Shown here in pieces: positions 1 to 64,000 of a DNA stretch of 64,000 nt. The DNA lies in assembly GCF_003205495.1 (NCBI RefSeq), contig NZ_QJRX01000004.1, forward strand, positions 53,164 through 117,163. The letters run 5' to 3'. This DNA comes from Aquipseudomonas alcaligenes. GTDB taxonomy: Bacteria; Pseudomonadota; Gammaproteobacteria; Pseudomonadales; Pseudomonadaceae. The notes under the pieces are model-generated. The model did no database searches. It was not told the DNA's origin and saw only the letters and a program-made list of their open reading frames with translations. Positions within the stretch are counted from its first letter, which is position 1. Each line of letters opens with the position of its first letter. A program made the position numbers and the translations under genes.

Positions 1-35
<35 letters not shown>

Positions 36-36
36 A

Positions 37-112
37 TGGCGTCCCCTAGGGGACTCGAACCCCTGTTACCGCCGTGAAAGGGCGGTGTCCTAGGCCACTA
101 GACGAAGGGGAC
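37..112 (-). tRNA. tRNA-Glu (TTC)
   Basis: A 76-nt cloverleaf on the minus strand. The acceptor stem GTCCCCT pairs with AGGGGAC, the anticodon loop reads TTC, a TTCGAGT T-loop is present, and CCA is encoded at the 3' end. It is identical to the copy at 294-369. It lies 1 nt upstream of tRNA-Gly in the direction of transcription. Confidence 0.95.
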
Positions 113-182
113 GTGGCCAGGAGCTTACAACAGCTTCCCGGTGTTGCCGGTCGGTGTTACCACCCACCGTCTAACTCTAATC

Positions 183-205
183 AAAACGCCGCTACAGGAG
201 CGGCG
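183..205 (-). terminator. Rho-independent terminator-like hairpin after tRNA-Gly
   Basis: On the minus strand a 7-bp stem CGCCGCT/AGCGGCG with a 5-nt loop is followed by TTTT. It lies 12 nt past the end of tRNA-Gly 217-292. It would separate the first Glu-Gly unit from its duplicate at 1-112. No convincing sigma70 promoter is seen between this hairpin and the second unit, so the downstream copy may depend on read-through. Confidence 0.5.
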
Positions 206-216
206 CCTCGTGAAAC

Positions 217-292
<76 letters not shown>

Positions 293-293
293 A

Positions 294-369
294 TGGCGTC
301 CCCTAGGGGACTCGAACCCCTGTTACCGCCGTGAAAGGGCGGTGTCCTAGGCCACTAGACGAAGGGGAC
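294..369 (-). tRNA. tRNA-Glu (TTC)
   Basis: A 76-nt cloverleaf with anticodon TTC and encoded CCA on the minus strand. It is the first gene of the tRNA transcript and lies about 75 nt downstream of the promoter at 443-471. Its sequence is identical to tRNA-Glu 37-112. Confidence 0.95.
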
Positions 370-442
370 GTGGCCAGGAGCTTATAACAGCTTCCCGACT
401 TTCCGCAGCTCGGCTTTCGCCAACACGCTGAAAGTGGCGCGC

Positions 443-471
443 ATTCTATGGAGCCTTTCAGAGAGCGTCAA
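443..471 (-). promoter_or_regulatory. Sigma70 promoter of the tRNA-Glu/Gly transcript
   Basis: On the minus strand TTGACG (466-471) is separated by 17 bp from TAGAAT (443-448). A GC-rich discriminator GCGCGCC follows, typical of stringently controlled stable-RNA promoters. The tRNA-Asp/Val promoter at 54723-54751 has the same layout and the same discriminator. Confidence 0.75.
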
Positions 472-529
472 CCCTCAATCAAAACTTTTTCTAAATCAAA
501 GACTTCGGATCATAAATTGATACAGCGCT

Positions 530-1357
530 ATGAGCAGCGCGGCCAAGGCACTACACTCGGGGAAAAAGAAGCGTACGGGAGGTTCCAGGGTGTCCCCACT
601 CGTCATCACCGCCTTGATAGTCGCCGGCATAGTGGTGCTGTTCGCCATTGGCTACATCAATCACATGGTGGAGAACAGCAAGCTGGAGAAGGCTCGCCTC
701 AGGGCCGACCTCAACGACCGGGTACGCCGCAGCCGCGATGTTTCCGAGAACATGCCGGGGCAGCTGATGAGCCCCGCCCTCAAGCATCTGCTCAGTCGCT
801 TCGAACTCTATTACGGCGAGCGCCTGCAACCGCTGGACAAGCAGAACGCCAACCTGCGCAACCGCATCGCCGAGCTGCGCGAGCTGGTGGCCAAGAACGA
901 CGCCATTCCGGTGCGCAACCCGCCGCAACAGATCATGACCGAGGCCAAGGCCAAGGACATCCGCTTCCTCCTCGAGAACCTGCACGGCCAGATCAATCGC
1001 GCCACCCAGGACAAGCTGCTGTCGGCCAACGAGGCCAAGCGCTGGCTGGGCGAGATCCGCCACATGCTGGTGCAACTGCACTTCGAGTTCTTCAGCAACC
1101 TCGGCCAGCAGTCCCTGCAGCAAAACCATCCCGGCCAGGCCCGCCTGGCCTTCGAGCGTGGCGTGCAGTACCTGCGCAAGCAGCCCGACCCCGCCCGCTA
1201 CCAGGCCCAGCTGCAACAGCTGGAGCAGCAGCTGGCACGCGCCAACGCCGTGGTACTGGAGAAGGCACAGCCCAACCCCGATGAATCCAGCGAGCTGACC
1301 GAGGGACTCAAGTCCATCGAGGAAGACGACTGGAAGAAAAAGAACATCTACGACTGA
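530..1357 (+). CDS. Membrane-anchored conserved hypothetical protein
   Basis: A 275-aa protein with a basic N-terminus, one transmembrane segment at about residues 22-43, then a long, charged, mostly helical periplasmic domain. The helices are rich in Leu, Gln, Glu and Arg, and coiled-coil or TPR-like packing is possible. No catalytic motif is recognised. Two starts compete. ATG at 530 has no clear ribosome binding site. GTG at 590 lies in frame, has GGGAGG 7 nt upstream, and would give 255 aa starting just before the membrane segment. It lies 21 bp upstream of the GST gene and is probably co-transcribed with it. The same pair next to tRNA-Glu/Gly is recalled from P. aeruginosa. Function unknown. 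Confidence 0.85.
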   Translation: MSSAAKALHSGKKKRTGGSRVSPLVITALIVAGIVVLFAIGYINHMVENSKLEKARLRADLNDRVRRSRDVSENMPGQLMSPALKHLLSRFELYYGERLQPLDKQNANLRNRIAELRELVAKNDAIPVRNPPQQIMTEAKAKDIRFLLENLHGQINRATQDKLLSANEAKRWLGEIRHMLVQLHFEFFSNLGQQSLQQNHPGQARLAFERGVQYLRKQPDPARYQAQLQQLEQQLARANAVVLEKAQPNPDESSELTEGLKSIEEDDWKKKNIYD

Positions 1358-1378
1358 CCCCTCCCCCGGGAACATCCG

Positions 1379-2041
1379 ATGAGCCTGATCGTCTACGGCG
1401 CACCCTTGTCGCCATTCGTGCGCAAGCTGCGCCTGTGCCTGCTGGAGAAGGGGCTGGATTACCAGCTGGAGATCGTCACGCCCTATGGCCAGCCGGACTG
1501 GTATCGGGAACTCAATCCGCTGGGACGTATCCCGGCCTTCCGTGACGGCGAGCTGACCCTGGCCGACTCCAGCGTGATCTGCCAGTACCTCGAGGAACGT
1601 TATCCGCAGCACCTGCCGCTGTTCGGCAAGGATCCGGCCGAGGCGGCCAGGGTGCGCTGGCTGGAGAAGTACGGCGACTACGAGCTGGCCCCGCTATGCA
1701 CCTTCGGCGTGTTCCGCAATCGCCTGCTCAAGCCCATGCTCGGCCAGGCCTGCGACGAACAGGCGGTGCAGGGTGTGCTGCATGAAAAGCTGCCGCAGCA
1801 TTTCGACTACCTGGAGCGGACGCTGGGCCAGGGCGAATTCTTCCTCGGCGAGCAGTTCAGCCAGGCCGACCTGGCCATCTTCACCCAGCTGCTCAACATG
1901 GAGCACGGCGGCGAGGCACTGGATGCCGCACGCTGGCCGGCGCTGACTAGCCACTACCAGCGCATCAAGGCGCGCCCATCGGTGCAGAACGTGCTGCCGG
2001 GCGAGCTCAAGGTGATCGCCAAGATCGCCGGACAGCGCTGA
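1379..2041 (+). CDS. Glutathione S-transferase family protein
   Basis: A 220-aa cytosolic protein with the GST layout. Residues 1-80 form a thioredoxin-like domain with SPF at 11-13, the cis-proline motif NPLGRIP at about 46-52, and the glutathione-binding ADSS at 62-65. A helical C-terminal domain follows, containing the conserved FLGEQFSQADLAIF-type N-capping segment. GSTs conjugate glutathione to electrophiles, and the substrate cannot be read from sequence. It probably shares a transcript with the membrane protein 21 bp upstream. Length is normal for the family. Confidence 0.9.
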   Translation: MSLIVYGAPLSPFVRKLRLCLLEKGLDYQLEIVTPYGQPDWYRELNPLGRIPAFRDGELTLADSSVICQYLEERYPQHLPLFGKDPAEAARVRWLEKYGDYELAPLCTFGVFRNRLLKPMLGQACDEQAVQGVLHEKLPQHFDYLERTLGQGEFFLGEQFSQADLAIFTQLLNMEHGGEALDAARWPALTSHYQRIKARPSVQNVLPGELKVIAKIAGQR

Positions 2042-2047
2042 GCGGGC

Positions 2048-2072
2048 AAAAAAACGCCGCGTATCCGCGGCG
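2048..2072 (-). terminator. Rho-independent terminator, leftward
   Basis: On the minus strand a 7-bp perfect stem CGCCGCG/CGCGGCG with a 4-nt loop is followed by seven T. Read rightward there is no T-run. It therefore terminates transcription arriving from the right, and the only leftward coding candidate there is the small ORF at 2183-2338. Confidence 0.7.
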
Positions 2073-2182
2073 GCAAGTTCGAGTAGCACGTCACCTGAGC
2101 AAGCGCCGGGTATGTCTGCCTGGGCGGTTGCTGCAATCTGTCAGGGACGATCTTGCGTCTCCTGCATGACAGTTTGATGACC

Positions 2183-2338
2183 CTATGCCCCGGGCAACCC
2201 ATGCGGCGCCGCCAGTCGCGCCATGAGCTGCTCGACCAACTGGTCGGCCGCTTCCTGGGAGGAAAAGGGCACGCTGCACTGCCCCACCCTGACGATCCAG
2301 CCGCGATCCGCGGCCTCGCTCATGCCGATATCCATCAT
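2183..2338 (-). CDS. Small hypothetical protein (51 aa)
   Basis: An ORF on the minus strand that opens with two consecutive ATG codons right after an in-frame TAG. It encodes 51 aa: an N-terminal GWIVRVGQCSVPF segment with beta character, then an amphipathic helix (QEAADQLVEQLMARL) and a short tail. The composition looks like a folded small protein, not a shadow. A leftward terminator follows at 2048-2072, about 110 nt downstream, which supports a real leftward transcript. The ribosome binding site is weak, and ATG at 2324 is an alternative start giving 46 aa. No family is recognised. Confidence 0.5.
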   Translation of the reverse strand: MMDIGMSEAADRGWIVRVGQCSVPFSSQEAADQLVEQLMARLAAPHGLPGA

Positions 2339-2687
2339 CTAAGTAATCGAGCCCTGCGCGCAGCCGTCCGAGACCACCCGACAGCCTGCTACCCCGCTCG
2401 CGCTCGCCGGCTTCGCGCGGCGGATCGACTTGGACAGGTAACTGAAGATGCACCACCATCACCGCCTGCAGCTCGGAGTTCCAGCCAGCAGGATGCACAT
2501 GGCCTGCAGCCCTAGTCCGCGCGCCAGGGCAGGCAGGACGCCCCTACAACTACTCCCGGAAGTGCGAATGGCCGGCATTCAAACAGCCACAGGTTGCCGT
2601 TATCTGACAGCGGCCATGCCCGCTCGCCTCGATTGCCTGAGCGGCGTCCGGCGGCTAAGGTGGGCCATTGCCTCGAAGGAGAACGCC
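2339..2687. other. Intergenic region without recognisable gene
   Basis: About 350 bp with no convincing ORF or RNA on either strand. The leftward promoter of the 51-aa ORF and the rightward promoter of the DUF2897 gene should lie here, but no good -35/-10 pair stands out. Confidence 0.5.
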
Positions 2688-2855
2688 ATGCCCTGGTACG
2701 CCTGGCTGATCATCGTCCTCGCCCTCGGCTCCATCCTCGGCAGCCTGTTGCTGCTGCGTGACAGCGCACGCCGCCTGCCGCTGACCGAGGAGCAGCTCAA
2801 GCGCATCCGCCAGCGCAATGCCGAGCAGGATGCCAAGGACGCCGAAGAGCGCTGA
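2688..2855 (+). CDS. DUF2897 family small membrane protein
   Basis: A 55-aa protein starting at an ATG with AAGGAG 6 nt upstream. Residues 4-23 form one transmembrane helix, followed by a charged cytoplasmic tail with the conserved LPLTEEQLKRIRQRNAEQD stretch. This pattern matches the DUF2897 family of pseudomonads, whose role is unknown. A 21-bp gap separates it from the CPBP protease gene, so the two are probably co-transcribed. Confidence 0.8.
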   Translation: MPWYAWLIIVLALGSILGSLLLLRDSARRLPLTEEQLKRIRQRNAEQDAKDAEER

Positions 2856-2876
2856 CACCCCGCACAAGGACGTCGC

Positions 2877-3638
2877 ATGCCACCGCTGCACCTGCGCCTG
2901 CTGTTGCCCGCGCTGCCCCTCGGCCTGGGCCTGGCCCTGGGCTTCATCCAGCCCCTGGGGCTGCTATGGATCGCCCTGTTCGCCAGCTGGATCCTCCTGG
3001 CGGAAGGCCGCCTGCCGGGCTGGCTGTGGTGGAGTGGCGGCCTGGTCGGCGGCATCGCCCTGGCGGCTCACCTGCTTCCCGGCTTTCAGGCCACACCACT
3101 GTGGCCAGCGCGCCAGCTCAGCGCCGACGCCCCGCCCTACGCCCTGCGCCTGGCGTGGGACAAGCTGCTGCTGGGCCTGAGCCTGCTGGCCTGGTGGCTG
3201 GGGCGTGAGCCCGACCCGCGCGGCTCTCTGCGGCGGACAGCCCTGGTCGCTCTCGCAACCCTGCTGCTGGTGCCGCTGACCGCTCTGGGGCTGGGAATGG
3301 TTGGCTGGCAGCCGAAATGGCCTCAGGAGCTGTGGCTGTGGCTGATGGTCAATCTGGGAGTGGCGGTACTGGCCGAGGAACTGTTGTTCCGCGGCTGGCT
3401 GCAGGGGGCTCTGGTAGCACGTCTGGGCGCCGCTGCCGGAATTGGCATCAGCGCCCTGTTGTTCGGCGCTGCCCACATCCCCTTCAGTCCCCTATTCGCC
3501 CTGGTAGCGGGGCTGGCCGGGCTGGGCTACGGACTAGCCCTGCACTGCAGCGGGCGCCTGTGGCCGGCGCTGGTGCTGCACGGCGCGGTCAATTTGCTAC
3601 ATCTGTTGCTGCTGAGCTACCCGCTACGTATGGCCTGA
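2877..3638 (+). CDS. CPBP family intramembrane metalloprotease
   Basis: A 253-aa polytopic membrane protein with about seven hydrophobic segments. The C-terminal half holds the CPBP (CAAX protease/bacteriocin-processing, Abi) motifs: EELLFRG at about 167-173, FGAAH at 196-200 and HGAVN at 235-239. The two Glu and the His residues would form the metal/catalytic centre. The family includes Rce1-like proteases and bacteriocin self-immunity proteins, and the substrate here is unknown. The 3' end overlaps the convergent binding-protein gene by 50 bp. Confidence 0.85.
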   Translation: MPPLHLRLLLPALPLGLGLALGFIQPLGLLWIALFASWILLAEGRLPGWLWWSGGLVGGIALAAHLLPGFQATPLWPARQLSADAPPYALRLAWDKLLLGLSLLAWWLGREPDPRGSLRRTALVALATLLLVPLTALGLGMVGWQPKWPQELWLWLMVNLGVAVLAEELLFRGWLQGALVARLGAAAGIGISALLFGAAHIPFSPLFALVAGLAGLGYGLALHCSGRLWPALVLHGAVNLLHLLLLSYPLRMA

Positions 3639-4410
3639 CCTCGATGCCGTAGGGCGCGAAGATGCGCTCCAGCTCGCCATTCTCGCGCAGCAGCTGCAGG
3701 GCCTGGCGGAAGTCTTCGGCACTGATCGGCGCCTGCGGATGAAGAATGGCGTAATGCCGGTAGCGCTGGTCCTCCCACTCCGAGATCAACAGCTGTGCCT
3801 TGAGCTGGGGTTGCTCGCGCAGGCGCGCACCGAGCCAGGAACGGGTGATGGGGGCGATATCGGCGCGCCCGCGCAGCACCAGCTTGAGGTTGCTCTCGTG
3901 GGAGTAGGTGAGTACTGCGTTGAAGTGCTGCTCCAGCCATTTTGGATCGTTATTGAAACCGGCGAAGCCATAGTGGTAGCCATTGAACAAGGCCATGCGC
4001 TTGCCCATCAGCTTGTCGAAGTAATGCTGATCGCGCCCCTGCTCGGCACGGGCGATCAGCACCTCGGCATCTTCCAGACCCATGTCGACTCGAATTCCGG
4101 CGATGCCCTGCCAGTTCCAGTCCGGATTCTCGAAGATGGCGATATGGAAGCGCCCCTGACGAAAATCGTCGAAACGCCGAGGCAGGGAGGTGGCACGCAG
4201 GGCAAAACGATGCTGCCCCTGCACCTGGTTGAGGGCCATCACCAGCTCGCCAAGCAGACCGCTATTGAGGTTTTCCTCAGGCTTGATCACGTAGGGCGGG
4301 AAATGCACCGCAGCGATCAGTACCTCGTCCGCAGCGCTGGCCGCCTGACAGAACAGTGTCGTCAACGCCAGCACCGCAGCGCGCAGCAATCCCTGTCGAC
4401 ACCAATCCAT
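3589..4410 (-). CDS. Periplasmic solute-binding protein family 3-like
   Basis: A 273-aa protein with a Sec signal peptide (basic MDWCRQGLLR, hydrophobic core, cleavage after ASA at about 27). The mature part opens with the family 3 substrate-binding strand (VHFPPYV) and continues as a two-lobe periplasmic binding fold. It is clearly paralogous to the gene at 4486-5280: both carry HFPPYV-KPE, NPDW/SPDW, GYHYGFAGFN and NAVLTYSHxSNL. GAGGT precedes the ATG. No permease or ATPase gene lies nearby, so it may serve a distant transporter or act as a sensor. The last 50 bp overlap the convergent CPBP gene. Confidence 0.85.
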   Translation of the reverse strand: MDWCRQGLLRAAVLALTTLFCQAASAADEVLIAAVHFPPYVIKPEENLNSGLLGELVMALNQVQGQHRFALRATSLPRRFDDFRQGRFHIAIFENPDWNWQGIAGIRVDMGLEDAEVLIARAEQGRDQHYFDKLMGKRMALFNGYHYGFAGFNNDPKWLEQHFNAVLTYSHESNLKLVLRGRADIAPITRSWLGARLREQPQLKAQLLISEWEDQRYRHYAILHPQAPISAEDFRQALQLLRENGELERIFAPYGIEVRPYVAGSSAATDVAN

Positions 4411-4485
4411 GCTGACCTCGCATCTCTTCCCGTTGCGCAGAGACTAGCCCAGCCTCCGGCTCAGGTAAATGCAACAGAATCTGCG

Positions 4486-5280
4486 TCAATGCGGCATAGG
4501 GTCGGCCAGTTCGACATCAGCCTGTGCCGTCGGCAGCTGGTAGCGCACCAACAGTTCAGGCAATTTGCCACTGGCACGCAGCCCGGAGAGTAGCTCGCCA
4601 AGGCTCAGACCATCGATGGGGCCCTCGGGGCGCAGCAGGGCATGGTGGCGGTAAACCTGATCGGTACGCTCGGACACCAGCAGCTGTCGCCCCTCCTCGG
4701 GGTTCTGCCGCTGGTACAGGCGCAGGTAGGAGCGCGTCACCACACTGATATCGACGCGATCGTGCAGCAACATCAGCAAGTTGCTGTCATGGGAATAGGT
4801 CAGCACCGCGTTGAAATTGCGGATGAGGAAATCCTGGTTGGCGTTGAAGCCGGCAAAGCCATAGTGATAGCCGCTGTACAGGGCCATGCGCTTGCCCCGC
4901 AGGCTATCGAAATAGCGCTGATCGCGATCGGGAGCGGCCCGCGTGACGTAGACCTCGGCATCGGCGATCTGCAGGTCCAGCTTGTCCAGGGCTATGTCCT
5001 GCCAGCCCCAGTCGGGCGACTCGAAGAAGATCAGATCGTAGCGCGCCTGGGTGAAGTCTCGATAGCGCCGGGTCACCGAGGTCGGCACCAGGCTGAAGTG
5101 GTAGTCGTCCTGGGCCTCGTTGAGCGCAACCAGCATCTCTGGTAGCAACCCGCCAGGACTCTGGCTCTCGGGCTTGGTCACATAGGGCGGGAAGTGGTAG
5201 GCACCGACCCGCACCAACTGCTCAGCTTGCACGGCAGGCGCGCACAGTGCCAGGGCGAGGGGTAACAGCCAACGGAACAT
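4486..5280 (-). CDS. Periplasmic solute-binding protein family 3-like (paralogue)
   Basis: A 264-aa protein when started at the ATG that opens the signal peptide (MFRWLLPLALALCAPAVQA). A TTG two codons upstream has GAGGTG at better spacing and is an alternative start. The mature part carries the same HFPPYV, SPDWGWQ, GYHYGFAGFN and NAVLTYSHDSNL blocks as its neighbour at 3589-4410, with a 75-bp gap between them. The pair looks like a tandem duplication that has since diverged. Ligand unknown, and no transporter partners are adjacent. Confidence 0.85.
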   Translation of the reverse strand: MFRWLLPLALALCAPAVQAEQLVRVGAYHFPPYVTKPESQSPGGLLPEMLVALNEAQDDYHFSLVPTSVTRRYRDFTQARYDLIFFESPDWGWQDIALDKLDLQIADAEVYVTRAAPDRDQRYFDSLRGKRMALYSGYHYGFAGFNANQDFLIRNFNAVLTYSHDSNLLMLLHDRVDISVVTRSYLRLYQRQNPEEGRQLLVSERTDQVYRHHALLRPEGPIDGLSLGELLSGLRASGKLPELLVRYQLPTAQADVELADPMPH

Positions 5281-5383
5281 GCGCAACGTTTTCACCTCGG
5301 AACGAAGAACAAGCCGCACCTGGCACATCCCTGTCGCCGAGGCCGATCTGAGCCGGCAGTGCTTGCAGCTTAGCCTATCGGCG

Positions 5384-6013
5384 TCAGCCTTCCTTGATCA
5401 CCAGGGCCAGAGCCTGCTCGGCCAGCTCGTCGAGGCTCATCTTGCCGCCCGGGCGGAACCAGGTGGTGGTCCAGCTCAACGCGCCGGTGAGGAAGCGCCG
5501 CAGGACGAAGGGGTCGGACTGGCACAGTCCGGCCGCCTTCGCCTCGCCCAGTACCTCGAGCCAGATCAGCTCATAGCTGTCACGCAGGCTGAGGATGTAG
5601 GCCTGACTTTCCTCGGACAGCGAGCGCCATTCGTAGACCAGCACCCCCATGGCCTCGCCGGTGCCCCCCATGATCGACTGCAGCTCGCAGCGAATCAGCG
5701 CCAGCACCCGCTCACGCGGGCCCTGCGCCTCGGCCAGGGCGGCACGCATCAGCGCGGTGTTGTAGAGGATGGTTTCCTCCATCACCGCCTTGAGGATTTC
5801 GTCCTTGCTCTTGAAGTGGTGGAAGATGCTGCCGGACTGAATACCCACGGCGCTGGCCAGGTCGCGGACCGTGGTGCGCTCGTAGCCCTTGCTGCGGAAC
5901 AGGTGGGCGGCGGTCTGCAGCAGCTTGCCACGCGGGCTTTCCGGATCGGTCAGCTCGCCACGCGCCACCAGCGCCTGCATCACCTTCCGGGCTTTCTGTT
6001 CGTCCAGGCTCAT
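5384..6013 (-). CDS. atuR: TetR family regulator of acyclic terpene utilisation
   Basis: A 209-aa protein with a TetR-type helix-turn-helix at about residues 25-70 (the segment RTTVRDLASAVGIQSGSIFHHF) and a helical ligand-binding C-terminal domain. It is divergent from atuA with 158 bp between the start codons. In P. aeruginosa AtuR represses the atu operon by binding two inverted repeats in this interval. Two matching palindromes are visible here (6073-6084 and 6113-6130). The inducer is presumably a terpenoid acyl-CoA. The ATG at 6013 is preferred over a GTG one codon earlier. Confidence 0.88.
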   Translation of the reverse strand: MSLDEQKARKVMQALVARGELTDPESPRGKLLQTAAHLFRSKGYERTTVRDLASAVGIQSGSIFHHFKSKDEILKAVMEETILYNTALMRAALAEAQGPRERVLALIRCELQSIMGGTGEAMGVLVYEWRSLSEESQAYILSLRDSYELIWLEVLGEAKAAGLCQSDPFVLRRFLTGALSWTTTWFRPGGKMSLDELAEQALALVIKEG

Positions 6014-6072
6014 CACTACCCCACATGAATACTCGTTGCGCCGTGGATGTTAGGGGGCTGCCGGGCAGCCGA

Positions 6073-6084
6073 GCAAGCGCTTGG
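6073..6084. promoter_or_regulatory. Putative AtuR operator 1
   Basis: A perfect 10-bp palindrome CAAGCGCTTG (6074-6083) inside GCAAGCGCTTGG. The same 12-mer occurs on the opposite strand of operator 2. It lies about 60-70 bp upstream of the atuR start, downstream of a plausible leftward -35 (TTGAAA on the minus strand, 6108-6113), where a repressor could autoregulate atuR. Confidence 0.65.
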
Positions 6085-6112
6085 GGTAGAAAGTCGCCAC
6101 AAAGACTTTTCA

Positions 6113-6130
6113 ACCAAGCGCTTGCTTGGT
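6113..6130. promoter_or_regulatory. Putative AtuR operator 2
   Basis: ACCAAGCGCTTGCTTGGT has 7-bp inverted arms ACCAAGC/GCTTGGT around GCTT. It ends 41 bp upstream of the atuA ATG and overlaps likely -35 sequences of both divergent promoters. An almost identical copy (17 of 18 positions) is found at 38184-38201, upstream of the DUF1302 operon. Confidence 0.7.
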
Positions 6131-6171
6131 AGTGTTCGCTTCACCCTATTCATGTGTTGCGGACAACTCCA

Positions 6172-7959
6172 ATGACCCAAACCGTACGCATCGGCTGCGC
6201 CTCCGCCTTCTGGGGCGACACCTCCACTGCCGCCGCCCAGCTGGTTCACGGCGCCGAACTGGACTACCTGGTGTTCGACTACCTCGCCGAAGTGACCATG
6301 TCGATCATGGCCGGCGCGCGCATGAAGAAGCCGGACGAGGGCTATGCCACCGACTTCGTCGAAGTGCTCGCCCCGCTGCTGGGCGAGATCGCGCAGAAGA
6401 AGATCCGCGTGATCAGCAACGCCGGCGGCGTCAACCCCACCTCCTGCGCCAAGGACCTGGCCGCGGCCTGCGAGAAGGCCGGGGTCAACCTGAAGATCGC
6501 CGTGCTGCATGGCGACAACCTGCAACCCAAGCTGGGCGAGCTGGCCAAGGCCGGCACCACCGAAATGTTCACCGGCGCCCCGCTGCCGCCGATGTGCGTG
6601 TCGGTCAATGCCTACCTGGGCGCGCCGGGCATAGTCGCGGCTCTGGAGGCCGGCGCCGATATCGTCATCACTGGCCGCGTGGTCGACAGCGCGGTGGTCA
6701 GCGCCGCGCTGGTGCATGAATTCGACTGGGCCTGGAGCGACTACGACAAGCTGGCCCAGGCCGCTCTGGCGGGTCACATCATCGAATGCGGCGCGCAGTG
6801 CACCGGCGGTAACTTCACCGACTGGCGCGACGTGCCGGACTACGAACATATTGGCTTCCCGATCGTCGAGGTGCAGGCCGACGGCAGCTTCGTGGTTGCC
6901 AAACCCGAAGGCACCGGCGGGCTGATCTCCACCCTGTCGGTCGGCGAGCAGATGCTCTACGAGATCGGCGACCCGCGTGCCTACTACCTGCCCGATGTGG
7001 TCTGCGACTTCACCCAGGTGCAACTGACCCAGGTCGGCGCCAACCGCGTCGAGCTGAAAGGCGCCCGCGGCCTGGCGCCGACCGCCCAGTACAAGGTCAG
7101 CGCCACCCACCCGGACGGCTTCCGCTGCACCGCCAGCTGCCTGCTGGCCGGCATCGATGCCGTGGCCAAGGCCGAGCGCGTCAGCCAGGCCATCATCAAC
7201 AAGACCGAAGAGATGTTCGCCGAGCGCGGCTGGGGGCCGTACAAGGAAGTGTGCATCGAGCTGCTGGGCACCGAGGCCACTTATGGACCTCACGCCCAGA
7301 GGAAGGACACCCGCGAAGTGGTGGTCAAGCTCGGCGTGCGTCACGCCAAGAAGGAAGCACTGATCCTGTTCTCCCGCGAGATCGCCCAGGCGGCCACCGG
7401 CATGGCGCCGGGCCTGACCGGCATCGTCGGCGGGCGCCCCACCGTCTACCCGGTGATCCGCCTGTTCAGCTTCCTGGTCGACAAGAGCGCCTGCGCACTG
7501 GAAGTGGAGATCGACGGCGAGCGCCAGCCGGTCACCCTGCCGGAAGTCGCCGTGTTCGACGCCGGCCAGGTCGCCGACGCAGCCGCCCTGCCCACCCCGG
7601 CCGGCAACGCCGATGCGACCGTGCCACTGGTCAAGCTCGCCGTCGCCCGCTCCGGCGACAAGGGTAACCACAGCAACATCGGCGTGATGGCCAGAAAACC
7701 CGAGTATCTGGCGTGGATCGCGGCTGCGCTCTCCGAAGGCACCGTGGCGCAATGGATGGCGCATGTACTCGACGGCCAGACCGGCAAGGTCAACCGCTGG
7801 CACCTGCCGGGCAGCCACAGCCTGAACTTCCTGCTGGAGAACGCCCTGGGCGGTGGTGGTGTCGCCAGCCTGCGCATCGATCCGCAGGGCAAGGCCTTCG
7901 CCCAGCAGCTGCTGGAATTCCCGGTTCCGGTGCCGCGTGCACTGGCTGACAGCCTGTAA
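6172..7959 (+). CDS. atuA: Acyclic terpene utilisation protein AtuA
   Basis: A 595-aa cytosolic protein of the AtuA (DUF1446) family. It starts [17 protein letters not shown] and has a C-terminal small domain from about residue 480 that carries [14 protein letters not shown]. AtuA is required for citronellol/geraniol catabolism, but its exact reaction is not settled. The ATG at 6172 matches the usual family start. A GTG six codons upstream is less likely. It is the first gene of atuABCDEFG, with the atuR-controlled promoter immediately upstream and atuB 14 bp downstream. Confidence 0.92.
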
Positions 7960-7973
7960 GGACAACACACACG

Positions 7974-8843
7974 ATGAGTTACGACTCCGTATTCAAGCCC
8001 GGCCTGTTCAGCGGCCAAACCATCCTGGTCACCGGCGGCGGCAGCGGCATCGGCCGCTGCGTGGCCCATGAACTGGCCCACCTGGGCGCCCAGGTGGTAC
8101 TGGTCGGACGCAAGCTGGAGAAGCTGGAAAAGACCTGCGGCGAAATCCTCGAAGACGGCGGCAAGGCCAGCTTCCAGGTCTGCGACATCCGTGACGAGGA
8201 AGCGGTCAAGGCCATGGTCAAGGCGGTCATCACCGAACATGGCCCCATCCATCACCTGGTCAACAACGCCGGCGGCCAGTTCCCCGCTCCGCTGATCGGC
8301 ATCAACCAGAAAGGCTTCGAGACGGTGGTGCGCACCAACCTGGTCGGCGGCTTCCTGGTGGCCAAGGAAGTCTACCTGCAGAGCCTGAGCAAGACCGGCG
8401 GCAGCATCGTCAACATGCTCGCCGACATGTGGGGCGGCATGCCCGGCATGGGCCACTCCGGCGCAGCCCGTGCCGGCATGGAGAACTTCACCAAGACCGC
8501 CGCCTACGAGTGGGGCCATTCAGGCGTGCGAGTCAATGCCGTGGCGCCGGGCTGGATTGCCTCCAGCGGCATGGATACCTACCCGGAATCCATGAAGAAC
8601 ATGATCCGCAACCTCAAGGATCACGTGCCGCTGCAGCGCATCGGCACCGAGTCGGAGGTGGCCTCGGCCATCGTCTTCCTGCTCACCCCGGGCGCCAACT
8701 TCATCAGTGGCAACACCATCCGCATCGACGGCGCCGCCAGCCAGGGCACCCGTGCCTGGACCCTGGGCAAGGCGAAATCCAGCGAGTCCTACAACGGCTT
8801 CCACCGGGCCTATCTGCCCGAAGTATTCAAGGATCAGGAGTAA
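7974..8843 (+). CDS. atuB: Short-chain dehydrogenase/reductase AtuB
   Basis: A 289-aa Rossmann-fold oxidoreductase with the cofactor motif TGGGSGIGR at about 18-26 and NNAGG in the NAG position. The classical YxxxK is replaced by HSGAARAG, as in the trans-2-enoyl-CoA/2,4-dienoyl-CoA reductase (PECR/DECR) branch of SDRs. That suggests a CoA-thioester substrate, not a simple alcohol. In the Atu pathway its substrate is not firmly assigned. It lies between atuA and atuC with gaps of 14 and 4 bp. Confidence 0.88.
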   Translation: MSYDSVFKPGLFSGQTILVTGGGSGIGRCVAHELAHLGAQVVLVGRKLEKLEKTCGEILEDGGKASFQVCDIRDEEAVKAMVKAVITEHGPIHHLVNNAGGQFPAPLIGINQKGFETVVRTNLVGGFLVAKEVYLQSLSKTGGSIVNMLADMWGGMPGMGHSGAARAGMENFTKTAAYEWGHSGVRVNAVAPGWIASSGMDTYPESMKNMIRNLKDHVPLQRIGTESEVASAIVFLLTPGANFISGNTIRIDGAASQGTRAWTLGKAKSSESYNGFHRAYLPEVFKDQE

Positions 8844-8847
8844 CCCC

Positions 8848-10464
8848 ATGCCTGTCATCCAGTCGGAAATCGACGTTCACGGCGAAGGCTTCGCGCAGAA
8901 CCGCGAGGCCATGCTGGCCGCCATCGCCAGCTTCCGCGATGTGGAACAAAAGGTGCTGGACAAGGCCAATGAGGCCAAGGCCAAGTTCGAGCGCCGCGGC
9001 CAGTTGCTGCCGCGCGAGCGCCTGAACCTGCTGCTCGACCCGGGCGCGCCCTTCCTCGAGCTGTCCTCGCTGGCCGGCTACAAGCTGCACGACGACAAGG
9101 ACGGCAGCATGGCCGGCGGCGGCATCATCGCCGGCATCGGCTATATCGCCGGTGTGCGCAGCCTGGTGATCGCCAACAACAGCGCGATCAAGGGCGGCAC
9201 CATCTCCCCCACCGGGCTGAAGAAATCCCTGCGCCTGCAGCAGATCGCCTTCGAGAACAAACTGCCGGTGGTGACCCTGGCCGAAAGCGGCGGTGCCAAC
9301 CTCAACTACGCCGCCGACATCTTTGTCGAAGGCGCGCGCGGCTTTGCCAACCAGGCGCGCATGTCGGCCATGGGCCTGCCGCAGATCACCGTGGTGCACG
9401 GCTCCAGCACCGCCGGTGGCGCCTACCAGCCGGGCCTGTCCGATTACGTGGTGGTGGTGCGCGGCAAGGCCAAGATGTTCCTCGCCGGCCCGCCCCTGCT
9501 CAAGGCCGCCACCGGTGAAGTGGCCACCGACGAACAGCTGGGCGGCGCCGAGATGCATGCCCAGGTCGCCGGCACCGCCGAATACCTGGCCGAGAACGAC
9601 GCCGATGGCGTGCGCCTGGCCCGCGAGATCGTCGGCATGCTGCCGTGGAACCAACAACTGCCCGCTCGTGAGAAACGTACCTGGCGCGAGCCGCTGTACC
9701 CGGCCGAGGAACTGCTGGGCATAGTCCCGGCCGATGCCAAGAAGCCCTATGACGTGCGCGAGATCATCGCGCGCATCGCCGACGGCTCGGAGTTCCTCGA
9801 CTTCAAGAACGAGTTCGACAGCCAGACCGTCTGCGGCCACCTGCAGATCGAAGGCCACAGCTGCGGCATCATCGGCAACAACGGCCCGATCACCCCGCGT
9901 GGCGCGGCGAAGGCGGCCCAGTTCATCCAGCTGTGCGAGCAGAGCAATACGCCGATCCTGTTCTTCCACAACACCACCGGTTTCATGGTGGGCACGGAGT
10001 CCGAGCAGAACGGCGTGATCAAGCACGGCTCGAAGATGATCCAGGCCGTGGCCAATGCCACCGTGCCCAAGCTGACCATAGTCGTTGGCGGCTCCTACGG
10101 CGCCGGCAACTACGCCATGTGCGGCCGCGGCCTCGACCCGCGCTTTATCTTCGCCTGGCCCAACAGCAAGACCGCCGTGATGGGCGGCGCGCAGGCCGGC
10201 AAGGTGCTGCGCATCGTCACCGAGGAGAAACACCTCAAGGAAGGCAAGGAAGCCGATCCGAAAATGCTCGACATGCTCGAGCAAGTCACTGCGCAGAAAC
10301 TCGACAGCCAATCCACCGCGCTCTACGGCACCGCCAGCCTGTGGGACGACGGCCTGATCGACCCGCGCGATACCCGCAAGCTGCTGGGCTTTCTGCTCGA
10401 CATCTGCGCGGAGGCCGCGGTACGGCCGCTCAAATCGTCCACCTTCGGCGTCGCCCGCCTGTAA
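8848..10464 (+). CDS. atuC: Geranyl-CoA carboxylase beta subunit
   Basis: A 538-aa carboxyltransferase subunit. It transfers CO2 from biotin on AtuF to the gamma-methyl of cis-geranyl-CoA, giving isohexenylglutaconyl-CoA. The two crotonase-like halves are visible: an N-terminal half with AESGGANL and GSSTAGGAYQPG, and a C-terminal half with the GGSYGAGNYAMCGRG acyl-CoA/oxyanion motif. Length and motifs match the GCC/MCC beta family. Operon context with atuF and atuE favours geranyl-CoA over 3-methylcrotonyl-CoA as substrate. CAGGAG precedes the ATG. Confidence 0.92.
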   Translation: MPVIQSEIDVHGEGFAQNREAMLAAIASFRDVEQKVLDKANEAKAKFERRGQLLPRERLNLLLDPGAPFLELSSLAGYKLHDDKDGSMAGGGIIAGIGYIAGVRSLVIANNSAIKGGTISPTGLKKSLRLQQIAFENKLPVVTLAESGGANLNYAADIFVEGARGFANQARMSAMGLPQITVVHGSSTAGGAYQPGLSDYVVVVRGKAKMFLAGPPLLKAATGEVATDEQLGGAEMHAQVAGTAEYLAENDADGVRLAREIVGMLPWNQQLPAREKRTWREPLYPAEELLGIVPADAKKPYDVREIIARIADGSEFLDFKNEFDSQTVCGHLQIEGHSCGIIGNNGPITPRGAAKAAQFIQLCEQSNTPILFFHNTTGFMVGTESEQNGVIKHGSKMIQAVANATVPKLTIVVGGSYGAGNYAMCGRGLDPRFIFAWPNSKTAVMGGAQAGKVLRIVTEEKHLKEGKEADPKMLDMLEQVTAQKLDSQSTALYGTASLWDDGLIDPRDTRKLLGFLLDICAEAAVRPLKSSTFGVARL

Positions 10465-10484
10465 CCCCATTAGGAGCCTGCATC

Positions 10485-11642
10485 ATGATCTTTACCCAGG
10501 AACACGAAGAACTGCGCCGCACGGTCAGGAATTTCGTCGAGAAGGAAATCAACCCGCACGTCGACGAATGGGAAAAGGACGGTCGCTTCCCGATCCACGA
10601 GATCTTCAAGAAGGCCGGTGATCTGGGTCTGCTGGGCATCTCCAAGCCGGAAAAGTTCGGCGGCATGGGCCTGGACTACAGCTACTCCATCGTCGCCGCC
10701 GAAGAGTTCGGCACCATCCGCTGCGGCGGCATCCCGATGTCCATCGGCGTGCAGACCGACATGTGCACCCCGGCCCTGGCCCGCTTCGGCTCCGATGAGC
10801 TGCGCGAAGAGTTCCTCAAGCCCGCGATTGCCGGCGACATGGTCGGCTGCATCGGCGTCTCCGAGGTCGGTGCCGGCTCCGACGTGGCCGGCCTGAAGAC
10901 CACCGCGCGCAAGGACGGCGACGACTACGTGATCAACGGCAGCAAGATGTGGATCACCAACTCCCCGTCGGCCGACTTCATCTGCCTCCTGGCCAACACC
11001 AGCGACGACAAGCCGCACGTGAACAAGTCGCTGATCGTGGTGCCGATGAAGACCCCGGGCATCACCGTCAGCCCGCATCTGGACAAGCTCGGCATGCGCA
11101 GCTCGGAAACCGCCCAGGTGTTCTTCGACAACGTGCGCGTACCGCAGCGCTACCGCATCGGCCACGAAGGCGCAGGCTTCATGATGCAGATGCTGCAGTT
11201 CCAGGAAGAGCGCCTGTTTGGCGCGGCCAACATGATCAAGGGCCTGGAGCACTGCGTGGACAGCACCATCGAGTACTGCAAGCAGCGCCACACCTTCGGC
11301 AACCCGCTGATCGACAACCAGGTGATCCACTTCCGCCTGGCCGAACTGCAGACCGAGATCGAATGCCTGCGCGCCCTGGTGTACCAGGCCACCGAGCAGT
11401 ACGTGAAAGGCCGCGACGTCACCAAGCTGGCCTCCATGGCCAAGCTCAAGGCCGGTCGCCTCGGCCGCGAAGTCTCCGACGCCTGCCTGCAGTACTGGGG
11501 CGGCATGGGCTTCATGTGGGACAACCCGGTTTCCCGCGCCTACCGCGATGTGCGCCTGGTCAGCATCGGCGGTGGTGCCGACGAAATCATGCTGGGCATC
11601 ATCTGCAAGCTGATGGGCATTCTGCCTGGCAAAAAGAAGTAA
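10485..11642 (+). CDS. atuD: Acyl-CoA dehydrogenase, citronellyl-CoA dehydrogenase
   Basis: A 385-aa FAD-dependent acyl-CoA dehydrogenase with the three-domain layout. The N-terminal helical domain (HEELRRTVRNF) comes first, then the flavin-contacting GVSEVGAGSDVAGLKTTA and WITN strands, then a helical C-terminal domain with LQYWGGMGFMWDNPVSR. In the Atu pathway it oxidises citronellyl-CoA to cis-geranyl-CoA and would pass electrons to the ETF encoded at 26701-28380. TAGGAG lies 8 nt before the ATG. It sits 20 bp after atuC and 10 bp before atuE. Confidence 0.9.
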   Translation: MIFTQEHEELRRTVRNFVEKEINPHVDEWEKDGRFPIHEIFKKAGDLGLLGISKPEKFGGMGLDYSYSIVAAEEFGTIRCGGIPMSIGVQTDMCTPALARFGSDELREEFLKPAIAGDMVGCIGVSEVGAGSDVAGLKTTARKDGDDYVINGSKMWITNSPSADFICLLANTSDDKPHVNKSLIVVPMKTPGITVSPHLDKLGMRSSETAQVFFDNVRVPQRYRIGHEGAGFMMQMLQFQEERLFGAANMIKGLEHCVDSTIEYCKQRHTFGNPLIDNQVIHFRLAELQTEIECLRALVYQATEQYVKGRDVTKLASMAKLKAGRLGREVSDACLQYWGGMGFMWDNPVSRAYRDVRLVSIGGGADEIMLGIICKLMGILPGKKK

Positions 11643-11652
11643 GGAGCACGTC

Positions 11653-12450
11653 ATGGCCGAGCTGCCGAACTGCGACACCCTGCTGCTCAACCTTGAAGGT
11701 GGCGTGCTGCACGTCACCCTCAACCGCCCGGACAGCCGCAACGCCATGAGCCTGGCCATGGTCGAGGAACTGCGCGCTGTGTTGCGTGCCGTGCGCCATG
11801 ACCAGAGCGTGCGTGCCCTGGTGCTGCGCGGCGCCGGCGGCCATTTCTGCTCCGGTGGCGACATCAAGGACATGGCCTCTGCCCGAGCGAAGGGTGGCGA
11901 CGCCTACCGCGAGCTGAACCGGGCCTTCGGCAGCCTGCTGGAGGAAGCCCAGTGCGCGCCGCAGGTGCTGGTCGCCGTGCTGGAGGGCGCGGTACTCGGT
12001 GGTGGTTTCGGCCTGGCCTGCGTCTCGGACATCGCCATCGCCCACGCCCAGGCCAAGTTCGGCTTGCCGGAAACCAGTTTGGGGATTCTGCCGGCGCAGA
12101 TCGCGCCCTTCGTGGTGCGGCGCATCGGCCTGACCCAGGCACGCCGCCTGGCCCTGACCGCCGCCCGCTTCGACGGCGCCGAGGCCCTGCGCCTGGGCCT
12201 GGTGCACTTCAGCGAAGCCGACGACCAGGCCCTGGTCGACCGCCTCGCCGAGAGCCTGCAGCAGATTCGCCAGTGCGCCCCCGGCGCCAACGCCGCGACC
12301 AAGGCGTTGCTGCTGGCCACCGAGACCGAGCACCTCGGCAGCCTGCTCGACCACGCAGCCGGCCAGTTCGCCGAAGCGGTGCTGAGCAGCGAAGGCATGG
12401 AGGGCACCATGGCCTTCGTGCAGAAGCGCAAGCCGAAGTGGGTGGAGTGA
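11653..12450 (+). CDS. atuE: Isohexenylglutaconyl-CoA hydratase
   Basis: A 265-aa crotonase-fold enoyl-CoA hydratase. The acyl-CoA-binding/oxyanion motif HFCSGGDIKDM is at about 74-84, and a second oxyanion loop VLEGAVLGGGFGLA is at about 109-122. In the Atu pathway AtuE hydrates isohexenylglutaconyl-CoA to 3-hydroxy-3-isohexenylglutaryl-CoA. It follows atuD by 10 bp and is separated from atuF by a 110-bp spacer that contains a REP-like inverted repeat. Confidence 0.9.
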   Translation: MAELPNCDTLLLNLEGGVLHVTLNRPDSRNAMSLAMVEELRAVLRAVRHDQSVRALVLRGAGGHFCSGGDIKDMASARAKGGDAYRELNRAFGSLLEEAQCAPQVLVAVLEGAVLGGGFGLACVSDIAIAHAQAKFGLPETSLGILPAQIAPFVVRRIGLTQARRLALTAARFDGAEALRLGLVHFSEADDQALVDRLAESLQQIRQCAPGANAATKALLLATETEHLGSLLDHAAGQFAEAVLSSEGMEGTMAFVQKRKPKWVE

Positions 12451-12490
12451 CTCTCCCCTCTCCCATTCATGGGCGAGGGAACAAATCGAA

Positions 12491-12541
12491 GTAGCCCGGA
12501 TGCAATCCGGGAACCGACACCCCGGATTGCATCCGGGCTAC
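12491..12541. repeat. REP/BIME-like inverted repeat
   Basis: A perfect 21-bp inverted repeat (12491-12511 and 12521-12541) with a 9-nt loop. The arm core is CCCGGATTGCATCCGGGC. It lies between atuE and atuF. A related imperfect copy lies between atuF and atuG at 14554-14604. It resembles the dispersed palindromic elements of Pseudomonas genomes and may affect mRNA stability or read-through inside the operon. Confidence 0.8.
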
Positions 12542-12560
12542 GACTAGCAGGAGCACGACG

Positions 12561-14546
12561 ATGCCCGCCTTCAACAAGATCCTGATCGCCAACCGCGGTG
12601 AAATCGCCTGCCGCGTCATGCGCACCGCCAAGGAACTCGGCTACCGCACCGTGGCGGTGTACTCCGAGGCCGACGCCGGCGCCCGCCACGTACAGGTGGC
12701 CGACGAGGCCGTGTGCATCGGCCCGGCGCAGGTCAACCAGTCCTATCTGGTGATCGACAACATCATCAAAGCGGCGCAGAAGACCGGCGCCGACGCCATC
12801 CACCCGGGCTACGGCTTCCTCTCCGAGAACGCCGACTTTGCCCGCGCCTGTGAGGCCGCCGGCATCGTCTTCATCGGCCCGACCGTGGAAGCCATCCACC
12901 TGATGGGCAGCAAGCGCCTGTCGAAGATCGCCATGCTCGAAGCCGGCGTGCCGTGCATTCCCGGCTACGAAGGCGCGGCTCAGGACGACGACACCCTGGT
13001 GCGTGAGGCCGAGCGCATCGGCTATCCGCTGATGATCAAGGCCAGCGCCGGCGGCGGTGGTCGCGGCATGCGCCTGGTGCATCAGGCCAGCGAGCTGCAG
13101 GAGCAGATCCGCACTGCCCGCTCGGAAGCGCAGAACGCCTTCGGTTCCGGCGAGCTGATTCTGGAGCGTGCGGTGATCCGTCCGCGTCACGTCGAGATCC
13201 AGGTGTTCGGCGACCAGCACGGCCACATCGTCTATCTGGGCGAGCGCGACTGCTCGGTGCAGCGCCGCCACCAGAAGGTGGTTGAAGAAGCGCCCTGCCC
13301 GGTGATGACGCCCGATCTGCGTCGCGCCATGGGCGAGGCGGCGGTCAAGGCCGCTGCGCGGGTCAACTATGTCGGCGCCGGCACCGTGGAATTCCTGCTG
13401 GATGCCAGCGGCGAGTTCTTCTTCCTGGAAATGAACACCCGCCTGCAGGTGGAGCACCCGGTCACCGAACTGATCACCGGGCAGGACCTGGTGGCCTGGC
13501 AGATCCGCGTGGCCGAAGGCCAGCCCCTGCCGCTCAAGCAGGACGAAATCAGCCTCACCGGCCATGCCATGGAAGTGCGTCTGTACGCCGAGGATTCGGC
13601 GCACAACTTCCTGCCGCAGACCGGCCGTGTGCTGCGCTGGGAGCCGGAATTGCTGGAAGGCATCCGCATCGACCATGGCCTGGTCGAAGGTCAGGAAGTC
13701 ACGCCCTTCTACGACCCGATGCTGGCCAAGGTCATCGCCTACGGCGCGACCCGCGAGGACGCCCGGCGCAAGCTGGTTCGCGCCCTGGAAAACTGCGTGC
13801 TGCTGGGGGTCAACGGCAACCAGCGATTCCTCGCCAACCTGCTGGCCAACCCCGAGTTCGCCGCCGGCAACGCCACCACGGCCTTCATCGCCGAGCACTT
13901 TGCCAGCGACGAAAGCCTGACCCCGCAGGCGCCGGCCGCCAGCGAGCTGGCCATCGCCGCCGCCCTGCTCTATCAGGAATCGGCCAACAGCCGCAGCCAC
14001 CAGTCCAGCCTGGCTGGCTGGCGCAGTGCCGGCAGCGCGCCCTGGCGCTTCATCCTCAAACAGGGTGAACACAAGCACGTGGTCGAGCTGGAAGTGCTCG
14101 GCGATGGCGCCCAGCCGCAGCTGCGCGCCCGCGTGGGTGACAGCCTGGTTGACCTGCGCCTGCTGGCCAGCGATGGCCGCTGGCTGACTCTGGAGCAGGA
14201 CGGCATCCGCCGCCGCCAGGCCTACCACCACGACGGCGATCGTCTGTGGCTGTTCGGCCACTTCAGCAACCTGGAGCTCACCGACGTGACCCACGAGCCG
14301 GCCGGCGGCCAGAACGCCGCCAGCTCCGGCGCGGTGAAGGCACCCATGGACGGCGCCATCGTCGATGTACTGATCGAGGAAGGCGCACGCGTCAGCAAGG
14401 GCCAGCTCTTGGTGGTGCTGGAAGCAATGAAGATGGAACACCCGCTCAAGGCCGGCGTGGACGGCGTGGTCCGCCGGGTTGGCGTGAGCAAGGGCGACCA
14501 GGTCAAGAACCGCCAGCTGCTGGTGGAAATCGAGGCCGACGCCTGA
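12561..14546 (+). CDS. atuF: Geranyl-CoA carboxylase alpha subunit (biotin carboxylase and carrier)
   Basis: A 661-aa biotin-dependent subunit. The biotin carboxylase domain spans about 1-450 with FNKILIANRGEIACR at the start, the ATP-grasp loop SAGGGGRGM and the NTRLQVEHPVTE signature. A BT linker domain follows, then a C-terminal biotinyl carrier domain with EAMKMEHP and biotin-accepting Lys at about 624. It carboxylates its own biotin with ATP and bicarbonate for AtuC. In the cluster it is separated from atuE by a REP-like element, so its expression could differ from that of the upstream genes. Confidence 0.92.
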   Translation: MPAFNKILIANRGEIACRVMRTAKELGYRTVAVYSEADAGARHVQVADEAVCIGPAQVNQSYLVIDNIIKAAQKTGADAIHPGYGFLSENADFARACEAAGIVFIGPTVEAIHLMGSKRLSKIAMLEAGVPCIPGYEGAAQDDDTLVREAERIGYPLMIKASAGGGGRGMRLVHQASELQEQIRTARSEAQNAFGSGELILERAVIRPRHVEIQVFGDQHGHIVYLGERDCSVQRRHQKVVEEAPCPVMTPDLRRAMGEAAVKAAARVNYVGAGTVEFLLDASGEFFFLEMNTRLQVEHPVTELITGQDLVAWQIRVAEGQPLPLKQDEISLTGHAMEVRLYAEDSAHNFLPQTGRVLRWEPELLEGIRIDHGLVEGQEVTPFYDPMLAKVIAYGATREDARRKLVRALENCVLLGVNGNQRFLANLLANPEFAAGNATTAFIAEHFASDESLTPQAPAASELAIAAALLYQESANSRSHQSSLAGWRSAGSAPWRFILKQGEHKHVVELEVLGDGAQPQLRARVGDSLVDLRLLASDGRWLTLEQDGIRRRQAYHHDGDRLWLFGHFSNLELTDVTHEPAGGQNAASSGAVKAPMDGAIVDVLIEEGARVSKGQLLVVLEAMKMEHPLKAGVDGVVRRVGVSKGDQVKNRQLLVEIEADA

Positions 14547-14553
14547 TGCGGCC

Positions 14554-14604
14554 GTAGCCCGGATGAAATCCGGGGGCCAATCCAACCCGGATTGCATCCG
14601 GGCC
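14554..14604. repeat. REP/BIME-like inverted repeat, imperfect
   Basis: GTAGCCCGGATGAAATCCGGG (14554-14574 in part) faces CCCGGATTGCATCCGGGCC (14586-14604) across an 11-nt loop. The arms match those at 12491-12541 apart from one central change and a lost end. It lies 8 bp after the atuF stop. Confidence 0.75.
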
Positions 14605-14615
14605 AAATAAAAACC

Positions 14616-14652
14616 GTCCCCTCTCCCTCCAGGAGAGGGTTGGGGTGAGGGG
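14616..14652. repeat. CCCTCTCC/GGAGAGGG palindromic element
   Basis: A CCCTCTCC-TCCA-GGAGAGGG hairpin continues into TTGGGGTGAGGGG. A partial relative (CTCCCCTCTCCC... GGCGAGGGA) follows the atuE stop at 12452-12480. Such sequences recur in intergenic regions of many Gram-negative genomes. It lies between atuF and atuG, about 40 bp before the atuG ATG. Confidence 0.5.
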
Positions 14653-14690
14653 CCAACCCGCCCCACCCAACCGACCACAAGAGGCCGATC

Positions 14691-15509
14691 ATGTCCCTTT
14701 CCGGCAAGACCCTGTTCATCACCGGCGCCAGCCGCGGCATCGGCCGCGAGATCGCCCTCAAGGCCGCCGCCGACGGCGCCAATATCGTGGTCGCGGCCAA
14801 GAGCGCCGAGGCCCACCCGAAGCTACCGGGCACCATCTTCTCGGTGGCCGAGGAAATCGTCGCCGCCGGCGGCAAGGCCCTGCCCCTGCAACTGGACGTG
14901 CGCGACGAGGAAGCGGTAAAAGCGGCCATGGCCCAGGCCGCCGAGCACTTCGGCGGCATCGATGCGCTGATCAACAACGCCGGCGCCATCCGCCTCAAGG
15001 GCGTCGAGCACCTGGAGCCCAAGCGCTACGACCTGATGTTCCAGATCAACACCCGCGCGGTGATGGTCTGCAGCCAGGCCGCCCTGCCCTACCTGAAGCA
15101 ATCCCAGGGCCATATCCTCAGCCTGTCGCCGCCGCTCAACCTCGATCCCAAGTGGTTCGCCAGCTACGGGCCCTACACCACCACCAAGTACGGCATGAGC
15201 ATGCTGACCCTGGGCATGCACGAGGAATTCAGGAAGTACGGCATCAGCGTCAACTCGCTGTGGCCGAGGACGGTGATCGCCACCGCCGCCATCGAGTTCG
15301 AGGCCGGCGGGCCCGCCGTGATGAAGGCCGCGCGCCTGCCGGCGATCATGGCCGATGCCGCCTACGCCATCCTCGCCAGCAGCGGACGGAGCATCAGCGG
15401 CCGCCTGCTGATCGATGAGGAGATTCTGCGTGAGCAGGGCCAGACGGACTTCGAACAGTACCGCTATGACCCGGCCGGCAAGCTTATGACCGACCTGTTC
15501 GTCGACTGA
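14691..15509 (+). CDS. atuG: Short-chain dehydrogenase AtuG
   Basis: A 272-aa SDR with TGASRGIGR at about 11-19, NNAGA, and the catalytic YTTTK with a preceding Ser. The SPPLNLDPKWF segment is characteristic of the HSDL2-like branch of SDRs. It is the last visible gene of the atu operon. The pathway step is not established, although an alcohol or beta-hydroxyacyl dehydrogenase role is plausible. The acyl-CoA synthetase gene atuH that follows in P. aeruginosa is not present here: the next gene is a leftward lipoprotein. Confidence 0.88.
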   Translation: MSLSGKTLFITGASRGIGREIALKAAADGANIVVAAKSAEAHPKLPGTIFSVAEEIVAAGGKALPLQLDVRDEEAVKAAMAQAAEHFGGIDALINNAGAIRLKGVEHLEPKRYDLMFQINTRAVMVCSQAALPYLKQSQGHILSLSPPLNLDPKWFASYGPYTTTKYGMSMLTLGMHEEFRKYGISVNSLWPRTVIATAAIEFEAGGPAVMKAARLPAIMADAAYAILASSGRSISGRLLIDEEILREQGQTDFEQYRYDPAGKLMTDLFVD

Positions 15510-15519
15510 GGCGCGACTC

Positions 15520-15556
15520 GGCAGGCACCGGCCACCACGCCGGGCTGGTGCCTGCC
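15520..15556. terminator. Long hairpin after atuG
   Basis: GGCAGGCACC (15520-15529) pairs perfectly with GGTGCCTGCC (15547-15556), with further GC pairing inside. There is no T-run on either side, so intrinsic termination is uncertain. It lies between the convergent atuG and lipoprotein genes and probably acts as a bidirectional end or mRNA-stabilising structure. Confidence 0.45.
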
Positions 15557-15597
15557 GGCGCCGCTCTCGGCGGCGCAATAGCTGCCGCCACGACGCG

Positions 15598-16131
15598 CTA
15601 GTTGCGGAACTCGATCTGCAGCTCCGCCCCTTCCACCGAATCCCAGTAGTCATCCACCCGGTCATTGGTGATCAGCCGGCCGTTGAGCTGATAGGGACCG
15701 GGCTCGGCCGGTTTCTCCACGAACAGCGGCGGCAACAGCGGCTCGCGCTCGGGCTGCTCCAGCGGAGCCCCCAGCTCCAGGCGCTGTACCAGTTCATCCG
15801 GCAGGCGCAGATCGAGCTTGTCCGCTGGCAGGGGCTCGACCTTAGGTGCGGGCTCCTGTGCAGCCTTGGGCAGTACGCGAGCCGCCTCTGGCGCCTTGTC
15901 CGGTGGTGCGGCACGTACTCGGGCGTCTTGCCGGGGTGGTGCGGGCGGTTGCTCCGGCTTGGCCTCGACGGTGCGCTCTACCTCGACTGGCTGAGCGGGC
16001 ACCTTGGGTTGCTCCACGGCAGGAGCGGCAGGTTCTGCCGCCGGGGTCGGCTCGGGCGGCGCCGGCGCCTGGTCACAGGCCGCCAGCAGGGTGACGACCA
16101 GGCCCAGGGCCATCGGGCGAATAAGTTTCAT
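15598..16131 (-). CDS. Proline-rich lipoprotein, hypothetical
   Basis: A 177-aa protein with a type II signal peptide. It starts MKLIRPMALGLVV, with lipobox LAAC and lipidated Cys at about 20. Residues 20-100 are a Pro/Ala/Glu-rich low-complexity linker. The C-terminal 70 aa form a compact domain containing LRLPDELVQRLEL and a terminal YWDSVEGAELQIEF. No family is recognised. Its position 69 bp downstream of the 820-aa membrane protein suggests a shared transcript. It is probably an envelope protein. Confidence 0.75.
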   Translation of the reverse strand: MKLIRPMALGLVVTLLAACDQAPAPPEPTPAAEPAAPAVEQPKVPAQPVEVERTVEAKPEQPPAPPRQDARVRAAPPDKAPEAARVLPKAAQEPAPKVEPLPADKLDLRLPDELVQRLELGAPLEQPEREPLLPPLFVEKPAEPGPYQLNGRLITNDRVDDYWDSVEGAELQIEFRN

Positions 16132-16200
16132 GATCAGCAGGTTTGCCTGAAGAATGCCTTCATGCTCGCCCCAGACCCGCGATCTGGCAAGCCGCAGGCT

Positions 16201-18663
16201 TTACCTCATGTTGCACCAGGCCTGCAGATGCCGGCGATCCAGGCCCTGCCACTGTTCGGCACGCGCCAGTTCCGCGGCCGGCATCCAGAGCTCGCCACAG
16301 GGCTGCAGCGCGACCGTGGGCAGAGCCAGCAGCGCCTCCAGCGGCTGGCGGCAAGCCTGCCATTCGGCGGCGGAATCTTCATGCTCCCAGTCGGTGGGCA
16401 GGACCCGCCACTCGAGACCATGGGCGTCGAAACGCTGGAAATGCGGCATGCAGCCGAGGTGTTGCTCGCCCTGGCGCAAGGTGCGTGCGTGCATATCGAG
16501 CAGCAGCAGGTACCAGAGGTCGGTGTCGGCCCGCTCGCTAGCCTGCATACGAGGCACATGGCGGGTCAGCGCCAGATAGCGGCCATCGGCTGACCAGATC
16601 AGCGCGGGGCCGACATCGGCCAGGCCCATCCCCGAGGCGGTTAGCAGACAGCCATCGCCGCGCGGGTGGCGCTCACGCGGGTAGCCGTCGCGATACTCGC
16701 TCTGCGCCCCGAACAGCCAGGCGGCATCCCGCCCACCGGGCGCCGGCAGGATGAAGTCACCGTCGGCATTGGCCACCTGCGGACGCTCCACCAGGCGCCA
16801 GCCTGGCAGCGCCTGCAGACCGTCCGCAGCGACGCGCAGCGCGAGGCGGCGCTGATACAGCCGCGAGTGCTCGTCTCGCTCGACGAAGCCTGCCGCCTGC
16901 TCGGCCGCCGGCGCTGCCCGGTCATAACGATGCAGGGCCGTGTCCCGCTCGTCGCGCCCCAGCCGACCGACGATGCAGGCCAGGCTCAGTACGCCCGCAC
17001 GGAAGTCCAGCAGTCCGGCGATCAGCGGACGCTGCGCGAACTCCAGCAGGACACGCCGCTGCAGATCCGCGACGCAGAGCCTGTGCGGCACCGCCGGCGC
17101 CTCGGCAAACGCGATCAAGGCCAGGTAGCGACCGCAGTCGGACACCCGATGATCAAGCAGCCACTCACCCTCCAGCTGCCAGTCGCCGATTCGACAGGCA
17201 TAGGCGCCCAGGCGACCATCGCGGCTGTCGCGCCGCCACTCGAAGCGCGGCGACTCACCGCCCGTCATCGCCTCGCCGAGCACAGCGCCCTCGCCACGCA
17301 CGCCCTTGGCCTCCAGCGGCAGGACGCGGGTCAACCCGGCGCCCTGCTGCTCACCGAGCAGCAGGCGTCCTTCTGGGTCATGACCAATGACGGTTTCAAC
17401 TTCACCGTAGTAATGCTGCAGCTGGTAACCGAAGCCAAGGTGGTCGAGCTGCGCCGTCGCCAGGCGCCCCTGCAGATGCAGCTCCGTCTGGGTCAGCGCG
17501 CAGGGCTCATCCCAGAGCAGCCCCGGCTCCGTCTCGGCGGTCACCCAGGGCTCGGGCAACTCGCGCCAGCCCTGCCCGGCCTGCCAGAGCCAGAGTGTCT
17601 TCGGCCAGGCGCGGCCGATACGGCAGACCAGGGCCTGGCCATCGTCGCGCCACAGCGGCAGCTCGTCAGCCGCCAGCAGCAGGTCGCTGGGTTCGCCATC
17701 GATCTCCAGACGCAGTGCCGGGTAGCGCAGCGGCTGCAGCGGGTCCTCCAGCTCGCGGAGGGTTTCCGGCAGGTACGGCACGCCACGCAGGCGATGCGCC
17801 GCGGCCGGCGCAGGGAAATCGCGCCCGTCCAGCTCCACCGACCAGCCCGGCTCCAGCCACAGGTCACGCATCGCCACCAGGTCGACGCCCTCGCTCTGCG
17901 CCAGCAGCTCGGCCAGCGACATGCGATAAGCCTGGTTGCACACCAGCGGGCTGTGCCGACCGCCGATGGCCTCGTCGCTGAACTCGTCGATCTCCCAAAA
18001 TTCGCCGATCTCGGCATTGCGATACACGCGTCGCTGCTGGCGGTCGAGAATCAACAGGCCCCAGCGCTCGCGGCTCGGCAGCGGCGCGGCGAAGTAGCGG
18101 CCGCTGGCGGAAAAGCGTACCGAAGCACCGAGGCCCTCGAGCAGCACGCCATCGGGGAACAGGTAGCTGCCGTAGGTCGGCCCGCCCATGGCGATCTCAC
18201 CCCAGGCAAAGGTGCGGATGGTCTCGCCTTCCGGAGTCTGCAGATCACCTCCACCCCAGGCGCTGGAGCCGCTCGACGTGGCGATTTCGGCTATTTGTGG
18301 CTTGGCCTTGGCCAGGCCGAGACGCTTCTCGTAGCTGGCCACCAGCGCCAGCCCGAACAACAGCAGCAGCGCGCAAAGCGGCACCGCCCACCAGGCCGAC
18401 AGCCAGGCGAACAGAGAGAAACTCAGACCGATCACCGCAGCGGTCAGCAGCCAGCTCAGGACCGCAGCCACGCGGCGCCAGCCCAGCCGGGCGCACAGCC
18501 CGGTGAGCAGCGCGAACGTTGCCACCAGAGCCAGCGCCGCCCAGGGCGCGAGCATGGCCACGGCGACAATGGGCAGCACCAGCTTGACCAGCTCCCAGAG
18601 CAGCTTGATCACGAGCTTGCCCAGCGACTCTGCGGCTGCTTCCGGGGTTTCCATATTGGCCAT
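16201..18663 (-). CDS. Membrane-anchored TolB-like beta-propeller protein, hypothetical
   Basis: An 820-aa protein. Residues 15-110 contain three to four transmembrane helices, and the remaining 700 aa are soluble. At least three blade-like repeats are visible with a S-x-x-GRY(F/L)A core followed by an LLxLDxxxR strand: FSASGRYFAAP, VSDCGRYLALI and WSADGRYLALT. This is typical of TolB/WD40-type propellers. GGGAG lies 8 nt before the ATG. The proline-rich lipoprotein follows 69 bp downstream. No enzymatic motif is seen. A role as an envelope scaffold is a guess. Confidence 0.75.
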   Translation of the reverse strand: MANMETPEAAAESLGKLVIKLLWELVKLVLPIVAVAMLAPWAALALVATFALLTGLCARLGWRRVAAVLSWLLTAAVIGLSFSLFAWLSAWWAVPLCALLLLFGLALVASYEKRLGLAKAKPQIAEIATSSGSSAWGGGDLQTPEGETIRTFAWGEIAMGGPTYGSYLFPDGVLLEGLGASVRFSASGRYFAAPLPSRERWGLLILDRQQRRVYRNAEIGEFWEIDEFSDEAIGGRHSPLVCNQAYRMSLAELLAQSEGVDLVAMRDLWLEPGWSVELDGRDFPAPAAAHRLRGVPYLPETLRELEDPLQPLRYPALRLEIDGEPSDLLLAADELPLWRDDGQALVCRIGRAWPKTLWLWQAGQGWRELPEPWVTAETEPGLLWDEPCALTQTELHLQGRLATAQLDHLGFGYQLQHYYGEVETVIGHDPEGRLLLGEQQGAGLTRVLPLEAKGVRGEGAVLGEAMTGGESPRFEWRRDSRDGRLGAYACRIGDWQLEGEWLLDHRVSDCGRYLALIAFAEAPAVPHRLCVADLQRRVLLEFAQRPLIAGLLDFRAGVLSLACIVGRLGRDERDTALHRYDRAAPAAEQAAGFVERDEHSRLYQRRLALRVAADGLQALPGWRLVERPQVANADGDFILPAPGGRDAAWLFGAQSEYRDGYPRERHPRGDGCLLTASGMGLADVGPALIWSADGRYLALTRHVPRMQASERADTDLWYLLLLDMHARTLRQGEQHLGCMPHFQRFDAHGLEWRVLPTDWEHEDSAAEWQACRQPLEALLALPTVALQPCGELWMPAAELARAEQWQGLDRRHLQAWCNMR

Positions 18664-18715
18664 GGCGCGGCTCCCTGCGCGGTTGAGGGCGGCATTCTAC
18701 CGCCCTGCACCATGC

Positions 18716-19597
18716 CTAGCGGGAACTGGCCGGCTTTTCTGCCTCGCGTTGCAGGCGATTGAGCTCCGACTCCAGATCCCGCTGCGGGAACTCCTGTTTC
18801 AGCGCGGCCAGCAGCCTGTCCGCCTCGGCCTGCTTACCCTCGCGCCGCAGCTGCAGCAGGGTACGCAAATGCAGCTCCAGTGGCGGCGCCTCAGGCACGG
18901 CGGAATGCCCCAGGGTTTCGGCCAACTGATCCTCGTTAAGCGTCTCTTGCAGCACCTTGGGCGATGCCTCTGCCTGGAGCTTTTCTGGAGCCTCACTGCT
19001 TCTGGCTGCGGCCTGGGCCTTCTGCTTGAGCATGGCAGTCGGCTGAGCCTGATCATGAGCCACATCCGCCTCGACCGACCCTGCAGAATCAGCCAGCGCT
19101 CCAGCCGGCGCTGCGGCCTGCGGCGTGGGCGGCGCTATCGATCTTGGCGCGGCGTTGGCCGCCGGCGAGACGGCAAAAGAAGTCGAGCCTGCGCTCGAGC
19201 GCTGCGCCTGTTCGGCCTTCTTGTACTCAGGCTCCGCGCTCTGCTTGCGCGCTTCCATGACCGGAGCCATTTCCTGCAGTGCCGGGGCAGAGGCCGGCGC
19301 CGGCGCGTCGTAGGTTTGCGGCAACTGATCGCGGGTGTGCAGCGCCAGGTTGAGACCAATACCGACGACGGCCAGGCCGGCCACGGCCACCGACCAGCGG
19401 GTGCGGCTGCCGGCGCCGAACAACCAGGCATGCAGGCGTTGGACAGGATTCGGCCGGGGTGCCGGCGGGCTCACGGCCTGGCGCGCGGCATCAAGGATCA
19501 GCGCATCCACGGCGGCGGAAGGCTCGCCCTGGCTGTGCTGGCGGAAATGCTCCAGCAGCTCGCGCTCCTGCTGCAGATCGTGGGGTTGTTGGCTCAT
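18716..19597 (-). CDS. Putative anti-sigma factor (membrane-anchored)
   Basis: A 293-aa protein. An N-terminal cytoplasmic helical segment of about 65 aa is followed by one transmembrane helix at about 68-88 (WSVAVAGLAVVGIGLNLAL). A long Ala/Pro/Gln-rich periplasmic linker comes next, then a C-terminal helical domain (about 230-290, LELHLRTLLQLRREGKQAEADRLL). No zinc-binding HxxxCxxC is seen, so it is not a ZAS-type anti-sigma. The assignment rests on topology and on the start overlapping the stop of the ECF sigma gene (ATGA). Confidence 0.65.
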   Translation of the reverse strand: MSQQPHDLQQERELLEHFRQHSQGEPSAAVDALILDAARQAVSPPAPRPNPVQRLHAWLFGAGSRTRWSVAVAGLAVVGIGLNLALHTRDQLPQTYDAPAPASAPALQEMAPVMEARKQSAEPEYKKAEQAQRSSAGSTSFAVSPAANAAPRSIAPPTPQAAAPAGALADSAGSVEADVAHDQAQPTAMLKQKAQAAARSSEAPEKLQAEASPKVLQETLNEDQLAETLGHSAVPEAPPLELHLRTLLQLRREGKQAEADRLLAALKQEFPQRDLESELNRLQREAEKPASSR

Positions 19598-20166
19598 GCG
19601 GATACCTCCTCGGCCGAAGCCGGATCGGCCAGCAGCCGACGCAACTTGTTCAACGCATAACGCAGGCGGCTCTTCACGGTTTCCGCCGGGGTTCGGGTCA
19701 GTTCGGCGATCTCCGCCAGCTCCAGGTCGCCATGGGCGCGCAGCAGGAACACTTCGCGCTGCTCCTCGGGCAGGTCGGCCAGGGCCGCCTGCAGGCGCTC
19801 CTGGTCGCGGCTGAGCAGCAGCTGCTGCTCGGGACCGGGGCCCGGGTCGGCACTGGCGTGCTGCGCCTCATCGTACTCAGCGAGCTTTCCCTGGTGGCGA
19901 CCGCTTTTGCGCCAGTGGTCGATCAGGCGATTGCGCGCGATCTGGTACAGCCAGGTCTTGAACAGCACCGCTTCGCGCTGCTCGCTGGCGCTGCGGATCA
20001 GGCTCATCCAGGTTTCCTGGAACACCTCCTCGGCCAGCGCATGGTCGCCGCACAGGCCAAGGAGGAAACGGAACAGGCCGAGGCGGTGGCGCTCGTAAAG
20101 CTGGGTGAACGCGGCCGCCTCGCCGTTGCGATAACGCCGCAGCAGCGCGGCGTCATCGTCTCTCAT
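19594..20166 (-). CDS. ECF-type RNA polymerase sigma factor
   Basis: A 190-aa sigma70-family factor. Region 2 contains AFTQLYERHRLGLFRF, the -10-recognition FKTWLYQIARNRLIDHWRK and an acidic linker. Region 4 contains LPEEQREVFLLR and the helix-turn-helix AEIAELTRTPAETVKSRLRYALNKLR. It directs transcription of an unknown regulon. It begins right after the VWA gene stop. A TTG 12 nt upstream, abutting that stop, is an alternative start. The partner anti-sigma overlaps by 4 bp. Confidence 0.88.
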   Translation of the reverse strand: MRDDDAALLRRYRNGEAAAFTQLYERHRLGLFRFLLGLCGDHALAEEVFQETWMSLIRSASEQREAVLFKTWLYQIARNRLIDHWRKSGRHQGKLAEYDEAQHASADPGPGPEQQLLLSRDQERLQAALADLPEEQREVFLLRAHGDLELAEIAELTRTPAETVKSRLRYALNKLRRLLADPASAEEVSA

Positions 20167-20178
20167 GGGTTGGTTCAA

Positions 20179-21909
20179 TTAGTCGGCCCTGACTTGAACG
20201 TTTTGCGGAGTTTGCAGGCTCTGCGCCAGTTCCACCAGCTGCACGAACTCACCGCGCAGGCTGAACGGATCCTCGCCCTTGGCGCCGCGTGCCAGCTTAG
20301 CGCTGTCGGCCAGGGAGAAGTCGCCGGTGTACTTGGCATCCCCGAGCTGCTGGGCGAAGGCGGCCACCGCCGCGGCGAAGCGCAGGTCTTCGCTGGCCTG
20401 GTTGATCGGCGTGGCCTCGCCTTTGGCGATCGGCCGCTCGACCAGCTTGCTGGCGCCGCCCTCTGGCGCCTTGTAGCGCAGGCGCAGCCAGGCGATCTCG
20501 CCGGCCTTGCCCTGCTGCTCCTTGGCCTGGGCATAGCGCAGCGGCTCCAGCCAGCCCTTGGCGCCCACCGGCACCACTTCGTAGAGCGCCGTGACGGTAT
20601 GCCCGGCGCCGATCTCGCCGGCATCGACCTTGTCGTTGCTGAAGTCCTCGCGCTTCAGCGCGCGGTTCTCGTAGCCCAGCAGGCGGTATTCGCTGACCTC
20701 GGCCGGGTTGAACTCGACCTGGATCTTCACGTCCTTGGCCACCACGGCCAGGGTCGAGCTGAGCTGGTCGACCAGCACTTTGCGCGCCTCGCGCAGGTTG
20801 TCGATGTAGGCGTAGTTGCCGTCACCGGCATCGGCCAGCTGCTCCATCAGCTGTTCGTTGTAGTTGTCGGTGCCGAAGCCAAGGGTGGTCAGCGACACAC
20901 CGCTCTTGCGCTTGTCGGCAGCCAGCTGCTTGAGCGTCTCGAAGTCGCTGATACCGACATTGAAGTCGCCATCGGTGGCCAGCAGGATGCGGTTGATGCC
21001 GTCCTTGAGCAGGCCTTTCTGCGCTTCCTGGTAGGCCAGCTGGATACCCGATTCGCCGGCGGTGGAGCCGCCCGCGCTGAGCTGGTCGATGGCCGCGCGG
21101 ATTCTGGCCTTGTCGCTACCGGCGGTGGATTCCAGCACCACGCTGGCATTGCCGGCATAGGTAACCAGGGCCACGCGATCCTGCGGGCGCAGCTGATCGA
21201 CCAGCAGCTTGAGGGTGCTCTGCACCATCGGCAGGCCCTCGCGACGGTCCATGGAGCCGGACACGTCGACCAGGAACACCAGGTTGGCCGGCGGCAGCTC
21301 GGCGGCGCTCAGCTCAGTGGCCTTGATCGCCACGCGCAGCAGACGGGTTTCGGGGTTCCATGGAGTGGTCGCCAGCTCGGTGGCGACGCTGAACGGCACG
21401 TCGCCCTCAGGCTTGGGATAGGCGTAAGGGAAGTAGTTGACCAGCTCCTCCAGGCGCACCGCGTCCTTGGGCGGCAGGCTTCCATCGTTGAGGAAACGGC
21501 GCACGTTGGCGTAGGCGCCAGTATCGACGTCGATGCTGAAAGTCGATACCGGCTGCTGGGCAACGGCCTGCACCGGGCTGCTCTCGATCTTCTGGTACTG
21601 CTCGCGGTAGACGTCCTGGTAGCCGAAGGCAGCGCTGTCGGCCAGCGGCGCCGCCGGGGCGATCATCGGCATAAGCTGTGGTACAGCCTTGCGGGCTTCC
21701 ATCGATCCCGCCGCGCCCGAGGGCTGAGCATAGGAGGCGTTGGCATCCACCTCCTCGCGCAGCACTTCCTGCTTGGCCTCGGGCTCGGCCAGCTGTGGCG
21801 GCGCAGCACGGCTGGCCGATTCATCGTGGGAGGCGCTGCAGGCGGCCAGGGCCAGCGCCAAGGTGGCGCCGAAGCTGGCGAGCAGGGGTTGGGGGGCGAT
21901 GCTGGACAT
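20179..21909 (-). CDS. VWA domain lipoprotein (YfbK-like)
   Basis: A 576-aa envelope protein. The lipoprotein signal peptide has lipobox LAAC at about 18-21. An N-terminal von Willebrand-associated segment (STFSIDVDTGAYANVRRFL) leads into a VWA domain with an intact MIDAS motif DVSGSMD. A C-terminal region follows of the type found in YfbK proteins. GGAG lies upstream of the ATG at 21909, while longer in-frame extensions lack a signal peptide. It is first in an operon with an ECF sigma and a putative anti-sigma. The protein may sense or hold an envelope partner, which is inference. Confidence 0.85.
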   Translation of the reverse strand: MSSIAPQPLLASFGATLALALAACSASHDESASRAAPPQLAEPEAKQEVLREEVDANASYAQPSGAAGSMEARKAVPQLMPMIAPAAPLADSAAFGYQDVYREQYQKIESSPVQAVAQQPVSTFSIDVDTGAYANVRRFLNDGSLPPKDAVRLEELVNYFPYAYPKPEGDVPFSVATELATTPWNPETRLLRVAIKATELSAAELPPANLVFLVDVSGSMDRREGLPMVQSTLKLLVDQLRPQDRVALVTYAGNASVVLESTAGSDKARIRAAIDQLSAGGSTAGESGIQLAYQEAQKGLLKDGINRILLATDGDFNVGISDFETLKQLAADKRKSGVSLTTLGFGTDNYNEQLMEQLADAGDGNYAYIDNLREARKVLVDQLSSTLAVVAKDVKIQVEFNPAEVSEYRLLGYENRALKREDFSNDKVDAGEIGAGHTVTALYEVVPVGAKGWLEPLRYAQAKEQQGKAGEIAWLRLRYKAPEGGASKLVERPIAKGEATPINQASEDLRFAAAVAAFAQQLGDAKYTGDFSLADSAKLARGAKGEDPFSLRGEFVQLVELAQSLQTPQNVQVRAD

Positions 21910-21973
21910 GGCGGGGTCTCCTCGGGCGAAAAGTCCATTCGCCCGGGTAGACGGAGCCGCCAGCCGTTTCGGG

Positions 21974-23404
21974 TTAAGCGTTTTCCTGGCAGAGCTGCTT
22001 GGCCAGGGCACCGAGAGTCATGATCGCCCGCTCGGACTCACGATTCCACGGCACGCCGCAGGTCAGCCGCAAGCAGTGGTTGAACTGCTCGGTGTTACTG
22101 AAGATCAGCCCCGGGGCGATGCTGATGCCCTGCTGCAGCGCCCGCACATGCAGCTCCTGGGCGCTGACCTTGCCCGGCAGGCTGACCCAGAGGATGAAGC
22201 CACCATTGGGCCGGGTCATCTGCGTGCCTTCCGGGAAGTGCTGCTGCACCGCCAGCTGGTAGGCGGTCATGTTCTTGCGGTACTCCTGGCGGATGTGCCG
22301 CAGGTGGCGGTCGTAGCCGCCGTTCTCCAGGTAGGCAGCCACGCCCATCTGGGTCACGCTGCAGGCCGAATGGGTGCTGAAGGTCTGCAGCCGCTCCACC
22401 TCCTCCTGATAGCACCCGGCGATGATCCAGCCGATGCGCACGCCCGGCGACAGGGTTTTGGAGAAGCTCGAGCAATACACCACCTGGTCGTCGCGATCGA
22501 AAGCCTTGAGCGCCTTGCTGCGCCCCGGCTCGAACAGCAGCTCGCCGTAGATGTCGTCCTCGATCACCTGGATGCCGTGGTCGGCGGTCAGGCGCAGCAG
22601 CTGCTTCTGGCGCTCCTCGGGGATGCTGCCACCGAGCGGGTTGGACAGCCGCGCGGTCAGCACCAGGGCCTTGATCGGCCACTGGTTGGCGGCCAGCTGC
22701 AGGGCCTCAAGGCTGAGCCCGGTGGTCGGATCGCTGGGGATCTCGATGACTTTCAGGCCCAGCACTTCGGCCAGTTGCAGCAGGCCGTAGTAGGTCGGCG
22801 ACTCGGCGGCGATCAGGTCGCCCGGCTGGGTCACGACCCGCAGGGCCATGTGGATGGCGTCCACGCAGCCGTGGGTGATCACCACCTCGGAAGGGTCGAC
22901 CACCACGCCGGCGTCGCGCATGCGGATCGCCACCTGGCGCCGCAGCGGCTCGTAGCCGGGGCTGAACATGTAGCTGAAGGCGCGCGGGCTCTGGAAGCGG
23001 GTGACCTTGGCCAGTTGCTGGTGCAGCGAGCGCACCGGCAGGTAGTCAACGTGCGGAACGGCGGCGCCGAGGGGGAACACCCCTTCCTGGCGCGACTCGG
23101 TGAGCACCTGGCTGATGATGCTGCTGCGGGTGACCATGGACGGACGCTCGACCCGCGCGATGTCCGGGGTCGGCGCGGTCAGGCCGGCGGTCTGGTGCAC
23201 ATAGAAGCCGGACTGCGGACGGGCGCGAATCAGGCCCATGTCCTCCAGGTTGGCGTAGGCCTGCAGCACGGTGGCGTGGCTGACGCTGAGCTGCGAGCTC
23301 ATCTTGCGCACCGAAGGCACGCGCTCGCCCGGCTGGTAGACGCCACGACGGATATCCTCGGCCAGCTGCTGGGCGATACGCTGGTAAAGCAACAAACTGG
23401 TCAT
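21974..23404 (-). CDS. MocR/PdxR family regulator (GntR-HTH plus aminotransferase domain)
   Basis: A 476-aa protein. The N-terminal GntR-type winged helix covers about 1-70 (DIRRGVYQPGERVPSVRKMS, VSHATVLQAYANLE). A fold-type I PLP aminotransferase-like domain follows, with NPLGG, EDDIYGEL and the Schiff-base Lys in SSFSKTLSPGVRIGW. MocR regulators usually control a divergent metabolic gene, but the next gene upstream here reads the same way and belongs to another unit. Repeated TACAGT boxes at 23433-23494 are the probable operator, so autoregulation is likely. Effector and targets unknown. Confidence 0.88.
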   Translation of the reverse strand: MTSLLLYQRIAQQLAEDIRRGVYQPGERVPSVRKMSSQLSVSHATVLQAYANLEDMGLIRARPQSGFYVHQTAGLTAPTPDIARVERPSMVTRSSIISQVLTESRQEGVFPLGAAVPHVDYLPVRSLHQQLAKVTRFQSPRAFSYMFSPGYEPLRRQVAIRMRDAGVVVDPSEVVITHGCVDAIHMALRVVTQPGDLIAAESPTYYGLLQLAEVLGLKVIEIPSDPTTGLSLEALQLAANQWPIKALVLTARLSNPLGGSIPEERQKQLLRLTADHGIQVIEDDIYGELLFEPGRSKALKAFDRDDQVVYCSSFSKTLSPGVRIGWIIAGCYQEEVERLQTFSTHSACSVTQMGVAAYLENGGYDRHLRHIRQEYRKNMTAYQLAVQQHFPEGTQMTRPNGGFILWVSLPGKVSAQELHVRALQQGISIAPGLIFSNTEQFNHCLRLTCGVPWNRESERAIMTLGALAKQLCQENA

Positions 23405-23432
23405 GAGGAAACTCCATTCGCGACTGAACCAT

Positions 23433-23494
23433 AACAGTAGCGAAATACAGTTCAGTCTTGGCGATACAGTCAGTAAATATGCTAGCGGTACAGT
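23433..23494. promoter_or_regulatory. Repeated TACAGT boxes upstream of the MocR gene
   Basis: TACAGT occurs at 23446-23451, 23465-23470 and 23489-23494, and a variant TAACAGT at 23432-23438, all in the same orientation within 63 bp and immediately upstream of the regulator's ATG. Spaced direct repeats are the usual recognition pattern of MocR proteins. The assignment is by pattern only. Confidence 0.5.
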
Positions 23495-23552
23495 TGCATC
23501 TGTTCCAGCTCAGAGTGAAATTTGCACCACTCACATCAGACTGTGACCCAAC

Positions 23553-23583
23553 AAAAAACCCCGGGCCTGGGCTCCGGGGTTTT
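23553..23583 (-). terminator. Terminator after the OmpA lipoprotein gene
   Basis: The inverted repeat AAAACCCCGG/CCGGGGTTTT has a 9-nt loop and is flanked by A- and T-runs. Read leftward it follows the OmpA-family stop codon by 20 bp and ends in TTTTTT. It could also act rightward. Confidence 0.8.
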
Positions 23584-23602
23584 CGCTGCAGCGACGGCTG
23601 TG

Positions 23603-24412
23603 TCAGCGCTGGGCGCCGAGCTTGCCGGCCTCATCGGAGATCAGGATCTCCACCCGGCGATTTTGCGCACGCCCTTTGGCCGAGGCGTTCTCGGCCAATG
23701 GATGAGCCTCACCGTACCCCACCACCTCCAGGCGCCGCCCTTCGATGCCGAGGTCGGTCAGCAGATCGGCCACCGCCTGCGCGCGTGCGCGAGAGAGCTC
23801 GAGATTTTCCCGGGCATCGCCACGATTGTCGGTATAGCCCTCGATGCGCACCGTGCGCCGCGGGTTGATCTGCAGGAACTGCACCAGCTTGAGGATGGTG
23901 CGGTTGGCCGAAGCCTTGAGCTCGGTACGGCCGGCATCGAACAGCACGTCACCGAGGGTCATCACCAGGCCACGGTCGGTCTCGCTGGCGGCCAGGCTGA
24001 CCACCTGCTCCTCCAGCCACTGGCCCTGCTGCTGGATGCTGAGCAGCTTGGCCTCGCGCAGTGCCAGCTGCAGGCGTTCGCGCTCTAGCTCCAGCTTGGC
24101 CAGACGCTCCTGGTTGAGGTTCAACTCGGCATGCTGCCGAGCAATCTGGCTGTAGCGCTGACTGAGGAAGGCGAAATGCTCGACATCCTGGCCGCTGCCC
24201 CAATAGCTGGACAGGCGCTCGGCGCGGGCCAGCGTCTCACCGGCGCGGATCACGTCCTTGGGCGCGCTGCGCAGCACGTCGGTATCTTCCTTGACCGCCA
24301 GGAAGCTCGCTTCGGCATCCGCTACGGCCTGGCGCCCCTGCTGGCTGGCGCATCCACCCAGCAGGGCGAGGGACAGCAGCATGGCGCCGCCCAGAGTGAC
24401 CTTGACCATCAC
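23603..24412 (-). CDS. OmpA family lipoprotein with DUF4398 domain
   Basis: A 269-aa lipoprotein with lipobox LGGC, Cys at about 21. Residues 22-150 form a helical DUF4398-like region with heptads. A C-terminal OmpA peptidoglycan-binding domain follows, with GDVLFDAGRTELKASA, IEGYTDNRGD and RAQAVADLL ... GRAQNRRVEI. It should tether the outer membrane to peptidoglycan. It overlaps the upstream DUF4398 lipoprotein gene by 4 bp, and a terminator follows at 23553-23583. Confidence 0.9.
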   Translation of the reverse strand: MMVKVTLGGAMLLSLALLGGCASQQGRQAVADAEASFLAVKEDTDVLRSAPKDVIRAGETLARAERLSSYWGSGQDVEHFAFLSQRYSQIARQHAELNLNQERLAKLELERERLQLALREAKLLSIQQQGQWLEEQVVSLAASETDRGLVMTLGDVLFDAGRTELKASANRTILKLVQFLQINPRRTVRIEGYTDNRGDARENLELSRARAQAVADLLTDLGIEGRRLEVVGYGEAHPLAENASAKGRAQNRRVEILISDEAGKLGAQR

Positions 24413-24759
24413 GGCATCTCCCCCAGTTGCTTGCGCAGGCGGGTGATCCGCGCATTCAGTTCGTCCAGCTGCTTCTGGCTCTTCAGGTTGAGTACCTTGG
24501 CCTCGGCCAGGCGGGCATCCAGTTCGGCCTGCTCGGCGAACATGCGGGCGCGCTTGTAGTCGGCCTCGCCCATGTTCTTCTCGGCACGCGCCAGTTTCTT
24601 CTCGGCCAGCTGCATTTCCTCGATCTGCTGGTCGGCACCGACGGCGCGGGCCTGCTGCACGGCCTGGGTAGTCAGGCGCATCTGCTCGTGCGGAGCCGGG
24701 TCGTTGGCACAGCCGGCCAGGGCCAGCAGCGCCAGGGCGAGAATAAGGGGTCGGTTCAC
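24409..24759 (-). CDS. DUF4398 domain small lipoprotein
   Basis: A 116-aa lipoprotein with lipobox LAGC, Cys at about 18. Residues 35-110 form one long charged helical hairpin (AEKKLARAEKNMGEADYKRARMF) of the DUF4398 type. It is paralogous in its helical part to the N-terminal half of the next gene (23603-24412), with which it overlaps by 4 bp. It also overlaps the upstream binding-protein gene by 4 bp. The three form one tight operon. Function unknown; envelope location is inferred. Confidence 0.85.
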   Translation of the reverse strand: MNRPLILALALLALAGCANDPAPHEQMRLTTQAVQQARAVGADQQIEEMQLAEKKLARAEKNMGEADYKRARMFAEQAELDARLAEAKVLNLKSQKQLDELNARITRLRKQLGEMP

Positions 24760-25598
24760 TGAGGCACTTCCTGCTCTTGCGGGGGAACGTCGGCGGCTTG
24801 CAGCTGCTGGGCCTTCCAGCGCTCCAGGTTGCGCTGCAGAAGAGTTTCCGGCAGGCCGGCGGCGACCAATTCTGTCATCTTTTTCGCCAGCTGTCCGCGC
24901 AGCCAGGGATCGTTGCAGGCCGAGCTATGCGACAGGGTCAGGTACAGCCCTTCACTTGAGATCGGCGGCTCCAGGGTCTCCAGGCTGTCCAGCATGCCCT
25001 GGGTATTGGCCAGCGCCACGCCCGGGTAGCGTTCGTACAGCACGTAGTCGGTGCGTCCAAGCAACAGCTTCTGGAAGGCCTGGATCAGGCTGGGTACCTC
25101 CTCCAGGTTCAGATTGGCCTTGGCGAAGGCGTCGAACTGCTGGCCGAAGCTGTTGTTCACCAGGGTACCACCCGTGCGCCCGCGCAGGTCCTCCCAGCCG
25201 CTGTAGGGGAAGCCCTGTTCCTTGCGCACCCAGACCACGCTGGGCGTGACGAAGAAGGCCGGGTGTACGTAGTCCATGTGCTCCAGGCGTGGCAGGGTAA
25301 GGAAGGCGCCGGCCAGCAGGTCGACCCGGCCGGTGCGTACCTCGTCTTGGGCGCGCGACCAGGGTCCGGTGTGCAGGATCTCGATTTTCACGCCGAGCTG
25401 CTCGCCGATCAGGGTCAGCAGGTCGGCGTTGGCACCGATCAGGTGCTGCGGGCTCTGCGGATCTCGCCACAGGTAAGGTGGGTATTCCGGATTGCCGGTG
25501 GCCACCAGGCGCTCGCACTTGCCGACGGCAGCGGACAAGCCGGGCAACAGCAGCAGGGCCAGCAGTGGCAGGGCCTTCAACAGCAGTGTTTCTCGCAT
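24756..25598 (-). CDS. Periplasmic substrate-binding protein, family 3-like
   Basis: A 280-aa protein starting at the ATG before the signal peptide MRETLLLKALPLLALLLLPGLSAA. A longer in-frame start exists but only adds residues before the signal. The mature part shows the family 3 fold, with NPEYPPYLWRD near the N-terminus, GANADLLTLIGEQLGV and GRVDLLAGAF. It is distinct from the tandem pair at 3589-5280. No permease lies nearby. It is first in an operon with two DUF4398-type lipoproteins, which suggests an envelope-sensing or anchoring role instead of classical import. Confidence 0.82.
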   Translation of the reverse strand: MRETLLLKALPLLALLLLPGLSAAVGKCERLVATGNPEYPPYLWRDPQSPQHLIGANADLLTLIGEQLGVKIEILHTGPWSRAQDEVRTGRVDLLAGAFLTLPRLEHMDYVHPAFFVTPSVVWVRKEQGFPYSGWEDLRGRTGGTLVNNSFGQQFDAFAKANLNLEEVPSLIQAFQKLLLGRTDYVLYERYPGVALANTQGMLDSLETLEPPISSEGLYLTLSHSSACNDPWLRGQLAKKMTELVAAGLPETLLQRNLERWKAQQLQAADVPPQEQEVPQ

Positions 25599-25713
25599 CT
25601 CATGCACCGCTCGAATGATCATGGCGACAGGTTCGCGACTCGCTCACGGAGCCGAACCGCTTCATGCTAGCGTAACCCGCACACCTAATAATAATTAGCG
25701 ATAAGGAATCGCC

Positions 25714-26637
25714 ATGAAAAAGTTCTTGCTCAGCCTCATCCTGCTGCTGGCCGCTACTGCGGGAGTGCTCTACCTCTCCCCCGGCGCACTGCTGGCCAGC
25801 GTGCAATTCGTCGAGCGGCAACTGGCGGGCCTCGAACCCCGCACGGTGCAGGTCGAAGGTCTGACCATACATTACTATGAAGGCGGCCCGGCAGAGGGCG
25901 AACCCCTGCTGATGCTGCATGGCTTCGGCGCCAACCGTGACAACTGGTTACGCTTCGCCCGCCACTTCAAGGACTACCGAGTGATCGCGCCGGACCTGCC
26001 GGGGTTCGGCGAAAGCAGCAAACCGGACATCAACTACGACGTCGCCAGCCAGACCGAGCGCCTGCATGCCTTTGCCAAGACACTGGGCCTCACCCGCCTG
26101 CACCTGATCGGCAACTCGATGGGCGGCCACATCGCCGCGCTCTATGCCGCCCGCCATCCCGAACAGATCCTGAGCGTCGCCTTGCTGGACAACGCCGGCG
26201 TCACCTCGCCACGCAAGAGCGAGATGTTCGAAATGATCGAGCGCGGCCAGCCCAATCCGCTGGTGGTACGCCAGGCCGAGGACTTCGATGCGCTGATGCG
26301 TTTCGTCTTCGTCAACCCGCCGCCCCTGCCGGAGTCGCTCAAGCGCCACTTCGCCGAGCAGTCCATGGCCAACCAGGTGCACTACGACAAGATCTTCGCC
26401 CAGTTGCGCGAGCGCTATGTACCCCTGGAACCTGAGCTACCGAAGATTCAGGTACCGACGCTGCTGCTGTGGGGCGAGCAGGACCGCGTGCTGGATGTTT
26501 CCAGCATCGAGGTGATGAAGCCGCTGCTGAAGCAACCGAGCGTGGTGATCATGCCAGACTGCGGCCATGCACCGATGATCGAGCGCCCCGAGGAGACGGC
26601 CCGGCACTACCAGGCGTTCCTCGAAAGCCTGAAATAG
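25714..26637 (+). CDS. Alpha/beta hydrolase, membrane-anchored esterase/lipase
   Basis: A 307-aa protein with an N-terminal hydrophobic anchor or signal at residues 4-22. An alpha/beta hydrolase fold follows: oxyanion HGFGANRDNW, nucleophile elbow GNSMGG, acidic residue in GEQDRVLD, and catalytic His in CGHAPMIE. All triad residues are present. Substrate unknown; carboxyl esters are likely. AAGGAA precedes the ATG. The same gene beside etfAB is recalled from P. aeruginosa. A bidirectional terminator separates it from the convergent etfA. Confidence 0.88.
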   Translation: MKKFLLSLILLLAATAGVLYLSPGALLASVQFVERQLAGLEPRTVQVEGLTIHYYEGGPAEGEPLLMLHGFGANRDNWLRFARHFKDYRVIAPDLPGFGESSKPDINYDVASQTERLHAFAKTLGLTRLHLIGNSMGGHIAALYAARHPEQILSVALLDNAGVTSPRKSEMFEMIERGQPNPLVVRQAEDFDALMRFVFVNPPPLPESLKRHFAEQSMANQVHYDKIFAQLRERYVPLEPELPKIQVPTLLLWGEQDRVLDVSSIEVMKPLLKQPSVVIMPDCGHAPMIERPEETARHYQAFLESLK

Positions 26638-26652
26638 CTGCCCCCGGAAAGC

Positions 26653-26681
26653 AAAAAACCCGCTCATCGAGCGGGTTTTTT
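26653..26681. terminator. Bidirectional terminator between hydrolase and etfA
   Basis: AAAAAACCCGCTC-ATC-GAGCGGGTTTTTT forms a symmetric hairpin with T-runs in both directions. It lies 15 bp after the hydrolase stop and 19 bp after the etfA stop on the other strand. Confidence 0.9.
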
Positions 26682-26700
26682 GTTGGGTCGGGAAACCGGA

Positions 26701-27630
26701 TCAGACCAGTTTCTCGAGCTCCGGTACGGCTTCGAACAGGTCAGCCACCAGGCCGTAGTCAGCCACCTGGAAGATCGGGGCTTCTTCGTCCTTGTTGATG
26801 GCGACGATGACCTTGGAGTCCTTCATACCGGCCAGGTGCTGGATGGCACCGGAGATGCCGACCGCGATGTACAGCTGCGGCGCGACGATCTTGCCGGTCT
26901 GGCCGACCTGCATGTCGTTCGGCACGAAGCCGGCGTCGACGGCGGCACGCGAGGCGCCAACGGCAGCGCCCAGCTTGTCGGCCAGGGCGTACAGGTGCTT
27001 GAAGTTGTCACCGTTGCCCATGCCACGGCCGCCGGATACGACGATCTTGGCAGCGGTCAGTTCCGGACGGTCGGACTTGGCCAGCTCTTCGCCGACGAAG
27101 GACGACTTGCCGGCGTCGCCGCCAGCAGCCACGGCTTCGATGGCAGCGGAACCGCCTTCGGCAGCAGCGGCGTCGAAGCCGGTGCCACGCACTGTGATCA
27201 CTTTCACGGCAGCCGAGGACTGCACGGTAGCGATGGCGTTACCGGCATAGATCGGGCGCTTGAAGGTGTCGGCGCTTTCAACGGCGATGATCTCGGAGAT
27301 CTGGTCGACATCCAGGGCAGCGGCGACGCGCGGCAGGATGTTCTTGCCGTTGCTGGTGGCGGCAGCAAGGATGTGGCTGTAGCCCTTGCCCAGTTCGGCG
27401 ACCAGCGGAGCGACGTTTTCCGGCAGCTGGTTGGCGAAGGCAGCGTTGTCGGCGACCAGTACCTTGCTCACGCCAGCGATTTTGGCAGCGGCTTCGGCAG
27501 CGGCACCGGCGTTGGCGCCAGCGACCAGAACGTGAATGTCACCACCGATTTTCTGAGCGGCGGCCACGGTGTTCAGGGTGGCAGCGGCCAGAGCGGCGTT
27601 AGTGTGTTCAGCAACAACCAAGATAGTCAT
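26701..27630 (-). CDS. etfA: Electron transfer flavoprotein alpha subunit
   Basis: A 309-aa FAD-binding ETF subunit. The N-terminal domain is Rossmann-like ([20 protein letters not shown]). The C-terminal FAD domain carries [38 protein letters not shown] and [18 protein letters not shown]. Together with EtfB it takes electrons from acyl-CoA dehydrogenases (including AtuD-type enzymes) and delivers them to ETF-quinone oxidoreductase, encoded divergently at 28705-30360. Its ATG directly follows the etfB stop, which implies translational coupling. Confidence 0.97.
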
Positions 27631-28380
27631 TTAGATTACCTTCGCCTCGTTCTTCAGTTTCTCGACCAGTTCAGCCACGGACTTGACCTTGATGCCGGCG
27701 CTGCGGGCAGCCGGAGCTTCGACTTTCAGGGTCTTTACGGTGGAGGTGGTGGAAACGCCCAGGGCGTCCGGAGTCACCACGTCCAGCGGCTTCTTCTTGG
27801 CTTTCATGATGTTCGGCAGCGACGCGTAGCGCGGCTCGTTCAGGCGCAGGTCGGTGGTGACGATCGCCGGCAGGGCCAGGGCGACGGTCTGCAGGCCGCC
27901 GTCGATTTCGCGGGTCACGTTGACCTTGTCGCCAGCCACTTCAACCTTGGAGGCGAAGGTACCCTGGGCGAAGCCGGTCAGGGCGCCCAGCATCTGGCCG
28001 GTCTGGTTGTTGTCGCTGTCGATGGCTTGCTTGCCCATAATGACCAGTTGCGGCTGCTCCTTGTCGACCACGGCTTTCAGCAGCTTGGCCACGGCCAGGG
28101 AGTTCAGCTCTTCGTTGGTCTCGACCAGGATGGAACGGTCAGCACCCAGGGCCAGGGCGGTGCGCAGTTGTTCCTGAGCGGCGTTCGGGCCGATGGTGAC
28201 GACGACGATCTCACTAGCGACGCCCTTCTCTTTCAGGCGAACGGCCTCTTCGACGGCGATTTCGCAGAAGGGGTTCATCGACATCTTGACGTTGGCGAGG
28301 TCGACGCCGGAGTTGTCCGCTTTGACGCGGACTTTGACGTTGTAGTCGACCACTCGTTTGACAGCTACAAGAACCTTCAT
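27631..28380 (-). CDS. etfB: Electron transfer flavoprotein beta subunit
   Basis: A 249-aa AMP-binding ETF subunit. It starts [20 protein letters not shown], with the beta-ETF signature around [20 protein letters not shown] and the domain [20 protein letters not shown]. It heads the leftward etfBA transcript. A GAGGA ribosome binding site precedes the ATG. The divergent 324-bp intergenic region holds a possible leftward promoter (TTGACC at 28517-28522) and the PsrA-type site near etf-QO. Confidence 0.97.
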
Positions 28381-28582
28381 GGATTCCTCGTTACTCTCCG
28401 GTGAATAAGAATGTCGCCAAGGCGAGCCTGGCCGGTGATGCTAGTCGGCCGGAACCGACGGTCAGCCCATACGGCGAACGCAAAACCGACCGTATCTTGA
28501 CCGGAACGCCTTTTTCGGTCAACACGAAAAACCGCCCTTTTATCTGGCGCCAGCCCTTGCGCTATCAGGCTTTGAGAAAATT

Positions 28583-28596
28583 CAAACAAACGTTTG
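28583..28596. promoter_or_regulatory. PsrA-type fatty acid-responsive operator
   Basis: CAAAC-N4-GTTTG (28583-28587 and 28592-28596) fits the published Pseudomonas PsrA consensus (G/C)AAAC-N2-4-GTTTG(C/G). It lies just upstream of the etf-QO -10 TATAAT (28620-28625) and overlaps its likely -35 region (TTGTAT), where a TetR-type repressor would block transcription. PsrA releases DNA on binding long-chain fatty acids. Confidence 0.75.
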
Positions 28597-28625
28597 TATT
28601 GGACGCCGAAGGGCCTGTATATATA
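28594..28625 (+). promoter_or_regulatory. etf-QO promoter
   Basis: TATAAT at 28620-28625 within TATATAAT, with weak -35 candidates TTGTAT or TTGGAC 15-20 bp upstream that abut the PsrA operator. The transcript would start about 70 nt before the GTG start codon. Confidence 0.6.
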
Positions 28626-28704
28626 ATGCCCAGCGCGCAGGCCAGAGAAAGCCTAGCCAAGCCAGATCAACAACACCGAAGAAGCCTTGAGTAGGAGATT
28701 CTCT

Positions 28705-30360
28705 GTGGAACGCGAATTTATGGAATTCGACGTCGTCATCGTCGGCGCCGGCCCCTCCGGCCTGTCCGCCGCCTGCCGACTGAAGCAGAAGGCCGCTGAA
28801 GCCGGCAAAGAAATCAGCGTCTGCGTGGTCGAGAAGGGTTCCGAAGTCGGCGCTCACATCCTCTCCGGTGCGGTCTTCGAGCCGCGCGCCCTGAACGAAC
28901 TGTTCCCCAACTGGAAGGAACTGGGCGCCCCGCTGAACACCGAAGTCAAGCGCGACGACATCTACCTGCTGAAGAGCGCCGACAAGGCTGCCAAGGTACC
29001 GAACTTCTTTGTGCCCAAGACCATGCACAACGAAGGCAACTACATCATCTCCCTGGGCAACCTGTGCCGCTGGCTGGCCCAGCAGGCCGAAGCCCTGGGC
29101 GTCGAGATCTACCCGGGCTTCGCCGCCCAGGAAGCCCTGATCGACGAGAACGGCGTGGTGCGCGGCATCATCACCGGCGACCTCGGTGTGGACCGCGAAG
29201 GCCACCCGAAGGAAGGTTACTACACCCCGGGCATGGAACTGCGCGGCAAGTACACCCTGTTCGCCGAAGGCTGCCGTGGCCACATCGGCAAGCAGCTGAT
29301 CAAGAAGTTCAACCTCGACTCCGAAGCCGACGCCCAGCACTACGGCATCGGCATCAAGGAAATCTGGGACATCGACCCGGCCAAGCACGAGCAGGGCCTG
29401 GTGGTGCACACCGCCGGCTGGCCGCTGTCCGACGAGAACCCGGGCGGCTCCTTCCTCTATCACCTGGAAAACAACCAGGTGGTGGTCGGCCTGATTGTCG
29501 ACCTGTCCTACTCCAACCCCTTCCTGTCGCCGTTCGACGAGTTCCAGCGCTACAAGCATCACCCGGTGATCGCCAAGTACCTGGAAGGCGGCAAGCGTGT
29601 GGCCTACGGTGCTCGCGCCATCTGCAAGGGCGGCCTGAACTCGCTGCCGAAGATGGTCTTCCCGGGCGGCGCCCTGATCGGCTGCGACCTCGGCACCCTG
29701 AACTTCGCCAAGATCAAGGGCAGCCACACCGCCATGAAGTCCGGCATGCTGGCCGCCGAGGCCGTGGCCGACGTGCTGCTGGCCGACGGCCAGGGCGGCG
29801 ACCTGCTCAATGGCTATGTCGACGACTTCAAGGCCAGCTGGCTGTACGACGAGCTGTTCCGCAGCCGCAACTTCGGTGCAGCCATCCACAAGTTCGGCGC
29901 CATCGCCGGCGGTGCGTTCAACTTCATCGACCAGAACATCTTCGGCGGTAAGATTCCGGTCACCCTGCACGACAACAAGCCGGACTACGCCTGCCTCAAG
30001 CCGGCGGCCGAGTGCCAGCGCATCGAATACCCGAAACCGGACGGCAAGCTGAGCTTCGACAAACTCTCCTCGGTGTTCCTCTCCAACACCAACCACGAGG
30101 AAGAGCAGCCCTGCCACCTGAAGCTGACCGACGCCAGCATCCCGCTGTCCGTCAACCTGCCGAAGTTCGACGAGCCGGCACAGCGCTACTGCCCGGCCGG
30201 CGTGTACGAAGTGGTGACTCAGGAAGACGGCGAGAAGCGCTTCCAGATCAACGCGCAGAACTGCGTACACTGCAAGACCTGCGATATCAAGGACCCGTCC
30301 CAGAACATCACCTGGGTGGCTCCGGAAGGCACCGGCGGCCCGAACTACCCCAACATGTAA
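28705..30360 (+). CDS. Electron transfer flavoprotein-ubiquinone oxidoreductase
   Basis: A 551-aa inner-membrane-associated flavoprotein that passes electrons from reduced ETF to ubiquinone. The FAD-binding VVIVGAGPSGLSAACRLKQ is at the N-terminus, GCRGHIGKQL lies in the middle, and a C-terminal 4Fe-4S cluster domain carries NCVHCKTCDIKDPSQNI. The GTG at 28705 is chosen because TAGGAG lies 7 nt upstream and the family starts at this point. An upstream in-frame TTG is unlikely. It is divergent from etfBA and probably derepressed by PsrA ligands. A strong terminator follows. Confidence 0.95.
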   Translation: MEREFMEFDVVIVGAGPSGLSAACRLKQKAAEAGKEISVCVVEKGSEVGAHILSGAVFEPRALNELFPNWKELGAPLNTEVKRDDIYLLKSADKAAKVPNFFVPKTMHNEGNYIISLGNLCRWLAQQAEALGVEIYPGFAAQEALIDENGVVRGIITGDLGVDREGHPKEGYYTPGMELRGKYTLFAEGCRGHIGKQLIKKFNLDSEADAQHYGIGIKEIWDIDPAKHEQGLVVHTAGWPLSDENPGGSFLYHLENNQVVVGLIVDLSYSNPFLSPFDEFQRYKHHPVIAKYLEGGKRVAYGARAICKGGLNSLPKMVFPGGALIGCDLGTLNFAKIKGSHTAMKSGMLAAEAVADVLLADGQGGDLLNGYVDDFKASWLYDELFRSRNFGAAIHKFGAIAGGAFNFIDQNIFGGKIPVTLHDNKPDYACLKPAAECQRIEYPKPDGKLSFDKLSSVFLSNTNHEEEQPCHLKLTDASIPLSVNLPKFDEPAQRYCPAGVYEVVTQEDGEKRFQINAQNCVHCKTCDIKDPSQNITWVAPEGTGGPNYPNM

Positions 30361-30374
30361 TTCGAGCCCCATTG

Positions 30375-30400
30375 AAAAAGCCGCCGCAAGGCGGCTTTTT
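30375..30400 (+). terminator. etf-QO terminator
   Basis: The stem GCCGCC/GGCGGC with a GCAA tetraloop, flanked by AAAAA and TTTTT, lies 15 bp after the etf-QO stop. It works in both directions, so it also ends the remnant at 30400-30750. Confidence 0.9.
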
Positions 30401-30750
30401 CATGCCTGCGATTCGCCGACGAAGGCCCGCTGCAAGGCGGCGATATCCAGCTTCTTCATCTGCAGCATGGCTTGGGTCGCCCGCTGCACCGCTGCCTGAT
30501 CCTCGGCCAGCAGCATCTCCAGCAGCACTTCGGGCACCACCTGCCAGGACAGCCATAGCGATCCTTCAACCAGCCACACTGCTGCGCCTGCGGCGCCCCG
30601 CCTTCACCCAGCCGGCCCCAGTAGTGATCGACCCTCGGCCTGATCGCCACACAGCACCTGCAGGGAGACGGCCTCGTTGAATCGGAATGCCGGCCCGCTA
30701 TTGAGCACCGTGAAGGGCTGACCATGCAGCTCGAAGGCCCCCTCCTCCCT
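30400..30750 (-). pseudogene. PhnB-like VOC (glyoxalase fold) family remnant
   Basis: Leftward reading gives the C-terminal half of a PhnB/VOC protein in three frames. FELHGQPFTVLNSGPAFRFN to VLCGDQAE comes first. After an extra G near 30632-30634 it continues VDHYWGRLGEG ... QCGWLKDRYG. After a missing base near 30551 it continues LSWQVVPEVLLEMLLAEDQ to the stop at 30400. The first metal/substrate half of the fold is absent: the reading begins next to the terminator of the RND gene. Two frameshifts plus truncation make it a decayed gene. Confidence 0.8.
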
Positions 30751-30775
30751 ACCCGAGAATAGACGGCAGGCAATG

Positions 30776-30797
30776 AAAAAGGGCTCCCGAGGGAGCC
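30776..30797 (-). terminator. Terminator of the DUF1302-to-MMPL operon
   Basis: On the minus strand GGGCTCC-CTCG-GGAGCCC is followed by TTTTT, 22 bp after the MMPL transporter stop. Confidence 0.88.
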
Positions 30798-30819
30798 CTT
30801 GCACCAGCCGCGATAGCGA

Positions 30820-33207
30820 TCAGTGGGCGAACAGCGAACCACCCTGCTTGCCGGCCAGCTTCTCCGGCTTGATCAGGAAGCGCGCCAGAGCCGGCAGCAG
30901 CCACAGCGCACCGAACATGTTCCACAGCAGCATGAAGGTCAGCATCAGCCCCATGTCAGCCTGGAACTTGATCGCCGAGAATATCCAGGTGACCACGCCG
31001 ATGGCCAGGCACAGACCGGTGAACAGTACGGCCTTACCGGTGGAGCGCAGGGTCTGGTAGTAGGCCTCCTGCAGCGGCAGGCCGGCGCGCAGGAAGCTTT
31101 CCATGCGGCTGTAGATGTAGATGCCGTAGTCCACGCCGATACCCACGCCCAGCGCGATCACCGGCAGGGTCGCCACCTTCACGCCGATACCCAGCCAGGC
31201 CATCAGGGCGTTGCCGAGGATGGAGGTGAGGATCAGCGGCAGGATGATGCACAGCATCGCACCGAAGGAGCGGAAGGTGATCAGGCACATCAGCGCCACG
31301 CAGATGTACACCAGCACCAGGATCTTCAGCTCGGAAGTGGCGATCACCTCGTTGGTGGCCGCCTCGATGCCGGCATTACCGGCCGCCAGGATGAACTCCA
31401 GGCCTTCCTTGTTGTTCTCCGCGGCGAACTCCTGCACCACCGCGACGGCGCGCTTCAGGGTCGCGGCCTTGTGGTCGTTGAGGAACACCAGTACCGGCGC
31501 CAGCGAGCAGTCGGCGTTGTACAGGCCGTCGGCACGGGCGATGGAGTTGTTGAGGATGTCCGGGTTGCGCGACAGGGTCTCCCACTTGAGGCTGCCCTCG
31601 TTCATCCCCTTGATCACCTGCTTGGACACGCTGACCATGGAAATGGCCGATTGCACGCCCTCGGTGTTCTCCAGGCGCCACATCAGCTGATCCATCGGCG
31701 CCAGGGTCTCGTAGGTCGAGCAACCCTCGTTCGGCGTCTTGACCATCACCACCAGCACGTCGGAGCTGGTCGAGTAGTTGCTGATGATGAAATCGTTGTC
31801 CTTGTTGTAGCGCGAGTCCGGACGCAGTTCCGGCGCGCCCTGGTCGAGGTCGCCGATCTGCAGGTGCTCCTTCTGGTACCAGAAGGCCGCCACGCCGGCC
31901 GACAGGGCAATGACCACGGAGATCGGTGCCACCACCGGGTGGGCGAAGTTGGACAGCAGGCGCCAGAACGGCTGCTCGCGACCGGCCTCGCGCTTGCTGC
32001 GCTCGACGGCCTTCTTGCTGATGCCGATATAGGAAATCGCCACCGGCAGCAGGATCAGGTTGGTGAACACGATCACCGCCACACCAATGGAGGCGCCGAT
32101 GGCCAGCTCGCGGATCACGCCGATGTCGATCACCAGCAGGGTGATGAAGCCGACTGCGTCCACCAGGATGGCGATCATGCCCGGCAGGAACAGCTGGCGG
32201 AAGGTCCGCCGGGCCGCGGTCAGGGCATTGTCGGCGTCGCTCGACTGCAGGGCGATACCGTTGATCTTCTGCACCCCGTGGGAGATGCCGATGGCGAAGA
32301 TCAGGAAGGGCACCAGCATCGAGTAGGGATCGAGACCGAAGCCGGCCAGGTTCATCAGGCCCAGCTGCCAGACCACCGCGATCAGGGTGGTGGAGACCAC
32401 CGAGATGGTCGAGCGGATGCACCAGCTGAACCAGTACAGTAGCACCAGGGTAATGGCCAGGGCGATACCGAAGAAGGCCACCACCATGATCAGGCCGTCG
32501 ATCAGGTCACCGACCTTCTTGGCGAAACCGACGATGTGCACCTGCACATTGGGGTTCTGCGCCTGGTACTTCTCGCGGATTTTCTCTTCCAGCTCATGGG
32601 AGAACTGGCGATAGTCCAGCTTGAGCAGCTTGCTCTGATCGTTCGGATCCGGGTACTGCTCGAGCAGGGGTACATCGACGATGCTCGACTTGAAGTTGTT
32701 GGCCACCAGGCGACCGACCTGGCCGGACTTGAGGACGTTGCTGCGCAGCTCCTGCAGGCTCTGCTCGGAACCATCGTAGGTCTGCGGGATCACCTCGCCA
32801 CCGTCGAAACCTTCCTCGGTCACTTCGGTCCAGCGCACGGCCGGGCTCCACAGCGACTTCAGGCCGGAACGGTCGACACCAGCGATGTAGAACACCTCGT
32901 CATGGATCTGGCGCAGGGTCTCCATGTATTCCTTGGAGAAGATGTCGCCATCCTTCGCCTCCACGGAGATACGCACGGTGTTGCCCAGGTTGGCCAGGTC
33001 GTTGCGGTGCTCGAGCATCTTCTGGATGAAGGGATGCTCCAGCGGAATCATCTTCTCGAAACTGGTCGAGGGACGAATATGCGAGGCCTGCCACAGCAGC
33101 AGCAGGGTGATCAGCGCGCAGAGGGCGATGACGATCGGCCGGTTGTTGAAAATCAGGCGCTCGAGGAAAGTCGCCTTGTCCTGGTGATGGCTGCTCATGG
33201 AACTCAT
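30820..33207 (-). CDS. MMPL/RND superfamily transporter
   Basis: A 795-aa inner-membrane protein with the RND repeat layout. TM1 is at about 27-45, a large periplasmic loop (46-235) follows, then five TMs (240-400). A second TM (about 425-443), a second loop (to about 635) and five C-terminal TMs complete it. Conserved segments PFLIFAIGISHGVQKING and IALGVGIGVDYGIYIYSRM are the TM4/TM10-type cores, the latter with a GxxxDY motif. Relatives of this size export hydrophobic molecules such as hopanoids and lipids. It is last of four co-directional genes and follows the YCF48-like gene by 18 bp. No membrane fusion protein or TolC is nearby. Confidence 0.88.
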   Translation of the reverse strand: MSSMSSHHQDKATFLERLIFNNRPIVIALCALITLLLLWQASHIRPSTSFEKMIPLEHPFIQKMLEHRNDLANLGNTVRISVEAKDGDIFSKEYMETLRQIHDEVFYIAGVDRSGLKSLWSPAVRWTEVTEEGFDGGEVIPQTYDGSEQSLQELRSNVLKSGQVGRLVANNFKSSIVDVPLLEQYPDPNDQSKLLKLDYRQFSHELEEKIREKYQAQNPNVQVHIVGFAKKVGDLIDGLIMVVAFFGIALAITLVLLYWFSWCIRSTISVVSTTLIAVVWQLGLMNLAGFGLDPYSMLVPFLIFAIGISHGVQKINGIALQSSDADNALTAARRTFRQLFLPGMIAILVDAVGFITLLVIDIGVIRELAIGASIGVAVIVFTNLILLPVAISYIGISKKAVERSKREAGREQPFWRLLSNFAHPVVAPISVVIALSAGVAAFWYQKEHLQIGDLDQGAPELRPDSRYNKDNDFIISNYSTSSDVLVVMVKTPNEGCSTYETLAPMDQLMWRLENTEGVQSAISMVSVSKQVIKGMNEGSLKWETLSRNPDILNNSIARADGLYNADCSLAPVLVFLNDHKAATLKRAVAVVQEFAAENNKEGLEFILAAGNAGIEAATNEVIATSELKILVLVYICVALMCLITFRSFGAMLCIILPLILTSILGNALMAWLGIGVKVATLPVIALGVGIGVDYGIYIYSRMESFLRAGLPLQEAYYQTLRSTGKAVLFTGLCLAIGVVTWIFSAIKFQADMGLMLTFMLLWNMFGALWLLPALARFLIKPEKLAGKQGGSLFAH

Positions 33208-33225
33208 ATGCTCATACGCCCCGGC

Positions 33226-34305
33226 TTATTGTTTTTGGCCTGGCTCGGCGCCAGTCGGAGTAGCGATCTGTACGCCGCCCTGCCCCACCAGGACCAGGTT
33301 GCCGGCTGCATCGGCAGCAGCCGAGGCCAGCGAGGCGCGATCGGCCCGGTTGATCACGGTGAAGGTGCGGCCGGAATCCTTGCTGGTCAGCACGCTGCCG
33401 CCGTGGCCGACGATGACCACGTCGCCATTCTTCAGCAGGCTGCCGCCGGCCAGGCCGAACTCCAGCGGACCACTCTCGGAGAGCAGCTGGACCTGTTGCC
33501 AGGTGGCGCCGAAATCGGTGGAGCGATAGAGATTGCCGCGCAGACCGAAAGCCAGCAGGGTGTTGCTGCTGGCAGTGCCGAGGGCACCGAACAGGGTACC
33601 CTCATAGGGGCCCTGGACCCTCTCCCAGGTCTGTCCCCAATCGGCGGAGCGGAACATGCTGCCCGCCTCGCCGACGACGAACAGGCCGGCATCCTTGACC
33701 TCGGCGATGCCGTTGAGGTGATAGCCGTCCTCGTTGTCCAGGCGGTCGCTGACGTCGGCCCAGGTCTTGCCACCGTCGGTGGTTTCCAACAGCGCGCCAT
33801 AGGCACCTACGGCATAGCCGGTGCTGGTATCGCGGAACCAGATGTCGAGCAGGGGAGCTTCGCGTTCGAGGTCCTCGAACTGCAGCTTCCAGTTGGCGCC
33901 GCCGTCTTCGCTGACGAGAATCTGCGAATCATGGCCGACGGCCCAGCCGTGCTTGTCATCGACGAAGTACAGGGCAGTCAGCAGCTGGCGGGTCGGCACA
34001 CGGGCCTGAACCCAGTTCTTGCCGGCATCTTCGGAGAACAGGATGTGACCACGATCACCCACGGCGACCAGACGCTTGCCGGCATGAGCGACATCCAGCA
34101 ACAGGCTGGACACGGCCTTGGGCGACTCGATGGAAAGGACATTGGCGGATTCCGCAGCCTGTACAGGCATGGGTGCGGCAAAAGCCAGAATGGAACAGAC
34201 GCCGAGCAGGGACAGCGCCTTCGCCAGCGGCGAGTATTGACGGGCCGGGGCCTGCATGGAATTCAGGCAACCGGAGCGGGTGCGCCGCATGACGGGCTCA
34301 CGCAT
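33226..34305 (-). CDS. YCF48-like (BNR repeat) beta-propeller, periplasmic
   Basis: A 359-aa protein with an N-terminal signal peptide (cleavage after MPVQAA at about 51). Repeated propeller blades contain the Asp-box/BNR pattern SxDxGxxW: SEDAGKNWVQ, SEDGGANWKL, TTDGGKTWAD, SADWGQTWER, STDFGATWQQ and SKDSGRTFTV. That gives six to seven blades. The fold matches the HCF136/YCF48 group, used for assembly or partner binding rather than glycosidase activity. GGGGG lies 7 nt before the ATG. It is preceded by a 187-bp gap with a hairpin and a possible promoter, and followed 18 bp later by the MMPL transporter. Confidence 0.85.
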   Translation of the reverse strand: MREPVMRRTRSGCLNSMQAPARQYSPLAKALSLLGVCSILAFAAPMPVQAAESANVLSIESPKAVSSLLLDVAHAGKRLVAVGDRGHILFSEDAGKNWVQARVPTRQLLTALYFVDDKHGWAVGHDSQILVSEDGGANWKLQFEDLEREAPLLDIWFRDTSTGYAVGAYGALLETTDGGKTWADVSDRLDNEDGYHLNGIAEVKDAGLFVVGEAGSMFRSADWGQTWERVQGPYEGTLFGALGTASSNTLLAFGLRGNLYRSTDFGATWQQVQLLSESGPLEFGLAGGSLLKNGDVVIVGHGGSVLTSKDSGRTFTVINRADRASLASAAADAAGNLVLVGQGGVQIATPTGAEPGQKQ

Positions 34306-34323
34306 AAATTTCCCCCTTTATTC

Positions 34324-34352
34324 TTATAGGTGGGTACATGCCTTATGGCAGG
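34324..34352 (-). promoter_or_regulatory. Possible internal promoter before the YCF48-like gene
   Basis: On the minus strand CTGCCA and TATAAG are separated by 17 bp, about 20 bp upstream of the start codon region. Both boxes match the sigma70 consensus at only four or five positions. It would allow the YCF48-MMPL pair to be expressed separately from DUF1302-DUF1329. Confidence 0.35.
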
Positions 34353-34449
34353 CGGCTCATGCTATACGGCTTTGGAAAAAACTGACAATCGGCGTGACGT
34401 TATGTTTTGTTAAGCGTCGGTTACCCAGACTTTCGTCTCCGCAGAATGC

Positions 34450-34477
34450 ACAAGGCCGCCTCTGACAGCGGCCTTGT
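34450..34477. terminator. Hairpin after the DUF1329 gene
   Basis: ACAAGGCCGC (34450-34459) pairs with GCGGCCTTGT (34468-34477) over a 10-bp perfect stem and 8-nt loop, 15 bp past the DUF1329 stop. There is no clear T-run, so it may attenuate or protect the mRNA instead of ending it. Confidence 0.5.
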
Positions 34478-34492
34478 GTCCTGGCGTGACGC

Positions 34493-35863
34493 TCAGCGGG
34501 TACCGCGGCGGCGCAGGGCGGACGGCGTGAAGTAGCTGTCCTCCGGAATCGCCTTGGTGAAGTTCACCGTGGCCGGTTCCTCGCTGTCCAGGTTCTGCAC
34601 GTGGTAGCGGCGACTCTGCAGGTCATGGAAAGCCTCCATGGCCGACCAGGTGGTGGGCAGGTCGTAGTAGTTCTTCAGGTAGGCGACGGACACCCGCCAC
34701 AGCTCGCCGCGGGTGTCGTACTGATCCACCACGGCAGCCTGCCAGCTGTCCTCGTCGAGAAACAGGGTGCGCTTGCCATATATGTGACGCGCCCCCGGCT
34801 TGAGCGTGCCCTCCACCACCCAGACGCGGTGCAGTTCGTTGCGGGTCAGCGCCGGGTTGACGTGGCCAACCTGCAGCACATCCTCGTACTTCACCCCGGC
34901 TGCGGCGATACGGTAGTTGTTGTAGGGGATATACAGCTCCTTCTTACCCAGCAGCTTCCACTCGTAGCGGTCGGGTGCACCGTTGAACATGTCGGTATCG
35001 TCGGCGGTACGCAAACCTTCGGAAGCGGCGATCGGCGTGTCGTAGGCCAGGTTCGGCGCACGCCGCACGCGACGTTGCCCGGCCGCATAGGCCCAGGCCT
35101 GGCGCGGCTCCTTCACCTGATCCAGAGTCTCGTGTACCAGTGCCGCACCACCAGCCAGACGCGCCGGGCTCTTGGTGAAGTTCAGGTAGTAGAACAGGAT
35201 GTTGTTGAGGTCGGCATAGCTGCCCTGCGGGTCGTAGTAGCGGAACAGCGCCTCGGCCTCGGACACCACCGGCGAGAAAGCGCCGTTGCGCTGCACCGCC
35301 ACCTCGGCGGAGCGGCGCGTGATATAGGTACCGCGGTAGCGCACGATGTGGTTCCACAGTGCCTCCACGCCGCTCTGCGGAATCGGGAACGGAATGCCAC
35401 CGTAGGCGTCGGCGAAGCCATTGCCGCCCTCGACCAGCTTGGCGCTGGTGGCGTTCCTGATGCTGTTGTCATACACCCACTGCGGTGCCGAGCCGGAGCG
35501 ACGGCTCTGATAGACCGGCATCTGGAAGCTGTCCGGGTAGGCGTTGAACAGGGCGATCTGCCCTGCGCTCAGCTTGTCCTTGTACTGTTCCAGGTTGGCC
35601 TTGGTGATGGTGAACAGCGGCTTGTCGTCCGGGAAGGGATCGACATGGTGCTGGCCGCCACCCTTGAATCCAGCCGGTGCCTGGGTGATGCCACCGCTCC
35701 AGGCCGGGATGCTGCCATCGGCATTGCCGGCCTTCTCCGCGCCGAATGGGGTCAGCGTGGCGCCCAACTTGGCCGCCTCCTGCGGCGAGACAGCGGCCAG
35801 CGCGCTGCCGGTGGAAAGCGCGAGGGCGACTGCGGCGCCCATCAGCGAGTGTTTCATCAGCAT
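34493..35863 (-). CDS. DUF1329 family periplasmic/outer-membrane-associated protein
   Basis: A 456-aa protein with a Sec signal peptide (MLMKHSLMGAAVALALSTGSALAA). DUF1329 spans nearly the whole mature part, with GAEKAGNADGSIPAWSGG near the N-terminus and RRTLFLDEDSWQ-type strands (here GKRTLFLDEDSWQAAVVDQYD) near the C-terminus. The family is predicted to adopt a LolB/LppX-like lipid-binding half-barrel and nearly always neighbours DUF1302. GGAG lies 9 nt before this ATG, whereas the longer reading frame upstream lacks a signal. It follows DUF1302 by 58 bp. Confidence 0.9.
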   Translation of the reverse strand: MLMKHSLMGAAVALALSTGSALAAVSPQEAAKLGATLTPFGAEKAGNADGSIPAWSGGITQAPAGFKGGGQHHVDPFPDDKPLFTITKANLEQYKDKLSAGQIALFNAYPDSFQMPVYQSRRSGSAPQWVYDNSIRNATSAKLVEGGNGFADAYGGIPFPIPQSGVEALWNHIVRYRGTYITRRSAEVAVQRNGAFSPVVSEAEALFRYYDPQGSYADLNNILFYYLNFTKSPARLAGGAALVHETLDQVKEPRQAWAYAAGQRRVRRAPNLAYDTPIAASEGLRTADDTDMFNGAPDRYEWKLLGKKELYIPYNNYRIAAAGVKYEDVLQVGHVNPALTRNELHRVWVVEGTLKPGARHIYGKRTLFLDEDSWQAAVVDQYDTRGELWRVSVAYLKNYYDLPTTWSAMEAFHDLQSRRYHVQNLDSEEPATVNFTKAIPEDSYFTPSALRRRGTR

Positions 35864-35921
35864 GGTGATTCTCCGTACTAGCGAGCCGGGCGGCCTGGCC
35901 GCCCGGCCCTGGGATTCATGT

Positions 35922-37874
35922 TCAGAAGGAGTACTTGAGGTTGACGCCGAGGTTGTCGCGATCGCGGCCACTGTTGTTCTGGCCGGCGCCGTAGTACTCG
36001 GTGTACTGCACCTCGGCCTCCAGGCTGTTCAGGTAGCTGGCACGCAGGCCGACCGAATAGGCCATGGCACCCTCGACGAAGTTGCCGGTCTGATGCGAGT
36101 TGCCCTGGAAGTTGTGCTTGAACACGGCGAAGGGCGACAGGTTGACCCCGGCATACACGTCGTTCCAGGTACCGGACAGGGCCAGGGTGTAGCCGTAGGC
36201 GTCGCGATCCAGCTGGTCCTCATCGTCGTAGCCGGACACATAGGCGCCATTGGGACGACCGGCGAAGCCGCGCTCGCTGCCATCGTAGGCGGTGTAGCTC
36301 AGGTCGCTGGCACGGGAGTGCTCGGAGGCCAGTTCGGCCACGCCCATCAGCGAATCGAAGCTGATCGCCGGCCCGAAGTTGTAGATGGTGCCGATGGACA
36401 GGTTGAACGCCTCGATACGCTCGTAGTTGTGAATTTGGCCATCCAGCGCGGTATCCCTGCCCGCAATGTTGGCCAAACCGCCACTCCCTAGCAGCAGAGA
36501 CTGACCGAGCAGATCCCCCAGAAGGTCATTGGTCGCACTGATGCCCACCGGCAGGTTAGGCCGGTAAGCCAGCTCGCCGAACACCGAGGCCTCACCAATA
36601 TTGGTATTGAAACTCAGGCCATACATGCGGATGTCTTCGACGTATTCGCGCCGCCCTACAACCTGATTGGCGATATCGATGGCAGCCAGGCCATTGGCAC
36701 CAGCCAGAGCCTGCGCAGCGGCTGCGTTGCCCAGTGAGGCCGCCAGCTGCAGGTTGGCACAACTGGTTGCTCCCAGCGTGTTACAAAGTACATCCGGGTT
36801 GAAACCCGCATAGGCATCGTTAACGCTCGCCGATATCTGCGGCTCCTTCGCGTGGTAATTGACGAAGTAGAAGCCGAACTCGGTGAGGTTCAGCTCCTCC
36901 GCCACGTAACGCAGCGCAAAACCATACTGCCCATCATTCTTGGCATTCAGGTCGCTCGATATGTTGGCAACCTTGATCGTCCCCGTCGCAGGGTCGTAAT
37001 AATCACTGCCGCTCAGCTGATTAACTGCCACCAGACCGTTATAAGCACCAGCCAACAGTGGATTGGCAAAGGCATCGTTCACTGTATAAGCCGTATTGCC
37101 GCCATCGGCGAACAGATCGGTCTCGGAGAAGAAGGTACCGGCCGGGTCGATCGCCGACTCCTTCCAGTTCCACTGGTAGAAACCTTCCAGCGACAGATTG
37201 TCGGTCAGGCCGATGTTGAAATTGAAGGCCTCCACCGGCACCAGTACTTCCTTCAGTTCGGAGCCCGGCAGACGGAACTTGGCGGCGTCGATCGGGTTGG
37301 TGGTGTTGATGCCACCACGATAGAAGATGCCCTCGCCCCAGTTGAACACCTGGCGGCCGACCTTGACGGTCAGCGGCATGCTGCCGACATCCCAGTTGCC
37401 ATAGACATAGGCGTCGAGAATCTCGGCACTGTGGCCGGCGCTATCGCGGGTCTCGTCGGTGAAATGGTTGTTGTTCGGGTAGCCCTGGCTCGGCCGGAAG
37501 TCGTCGTTGTCGTTGCGTTTGTCCATGATCTGGGTGTCATAGAAGGCGGTGCCACGCACGAACAGGCCGTAGTTCTGGTAGTTGGCCTCCAGGTCGGAGG
37601 TGATCTTGAACACCTCGGAGACCAGGCCGGTATCGAAGTTGCGGTTGCCATCGTTGCCGTTGGTGTCGTCGTTGGTCTTGTCCCGCCCCTGCACCCGGTA
37701 CAGCTGGCCATAGGACAGGGTGGTATCCAGCGAGCCGGTCACCTCGCCCTCGACGAAGCTGAACTCAACGGCGCCGGCCGGGATAGCCACCAGCAATGGA
37801 ATAAGCCCGACAAGGGCAAAACCCGCCCTGACGGGGGCGAGACACAGGGACGACTTGCGCAAAGGGATGGCCAT
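35922..37874 (-). CDS. DUF1302 family outer-membrane beta-barrel protein
   Basis: A 650-aa protein with a signal peptide (cleavage after IPAGA at about 31). The mature chain alternates aromatic-tipped amphipathic strands and polar loops and ends in a C-terminal Phe (VNLKYSF), the usual outer-membrane insertion signal. DUF1302 proteins are FadL-like or porin-like barrels associated with hydrophobic substrates. The second ATG is preferred because GGAG lies 6 nt before it, four codons after the first ATG. It is first in the operon with DUF1329, YCF48-like and MMPL genes. A 341-bp upstream region holds two palindromes that resemble TetR operators. Confidence 0.9.
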   Translation of the reverse strand: MAIPLRKSSLCLAPVRAGFALVGLIPLLVAIPAGAVEFSFVEGEVTGSLDTTLSYGQLYRVQGRDKTNDDTNGNDGNRNFDTGLVSEVFKITSDLEANYQNYGLFVRGTAFYDTQIMDKRNDNDDFRPSQGYPNNNHFTDETRDSAGHSAEILDAYVYGNWDVGSMPLTVKVGRQVFNWGEGIFYRGGINTTNPIDAAKFRLPGSELKEVLVPVEAFNFNIGLTDNLSLEGFYQWNWKESAIDPAGTFFSETDLFADGGNTAYTVNDAFANPLLAGAYNGLVAVNQLSGSDYYDPATGTIKVANISSDLNAKNDGQYGFALRYVAEELNLTEFGFYFVNYHAKEPQISASVNDAYAGFNPDVLCNTLGATSCANLQLAASLGNAAAAQALAGANGLAAIDIANQVVGRREYVEDIRMYGLSFNTNIGEASVFGELAYRPNLPVGISATNDLLGDLLGQSLLLGSGGLANIAGRDTALDGQIHNYERIEAFNLSIGTIYNFGPAISFDSLMGVAELASEHSRASDLSYTAYDGSERGFAGRPNGAYVSGYDDEDQLDRDAYGYTLALSGTWNDVYAGVNLSPFAVFKHNFQGNSHQTGNFVEGAMAYSVGLRASYLNSLEAEVQYTEYYGAGQNNSGRDRDNLGVNLKYSF

Positions 37875-37963
37875 AGGCAGCTCCATGGATCGATTGTTCT
37901 TGTTATGTCCGTCGTGCCGGGCATACCCGGACTCGCGACCGGGCGGGACTATTCAAGATCGAT

Positions 37964-37983
37964 ACCAGGAAAGCGCTTTTGGT
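37964..37983. promoter_or_regulatory. Palindromic operator-like site upstream of DUF1302
   Basis: ACCAGGAAAGCGCTTTTGGT contains a perfect 10-bp palindrome AAAGCGCTTT with outer ACCA/TGGT arms. It lies about 90 bp before the DUF1302 start. It resembles the atuR operators in its ACCA...AGCGCTT...TGGT frame but is 2 bp longer. No good -35/-10 is obvious nearby. Confidence 0.45.
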
Positions 37984-38174
37984 CCTGTTTTTACTGCGAC
38001 TCAGGCGGCAGTACATATATTGATCTGCACCGCGCAAGGATGTCGCAATTTGTCTGCCGAGTGGCGCGCTTCAGCCTTGTGAAAATAGCCCACAAAAGAA
38101 GCGCAAAGCCTCTGCCACGGGGCTTTGGCCGCCAGCGAAAAACTGATCAGGCAGAAAGGAAACAGGGAGTAACA

Positions 38175-38210
38175 GCAGGCGTTACCGAGCGCTTGCTTGG
38201 TAACGCCTGC
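38175..38210. other. 12-bp perfect inverted repeat containing an AtuR-like operator
   Basis: GCAGGCGTTACC (38175-38186) and GGTAACGCCTGC (38199-38210) are exact inverted repeats. The internal 18-mer ACCGAGCGCTTGCTTGGT (38184-38201) differs from atuR-atuA operator 2 (6113-6130) at one base. It starts 5 bp after the pepN stop and lies about 310 bp before the DUF1302 start. It has no T-run, so a purely terminator role is not obvious. Confidence 0.65.
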
Positions 38211-38215
38211 CGGGT

Positions 38216-40873
38216 TCAGGCCAGACTCTTGCTGACCACCTCGAACACGTCGCTAGACAGCTCGCCGCTGGCCAGGATGCGCTCCAGCTCGCCGCGCATC
38301 AGCGCCTGGCGCGAAGCGCCGTACTTGCGCCAGCGGGTCAGCGGGCCGAGCTGGCGCGAAGCGATCTGCGGGTTGGTGGCGTTGAGGCTGATCACCTGGT
38401 CGGCCAGGAAGCGATAGCCACTGCCGTCGGCCGCATGGAAGTTGACCAGGTTCTGCCCGGCGAAAGCACCGATCAGTGCGCGCACCTTGTTCGGGTTCTT
38501 CATCGTGAAGGCCGGGTGCTGCATCAGCGCCTGCACGCGGGCCAGACCGCCCGGCAGGGTGCAGGCGGCCTGCACGCTGAACCACTGATCCATGACCAGC
38601 GCATTGTCCTTGAAGTGCTCGGCGAAGGCCTTGAGCGCCTCGGCCTTCTCCGTCTCGAAGGGCGAGTTGACCAGCACGGCCAGCGCGGCCAGGCGCTCGG
38701 TCATGTTATCGCACACCTCGTACTGCTCCAGGGTGGCGGCGAGCACCTCCGGCTTGCCGGTGAGCATCAGGTAGGACAGCGCGATGTTCTGCAGGCTGCG
38801 GCGGGCGAAGTGGGCCGACTCGGCCACATAGGGCGTGTTGCGCGAGGCCTCGCGGTTGGCCTGGTAGCGTGCCCACAGCGGCTCGAACAGCGCCTCGGCC
38901 AGCTGCTGGCGGGCGAACTCGCGGGCGGCGTGGATGGCCTCGACGTCGGCTACATCACTGATCTCGGTCAGGTAGCCCTCGCCCGGCAGCGACAGCATCT
39001 CGGCGACCATGGCCTGATCCAGGCTGTCGTTCTCCAGCACGCTGCGCAGGGCGGTGACCAGGCGTTGATCGAGCACCAGCGGCTCGCCGCGCTGATGCTG
39101 GCCGATCAGCTCCTGCAGCACCTGCACGGCCAGCTGCTGGCCGGCCTCCCAGCGATTAAACCCATCACTATCGTGCTGCATGAGGAACATCAGCTGGTCG
39201 CGGCTGTAGGGGAAGCTCAGCTTGACCGGCGCGCTGAAGCCGCGCAGCAGCGAGGGCAGCGGCTTCTCGGCGATGTTGACGAAGGTGAAGGCCTGCTCGG
39301 CCTGGGTCACCTGCAGCACGCGGGAGCGACCGACCGGCTTGTCCTCGCCGACCAGCTGCAGCGGCAGTTCGCGGCCCTGGGCATCCAGCAGCGCCAGCTC
39401 GACAGGGATGACGAAGGGCAGCTTCTCGGCCTGACCCGGGGTGGCCGGGCAGCTCTGGCGCAGCTGCAGGCGGTAGGTGTTGGCCGCCGCGTCGTAGCTC
39501 TCGCTGACGTCCAGGCGCGGCGTGCCGGCCTGGCTGTACCAGCGCTTGAACTGGGTCAGGTCGATGCCACTGGCGTCCTCCATGGCCTTGACGAAGTCAT
39601 CGCAGGTCACGGCCTGGCCGTCGTGGCGGGCGAAGTACAGGTCCGAGCCTTTGCGGAACAGCTCGGCGCCGAGCAGGGTGTGGATCATGCGCAGCACTTC
39701 CGAGCCCTTCTCGTAGACGGTCAGGGTGTAGAAGTTGGAGATCTCGATGAAGCTGTCCGGGCGCACCGGGTGGGCCATCGGGCCGGCATCCTCGGCGAAC
39801 TGGTGGGTGCGCAGGTAGGCCACGTCCTCGATGCGCTTGACCGTGCGCGAGTTCATATCGGCCGAGAACTCGGCGTCACGAAACACGGTGAAGCCTTCCT
39901 TGAGCGACAGCTGGAACCAGTCGCGGCAGGTCACGCGGTTGCCCGACCAGTTGTGGAAGTACTCGTGGGCCACCACCGCCTCGACGCGCTGGTGGGCGGC
40001 GTCGGTGGCGGTCTCGGCCTTGGCCAGCACGCAGCTGGAGTTGAAGATGTTGAGGCCCTTGTTCTCCATGGCGCCCATGTTGAAATCGTTGACCGCAACG
40101 ATCATGAAGATGTCCAGGTCGTACTCGCGCCCGTACACCTCCTCGTCCCACTTCATCGACTTCTTCAGGCTGTCCATGGCGTGCTGCACCTTGTCGATGT
40201 TTTCCGGCTCGACGTAGATGCGCAGGGTGACTTCGCGCTCGCTCATGGTGGTGAAGCGGTCTTCCACGCACCAGAGGTCGCCGGCGACCAGGGCGAACAG
40301 GTAGGCCGGTTTCTTGAACGGGTCCTCCCAGGTCGCCCAATGGCGGCCGCCCTCCTCGCTGCCGCTGGCAATCGGGTTGCCGTTGGACAGCAGCACCGGA
40401 TAGCGATGCTGCTCGGCGCTGAGTGTGGTGGTGAAGGTGCTCATCACGTCCGGGCGGTCGAGGTAGTAGGTGATCTTGCGGAAGCCCTCGGCCTCGCACT
40501 GGGTGCAGAACATGCCGCTGGACTTGTACAGGCCTTCCAGCGCGGTGTTGCTTTCCGGGTGGATGCGCACGCTGCTGTCGATGACGAACCGTTCCTGCGT
40601 CGGCTGCAGGGTCAGGTGACTGTCGGTCAGCTGGTAGTCGGCAGCACCGAGCACGCGGTCGTCCAGCTTCAGCTCCAGCAGCTCCAGCTGCTGGCCGTCC
40701 AGCACCAGCGGCGGCAAGCCGGCGCCGGCCTCGGGGTTGCGGCGCATCACCAGCTGGGCGTGCACCAGGGTGTGGTCCTCGAACAGCTCGAAGGTCAGGT
40801 GAGTCTCGTCGATCAGGTAGTCGGGAACCTGGTAGTCCTTGAGGTAGATCATCTTCGGCTGTTCGGTACGCAT
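38216..40873 (-). CDS. pepN: Aminopeptidase N
   Basis: An 885-aa M1-family zinc metallopeptidase that removes N-terminal residues from peptides in the cytosol. The substrate-anchoring motif MGAMENKG, the zinc motif HEYFHNW and the third-ligand Glu downstream within the LKEG segment are all visible. The C-terminal half is the helical DUF3458 region. Length matches proteobacterial PepN (about 870-890). It ends 5 bp before the inverted repeat at 38175-38210 and starts 13 bp after the DUF2797 gene. Confidence 0.96.
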   Translation of the reverse strand: MRTEQPKMIYLKDYQVPDYLIDETHLTFELFEDHTLVHAQLVMRRNPEAGAGLPPLVLDGQQLELLELKLDDRVLGAADYQLTDSHLTLQPTQERFVIDSSVRIHPESNTALEGLYKSSGMFCTQCEAEGFRKITYYLDRPDVMSTFTTTLSAEQHRYPVLLSNGNPIASGSEEGGRHWATWEDPFKKPAYLFALVAGDLWCVEDRFTTMSEREVTLRIYVEPENIDKVQHAMDSLKKSMKWDEEVYGREYDLDIFMIVAVNDFNMGAMENKGLNIFNSSCVLAKAETATDAAHQRVEAVVAHEYFHNWSGNRVTCRDWFQLSLKEGFTVFRDAEFSADMNSRTVKRIEDVAYLRTHQFAEDAGPMAHPVRPDSFIEISNFYTLTVYEKGSEVLRMIHTLLGAELFRKGSDLYFARHDGQAVTCDDFVKAMEDASGIDLTQFKRWYSQAGTPRLDVSESYDAAANTYRLQLRQSCPATPGQAEKLPFVIPVELALLDAQGRELPLQLVGEDKPVGRSRVLQVTQAEQAFTFVNIAEKPLPSLLRGFSAPVKLSFPYSRDQLMFLMQHDSDGFNRWEAGQQLAVQVLQELIGQHQRGEPLVLDQRLVTALRSVLENDSLDQAMVAEMLSLPGEGYLTEISDVADVEAIHAAREFARQQLAEALFEPLWARYQANREASRNTPYVAESAHFARRSLQNIALSYLMLTGKPEVLAATLEQYEVCDNMTERLAALAVLVNSPFETEKAEALKAFAEHFKDNALVMDQWFSVQAACTLPGGLARVQALMQHPAFTMKNPNKVRALIGAFAGQNLVNFHAADGSGYRFLADQVISLNATNPQIASRQLGPLTRWRKYGASRQALMRGELERILASGELSSDVFEVVSKSLA

Positions 40874-40886
40874 GGCTTGTGGCCTC

Positions 40887-41729
40887 TTATTCGGTGAGTA
40901 CGGCGACCTGGTAGGCCGTGTATTTGCGCAGGTTGATCACGCCGGTGTCGAGGATCAGGTACTGGCCCTTGATGCCCCGGAGGATACCCTCCACCACTGG
41001 CGTCTTCTCGAGGTCGTGGCTGGCCACCTTGGTCGGGTAGGCCTCCACCGGGTAACGGATTTCCAGCACCTCGGCATCACCGACCGGCTGGATCGCCTGC
41101 AGGCCGAAGCGCTGCTGCAACGCAGCAATGCCCTCGGCGCAGCTTTCCAGCAGCTGGTCGCGGATGGCCGGCAAATCGAGCGGCACGGCATCGCCCTTGA
41201 GCAGCGCGCGCCAGTTGGTCTTGTCCGCCACCTGGGTACGCAGCAGGTCTTCGACGAAGCCGGACTGCTGGCGGGTGGCGACACGGAAGATCGGCAGTGC
41301 CTGGCTGGCGCCCTGGTCCAGCCAGCGGGTGGGAATCTGGCTGGCGCGAGTGATGCCGACCTTGATTCCCGAGGAGTTGGCCAGGTACACCACATGATCG
41401 GTCATGCAGAACTGCTCGCCCCACTCCGGCTCGCGGCAGGTGCCGGCGTCGTAGTGGCAGCGCTCCGGGCTCATGATGCAGCTGTCGCATTGCGCCAGCT
41501 TGGTGAAGCAGGGGTAGCAGTAGCCCTGGGCGAAGCTCTTCTTGGTCTTGCGCCCGCAGTGGCTGCAGTGGATGGCGCCGAGGAACTCCAGGCGCACACG
41601 CTTGCCCAGCAGCGGATTGACCGGCACTTCGGTCTCGTCCAGGCGAAAGGCGTACTGCGCCGTCTCACCCAGGCGCACGGCCATCTTGCTCAGGCTACCG
41701 CGGCCCAGCTCGTTCATAGCCTGGGTCAT
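40887..41729 (-). CDS. DUF2797 family protein with zinc-binding Cys clusters
   Basis: A 280-aa cytosolic protein. Cys pairs in HCSHCGRKTKKSF and YCYPCFTKLAQCDSC, plus a later CHYDAGTCREPEWG, probably bind zinc. The C-terminal part includes VVYLANSSGIKVGITR, a GIY-YIG-like nuclease-type strand pattern. Function is unknown. Its ATG overlaps the stop of the YeaC-like gene by one base (TGATG), and pepN follows within 13 bp, so the genes are co-transcribed. Confidence 0.85.
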   Translation of the reverse strand: MTQAMNELGRGSLSKMAVRLGETAQYAFRLDETEVPVNPLLGKRVRLEFLGAIHCSHCGRKTKKSFAQGYCYPCFTKLAQCDSCIMSPERCHYDAGTCREPEWGEQFCMTDHVVYLANSSGIKVGITRASQIPTRWLDQGASQALPIFRVATRQQSGFVEDLLRTQVADKTNWRALLKGDAVPLDLPAIRDQLLESCAEGIAALQQRFGLQAIQPVGDAEVLEIRYPVEAYPTKVASHDLEKTPVVEGILRGIKGQYLILDTGVINLRKYTAYQVAVLTE

Positions 41730-41992
41730 CAGTGCAGGGTGTCGTTGGACTTGAACAGGATGTTGGGAATCGGCTCGGCATGCGACTGGCACTCCTGCGG
41801 GCCCATGTAGCCGGTGCGCTCTTCCTCGGGCAGGTTCTGGATTTCCCAGGCGATCATGGCCTGCAGCGACAGCTCCTTCTGCTCCTGAGTGAGCTTGCGG
41901 CCGTCCGGCCACTTGCCGATTTCCACCGCCAGCTTGAGGCTCTGGTAGATCTCGGGGGTGATGTTCTCGATCATTTCGGCAAAGGACGACAT
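41729..41992 (-). CDS. YeaC-like DUF1315 family protein
   Basis: An 87-aa protein starting at the ATG with GGAG 6 nt upstream. A GTG five codons earlier is less likely. The DUF1315 signature is visible: helical MIENITPEIYQSLKLAVEIGKWPDG, then LTQEQKELSLQAMIAWE. Small, soluble, function unknown. It is translationally coupled to DUF2797 by a one-base overlap. Confidence 0.88.
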   Translation of the reverse strand: MSSFAEMIENITPEIYQSLKLAVEIGKWPDGRKLTQEQKELSLQAMIAWEIQNLPEEERTGYMGPQECQSHAEPIPNILFKSNDTLH

Positions 41993-42031
41993 CGCGGGCT
42001 CCGACACGGAAAGCTAAACAGGGCGCCAAGT

Positions 42032-42892
42032 TTACCGGCGCAGGCGCGCCAGCGCACCGCCGACGAGACCCGCGGCGCAGCCGGCAAGCAGGCCGCCGAC
42101 ATGGGCGGCGTTGGCGATGGAGCCGAAGCCGAGGGTATCGATCACCCCGGTCAGGCACACCAGCAGCCAGATCAGCATCATCGCCAGTACGCCGCGCGGC
42201 AATACATAGGCCGGGGTCGGCGCCAGCAGCTGGAAGATCCAGCAGTAGCCGAGCAGGCCGTAGAGCACGCCGGACAGGCCGCCGAACAGCGAGGGGCCGC
42301 CGAACCAGAACTGGGCGAAATTGGACAACAGGCCGAACAGCAGGGTCAGCCCGAGCAGGGTGAGGCCGCCCTGGCGAAACTCGATGCGGCGGCCCAGCTC
42401 CCAGTACCACAGCGCATTCATGGCCAGGTGCAGGATGCCGAAATGGATCAGCATGGGCGACACCAGCCGCCACCACTGCCCCGCCTCCAGGCTGGCAGTC
42501 CAGGGCTGGAAGTAGAGGTACTGGCCTTCGATGCGAAAGTCCTGAAAGGTCAGCCAGCGCAGGGTGGTGAAATTGTCGCCGAGCAGGGTCACGCCGGCCA
42601 CAACCAGGGTCAGCAGCAGGACCAGGGTGGTCATCCAGCTGGCGCGTAACTGCGCGGCCAGGCCCGGACGGGACGGCTGCGCCGGCGTCGGCACCTCTTC
42701 CTCGGCGGCCCCCTGCGGATAGCGCAGGTACAGCGCACGGACCTGCTCGGCCAAGGCCTCGGCCGGCACCCAGAGCACCTGGGCACCGCGCTCCTCGCTG
42801 ACCCGGTGCGGCACCTGCAGGCGCCGCAGCAAGGCGACGAAGCCGCTGAGGTCCTCCTGCAACGGGCGGCGCAGCGCTTCCACCGGGCTCAT
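42032..42892 (-). CDS. Rhomboid family intramembrane serine protease
   Basis: A 286-aa protein. An N-terminal cytoplasmic domain of about 85 aa resembles that of GlpG. Six to seven transmembrane segments follow. The catalytic Ser lies in GGLSGVLYGLLGY and the catalytic His in NAAHVGGLLAG; the TM2 HFGILHLAMNALWYWELG motif is also present. It cleaves transmembrane substrates within the bilayer; the substrate is unknown. It overlaps the upstream phosphatase gene by 4 bp. Confidence 0.92.
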   Translation of the reverse strand: MSPVEALRRPLQEDLSGFVALLRRLQVPHRVSEERGAQVLWVPAEALAEQVRALYLRYPQGAAEEEVPTPAQPSRPGLAAQLRASWMTTLVLLLTLVVAGVTLLGDNFTTLRWLTFQDFRIEGQYLYFQPWTASLEAGQWWRLVSPMLIHFGILHLAMNALWYWELGRRIEFRQGGLTLLGLTLLFGLLSNFAQFWFGGPSLFGGLSGVLYGLLGYCWIFQLLAPTPAYVLPRGVLAMMLIWLLVCLTGVIDTLGFGSIANAAHVGGLLAGCAAGLVGGALARLRR

Positions 42893-43863
42893 TGCGGCGC
42901 CTCCGGACGCTCCACCTCGACCCAGACGAACTTGTCCGGCTCGATCTGCGTTTCGTCGTCCAGGCGATAGGCCACCAGCTTGCCGTACATCACCGCGCTG
43001 TAGTCCAGGCAGGCCAGGTTGGGGCGGATCGGCGCCGGGCGGCCACGGCGCCAGTAATGGCCGACGAACAGCATGGGCTCGTCGGCACCATACTGCAGCA
43101 GGCGGCTCTTCTCGCTCGGCCCCAGCGGCAGGCTGGCCACGCTCTCGGGCAGGGCGTCGGGCTGGAACACCACGTCACCGTAGGTCTGCGGGTCGTCCTC
43201 CCAGAATTTGGTGCGGAAGTAGCTGCGGGTGAAGCCCTCCTCGCTGGTCAGGGTCAGGCCCTGCGGCAGGCGCAGGTCGGTGCCGCGCAGCAGGCGCTCG
43301 AATACCCGGTTGGCGAAGCTGCCGGGCACCGCCGAGGCGGTGACGAAGTCGCGGTCGACCCGCCCATCGGCGAAGCGCTGGCGCAGCTGGCCGATCAGCT
43401 CGCCATCCCAGCAGGCGTGCACCAGGCGGAAACGCCCGGCGTCGACGAACAGCGGCAGCTGCTGGAACCAGTCGAGGAAGTCGTGCCAGTCCGCCGGATG
43501 CTCCTCGAACTGGCGAAAGGTCTGCTGCAGCAGGCGCTCGTGGCGTGGCGTGTGCTCGCGCACATGGCGCCGCTCGCTGTTGGGCGGCGCCTCGGTGTAC
43601 CAGCCGAGGGCGTTGTACTCGTGGTTGCCCATGATGCACAGGGCCTGGCCGGCCTCGACCATGTCGTGCACCAGGTGCAGGGCCTCGCGGATGCGCGGGC
43701 CGCGGTCGATGATGTCGCCGAGGAACAGCGCCATGCGCTGCGGATGGCGCCATACCCCGGCGTGGCGGCTGTAGCCCATCTGCTCGAGCAGACGCTCCAG
43801 GCTGCGCCCGCAGCCATGCACGTCGCCGATCAGGTCATAGCCACGCCCGCTGTCCAGCAGCAT
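42889..43863 (-). CDS. Metallophosphoesterase (PPP-type phosphatase)
   Basis: A 324-aa calcineurin-like phosphoesterase. The dinuclear metal-site motifs are all present: GDVHG at about 13-17, GDIIDRGP at about 49-56, GNHEYN at about 78-83, and later His residues in VHACWDG and VGHYWRRG. It probably dephosphorylates proteins or nucleotide-like substrates. It sits between nadK (1-bp gap) and the rhomboid gene (4-bp overlap), in a compact leftward operon. Confidence 0.9.
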   Translation of the reverse strand: MLLDSGRGYDLIGDVHGCGRSLERLLEQMGYSRHAGVWRHPQRMALFLGDIIDRGPRIREALHLVHDMVEAGQALCIMGNHEYNALGWYTEAPPNSERRHVREHTPRHERLLQQTFRQFEEHPADWHDFLDWFQQLPLFVDAGRFRLVHACWDGELIGQLRQRFADGRVDRDFVTASAVPGSFANRVFERLLRGTDLRLPQGLTLTSEEGFTRSYFRTKFWEDDPQTYGDVVFQPDALPESVASLPLGPSEKSRLLQYGADEPMLFVGHYWRRGRPAPIRPNLACLDYSAVMYGKLVAYRLDDETQIEPDKFVWVEVERPEAPQ

Positions 43864-43864
43864 G

Positions 43865-44752
43865 TCAGTCGTGGCTCCACTGGCGGCCGCCCCAGCCGAG
43901 CTTGGTGCGGCAGGCCTCGTAGTAGTTATGGTCGAGCGGATGGATCAGGCGCAGCTTCTGCGGCTTCTTGGCCACCGTGATGGTGTCGCCGGGCGCACAG
44001 GTGAAGTGGTTCTGGCCGTCGCAGGACACCAGCGGGTAGATCGGCAGGTCGTCGGCCACCACGATCTTCAGCTCGCTGTTGCCGTCGACCACTATGGGCC
44101 GGCTGGACAGGGTGTGCGGGTACATCGGCACTATGACCATGGCATCCAGCTTGGGGTGCATGATCGGCCCGCCGGCGGACAGCGAGTAGGCGGTGGAGCC
44201 GGTGGGCGTGGCGATGATCAGGCCGTCGGCCTTCTGGCTGCAGACGAAGTGGCCATCGATGAACAGCTCGAACTCGATCATCTTGGTCGACTTGCCCGGG
44301 TGCAGCACCACGTCGTTGAGTGCATCGCCCTGGCCGATGGCCTCACCATGGCGGCGCACCTCGGCCTCCAGCAGGAAGCGGCTTTCCTCGAGGAAGCGCC
44401 CCTCCAGCACTTCGGCGACCTTGACCTCCAGCTCGTCCGGCTTGATGTCGGTGAGAAAGCCCAGGCTGCCACGGTTGATGCCCAGCACCGGGATCTTGTG
44501 GCGGGCCAGGGCACGGGCGGCGCCGAGCATGCTGCCGTCGCCGCCGACCACTATGACCAGGTCGCAGACCTCGCCGAGGATCTTGCGCGAACAGGTCTGT
44601 AGGCCGTGGCCGGGCAGCACTTCGGCAATGGTGTCTTCGAGAATCACGTGCAGGTGGCGCTCGAGCAGGAAGTTCTTCAGGCGGCGGATGGTATCGAGCA
44701 CCTGGGCGCTGCCCAGGCGGCCGATGATGCCGATATTGCGAAATTGCTCCAT
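43865..44752 (-). CDS. nadK: NAD kinase
   Basis: A 295-aa ATP-NAD kinase that makes NADP. The motif VVGGDGSMLGAAR is at about 62-74, the NAD-binding GxNxGxLGFL appears as INRGSLGFLTD, and the signature GSTAYSLSAGGPIMHP is at about 172-187. Length and motifs are fully typical. It heads a leftward operon with the phosphatase and rhomboid genes, and is divergent from the DUF1853 gene by 84 bp. Confidence 0.97.
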   Translation of the reverse strand: MEQFRNIGIIGRLGSAQVLDTIRRLKNFLLERHLHVILEDTIAEVLPGHGLQTCSRKILGEVCDLVIVVGGDGSMLGAARALARHKIPVLGINRGSLGFLTDIKPDELEVKVAEVLEGRFLEESRFLLEAEVRRHGEAIGQGDALNDVVLHPGKSTKMIEFELFIDGHFVCSQKADGLIIATPTGSTAYSLSAGGPIMHPKLDAMVIVPMYPHTLSSRPIVVDGNSELKIVVADDLPIYPLVSCDGQNHFTCAPGDTITVAKKPQKLRLIHPLDHNYYEACRTKLGWGGRQWSHD

Positions 44753-44836
44753 GGGGCGCTCTGCAACGGGGAGAATTGCCCGGATTATGGGCGAAAGCCG
44801 GAGGCCGCAGCAAACCGCCTGGGCTATGCTCGGCCG

Positions 44837-45787
44837 ATGCGCGCGCTACTCGATGCCCTGCTCGACCAATTGCGCCAGCCCCAGGTCCGCGACCTGGCCT
44901 GGACGCTGCTGGCTCCGCCGCTGCTCGATGGCAGCGGGCTACCCCTGCGCCACCCGCTGACCGCCAGCATCTGGCGGCATGAGCCGCAGCGCCTGGCCGA
45001 CTGGTTGCTGCAGCAGGAACAGGCGCCGGCGGCGCTGCTGGCGTTTCTCGCCGCCGGCTCCAGCCGCCTGGGCCGGCATTACGAACGGCTCTGGCAGTTC
45101 GCCCTGCAGGCGGCGCCGGATGTGCAACTGCTGGCAGCCAACCTGCCGGTGCGCCAGGGTGGCCATACCCTGGGCGAACTGGACCTGCTGTTGCGCGACG
45201 CCGAGGGCGTGCACCACCTGGAGCTGGCGATCAAGCTGTACCTGGGGCCCGAGCGGGAGGCCGGCGAGGATGCCGAGCACTGGCTGGGCCCCGCCAGCGA
45301 GGACCGCCTCGGACTCAAGCTGCGGCATCTGGCGCAGCACCAGCTACCGCTGTCCGCCCACGCGGCAGCGCGCGCAGCCCTGCTCGACATGGGCGCTGCA
45401 GCGCCCCAGGCCGCCACCTGGCTGGGCGGCTATCTGTTCTATCCCTGGCCCGAGGGCTGCGTTCCCCCTCGCGGCAGCCACCCGGACCACCTGCGCGGGC
45501 ATTGGCTGCACCGCCACGCCTGGCCTGGCTGGCGCGAGCAGGCCGGCCCGGGGCGCTGGCAGCCACTGCCCAGGCGCGCCTGGCTGGCGCCGGCACGCGC
45601 CGAAGCGGACAGCATCTGGAGCCACGAGCAGCTGGATGAGTGGCTGCAGCAACAGGCCGAGGATGCCCCAGCGCAGCTGCTGGTACGACTGGAGCCAGAT
45701 ACCGGGGACGTCTGGCGGGAAAGCGAGCGGCTTTTCCTGGTCGGCGACCAGTGGCCCCTGCCCTCCGTGCGGGCCAGCGAAGGCTAG
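44837..45787 (+). CDS. DUF1853 family protein
   Basis: A 316-aa protein of the DUF1853 family. The middle contains GELDLLLRDAEGVHHLELAIKLYLG, which has the D-(E)-xK order of PD-(D/E)xK nuclease-like folds (Asp in ELDLL, Glu-x-Lys in ELAIK). That suggests a restriction-endonuclease-like core, though activity is not known. It begins 84 bp from the divergent nadK start and ends with a 4-bp overlap against the convergent cNMP-rhodanese gene. Confidence 0.82.
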   Translation: MRALLDALLDQLRQPQVRDLAWTLLAPPLLDGSGLPLRHPLTASIWRHEPQRLADWLLQQEQAPAALLAFLAAGSSRLGRHYERLWQFALQAAPDVQLLAANLPVRQGGHTLGELDLLLRDAEGVHHLELAIKLYLGPEREAGEDAEHWLGPASEDRLGLKLRHLAQHQLPLSAHAAARAALLDMGAAAPQAATWLGGYLFYPWPEGCVPPRGSHPDHLRGHWLHRHAWPGWREQAGPGRWQPLPRRAWLAPARAEADSIWSHEQLDEWLQQQAEDAPAQLLVRLEPDTGDVWRESERLFLVGDQWPLPSVRASEG

Positions 45788-46893
45788 TGACTGCGCTCGG
45801 TACGCCCGCCGGAACGAGCCAGGTAGCCCGGACCGCTCTCGCACAGCAGGGCGGCGCGATGCACCGCCGGTAGCGCATCCAGGCCATCGCGCAGGGCATA
45901 GGCGGAAAAGCCCAGTTGCGACAGCAAGAAGACCGCACTGGCGCTGCGCTTGCCGCTGTCGCAGTAGCACAGGTAGGTCCTGTCCCTGTCCAGCAGACGT
46001 ACCTTCAGGCGCAGCAGGTGCAACGGCATGTTCAGCGCCTGCTGGGCATGGCCCTGCTCGTATTCGGCCTGCAGACGCACGTCCAGCCACTGGGCGCCGC
46101 TCGACAGCAGGCGCGCCGCCTCGCCGAAGGACACCTCGTCGACCACCGGCGCCTTGAGCAAGGCGAAGAAGTCCTGGCGATCCAGGCGCAGCACCACGCC
46201 GGGCTCGATCAGGGTGACGGTGGCGTTGCGCGGCTGGTCGGACAGCAGCGCCTCCTCACCGAAGCAGGCGCCCACTTCCAGTTCGGCCAGCACCTGGCGA
46301 CCGCCGTCGCCTCCCCGGAATACCTCGGCGCGGCCACTCTTGAGGAAGTAACAGCAATCACCGCTCTCGCCTTCGACCAGTACCCGGCTGCCGGCCGGCA
46401 GATCGATCGGATGCAGACGATCGAGCATGGCGCGCACATTGGCCGGCGGCACCTTGCTGAACAGCGGATTTTCCAACAAACGTTCCAGCCACTCGACATC
46501 CTCGCCGCTGCTACTGAGGTCGAGCAGCAGATCCTGATAAGCCAGGCGCCAGTTGAGCAGGCGCCCGAGCGTGGCGGAATCCAGCGCCAGCACACTGACA
46601 TCGCTCAGCGCACGCGCCTCGTGCAGGCGCGGCAGGCTCGGCGACAGTGGATGGCAGCTGGCTTCGCTGCCGGCCTGCAGGTGCTGCTCACGGCCCTCGG
46701 CATCGCGCAGCAGCAGCTCGCCGGACAGCAGATAGTAGGTAGTCCGAGCCTGATCGCCCTGGCGGAACAGCAACTGGCCGGCCAGCAGCGGCTGCGGCAC
46801 CAGTTGGGGACGCAGCTCGCGCCACTGCTGCTCGGAAAGCACGTTGAGCGGGGTGAAGCTGCGCAGCTGTTCGGGGTTCAGCGGCTCGGTCAT
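45784..46893 (-). CDS. Cyclic nucleotide-binding and rhodanese domain protein
   Basis: A 369-aa protein. Two cNMP-binding-like domains come first: residues about 20-120, degenerate, and 130-250 with FSKVPPANVRAMLDRL and GACFGEEALLSDQPRNATV. A C-terminal rhodanese domain covers about 260-350 with DVRLQAEYEQGH and the active-site loop CDSGKRSASA, so the sulfur-accepting Cys is present. The second cNMP domain has the PRNATV core of regulatory subunits. It may link a nucleotide signal to sulfur transfer. AAGGA precedes the ATG. Confidence 0.88.
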   Translation of the reverse strand: MTEPLNPEQLRSFTPLNVLSEQQWRELRPQLVPQPLLAGQLLFRQGDQARTTYYLLSGELLLRDAEGREQHLQAGSEASCHPLSPSLPRLHEARALSDVSVLALDSATLGRLLNWRLAYQDLLLDLSSSGEDVEWLERLLENPLFSKVPPANVRAMLDRLHPIDLPAGSRVLVEGESGDCCYFLKSGRAEVFRGGDGGRQVLAELEVGACFGEEALLSDQPRNATVTLIEPGVVLRLDRQDFFALLKAPVVDEVSFGEAARLLSSGAQWLDVRLQAEYEQGHAQQALNMPLHLLRLKVRLLDRDRTYLCYCDSGKRSASAVFLLSQLGFSAYALRDGLDALPAVHRAALLCESGPGYLARSGGRTERSH

Positions 46894-46931
46894 GAAAACC
46901 AGTCCTTCATTGTTCTTCTCGGCGGCACGGC

Positions 46932-47876
46932 TCAGCCCGCGACCAGTGTCCGCAGGCGCAGGGCCATGGCCCTGAGCCCCTGCAGACCACCGGTATGGAG
47001 GAATAGCAGGCGCGTACCCGCAGCAAAGTAACCGGCCTCCACCTCGGCGCGCAATGCCAGCAACGCCTTGGCGGTGTAGAGCGGTTCCAGCGGCAACCCC
47101 ATGGCCTCTTCGCCGGCCAGGGTGAAGCGGGCCAGTTCGGCATCCAGGCGGGCGAAACCGCCGCGGCTGGCGTCCAGCAGACGATAGCCGCCGTCCGCCA
47201 CCCCCGCCTCGCGGAGCATGGCCGGCAGCTGGCTCTCTACCCCGTGCCCCGGCGGTACCGCCATGGCGACATGCACCGGATGAACGCCCCGCTCGCCGAG
47301 CACCAGACCCGCCGCCGTGGTGCCGGTCCCGGCGGCCAGCCACCAGGCGTGGTAGTCGACCCAGCCGATGCTCACCAGCTGCGCCCGCGCCATCTCGACC
47401 AGGGCCGCGCAGGAACGCGCCGCCGCCAGGCCGCCGCCCCCCTCGCTGACCGGCCATAGCTGCGGATAGCGCGCGCGCCAGGATTGCCAGAACCCTGGCT
47501 CGTGGCGCCTCCGATACTCCCCATAGCCCAGCCAGTGCAGGCGCATGCCGAAAGCCTCGAGGTCACGCACCGTCGGCGTGTCCTGCGGCTCGCCACGCAC
47601 CAGGCCGACCGTGGCGAAGCCGAAGCGGCAGCCGGCCGCGGCCAAGGCATGCAGATGATTGGAATGGGCGCCGCCAAGGCTGATCAGTCCCTCGGCACCG
47701 GCCTCGGCGGCAGCCTCGAGGTGCGGCCTGAGCTTGAACCACTTGTTACCGGACAGCAGGGAATCGAGCAGATCGAGACGCAGCACGGCCAGTTCGACGC
47801 CGGCACGCGTCAGCCAGTCGCAGGAAAGCACGTGCAGGGGCGCTGCCGGCGCCCAGTCGGGCAGGCGCAGCGGCAC
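46932..47876 (-). CDS. ACC deaminase/D-cysteine desulfhydrase family PLP enzyme
   Basis: A 314-aa fold-type II PLP enzyme. The PLP-Lys is in SGNKWFKLRPHL and the cofactor loop in GGAHSNHLHALAA; a Gly-rich phosphate site AAGTGTTAAGL is present. The family includes D-cysteine desulfhydrase and 1-aminocyclopropane-1-carboxylate deaminase, and sequence alone does not choose between them. The GTG start overlaps the preceding stop by one base (TAGTG). An ATG far upstream would extend it into the neighbouring gene and is rejected. Confidence 0.85.
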   Translation of the reverse strand: MPLRLPDWAPAAPLHVLSCDWLTRAGVELAVLRLDLLDSLLSGNKWFKLRPHLEAAAEAGAEGLISLGGAHSNHLHALAAAGCRFGFATVGLVRGEPQDTPTVRDLEAFGMRLHWLGYGEYRRRHEPGFWQSWRARYPQLWPVSEGGGGLAAARSCAALVEMARAQLVSIGWVDYHAWWLAAGTGTTAAGLVLGERGVHPVHVAMAVPPGHGVESQLPAMLREAGVADGGYRLLDASRGGFARLDAELARFTLAGEEAMGLPLEPLYTAKALLALRAEVEAGYFAAGTRLLFLHTGGLQGLRAMALRLRTLVAG

Positions 47877-49240
47877 TAGCCGACGGTACGCAGGCGGGCT
47901 CCGGCCTTGTGCCGGGCGCAGCAGTTGGACTCGCCGACGATGAAGCGGCTGGGCGTTTCCACCCGGTCGATGGGCATGGCGCAGCGCTCGCCGGAGGGCA
48001 GGCTGGCCTCGCAGGTGGGCTGCTGGTAATGGGCCAGCCACTGGCGGTACTGCTCCTCGGAGACGAAGCACTTGGCCGCGGCATAGCTCATGGGGTTGTT
48101 CTGGTAGCGGGCGATGTCCTGCAGCGGGATGGTCAGGTGGCCGGCGCCGGGATGGTAGACCACGAACACCACGCCGAGCTTGGCCAGGCGCTCGAGGATC
48201 TGCTCGCCGCCCTGGCCGGCCAGCTCGTCGCGCTCGTGCCTGAGGCGCTCCAACTCCTGCTGCAGCTGGGTCTCCTGCTCGGCACGGTAGGCCAGCTCGA
48301 CGTCGCGAAGCGCCACCTGCTCCCTGAACTCCGCCACGGCAGCGGCAACCCGGGCCTGCAGCTCGGAATCGAATTGCGAACGGAGAATGTCGGCTTCGGT
48401 ACGACCGTGCTTCTCCAGGTCACGCAACTGCCTGGACAGCTCCTCGCGGGTCTGCTGCATGCTGTCGGCCTGGGCCCCCAGCTGCGCCTTGAGGCTGTTG
48501 TTCAACTCTTCCTGTTGACGCAGGGCCTCGTGCAGGTTGTGGATCTCGGTCTGCAGGGCGCGCTGGCGCTCTTCGGCCGCCAGCTTGAGGCGCGCCAGCT
48601 CTTCTTCATGCTGCTTACCCAGAGTGCTGATGCGCAGGCGCTGCTGCTTGATCAGCTGGGCGGTCTTCAGGCGGTGCTCCTGCTCCTTCTGCTCGGCCTG
48701 CTTGCCGGCCTCCTCGCGGGCGGGGTCGGGCGCCTGCCACTTGTCCTCGGCGGCCACTTGCAGGCGCTCGGCCAGCACCACCGGCGCATCCTCCTCCACC
48801 AGCAGGCCGAGGCTGTTGCGCTTGACCGCATCGCGGATCAGTACCAGGTCGTTCTTGCCGGGGGCCAGGCTGGGGTCCCACAGGTGCATCTGGTGCCAGG
48901 ACACCGGGCACTGGCTGCGGCAGGCCAGGCGGATCGGCCCGGCGCCGAGGTCGGGGCCGCGCCCGGCATTGTCGGCCAGATGGCGCAGCGGCAGGTTCCA
49001 GCCCTTGTCGGCCGCGCCACGCTCATCGAAATCCAGGTAGAAGAACACCACGGCGCGCACCAGCAGGCGCGGGTTGATCAGCACGTAGGCCAGGCGCATC
49101 TGCTGATCGGCCAGTTCGGGCAGGTTGACCACGTTGTCGAGCAGGGCCTCGAACTCGGGAAACAGCATCTCCTTGCAGACGCCGCGCTCATTGAAGAACA
49201 GCACGGCCTCGACCATCTGCGCTTTGTTCTGCATGCTCAT
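47876..49240 (-). CDS. Coiled-coil conserved hypothetical protein
   Basis: A 454-aa soluble protein. Residues 1-165 form an N-terminal domain (MVEAVLFFNERGVCKEMLFPEFEAL). Residues about 170-345 are a continuous coiled coil very rich in Glu, Gln, Leu and Arg. A C-terminal Cys-containing domain includes CFVSEEQYRQWLAHYQQPTC, GERCAMPIDRVETP and SNCCARH, which could bind a metal. GAGGGA precedes the ATG. No family is recognised with confidence. It is coupled by a one-base overlap to the PLP-enzyme gene. Confidence 0.8.
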   Translation of the reverse strand: MSMQNKAQMVEAVLFFNERGVCKEMLFPEFEALLDNVVNLPELADQQMRLAYVLINPRLLVRAVVFFYLDFDERGAADKGWNLPLRHLADNAGRGPDLGAGPIRLACRSQCPVSWHQMHLWDPSLAPGKNDLVLIRDAVKRNSLGLLVEEDAPVVLAERLQVAAEDKWQAPDPAREEAGKQAEQKEQEHRLKTAQLIKQQRLRISTLGKQHEEELARLKLAAEERQRALQTEIHNLHEALRQQEELNNSLKAQLGAQADSMQQTREELSRQLRDLEKHGRTEADILRSQFDSELQARVAAAVAEFREQVALRDVELAYRAEQETQLQQELERLRHERDELAGQGGEQILERLAKLGVVFVVYHPGAGHLTIPLQDIARYQNNPMSYAAAKCFVSEEQYRQWLAHYQQPTCEASLPSGERCAMPIDRVETPSRFIVGESNCCARHKAGARLRTVG

Positions 49241-49386
49241 GGATTTCCCTCAGGCCATCAGGATCACGTTCGGCTCGCTGCGGGTTTGCCCCGGGCGGGC
49301 GCATAACCTGCGAGGCAGGCGCAATCCCTTGTTTCAGGCAAGTCTAGGGGAAAAAGCAACGCGGGCAATGTGATTGGGTTGGCAGC

Positions 49387-49425
49387 CACCCCGCCGAAAC
49401 GGCCTGCCGGACCGGCGGCGGGGTG
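49387..49425. terminator. Hairpin after the NTF2-like gene
   Basis: CACCCCGCCG (49387-49396) pairs exactly with CGGCGGGGTG (49416-49425), 24 bp past the stop of the leftward NTF2-like gene. There is no T-run. The rest of the 208-bp gap (49241-49448) shows no gene. Confidence 0.5.
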
Positions 49426-49448
49426 AAACTGTGATGCGGTTGGGTGAA

Positions 49449-49880
49449 TCAGGCCTTGGCCGCCGCCAGATAGGGTGACAGACGCCGCCCCATCTCCTCG
49501 CCGAGGGCCTGCAGAGCGCTCATCGGCCGCACCATCACCTCGAACTCGACGATCTTGCCGGCCTCGTCGAAGCGGATCATGTCGATACCCTTGAGTTCGC
49601 GCTCGCCGACCTTCGCGGAAAACTCCAGAACCACGCTCAGGCCATCGGCGCTGGCCAGCTCACGGTGGTAGGCGAAGTCCTGGAACACCTGCAGCACGGT
49701 ATTGAGGATCAGGTTGACCGCCGGCGCGCCCGGATACGGCGTGTGCGCCATGGGCGAGCGGAACACCGCCTGCGGATGCAGCAGTTCGGGCAGCGGGCGC
49801 AGGTCCTTGGCGGCGACGAACTGGTGCCAGCGCTGCAGGCTGGCAGCCGCGGCCGGTTGCAATTGAAGATCGGTGGACAT
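49449..49880 (-). CDS. SnoaL-like/NTF2-like family protein
   Basis: A 143-aa protein with the cone-shaped NTF2/SnoaL-like fold pattern: an N-terminal helix (SLQRWHQFVAAKDLRPLPELL), then HPQAVFRSPMA, then four beta strands ending EFEVMVRPMSALQAL. Members are isomerases, hydrolases or ligand binders, and no catalytic set is recognised here. AAGGAG precedes the ATG. It lies 64 bp downstream of fadH, beyond that gene's terminator-like hairpin. Confidence 0.82.
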   Translation of the reverse strand: MSTDLQLQPAAAASLQRWHQFVAAKDLRPLPELLHPQAVFRSPMAHTPYPGAPAVNLILNTVLQVFQDFAYHRELASADGLSVVLEFSAKVGERELKGIDMIRFDEAGKIVEFEVMVRPMSALQALGEEMGRRLSPYLAAAKA

Positions 49881-49911
49881 CGGCTTCTCCTTGTTGTTGT
49901 GAGCCTTAAAG

Positions 49912-49940
49912 CAGACGCCCCGCACTGGGCGGGGCGTCTG
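49912..49940. terminator. fadH terminator-like hairpin
   Basis: A 12-bp perfect stem CAGACGCCCCGC/GCGGGGCGTCTG with a 5-nt loop lies 4 bp after the fadH stop. Leftward it is followed by CTTTAAG, a weak T-tract. It reduces read-through into the NTF2-like gene. Confidence 0.65.
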
Positions 49941-49944
49941 TCGA

Positions 49945-52074
<2,130 letters not shown>

Positions 52075-52180
52075 TCAATGATCGAAATGCACAACTTATT
52101 GATCATAAATGACAGCGCGACTAGGCAAGCGCGGCGCCTTGGCCTAGTCTGGCGACCTCATCGTATGCACAGGCTCCACC

Positions 52181-53245
52181 ATGCTCACCCTGCTCCGCCG
52201 CGCCCTCTGGCTGCTCCTGCCACTCGCCCTGCTCGCCTACGTCGCCTGGGCCCAGTGGCGCCCGGACAGCTACATCCTCAGCGACCTGCGTAGCTCGCTG
52301 GCCTTCGACCAGGGCCAGGACCGCGGCCGCGGCAACCTGCTGGGCATCCAGCCCGACCTGCAGGGCGCCGATTACCGCAGCCTGCTGCACCTGCACCGCA
52401 AACTGTCCGCTCATCTGGATCAGGCCCGCGCGCTGGGCCTGCTCAACCCGAAGACGGTGGTGATACTGCCCGAGCACATCGGCACCTGGCTGGTGGCCGC
52501 AGGGGAAAAGCGCGAGGCCTTCGCCGCCCGCGACCTGGCCGAGGCACGCATCTGGCTGGGCCTCAGCCACCCTCTGGAGCTGGCCCGCGCCACCCTGTTC
52601 AGCCAGGGCAAGGCACCGCTCAGCGACGCCCTGCTGCGCATGAAGGCCGCGCAGATGGCCGCGGACTACCAGAGCCTGTTCGGCGGTCTGGCCGAGAGCT
52701 ATGGCGTCACCCTGGTCGCCGGCTCCATCGTGCTGCCCGAGCCCAGTGTGGTGGAGGGCGTGCTGCAGGTCGGCAGCGGCCCGCTGTACAACGTCAGCCT
52801 GGTGTTCGGCAGCGACGGCCTGCCACTCGGCCAGCCCCAGCGCAAGGTCCTGCCGCATCGCGACGAAGACGCCTTCACCGCCGCCGCCCCCAGCCAGGCG
52901 CTGCAGGTGATCGCCACCCCGGCCGGGCGCCTGGGCATCCTGCTCGGCAGCGACGGCGAGCAGGCGCAGCACTATGCGCACCTCGCCGCGCAACAGGTGG
53001 AGCTGCTCGCCGTGCCCGCCTTCCTGCCGGGCAACGCCGCGCCTGTAGGCGCAGCCGAGAGCCGCCTGCAGCAGGCGCTGTCCGCCCACCTGAGAGAAAC
53101 GCAGGCACGCGCCGGCATGCTGGTCTTCCTGCGCGGCCAGCTGTGGGACCTGGGCAGCCAGGGACGCAGCATGGCGGCCACCCCCGGCACCCAGCACCTG
53201 GCCGAGGACGGCCCCGGCGCCCGCCTGCTCAACCTGTGGCTTTGA
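52181..53245 (+). CDS. Carbon-nitrogen hydrolase-like protein lacking the catalytic Cys
   Basis: A 354-aa protein. An N-terminal transmembrane anchor or uncleaved signal covers residues 6-24. The nitrilase-superfamily strands follow: Glu in VVILPEHIG, Lys in QPQRKVLPHRDED, and the segment GRLGILLGSDGEQ where the nucleophile Cys (usually LGxxICYD) should be. Here that position reads Gly-Ser, so the Glu-Lys-Cys triad is incomplete. It may be a non-catalytic, binding or regulatory version. It is directly followed (1 bp) by the AraC regulator and divergent from fadH. Confidence 0.75.
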   Translation: MLTLLRRALWLLLPLALLAYVAWAQWRPDSYILSDLRSSLAFDQGQDRGRGNLLGIQPDLQGADYRSLLHLHRKLSAHLDQARALGLLNPKTVVILPEHIGTWLVAAGEKREAFAARDLAEARIWLGLSHPLELARATLFSQGKAPLSDALLRMKAAQMAADYQSLFGGLAESYGVTLVAGSIVLPEPSVVEGVLQVGSGPLYNVSLVFGSDGLPLGQPQRKVLPHRDEDAFTAAAPSQALQVIATPAGRLGILLGSDGEQAQHYAHLAAQQVELLAVPAFLPGNAAPVGAAESRLQQALSAHLRETQARAGMLVFLRGQLWDLGSQGRSMAATPGTQHLAEDGPGARLLNLWL

Positions 53246-53246
53246 T

Positions 53247-54287
53247 ATGAAGGCCGCGCGCGTCCGCCTGGGCGACCTGTCCGTCGCCTTCGTCCACGGC
53301 TTGGTGGCCGCCCTGGCGGACAAGGGGGTGGCCGCCGACGAGCTGCTGCGCCAGTTCCGCCTGGATGCCGCGCGCCTGGCCCTGCCACGCGAGCGCCTGT
53401 CGATCCCGCGCTACATGCGTCTGGGCCACAGCGCCATCGCCCTGTGCGGCGACCCGGCGCTGGGCCTGGAGATGGGGCGCCACAGCCGCATCGGCCAGGC
53501 CGGCCTGGCGGGCGTCACCGCCGCCCAGGCACCGACCCTGCGCGAGGCGGCGCGCACGCTGATCCGCCTCGAACCGCTGTACGCGCACAACTACCGCGGC
53601 CATTCGAGCTTCGTCGAGGATGCCGGCGGCGCCTGGCTGAGCTTCTACTCGATCAGTCCGTACAACGACTTCAACCGCTTCGTGGTGGACTCGGTGCTGT
53701 CCAGCTGGCACCACCAGCTCGGCGCCCTGCTGGGCGATAGGCTGGCGGTGGAGCGGGTGGAGATCGAGTTCCCCGCCCCCGCCTATGCCGAACGTTACGA
53801 AGCCTGTTTCGGCTGCCCGGTGGAATTCGCGGCCGGCCACAACCGCCTGCGCCTGACCAACAACGCCCTGGACCAGCCCCTGTCACAACACTGCCCGAGC
53901 ACCTGGCAGCAGCTGCTGGAACTGGCCGAGCGGGAACTGGAACAGCTGACTCGCACCCGCAGCCTGCGCGAGCGCATCATCCACCTGCTGGGACCGATGC
54001 TGCACGGGCGCGAGCCGGAGCTGGAGGAAGTGGCGAAAAAACTGCAGCTGCCGAGCTGGACGCTGCGGCGCAAACTGGCGGAAGAAGGCACGCAGTTCCG
54101 TACCCTGCTCAACGAAACGCGGCGCGATCTGGCGATGGCCTATATCCGCGACACCGAACTGGCCTTCGGCGAGATCGCCTACCTGCTCGGTTTCGCCTCC
54201 GCGGAGGCCTTCCAGCGCGCCTTCAAGCGCTGGAGCGGGCAGACGCCCGGGGAGTTCCGGCGCAGCCAGCGCCTGCAGGCCGGCTAG
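53247..54287 (+). CDS. AraC family transcriptional regulator
   Basis: A 346-aa protein with the OruR/ArgR-like architecture. An N-terminal DUF4062-free 'Arabinose_bd' domain covers about 20-200 (DPALGLEMGRHSRIGQAGLAG). A C-terminal AraC double helix-turn-helix contains LEEVAKKLQLPSWTLRRKLAEEGTQF and FGEIAYLLGFASAEAFQRAFKRWSG. It begins one base after the nitrilase-like stop, so the two genes are co-transcribed. The divergent fadH is a plausible target, since regulators of this branch often control fatty acid or hydrophobic compound catabolism. This is inference. Confidence 0.88.
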   Translation: MKAARVRLGDLSVAFVHGLVAALADKGVAADELLRQFRLDAARLALPRERLSIPRYMRLGHSAIALCGDPALGLEMGRHSRIGQAGLAGVTAAQAPTLREAARTLIRLEPLYAHNYRGHSSFVEDAGGAWLSFYSISPYNDFNRFVVDSVLSSWHHQLGALLGDRLAVERVEIEFPAPAYAERYEACFGCPVEFAAGHNRLRLTNNALDQPLSQHCPSTWQQLLELAERELEQLTRTRSLRERIIHLLGPMLHGREPELEEVAKKLQLPSWTLRRKLAEEGTQFRTLLNETRRDLAMAYIRDTELAFGEIAYLLGFASAEAFQRAFKRWSGQTPGEFRRSQRLQAG

Positions 54288-54296
54288 CCGCGAGCC

Positions 54297-54383
54297 TCAG
54301 AGTTCGGTGGCGTCCTCGGCCGGCTCCAGCGGGTCCTGCTCGATTGCACGGGATTCGAGGAGCTCTTCGACGTAGTCATCCAT
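54297..54383 (-). CDS. Small acidic protein (28 aa)
   Basis: A leftward ORF with AGGAG 8 nt before the ATG, encoding an acidic peptide (MDDYVEELLESRAIEQDPLEP and a short tail), net negative. The N-terminal half is a likely amphipathic helix. Its stop lies 10 bp from the convergent AraC gene's stop. A PhoB-box-like sequence lies at 54450-54467, about 70 bp upstream, and the tRNA terminator just beyond isolates it from the tRNA genes. No family is recognised. Confidence 0.6.
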   Translation of the reverse strand: MDDYVEELLESRAIEQDPLEPAEDATEL

Positions 54384-54449
54384 AGGGTTATCTCCTGTCG
54401 TGACGTCATGGTTCAAACAAAGACCATGCCAACAGCCTGAAGATTCCCG

Positions 54450-54467
54450 ATGACAGGGTGGTGACAG
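54450..54467 (-). promoter_or_regulatory. PhoB-box-like direct repeat
   Basis: On the minus strand CTGTCAC-CACC-CTGTCAT has two 7-mers with 4-nt spacing, the layout of the Pho box (consensus CTGTCAT-N4-CTGTCAT) with one mismatch in the 7-mers. It points toward the 28-aa ORF. A clear -10 box about 10 nt downstream is not seen, which weakens the case. Confidence 0.5.
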
Positions 54468-54489
54468 CGAGTTTTTTCCGCCACATGCG

Positions 54490-54519
54490 AAAAGCCCCCA
54501 GCTCTTGCGAGCTGAGGGC
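54490..54519 (-). terminator. tRNA-Val/Asp terminator
   Basis: On the minus strand an 11-bp stem (GCCCTCAGCTC/GAGCTGGGGGC, one G-T pair) with GCAA loop is followed by TTTT, 11 nt after tRNA-Asp. Confidence 0.85.
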
Positions 54520-54530
54520 TTCTCTTAATA

Positions 54531-54607
54531 TGGCGCAGCGGACGGGACTCGAACCCGCGACCCCCGGCGTGACAGGCCGGTATTCTAACCGACTGAACTA
54601 CCGCTGC
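54531..54607 (-). tRNA. tRNA-Asp (GTC)
   Basis: A 77-nt cloverleaf on the minus strand. The acceptor GCAGCGG/CCGCTGC, anticodon loop CTGTCAC with GTC, T-loop TTCGAGT and encoded CCA are all present. It is second in the tRNA-Val/tRNA-Asp transcript. Confidence 0.95.
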
Positions 54608-54626
54608 GCGTCGGTCTCGCAAAGAT

Positions 54627-54702
54627 TGGTGGCTGATGACGGGATCGAACCGCCGACCCCCTGCGTGTGATGCAGGTGCTCTCCCAGCTGAGCTAATCAG
54701 CC
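54627..54702 (-). tRNA. tRNA-Val (CAC)
   Basis: A 76-nt cloverleaf on the minus strand. The acceptor GGCTGAT/ATCAGCC, anticodon stem CCTGC/GCAGG with loop ATCACAC giving anticodon CAC (reads GTG), T-loop TTCGATC, and encoded CCA are present. The unusual A at loop position 32 is read directly. It is first in its transcript, about 20 nt downstream of the promoter. Confidence 0.92.
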
Positions 54703-54722
54703 GTTAGCCTTGCGAGGCGCGC

Positions 54723-54751
54723 AATTTACGCAGAGGTCATAGCTAAGTCAA
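54723..54751 (-). promoter_or_regulatory. Sigma70 promoter of tRNA-Val/Asp
   Basis: On the minus strand TTGACT (54746-54751) is separated by 17 bp from TAAATT (54723-54728). The GCGCGCC discriminator is the same as in the tRNA-Glu/Gly promoter at 443-471. Confidence 0.8.
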
Positions 54752-54835
54752 CACCCTGCTTGAATTTTTTCTTCGCGGACGGGTTTTCCGGATGCTCCGC
54801 GCAAGTGCCGATGCACTCGCCTGGTGCAGCCGGGC

Positions 54836-55348
54836 TCAACCGGCACGCAGCAGCAGGCGGCTGCTCACCAGCCCCTTGTCGGCACGTTCCAGACCGGCCT
54901 CTTCGACGCGCACGCCCTGCTCCTGCAGGCTCACCAGCCACTGCAGCAGACGGGCAAACTCGACCGGCTGCAGGCTCACCTGCAGGCCACCATCACCCTG
55001 GTTGTCCAGACGCTCGACATTCAGCCCCTGGCTGGCGGCACTGGCGGTCACCAACCCCTGCAGCGCGGCAGGATCGATGCTGGCCTGCGGTGCGACCTGC
55101 CGTGCCCGCACCTGCGGGGCATGCTCCTGCAGGTAGGCGTGCAGCGTACGCTGCTGTTGCAGGAAGCCGCGCACCCGCTCCAGGTTCTGGCTGACCGGCC
55201 GCCAAAGCAACAGGTACAGCAGCACCAGCAACAGGAAGGTAGCGAGCAGGCCCAGGGCCAGCCGGTCGCGCGGCGGTAGGCCCTGCCAGCGCAGCATCAA
55301 AGGGTTCTGCGCCAGGCGCGCTTGCCATTGCATGAGCAGGCCGTTCAT
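54836..55348 (-). CDS. xcpZ: Type II secretion system protein M (XcpZ/GspM)
   Basis: A 170-aa bitopic inner-membrane protein. A short cytoplasmic N-terminus (MNGLLMQWQARLAQNP) leads to one transmembrane helix at about 31-50 (ALGLLATFLLLVLLYLLLW) and a periplasmic ferredoxin-like domain. GspM stabilises GspL in the assembly platform. It is last in the xcpR-Z operon and overlaps xcpY by 4 bp. No terminator with a T-run follows before the tRNA promoter. Confidence 0.92.
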   Translation of the reverse strand: MNGLLMQWQARLAQNPLMLRWQGLPPRDRLALGLLATFLLLVLLYLLLWRPVSQNLERVRGFLQQQRTLHAYLQEHAPQVRARQVAPQASIDPAALQGLVTASAASQGLNVERLDNQGDGGLQVSLQPVEFARLLQWLVSLQEQGVRVEEAGLERADKGLVSSRLLLRAG

Positions 55349-56490
55349 CCGTTACCTCCGATCACCAGGCGCGCACTGACGCCTTTGTCCTCGCGGCTCG
55401 CCGAGCCCATGTCCACCGCCAGGCCGGCCTCCTGCAGGCGTGCCCGCAGGCTTTCCAACGCGGCGAAATCGCTGGCACGCAGGTTGAAGGCCAGGTCGCC
55501 ACGCTGGGCGTTGAAGTCGAGCTGATCCACCTGAACCTGTGCGCCCCCTTCGCCGATGGCCGCGGCGGCCTGATCGAGCAGGGCCAGCAACTGGCTCTGG
55601 CCGCTCCCCGCCGCCTCGGCCAGGTGCTGGTCGAACTGCGCACGCAGGTTGATCACCTTGCGATCCTCGGGGAACAGCTCGCGATACAGCGCCTCGTTGG
55701 CCACGGCATAGCGTTCGCCCTCGCGCTGCAGCTGCCAGCCCTGGGCCAGATTGAAGCCCCACTGCAGCACCAGCCAGAGACCGAGCAGCCCCGCCAGCGG
55801 CCGCCAGCGCTGCCACTGGCCGGAAGGCTCGCGACGGGCGAAAGGCCCCTGGGCCAGGTTGCAGCCGGCCTTCTGCGCGGCCAGCCAGAGCCACGGCTGC
55901 TCCAGCGTCTGGCAGGCCTCGACGCCCGGCGGCGCCGCCTGCCCGGGCGGCACATAGGCTTGTCGGGGTGGCGGGCAGAGCGCCGCCAGCTGCGGCCAGT
56001 CCTCGCCACGCAGGGCCAGGCGCGCCTCGCCCGCACCACCGAGCAACCAGCGCTCGCCCAGGCAGAGCAGCTGGCTACCCTCCTCCGGCAACAGGTCGGC
56101 GTCCACCTCGATCCACTGCGGCGGCCGCTCGCCGCACAGCGCCAGCCATCCGGCCAGCCACTCGCGGCGCAGGGCATGAACACGATGACGACCATCGGCC
56201 AGGGCGCTACCGACACACAGGTGAAACTGCTCCACCTCCTCGGCCAGCAGCTCCTCGACGGCAAACGGCAGGGCCTTGGCCAGCCAGCGTGCCTTGGTGG
56301 TCGGCAACTGCACGACACAGGTGGTCACCGCCTCCACCGGCAACACCAGGCGCCAGGCCCGCGCGTCGGCCGGCAAGGCCTCGGCGAAGGGCAGCTGACG
56401 GCAGCTGTCGCTCTCGACGCACCACACCGGCATGTCGGCGCTCGCCTCGGTGCAGGCCTGGGGCGGCAGAAACAGGGTGAGCAGACTCAT
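55345..56490 (-). CDS. xcpY: Type II secretion system protein L (XcpY/GspL)
   Basis: A 381-aa protein. The N-terminal cytoplasmic domain (about 1-230) has an actin-like fold and binds the ATPase XcpR. One transmembrane helix follows at about 236-252 (PLAGLLGLWLVLQWGFNLA), then a periplasmic ferredoxin-like domain with VDQLDFNAQRGDLAFNLRASDF. It links the ATPase to the pseudopilus assembly platform. It overlaps the xcpX and xcpZ genes by 4 bp each. Confidence 0.92.
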   Translation of the reverse strand: MSLLTLFLPPQACTEASADMPVWCVESDSCRQLPFAEALPADARAWRLVLPVEAVTTCVVQLPTTKARWLAKALPFAVEELLAEEVEQFHLCVGSALADGRHRVHALRREWLAGWLALCGERPPQWIEVDADLLPEEGSQLLCLGERWLLGGAGEARLALRGEDWPQLAALCPPPRQAYVPPGQAAPPGVEACQTLEQPWLWLAAQKAGCNLAQGPFARREPSGQWQRWRPLAGLLGLWLVLQWGFNLAQGWQLQREGERYAVANEALYRELFPEDRKVINLRAQFDQHLAEAAGSGQSQLLALLDQAAAAIGEGGAQVQVDQLDFNAQRGDLAFNLRASDFAALESLRARLQEAGLAVDMGSASREDKGVSARLVIGGNG

Positions 56491-57440
56491 TTCTCGGACT
56501 CCTCGACGGGCGGGGGCGCCAGGCCCTCCTGCCCCAGATCGCGCGCCATCAGGCGGACGCGCCCATCATTACCACGTTGCAGATAACTGGCCAGCACCTG
56601 GCGCCGCTCACCCACCAGCACCTCGGTGGTGACACGGAAATACTGACTGGCGATGCCCAGCCCCTGCGGGCTGACGCCGTAGCTGGCAAGCTGCTGGACG
56701 AAGGCGGCGGGCTCGCGATAGCCACTGCGGCCGCGACCCTCGATGGCGGCCTCGAGCGCCGCCTCGGGAATGCCCTCGCCCAGGCAGGCCAGCACCTGGG
56801 CGCTGGCGGTGTTGATGTTCAGCTCGACCTGGCTCGGCAGGGCGCTGACGAAGGGGGCCAGGCGGCGGTAGTCGGCCTCGCTCATGCCCAGCAGCAGGCG
56901 CAGCTCGGACACCTCGGCAATGCGCCCGGGGCCTGTACGGTAGGGTGGTTTCTGCAGCAGGTACTGGTCATCCTCGGCGCCGGCCATGCCGCTGGCCTCC
57001 TGATCGCCGTCGAGCCAGTCCTGCAGGCGCTCGGCATAGGCCGGGGTCAGCTGCAGCAGCTGCAGCAGGCGCCGCAGGCGCAGCAGCGCCAACTCACCGG
57101 CCTCACCACCGGCGGCCAGGCTGTTGAGGTTGAAACGTCCGGCCAGGTCCTCGATGCGCAGGCGCAGCTCGCCGCCCTCATCCAGGGGGAAGCGCAGGCC
57201 GGGGTTGGCCCAGGGCTCGCCGGGATGATCGACCTGGTCGGCGGCCAGGTCGCGACGCAGCAGGGCCTTGGCCAGCAGCTCGCCGCCTTCGGCGTAGTAC
57301 TGGGCCTGGCGCACCAGCAGCTGGTTGCCGGTGCTGCGGATGGCCAGCTGCTGGCGCAGCAGCAGGGCCGCGCAGACCACGGTCACCAGCGCCACCACCA
57401 GCAGCACGGTGATCAGTGCCACGCCGCGCTGCCGGCTCAT
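56487..57440 (-). CDS. xcpX: Type II secretion minor pseudopilin K (XcpX/GspK)
   Basis: A 317-aa minor pseudopilin with prepilin leader MSRQRG before VALITVLLVVALVTVV. As usual for GspK, the Glu at mature position 5 is missing (Thr here). The large C-terminal domain contains RIEDLAGRFNLNSL and two helix-hairpin-helix-like segments (NINTASAQVLACL). It caps the pseudopilus tip with XcpV and XcpW. It overlaps both neighbours by 4 bp. Confidence 0.94.
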   Translation of the reverse strand: MSRQRGVALITVLLVVALVTVVCAALLLRQQLAIRSTGNQLLVRQAQYYAEGGELLAKALLRRDLAADQVDHPGEPWANPGLRFPLDEGGELRLRIEDLAGRFNLNSLAAGGEAGELALLRLRRLLQLLQLTPAYAERLQDWLDGDQEASGMAGAEDDQYLLQKPPYRTGPGRIAEVSELRLLLGMSEADYRRLAPFVSALPSQVELNINTASAQVLACLGEGIPEAALEAAIEGRGRSGYREPAAFVQQLASYGVSPQGLGIASQYFRVTTEVLVGERRQVLASYLQRGNDGRVRLMARDLGQEGLAPPPVEESEK

Positions 57441-58120
57441 GCCTCGGGCTCCGGCTCTTCCGGCAGCAGCTCACCGCCCTGCTCGCCCCCGGGCGGCGTG
57501 ATCTGTTCCTGCTGCGGCATCTCGGGCAAGCGCCAGAGACGGCGCAGTTCACCGTAATGGCGGTGCTCGACGACCAGCTCGACGGCACGCGGCAGCTGGG
57601 TCAGGGCCTCGTCGGCAGCACTGTTGGCCGGCGGCCAGTCCTGCAGCCAGCGCCCCTCCTGGTCGAGAAAGCGCAAGTCGAAGCGGCGCACGCCATCCAG
57701 CGCCTGCTGCACCCGCGGCTGGCTGTCCTGGGCCTGGTCCAGCACCGTCCAGTAGGCGCGCTGCCAGCGCTCGCCTTCGAGCTGCCAGCGCACCCGCTGC
57801 AGGGTGGCGCGCGGCTGGCCGAGCGGGTTGCGCCAGCCGCTGCGGGTGAACTCCAGCTGGGTATCGCGGCCACTGCTGCCGCGCAGGGCCGGCAGCAGGT
57901 CGCTCAGCGGGTCGCGCACCGGGCGCAGGCGCACCTGCAGCAGGTCGCGTTCGAAGGCCGCCATGGCCCGCGTCAGCTCGCGCAGGCGCTGCTCCTGCTG
58001 GCGCTGGCCGCGATCGGTCTGCAGCACGCTATCGAGCATGCGGTAGGTGGCCATGGCCAGCAGGGCGAAGATGGCGATGGCGATCAGCACTTCCAGCAGG
58101 GTGAAGCCGCGCTGCTTCAT
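57437..58120 (-). CDS. xcpW: Type II secretion minor pseudopilin J (XcpW/GspJ)
   Basis: A 227-aa minor pseudopilin with leader MKQRG followed by FTLLEVLIAIAIFALLAMATYRML, including the conserved Glu5. The periplasmic domain shows the GspJ pattern (RDLLQVRLRPVRDPLSDLLP). The C-terminal tail is acidic, Glu/Pro-rich. It overlaps xcpX and xcpV by 4 bp. It forms the tip complex with XcpV and XcpX. Confidence 0.94.
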   Translation of the reverse strand: MKQRGFTLLEVLIAIAIFALLAMATYRMLDSVLQTDRGQRQQEQRLRELTRAMAAFERDLLQVRLRPVRDPLSDLLPALRGSSGRDTQLEFTRSGWRNPLGQPRATLQRVRWQLEGERWQRAYWTVLDQAQDSQPRVQQALDGVRRFDLRFLDQEGRWLQDWPPANSAADEALTQLPRAVELVVEHRHYGELRRLWRLPEMPQQEQITPPGGEQGGELLPEEPEPEA

Positions 58121-58506
58121 GGCTCGACCCCGACGAAGCCACTCAGGGTCACCAGAGCATGGTCTTCGATCTTGCCCTGCAGCCCGCGCTCCGGCCTCAG
58201 CGCCACCCGTACGGTAACCCGCAGCATCTCTGGCTCGCTGGTGGCCTGCACCTCGCTCTGCCAGAGCCAGCGCCGCCCAGCGTAGCTCTCCTCGCCCTGC
58301 TCGCGGCCCTCGCCCGGCGGCACGTCGGCCAGCTGCAGCTCCTGCAGACGGTTGTCCGCCAGCCAGGTGGCGAAGGTCTTGTCCTCCAGTCGTGCGGCGG
58401 TCTTCAGCGAGCGGGCGCTGGCGCTGAGCACGCTGGCGGCGACCACGGCGAAGATCGCCAGGGCCACCAGCACTTCCAGCAGGGTGAAGCCGCGGCTACG
58501 CTTCAT
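58117..58506 (-). CDS. xcpV: Type II secretion minor pseudopilin I (XcpV/GspI)
   Basis: A 129-aa minor pseudopilin with leader MKRSRG and FTLLEVLVALAIFAVVAASVL, Glu5 present. The characteristic WLADNRLQELQLA segment follows the N-terminal helix. It nucleates the pseudopilus tip. It overlaps both neighbouring genes by 4 bp, in keeping with strict translational coupling in this operon. Confidence 0.94.
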   Translation of the reverse strand: MKRSRGFTLLEVLVALAIFAVVAASVLSASARSLKTAARLEDKTFATWLADNRLQELQLADVPPGEGREQGEESYAGRRWLWQSEVQATSEPEMLRVTVRVALRPERGLQGKIEDHALVTLSGFVGVEP

Positions 58507-59027
58507 CGGGACTTTTCCTGCTGCAGCTCGGGCTCGGCGAAGCCGTCGCTGGCCAGCGTCAGTACCGGCGCGCCGCGCTCGCGGCCGGCAGACAGGCGCA
58601 GGGTGAAGGGGGTCAGCTCGCCACTGGAGAGCAGCAGCAGCTGTGGCGCCTTGGCCGCGGCTTTGTCCTGGTCACCACGGGCGGCGGGCAGCCCGACACT
58701 CTGCTCGTCGACCTCGATCTCCAGCTCGAGCCACTCCGGCAGCTCGTGCACGCGCTCGTCGAGCGGCTCCCAGCGCGCCGTGCGCGGCTCGAAGCGCAGC
58801 ACCCGGTAGCTCCGGGCGTCGAAGCGTACGCCATACTCGCGGTTGTCTAGCACCGCCTCGTCGAGCAGCACCCGCAGCAGCGACTGCAGGCGCTCGGCCT
58901 CGTCCGCCAGCTTGCGCGCGGGGCTGCTGGCGATCCCGCTGCCGAGTACGGCGAGGCCGGTGAGCACGCCGAGCAGCACCAGCACCACCAGCAGCTCGAT
59001 CAGGGTGAAACCGCGCCCCCGCTGCAT
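58503..59027 (-). CDS. xcpU: Type II secretion minor pseudopilin H (XcpU/GspH)
   Basis: A 174-aa minor pseudopilin with leader MQRGRG and FTLIELLVVLVLLGVLTGLAVL, Glu5 present. GspH features follow (LADEAERLQSLLRVLLDEAVLDNREYGVRF). It starts 6 bp after xcpT stops and overlaps xcpV by 4 bp. Confidence 0.94.
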   Translation of the reverse strand: MQRGRGFTLIELLVVLVLLGVLTGLAVLGSGIASSPARKLADEAERLQSLLRVLLDEAVLDNREYGVRFDARSYRVLRFEPRTARWEPLDERVHELPEWLELEIEVDEQSVGLPAARGDQDKAAAKAPQLLLLSSGELTPFTLRLSAGRERGAPVLTLASDGFAEPELQQEKSR

Positions 59028-59033
59028 CGCGAG

Positions 59034-59456
59034 TCAGAGATCCCAGTTGCCGATGTCGGCGTCGGTCCCCTCGCCGCCTTCCTGGCCGTCGGCGCCCAGC
59101 GAATACAGGTCGATCTTGCCACGGGTGCCCGGCGACAGGTACAGGTACTGGTTGCCCCAGGGGTCGACAGGCAGCTTCTTCAGGTAGCCCTCGGCGTTCC
59201 AGTTCTTCGCCGCCGGCGTGCCGGTGGGTTTCTTCACCAGGGCCTCCAGGCCCTGCTGGGTGCTCGGGTAGTTCTGGTTGTCCAGCTTGTACATGTCCAG
59301 CGCGGCGCCGATGGCGCGGATGTCGTTCTGCGCCGCGGTGACCTTGGCCTGGTCCGGGCGGCCCATCACCTGCGGCACCACCAGGGCAGCGAGAATGCCG
59401 AGGATGACCACCACCACCATGATCTCGATCAGCGTGAAGCCTTTCTGTTTGTACAT
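59034..59456 (-). CDS. xcpT: Type II secretion major pseudopilin G (XcpT/GspG)
   Basis: A 140-aa major pseudopilin. The leader MYKQKG precedes FTLIEIMVVVVILGILAALVVPQVM, with Glu5. The C-terminal calcium-site region reads YLSPGTRGKIDLYSLGADGQEGGEGTDADIGNW in pieces typical of GspG. The ATG at 59456 gives the standard 6-residue leader, while an upstream in-frame TTG overlapping the xcpS stop would lengthen it by three residues. Confidence 0.96.
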   Translation of the reverse strand: MYKQKGFTLIEIMVVVVILGILAALVVPQVMGRPDQAKVTAAQNDIRAIGAALDMYKLDNQNYPSTQQGLEALVKKPTGTPAAKNWNAEGYLKKLPVDPWGNQYLYLSPGTRGKIDLYSLGADGQEGGEGTDADIGNWDL

Positions 59457-59461
59457 CGCTA

Positions 59462-60676
59462 TCAACCCACCAGTTGGTTCAGAGAAAGAATCGGCAGCAG
59501 GATGGCCAGCACGATCACCAGCACCACCGCGCCCATGAATACCAGCATGAACGGCTCGAACAGCCCCACCAGCAGGCCGATGGTGGCCGCCAGGTCGTTT
59601 TCCTGGTTGCGCGCCGTGCGCGCCAGCATCTGGTCCAGCTCGCCGGAACGCTCGCCGCTGGCGATCATGTGCAGCATCATCGGCGGAAACTGCCGGCTGG
59701 CTTCCAGCGCGCGCGACAGGCTGCCGCCCTCGCGCACGCGCTGGGTGGCGTTGGCCACGTCGCTGCGGATGATCAGGTTGGACACCACCTCGGCGCCGAT
59801 GGCCAGCGCCTCCACCAGTGGCACGCCGCTGCGCACCAGGATGGCCAGGGTCGAGGCGAAGCGTGCCGTCTCGGTGGCGGCGATCAGCCCACCGACCAGC
59901 GGCACGCGCAGCAGGAAGGCATGCCAGCGCCGGCGCAGATCCTCGCTGCGCAGGGCGCGGCGAAAGGCGAGCACGCCGAGCACCGCCAGGACGATGGCCA
60001 GGGCGCCCCAGGACTTGACCAGCTCGCTGAGGAAAATCAGCCCGCGGGTCAGCGCCGGCAGGGTCTGCCCGGAGTCGACGAACACCCGCACCACATCCGG
60101 CACCACGTAGCCGAGCAGAAAACCGACGATGCCCAGCGAAGCGAGCATCAGGATCACCGGGTAGAGCAGCGCCATCTGGATCTTCTGCCGCGACTGCTGG
60201 CGCTGCTCGGTGTAGTCGGCCAGCTGCTCCAGCACCGGCGCCAGGTGCCCCGCATGCTCGCCGGCCGCCACCGTGGCGCGGTACAGCTCGGGGAAGGCCG
60301 CCGGGTAGGAGGCCAGGGCCTTGGCCAGGCTGTGGCCCTCGAGCACCTTGCCGCGCACCGCCAACAGCATCGACTGGATGCGCGGCTGGCGCGACTGCGC
60401 GGCGGCGGCGCGCAGCGCCTCCTCGATGGGCAGCGCGGCGCCGATCAGGGTCGCCAGCTGGCGGGTGACCAGCGCCAGGTCGCGGGCCGACAGGCCACGG
60501 CGCAGGCTGAAGCCAACACCCTCGGCCTGCTCCCTGCGCTGTACCGGCTCGACCTGCAGCGGCGACAGCTGTTTGTCGCGCAGCAGCTGGCGCACCTGGC
60601 GGGCGCTGTCGCCCTCCAGCACCCCTTTCTGCTGGCGACCCCTGGCATCCAGGGCGATGTATTCGAAGGCGGCCAT
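59462..60676 (-). CDS. xcpS: Type II secretion inner-membrane platform protein F (XcpS/GspF)
   Basis: A 404-aa polytopic protein with two homologous GspF domains and three transmembrane helices (about 170-190, 220-240, 375-395). The GspF signature around LVTRQLATLIGAALPIEEAL and its repeat FASTLAILVRSGVPLVEAL is visible. It interacts with the ATPase XcpR. The ATG overlaps the xcpR stop (TGATG). Confidence 0.96.
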   Translation of the reverse strand: MAAFEYIALDARGRQQKGVLEGDSARQVRQLLRDKQLSPLQVEPVQRREQAEGVGFSLRRGLSARDLALVTRQLATLIGAALPIEEALRAAAAQSRQPRIQSMLLAVRGKVLEGHSLAKALASYPAAFPELYRATVAAGEHAGHLAPVLEQLADYTEQRQQSRQKIQMALLYPVILMLASLGIVGFLLGYVVPDVVRVFVDSGQTLPALTRGLIFLSELVKSWGALAIVLAVLGVLAFRRALRSEDLRRRWHAFLLRVPLVGGLIAATETARFASTLAILVRSGVPLVEALAIGAEVVSNLIIRSDVANATQRVREGGSLSRALEASRQFPPMMLHMIASGERSGELDQMLARTARNQENDLAATIGLLVGLFEPFMLVFMGAVVLVIVLAILLPILSLNQLVG

Positions 60677-62187
60677 CAGTCTTCCCGGGTCACGCGCAGC
60701 ACTTCTTCCAGGGTGGTCACCCCTTCCAGCACCTTGCGCCGGCCGTCGTCACGGATGCTTGGGCCGAGGCTGCGGGCGTGGCGCAGCAGCTCCTGCTCGC
60801 CGACGCCGTTGTGCACCAGGGTGCGCATCTGGTCGTCAAAGATCACCAGCTCGTAGATGCCGGTACGGCCGCGGTAGCCCTGCTGGTGGCACTCCGGGCA
60901 GCCCTTAGCGTGGTAGATCAGCGGCTGGCTGTGCGGGTCGAGGCCAAGCAGGCCGCACTCGGCCGCGTCGGCCGGACGCGCCTCGCGGCAGTGCACGCAG
61001 AGCACGCGCACCAGGCGCTGGGCCAGCACGCCGAGCAGGGAAGAAGACAGCAGAAAGGGCTCGACGCCCATGTCGACCAGGCGGGTGACGGCGCCGACGG
61101 CGCTGTTGGTGTGCAGGGTGGAGAGCACCAGGTGGCCGGTCAGCGAGGCCTGCACGGCGATGTCGGCGGTTTCCTGGTCGCGGATCTCGCCGACCATCAC
61201 TACGTCCGGGTCCTGGCGCAGGATGGCGCGCAGGCCGCGGGCGAAGGTCATGTCCACCCGCGGATTGACCTGGGTCTGGCCGATGCCTTCCAGGTAGTAC
61301 TCGATCGGGTCTTCCACCGTGAGGATGTTGCGCGAGCGGTCGTTGAGGGTGACCAGGCCGGCGTACAGGGTGGTGGTCTTGCCCGAGCCGGTGGGGCCGG
61401 TGACCAGGATGATGCCGTGGGGCTTGCGCAGGTTCTCGTCGAGCAGACGGCGGTCGCGCTCGCTCATGCCCAGGTGTGTAAGCGACAGGCGCCCGGCCTG
61501 CTTGTCGAGCAGACGCAGCACCACCCGCTCGCCATTGGCCGACGGCAGGGTGGAAACACGGATGTCGACCTCGCGGCCGCCGACCTTGAGCGAGATGCGC
61601 CCGTCCTGCGGTACGCGCTTCTCGGCGATGTCCAGGCGTGCCATGACCTTGACCCGCGAGACCAGCAGCGCCGCCAGTTCGCGGCGCGGCTCGATCACTT
61701 CGCGAAGGATGCCGTCGACGCGAAAGCGCACCACCAGACGTTTCTCGAAGGTTTCCAGGTGGATGTCGGAGGCGCCAGCCTTGATCGCCTCGCTGAGGAT
61801 GGCGTTGATCAGGCGGATGATCGGTGCGTCGTCCTCCTGCTCCAGCAGGTCGCCGGATTCGGGGGTGAGCTCGGCCAGGCTGGCCAGGTCGAGCTCGGCA
61901 CCCAGGCCCTCGGCCATCTGCCGCACTTCGGAGGAGTCGCGCTGGTAGGCCAGGGCCAGTTCCTGCTCGAAGGCCTCGGGCTCCAGCCAGTGCAGCGGCA
62001 GCACGCGACCGGCGAAGCGCTGGGCCTCCTGCACGGCGGTCAGGCTGGCGCCACGACGCACCTGCAGCTGGGCCTGGCCGAAAGGCTCGCGCAGCAGCAC
62101 GCCGTGGCGTTTGGCGAAGGCGAAGGGCAGCGAGCGCAAGGTGGGACTTGCGGGAGCCGTCAGGGCGGCGTGGGTATCGGTGGACAT
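60676..62187 (-). CDS. xcpR: Type II secretion ATPase E (XcpR/GspE)
   Basis: A 503-aa AAA-type secretion ATPase. The N-terminal domain (about 1-110) binds XcpY. N2/CTE domains follow with Walker [13 protein letters not shown], Asp box [10 protein letters not shown], Walker B-type [12 protein letters not shown] and a His box near [12 protein letters not shown] tetracysteine zinc motif CVHC ... CPEC completes the GspE signature. It powers pseudopilus assembly. It is first in the xcpR-Z operon. In P. aeruginosa the secretin genes xcpPQ lie divergently upstream, but here a leftward peroxidase gene occupies that position. Confidence 0.97.
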
Positions 62188-62240
62188 GGGCGGATGCGTT
62201 CCCCGAACAGAAGATCCATCTTGCTGTTGTTCTTGTTGTT

Positions 62241-62269
62241 TTTATGGCATGGCCGAGGCGCCAAGTTAA
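62241..62269 (-). promoter_or_regulatory. Possible xcpR promoter
   Basis: On the minus strand TTAACT (62264-62269) and CATAAA (62241-62246) are 17 bp apart, about 55 bp upstream of the xcpR ATG. Each hexamer matches sigma70 consensus at four positions. The peroxidase terminator further upstream implies that xcpR needs its own promoter in this 215-bp gap. Confidence 0.4.
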
Positions 62270-62354
62270 CGGATTTGCGCAAAAACTGCAGTGCCGATTT
62301 CGCAGGCGGCAGCACAGCCTGGAGTAGAAGTGTGATGGACGTAAGGCGCGCGCC

Positions 62355-62384
62355 AAAAAACAGCCCCGGCACGGGCCGGGGCTG
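62355..62384 (-). terminator. Terminator of the haem peroxidase gene
   Basis: On the minus strand the 10-bp perfect stem CAGCCCCGGC/GCCGGGGCTG with a 4-nt loop is followed by TTTTTT, 19 bp after the peroxidase stop. It insulates xcpR from the peroxidase transcript. Confidence 0.9.
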
Positions 62385-62402
62385 TTCAGCAAGGGATGAC
62401 CC

Positions 62403-64000
62403 TTATTTGTCTTCGTGACGCTGGTGCTTGAAGAACACCCCGTTGTCGCCGAAGGCCGAAGCGATGAACGGCGAGGTCAGCTCCATCTCGCCTATCTTCA
62501 CCGCGCTGTTGCGCCGTTGCTGGGCGTAGCTGCGATTGGTCGACGGCAGGATCGAGGTCTTGATCTCCATCGAGGTGGCGTAGACGTCGTACAGCTTGGT
62601 GCCGGCGGTGAGGCTCGTCAGGTCGCTGCGGAAGTCATGCGCCGCACTGGAGAACAGGCTGCGCAGCTCCGGCTTGGGCACGAAGTAGATCTGCGTCGGC
62701 GCCTTGACCGAAGTCACGGCCTGGCCGGTCTGGGTCACTTCGGCCATGTCGTCCACGCGCAGCAGGGTCGGCTTGAGGCTGACCAGCGAGAACAGCAGCG
62801 TGGTGCCCAGGGTATCGTTGGTCTCCGGCAGGACGAACTGCGACAGCTCGTTGGCGAAGAAGTTGTGGTTGCTGCCCTGCCCGCTCAGGGTGTAGAGCGC
62901 GGAGACGTTCTGCGACGGCTTGCCGTCGACGAAGGCCTTCCACGCCAGGCCCGGCTGGAAGCCGTTGGTTGCCGGGTCGCCGGCCACCGACAGGCGCAAC
63001 AGGCCGCTGTCGGCGCCCTGGAACAGGCCGGTGTAGGGATGCCCCGGCACGGCGGTGAACTTGACCTTGGCCATCACGCCATGCGGGTGCATGGCCTTCT
63101 CGTAGCCGGCCGGTGCCACGTCGGACTTGGTCTGCACCTTCTTCCACAGCACCGAACTGATCAGGCCACCGACATCCACCGGCGGAATGACCGGCAGCTG
63201 GCCTTCGACGTACTGGCTGCGCAGGGCGCCGTTGACCCACAGGTTGTCCTGCTTGGCCTTGCCCGGCCAGCTCTCGTAGTCGGCCGGGATGTTCAGACCC
63301 CAGGGCTTGAAGGCGTTTTCCACGCCAGCCAGGCTGTTGACCAGCTGCGGATTGTGGCGTTTGAGCACGTCGACCATGGTGGTGTTCTCGACCCAGGCCA
63401 GGCCCTCGGCGGTGTAGATCTCCGGGCGGTAGTCCTTGGTGTAGAAACGGTCGGTCATCAGGCGCCGCGAGGCGTTCATGATGAAGATCTGGAAGGCCGT
63501 CTCGCCGAAGGCGAAGCCGTCCGGACGCACGGTCTCGGCCAGCATGCCGACCAGGGTGTCGATCTTCTCGATGTCGTTGCCGTAGATGCGCTTTAGGTTG
63601 GCCAGGGTGGCCGGGTCGGTGGTCAGGTCCTCGAACTTGGTGATCGGGTTGAGGCCGATCTCGCGGCGGAACTCGTTGTAGCGCGGCACCCCGCGCTCGC
63701 GGTCACGCAGCACGTCGATGGTCGCCAGGTCGATGTTGCCGACCAGCGGCATGGACAGGTTGCGCAGGAAGTTCGGGTAGTTGTTGAGGGTCAGCGAGCC
63801 CGGGTTGGTGATGCCGAAGGAGTACCACAGGCGATCGGGATTCTCGTAAGCCAGCAGCTCCTCGGCGTCGGCGTCGCGGGTCTCCTGCAGCGGCACGGTG
63901 CGCGCGATGATGTTCGAGCCGATGTCGTAGACATCGACCTTGTCGCGCATCAGCGGGTGCATGCGGTAGACCGCGACGAACTCCTCGGTCAGGGTGTAGG
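62403..64000 (-). CDS. Animal-type haem peroxidase/dioxygenase, C-terminal part (5' end beyond window)
   Basis: The frame is open to the window edge, so only the last ~532 aa are seen. EEFVAVYRMHPLMRD resembles the proximal-His helix of cyclooxygenase (YHWHPLLPD). Family hallmarks follow: IDLATIDVLRDRERGVPRYNEFRREIGL, NDIEKIDTLVGMLAE and a Phe/Arg-rich helix. From about 250 residues before the end, HPHGVMAKVKF and GLLRLSVAGDPA, PGLAWKAFVDGKPS resemble catalase-core strands. This suggests a fused catalase-like module, less certain. Substrates could be fatty acids (as for alpha-dioxygenase/linoleate diol synthase). It is followed by a strong terminator and then xcpR. Confidence 0.85.
   Translation of the reverse strand, partial: YTLTEEFVAVYRMHPLMRDKVDVYDIGSNIIARTVPLQETRDADAEELLAYENPDRLWYSFGITNPGSLTLNNYPNFLRNLSMPLVGNIDLATIDVLRDRERGVPRYNEFRREIGLNPITKFEDLTTDPATLANLKRIYGNDIEKIDTLVGMLAETVRPDGFAFGETAFQIFIMNASRRLMTDRFYTKDYRPEIYTAEGLAWVENTTMVDVLKRHNPQLVNSLAGVENAFKPWGLNIPADYESWPGKAKQDNLWVNGALRSQYVEGQLPVIPPVDVGGLISSVLWKKVQTKSDVAPAGYEKAMHPHGVMAKVKFTAVPGHPYTGLFQGADSGLLRLSVAGDPATNGFQPGLAWKAFVDGKPSQNVSALYTLSGQGSNHNFFANELSQFVLPETNDTLGTTLLFSLVSLKPTLLRVDDMAEVTQTGQAVTSVKAPTQIYFVPKPELRSLFSSAAHDFRSDLTSLTAGTKLYDVYATSMEIKTSILPSTNRSYAQQRRNSAVKIGEMELTSPFIASAFGDNGVFFKHQRHEDK

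Follow-up and report, generated by a model that had tools for sequence, protein, structure and literature searches.

The window analysed here, a 64,000-nucleotide stretch of the Aquipseudomonas alcaligenes genome, carries the divergent atuR-atuA pair and, downstream of pepN, a single run of genes encoding DUF1302, DUF1329, BNR/YCF48 and HAE3/MMPL proteins, as in AmeABCD-type transporters (judged by profile matches, with HAE3 below cut-off). Between pepN and DUF1302 lies an AtuR-type operator enclosed in an inverted repeat (Table 1). Behind the MMPL gene there is also a minus-strand ORF of 596 amino acids (28582-30372) that has no Pfam match and is possibly not a gene.

Table 1. Features of the atuR-atuA and DUF1302 loci, in window coordinates
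Feature	Position	Strand	Basis
atuR, TetR-family repressor	5384..6016	-	PF00440 + PF17932; single copy in genome
AtuR operator 1, atuR-atuA (AGCAAGCGCTTGG exact at 6072-6084)	6068..6085	-	motif match
AtuR operator 2, atuR-atuA (CCAAGCGCTTGCT exact at 6114-6126)	6113..6130	+	motif match
atuA	6172..7959	+	PF07287
MMPL/RND transporter	30820..33207	-	PF03176; HAE3 model TIGR00921 match below cut-off
YCF48/BNR-repeat protein	33226..34305	-	PF14870
DUF1329 protein (longest ORF; true start probably further in)	34493..35971	-	PF07044
DUF1302 protein, predicted outer-membrane part	35922..37886	-	PF06980
AACAAGAACAA, presumed Crc/Hfq-type catabolite motif	37894..37904	-	motif
Predicted sigma54-like element TGGTAT-N5-TTGAAT, 81 nt before DUF1302	37951..37967	-	clade conservation; putative promoter
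GTTAC subsite 3	38169..38173	-	motif; triad a putative enhancer
36-bp inverted repeat enclosing operator	38175..38210	.	repeat scan, RNA fold
GTAAC subsite 2, 2 bp common to operator	38181..38185	-	motif
AtuR-type operator ACCGAGCGCTTGCTTGGT before DUF1302 operon	38184..38201	.	motif match and clade conservation; AtuR binding inferred
GTTAC subsite 1, 2 bp common to operator	38200..38204	-	motif
pepN, upstream neighbour of DUF1302 operon	38216..40873	-	Peptidase M1 domains

The initial annotation had reported a near-exact copy of the atuR-atuA site in front of the transport operon, and this is confirmed: ACCGAGCGCTTGCTTGGT at 38184-38201 and ACCAAGCGCTTGCTTGGT at 6113-6130 are identical at 17 of 18 positions. 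The match is also, as had been claimed, beyond chance, since the window holds three matches with at most three mismatches (38184-38201 and 6113-6130 on the plus strand, and 6068-6085 on the minus strand with the full three) against 0.09 expected, and none of 100 shuffled windows reached three. The 13-bp half-operators published for AtuR, where the EMSA was done with the 86% similar RdmA (PMC9973270), occur exactly twice at atuR-atuA (6072-6084 and 6114-6126), and the DUF1302 box is identical to the published half-operator at 12 of 13 positions. The two half-operators at 6072-6126 are 29 bp apart, as compared with 40 or 42 in the published study for other Pseudomonas (PMC9973270), a difference of about one helical turn.

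The box forms the core of the inverted repeat, whose 16-nt arms are 94% complementary around a 4-nt loop, and which folds as RNA with z-scores of -5.3 (plus strand) and -4.9 (minus strand). It lies 297 nt from the DUF1302 start at 37886, the minus-strand pepN gene stopping at 38216, which agrees with the earlier description of a site within a 36-bp hairpin right after pepN and about 310 bp from DUF1302. The hairpin named in the accompanying caveat is present, and the repeat goes with the DUF1302 operon and not with pepN. On the DUF1302 strand the outer repeat reads GTTAC-N14-GTAAC-N7-GTTAC, that is, three subsites in F-R-F order spaced 19 and 12 bp apart, and among 30 pepN loci (from a search matching 58 of 59 genomes) this triad lies behind pepN wherever DUF1302 is in the fetched flank (13/13) and nowhere else (0/17; Fisher 8e-9). 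An intrinsic terminator of pepN was rejected as the main reading because a scan found no terminator at the inverted repeat and because the triad is absent behind the 17 pepN genes without DUF1302 in the fetched flank. In the window's own genome the triad pattern has one match and the reversed pattern also one, which makes that count weak evidence.

Between box and gene, the predicted sigma54-like element is 216 nt from the operator, and a simple scan of 37850-38260 found no sigma70-type promoter. A TGGCAG-N5-TTGC stretch at -231, considered as a sigma54 site, occurs in the window alone and is not conserved in the clade described below; we take it as chance. Repression through a loop to a second AtuR box was likewise set aside, there being, at up to two mismatches, no other box in the 600 bp around DUF1302 of the window and, in relatives, matches only at the end of pepN.

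How far is this arrangement shared? Among the best 80 of 197 DUF1302 loci, 13 (L038-L048, L051, and L065) have the box, with at most one mismatch, within 600 bp before DUF1302. A rapidly built PepN tree with 72 rows groups these 13 and the window in one clade of 14 with a support of 91 (99 in a 13-row subset), where P. alcaligenes RU38D, at 97% over PepN, stands closest to the window. All 14 clade members have the box before DUF1302, and in 13 it occupies the same nested position; in the remaining one, L048, the nested box is gone and AGCAAGCGCTTGCTTGGT is found at -201 instead. In the window, L044, and L046 the core of the box runs the opposite way from that in the other ten nested loci, with the outer repeat unchanged, as if the inner stem-loop had been flipped, an inversion that a dimer site would tolerate. 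In addition, AACAAGAA precedes the DUF1302 start in 14/14 clade loci and in some outside the clade; like AACAAGAACAA in the window, it is presumably a Crc/Hfq-type catabolite motif.

A search for AtuR in 44 genomes with DUF1302 loci found it in 41, comprising all 13 with the box and 28 without it, and the three genomes without AtuR have no box. The initial annotation had named in advance, as an outcome that would speak against it, absence of the motif in relatives that keep both loci, and outside the clade this is what we found, in 28 of 41 genomes. Its proposal that AtuR controls the DUF1302 operon is thus probably right in one clade, where the motif scan before DUF1302 orthologues finds the site kept in 14 of 14 loci, and fails as a general statement. 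Because so many AtuR genomes with the operon have no box, its distribution marks the DUF1302 box as a lineage-specific gain.

Within the 13 nested loci the inner 14 nt have a mean pairwise identity of 0.945 when orientation is ignored (0.81 otherwise). The flanks agree less well, at 0.37 in the 10 nt on the left, 0.59 in the 7 nt on the right, and 0.50 over the 10 nt that follow the third subsite. When pepN divergence is matched at 0.86-0.90, the inner part has an identity of 0.946 within the clade (40 pairs) against 0.632 outside it (54 pairs), and at 0.90-1.00 it is 0.942 (36 pairs) against 0.835 (93 pairs), these being equal-length pairs that are not independent of one another.

The triad was also followed in 65 DUF1302 loci outside the clade (a count that leaves out the truncated L087 and L116): 54 have both the triad and a sigma54 consensus, 10 have neither, and one has the triad only, although 7 of the 10 with neither have no pepN upstream, so that the association partly contrasts paralogues. 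The consensus is canonical outside the clade. Inside it the element is GG-N10-GA/GT, with equal internal spacing and a -12 box without GC (14/14); as TGGTAT-N5-TTG(A/T)AT (TGGTAC in L043) it is kept in all 14 members, 67-104 bp before the start, and its distance to the box is 204-216 bp in 12 of the 13 nested loci and 258 bp in L051.

An enhancer that acts by looping needs its spacing to be in helical turns. In 67 loci, 13 of them in the clade and 54 outside it, the distances between subsite 3 and the promoter element cluster near 195, 206, 218, 228, 240, 249, and 260 nt, with the clade falling on the same comb as the other loci. The best period in a scan of 6-20 was 10.8 (R 0.70) for all loci and 10.9 (R 0.66) for 45 representatives, and none of 5000 random sets was as strong in the 10.2-11.0 band, which was also the case with distinct values only (24 overall, 19 outside the clade). 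For the same representatives, the control distances from sigma54 element to ATG (R 0.46) and from triad to ATG (R 0.28) gave lower, nonzero values.

The protein expected to read the box is AtuR. It is single-copy in this genome, the 11 other TetR-like matches being 23-43% identical over 51-154 residues. Across 119 Pseudomonadaceae genomes a degenerate form of the motif occurs in 50 (as against 6 for the reversed pattern) and AtuR in 46, with both in 43, AtuR only in three (G019, G071, and G079), the motif only in seven (G035, G064, G082, G096, G098, G105, and G112), and neither in 66 (Fisher 2e-21). Five of the seven motif-only genomes have a listed match, in all five with other spacers. Elsewhere, in G154 (C1:216736-216987), a second, partial AtuR-like stretch corresponds to the C-terminal 84 residues, is 65% identical, and lies about 1.3 kb from the full-length atuR. 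The association between motif and AtuR is partly the atu promoter itself, and we therefore examined sites away from atu.

Besides the two loci of the window, its genome carries an exact site at C14 and one with a single mismatch at C16. In relatives, 60 non-atu loci were picked among the matches listed and their genes placed by tblastn: behind the box stands an acyl-CoA dehydrogenase gene in 29, an FAA1-type acyl-CoA synthetase gene in 24, DUF1302 in three, acsA in three, and a sensor kinase gene in one. The exact DUF1302 18-mer is present at 28 of the 29 dehydrogenase loci, with the edge of the box 30-36 bp from the start; the G that was scored as a mismatch in the DUF1302 18-mer is thus the normal form at a conserved acyl-CoA dehydrogenase promoter of Pseudomonadaceae. 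The enzyme encoded there shares 38% identity with the dehydrogenase of the atu cluster in the window. At the synthetase loci the box lies 25-58 bp before the start. We infer that the FAA1-type synthetase is FadD4 because the PA7 copy, 77.6% identical to that of our genome, begins with VTANRLP, the residues that the PAO1 fadD4 primer encodes; growth of a fadD4 mutant on acyclic terpenes is impaired (PMC8637051). Thus the reading of the DUF1302 box by AtuR, though predicted from sequence, is well supported by the single copy of the repressor, its co-occurrence with the motif, the conservation of the box at DUF1302 within the clade, and the recurrence of its 18-mer at a second conserved promoter.

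Some of these boxes can be placed individually. Predicted AtuR boxes in the window's genome precede the acyl-CoA dehydrogenase gene and the fadD4 orthologue (L003 1501-1518 and L004 1501-1518) and are kept in relatives. A weaker box with two mismatches (L005 1501-1518) lies near the start of a gene taken for plsB from its translation, and in one relative ACCAAGC-N4-GCTTGGT lies some 45 bp upstream of a gene for a 7TMR-DISM sensor histidine kinase (L163, around 2001-2018).

The acetate--CoA ligase gene acsA was followed in 30 genomes, 26 with AtuR and 4 without. ACCAAGC-N4-GCTTGGT, with at most one half-site mismatch, is found at -61 to -66 of acsA in 15 of the 26 AtuR genomes, including our own (L328; at -63 with one mismatch; the others are L317-L322, L325, L327, L329-L331, L336, L337, and L343). 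Four of the remaining promoters of AtuR genomes have two or three mismatches at -62 or -63, and seven have at least four. None of the four genomes without AtuR has the box, a contrast that with so few controls is not significant (Fisher 0.10), and the fixed position of the acsA box is better evidence than this contrast. One acsA locus, L192, is identical in sequence to L315. Since the Atu pathway releases acetate (PMC4097962), acsA is a predicted AtuR target that could recover it.

Here, we propose, with somewhat better than even confidence, that AtuR binds the nested operator and keeps the DUF1302 operon off by occupying the spacer of a sigma54 enhancer until acyclic-terpene intermediates release it. 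The GTTAC triad would be the enhancer of a sigma54 activator. AtuR would sit on the box between subsites 1 and 2, with 2 bp common to each, and compete there with the enhancer protein, hardly touching the polymerase at a promoter 216 bp away. On release of AtuR the DUF1302-DUF1329-YCF48-MMPL operon would come on and, with carbon limitation supplying the activator, the cell would produce the transporter if it has terpenes but lacks a preferred carbon source. We read occlusion of the enhancer, and not cover of the promoter, from the position of the box in the triad spacer and at such a distance from the promoter element. A point against this model is that the box lies 297 nt from the start, as compared with 25-58 bp at the other targets. 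Against it also stand the 28 of 41 AtuR genomes whose DUF1302 operon has no box, the -12 box without GC in the clade, a triad order unlike that of the crcZ array, and the absence of PA3079-PA3082 from the main text of the CbrAB/Crc study described below.

A rival to this model is ordinary repression by AtuR, in which a sigma70-type promoter near the box, and not the sigma54 enhancer, drives the operon in the clade. The boxes near the start of the acyl-CoA dehydrogenase, fadD4, and acsA genes favour it, as does the decay of the canonical sigma54 consensus in exactly the clade that has the box. Yet the scan between the genes revealed no such promoter, and TGGTAT-N5-TTG is kept in all 14 clade members in helical phase with the triad. 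The helical phasing slightly raised our estimate for the wider reading given below and lowered that for repression near the promoter, which we hold to be unlikely.

Two further explanations do away with AtuR altogether, and we hold both to be improbable. In one, the repeat is a structural hairpin, either the pepN terminator or an RNA stem-loop, and its likeness to the AtuR operator a product of chance and common descent. The strong fold, the A and T runs that flank many of the repeats outside the clade, where inner arms change and yet stay complementary, and the common descent of the box loci all suit this explanation. It does not explain the absence of a terminator by scan or why the repeat tracks DUF1302 and not pepN, and pairing alone accounts neither for the near-identity of loop and inner arms at matched pepN divergence nor for the moved box of L048. 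In the other, a different TetR-family protein with the same operator reads the DUF1302 box. Operators of this kind are common in the TetR family, 11 further candidates are encoded in the genome, and seven genomes carry the degenerate motif without AtuR; set against this, those candidates are distant from AtuR, the five listed matches in AtuR-less genomes have other spacers, and all 13 genomes that have the box before DUF1302 also encode AtuR.

In a wider sense, AtuR may act throughout the Pseudomonadaceae on a regulon of atu, acyl-CoA dehydrogenase, fadD4, and acsA genes, with one clade having put an AmeABCD-type transporter under an operator within a sigma54 enhancer and so made a TetR protein an enhancer-occluding switch, a reading that we would place marginally below an even chance. 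If true, the poorly understood DUF1302/DUF1329/YCF48/MMPL family would be tied to a defined substrate class and a repressor, making its cargo testable. The range of AtuR, so far a single divergent promoter, would grow to a predicted regulon that makes biochemical sense, with fadD4 linked to growth on terpenes and acsA to a possible recovery of acetate. The loci would also form a natural series of promoters in which a phased sigma54 enhancer is kept and acquires an internal repressor box, which in one case has moved.

Which activator might bind the triad? In P. aeruginosa, we take PA3079-PA3082 to be this DUF1302 operon. The main text of a study of CbrAB and Crc in that species names none of these genes (PMC3480352). 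CbrB is a candidate, since TGTTAC/GTAACA are CbrB subsites and since CbrB acts with sigma-N and IHF to drive P. putida PP2810-13, an operon made up of a transporter gene, a BNR gene, and two genes of unknown function (PMC6296734). PP2810-13 resembles our operon in having TGTTAC/GTAACA subsites upstream of a sigma54 promoter and an operon with transporter and BNR genes, and differs in its three subsites being F1-R1-R2, in its gene order, and in that the accessible part of the paper describes no repressor box (PMC6296734). The crcZ array of the window's genome (TGTTAC, GTAACA, GTAAC) runs F-R-R in 22-bp steps, unlike the DUF1302 triad with its F-R-F order and spacings of 19 and 12, and given this difference in geometry we do not claim CbrB as a proven enhancer protein.

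A search of the accessible literature found no link between AtuR and DUF1302, acsA, or a broader set of targets, in agreement with the initial annotation, which knew of no such link. DUF1302 and DUF1329 are also mentioned in PMC10866462. The closest known operator is that of atuR-atuA (rdmA-dmgA) in the same genome, which shares the half-operator (12/13) and the repressor family but has two boxes, whereas DUF1302, a different operon, has a single, distant one set in a GTTAC triad. A link of this transporter family to terpenes is known already, and in the accessible literature it does not run through AtuR: AmeABCD of Castellaniella defragrans, the closest four-gene system to have been studied, has monoterpene genes as neighbours, and mutants that lack it tolerate monoterpenes less well, which its authors read as export (PMC6394551). 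The dedicated substrate route suggested in the initial annotation is accordingly no more than a possibility. AmeABCD stands on a betaproteobacterial genomic island, affects growth on unfunctionalised monoterpenes, and is not described as AtuR-controlled in the available text; nevertheless, it is linked to monoterpenes and has the same DUF1302, DUF1329, COG4447/BNR-like, and HAE3 RND components in identical gene order (PMC6394551).
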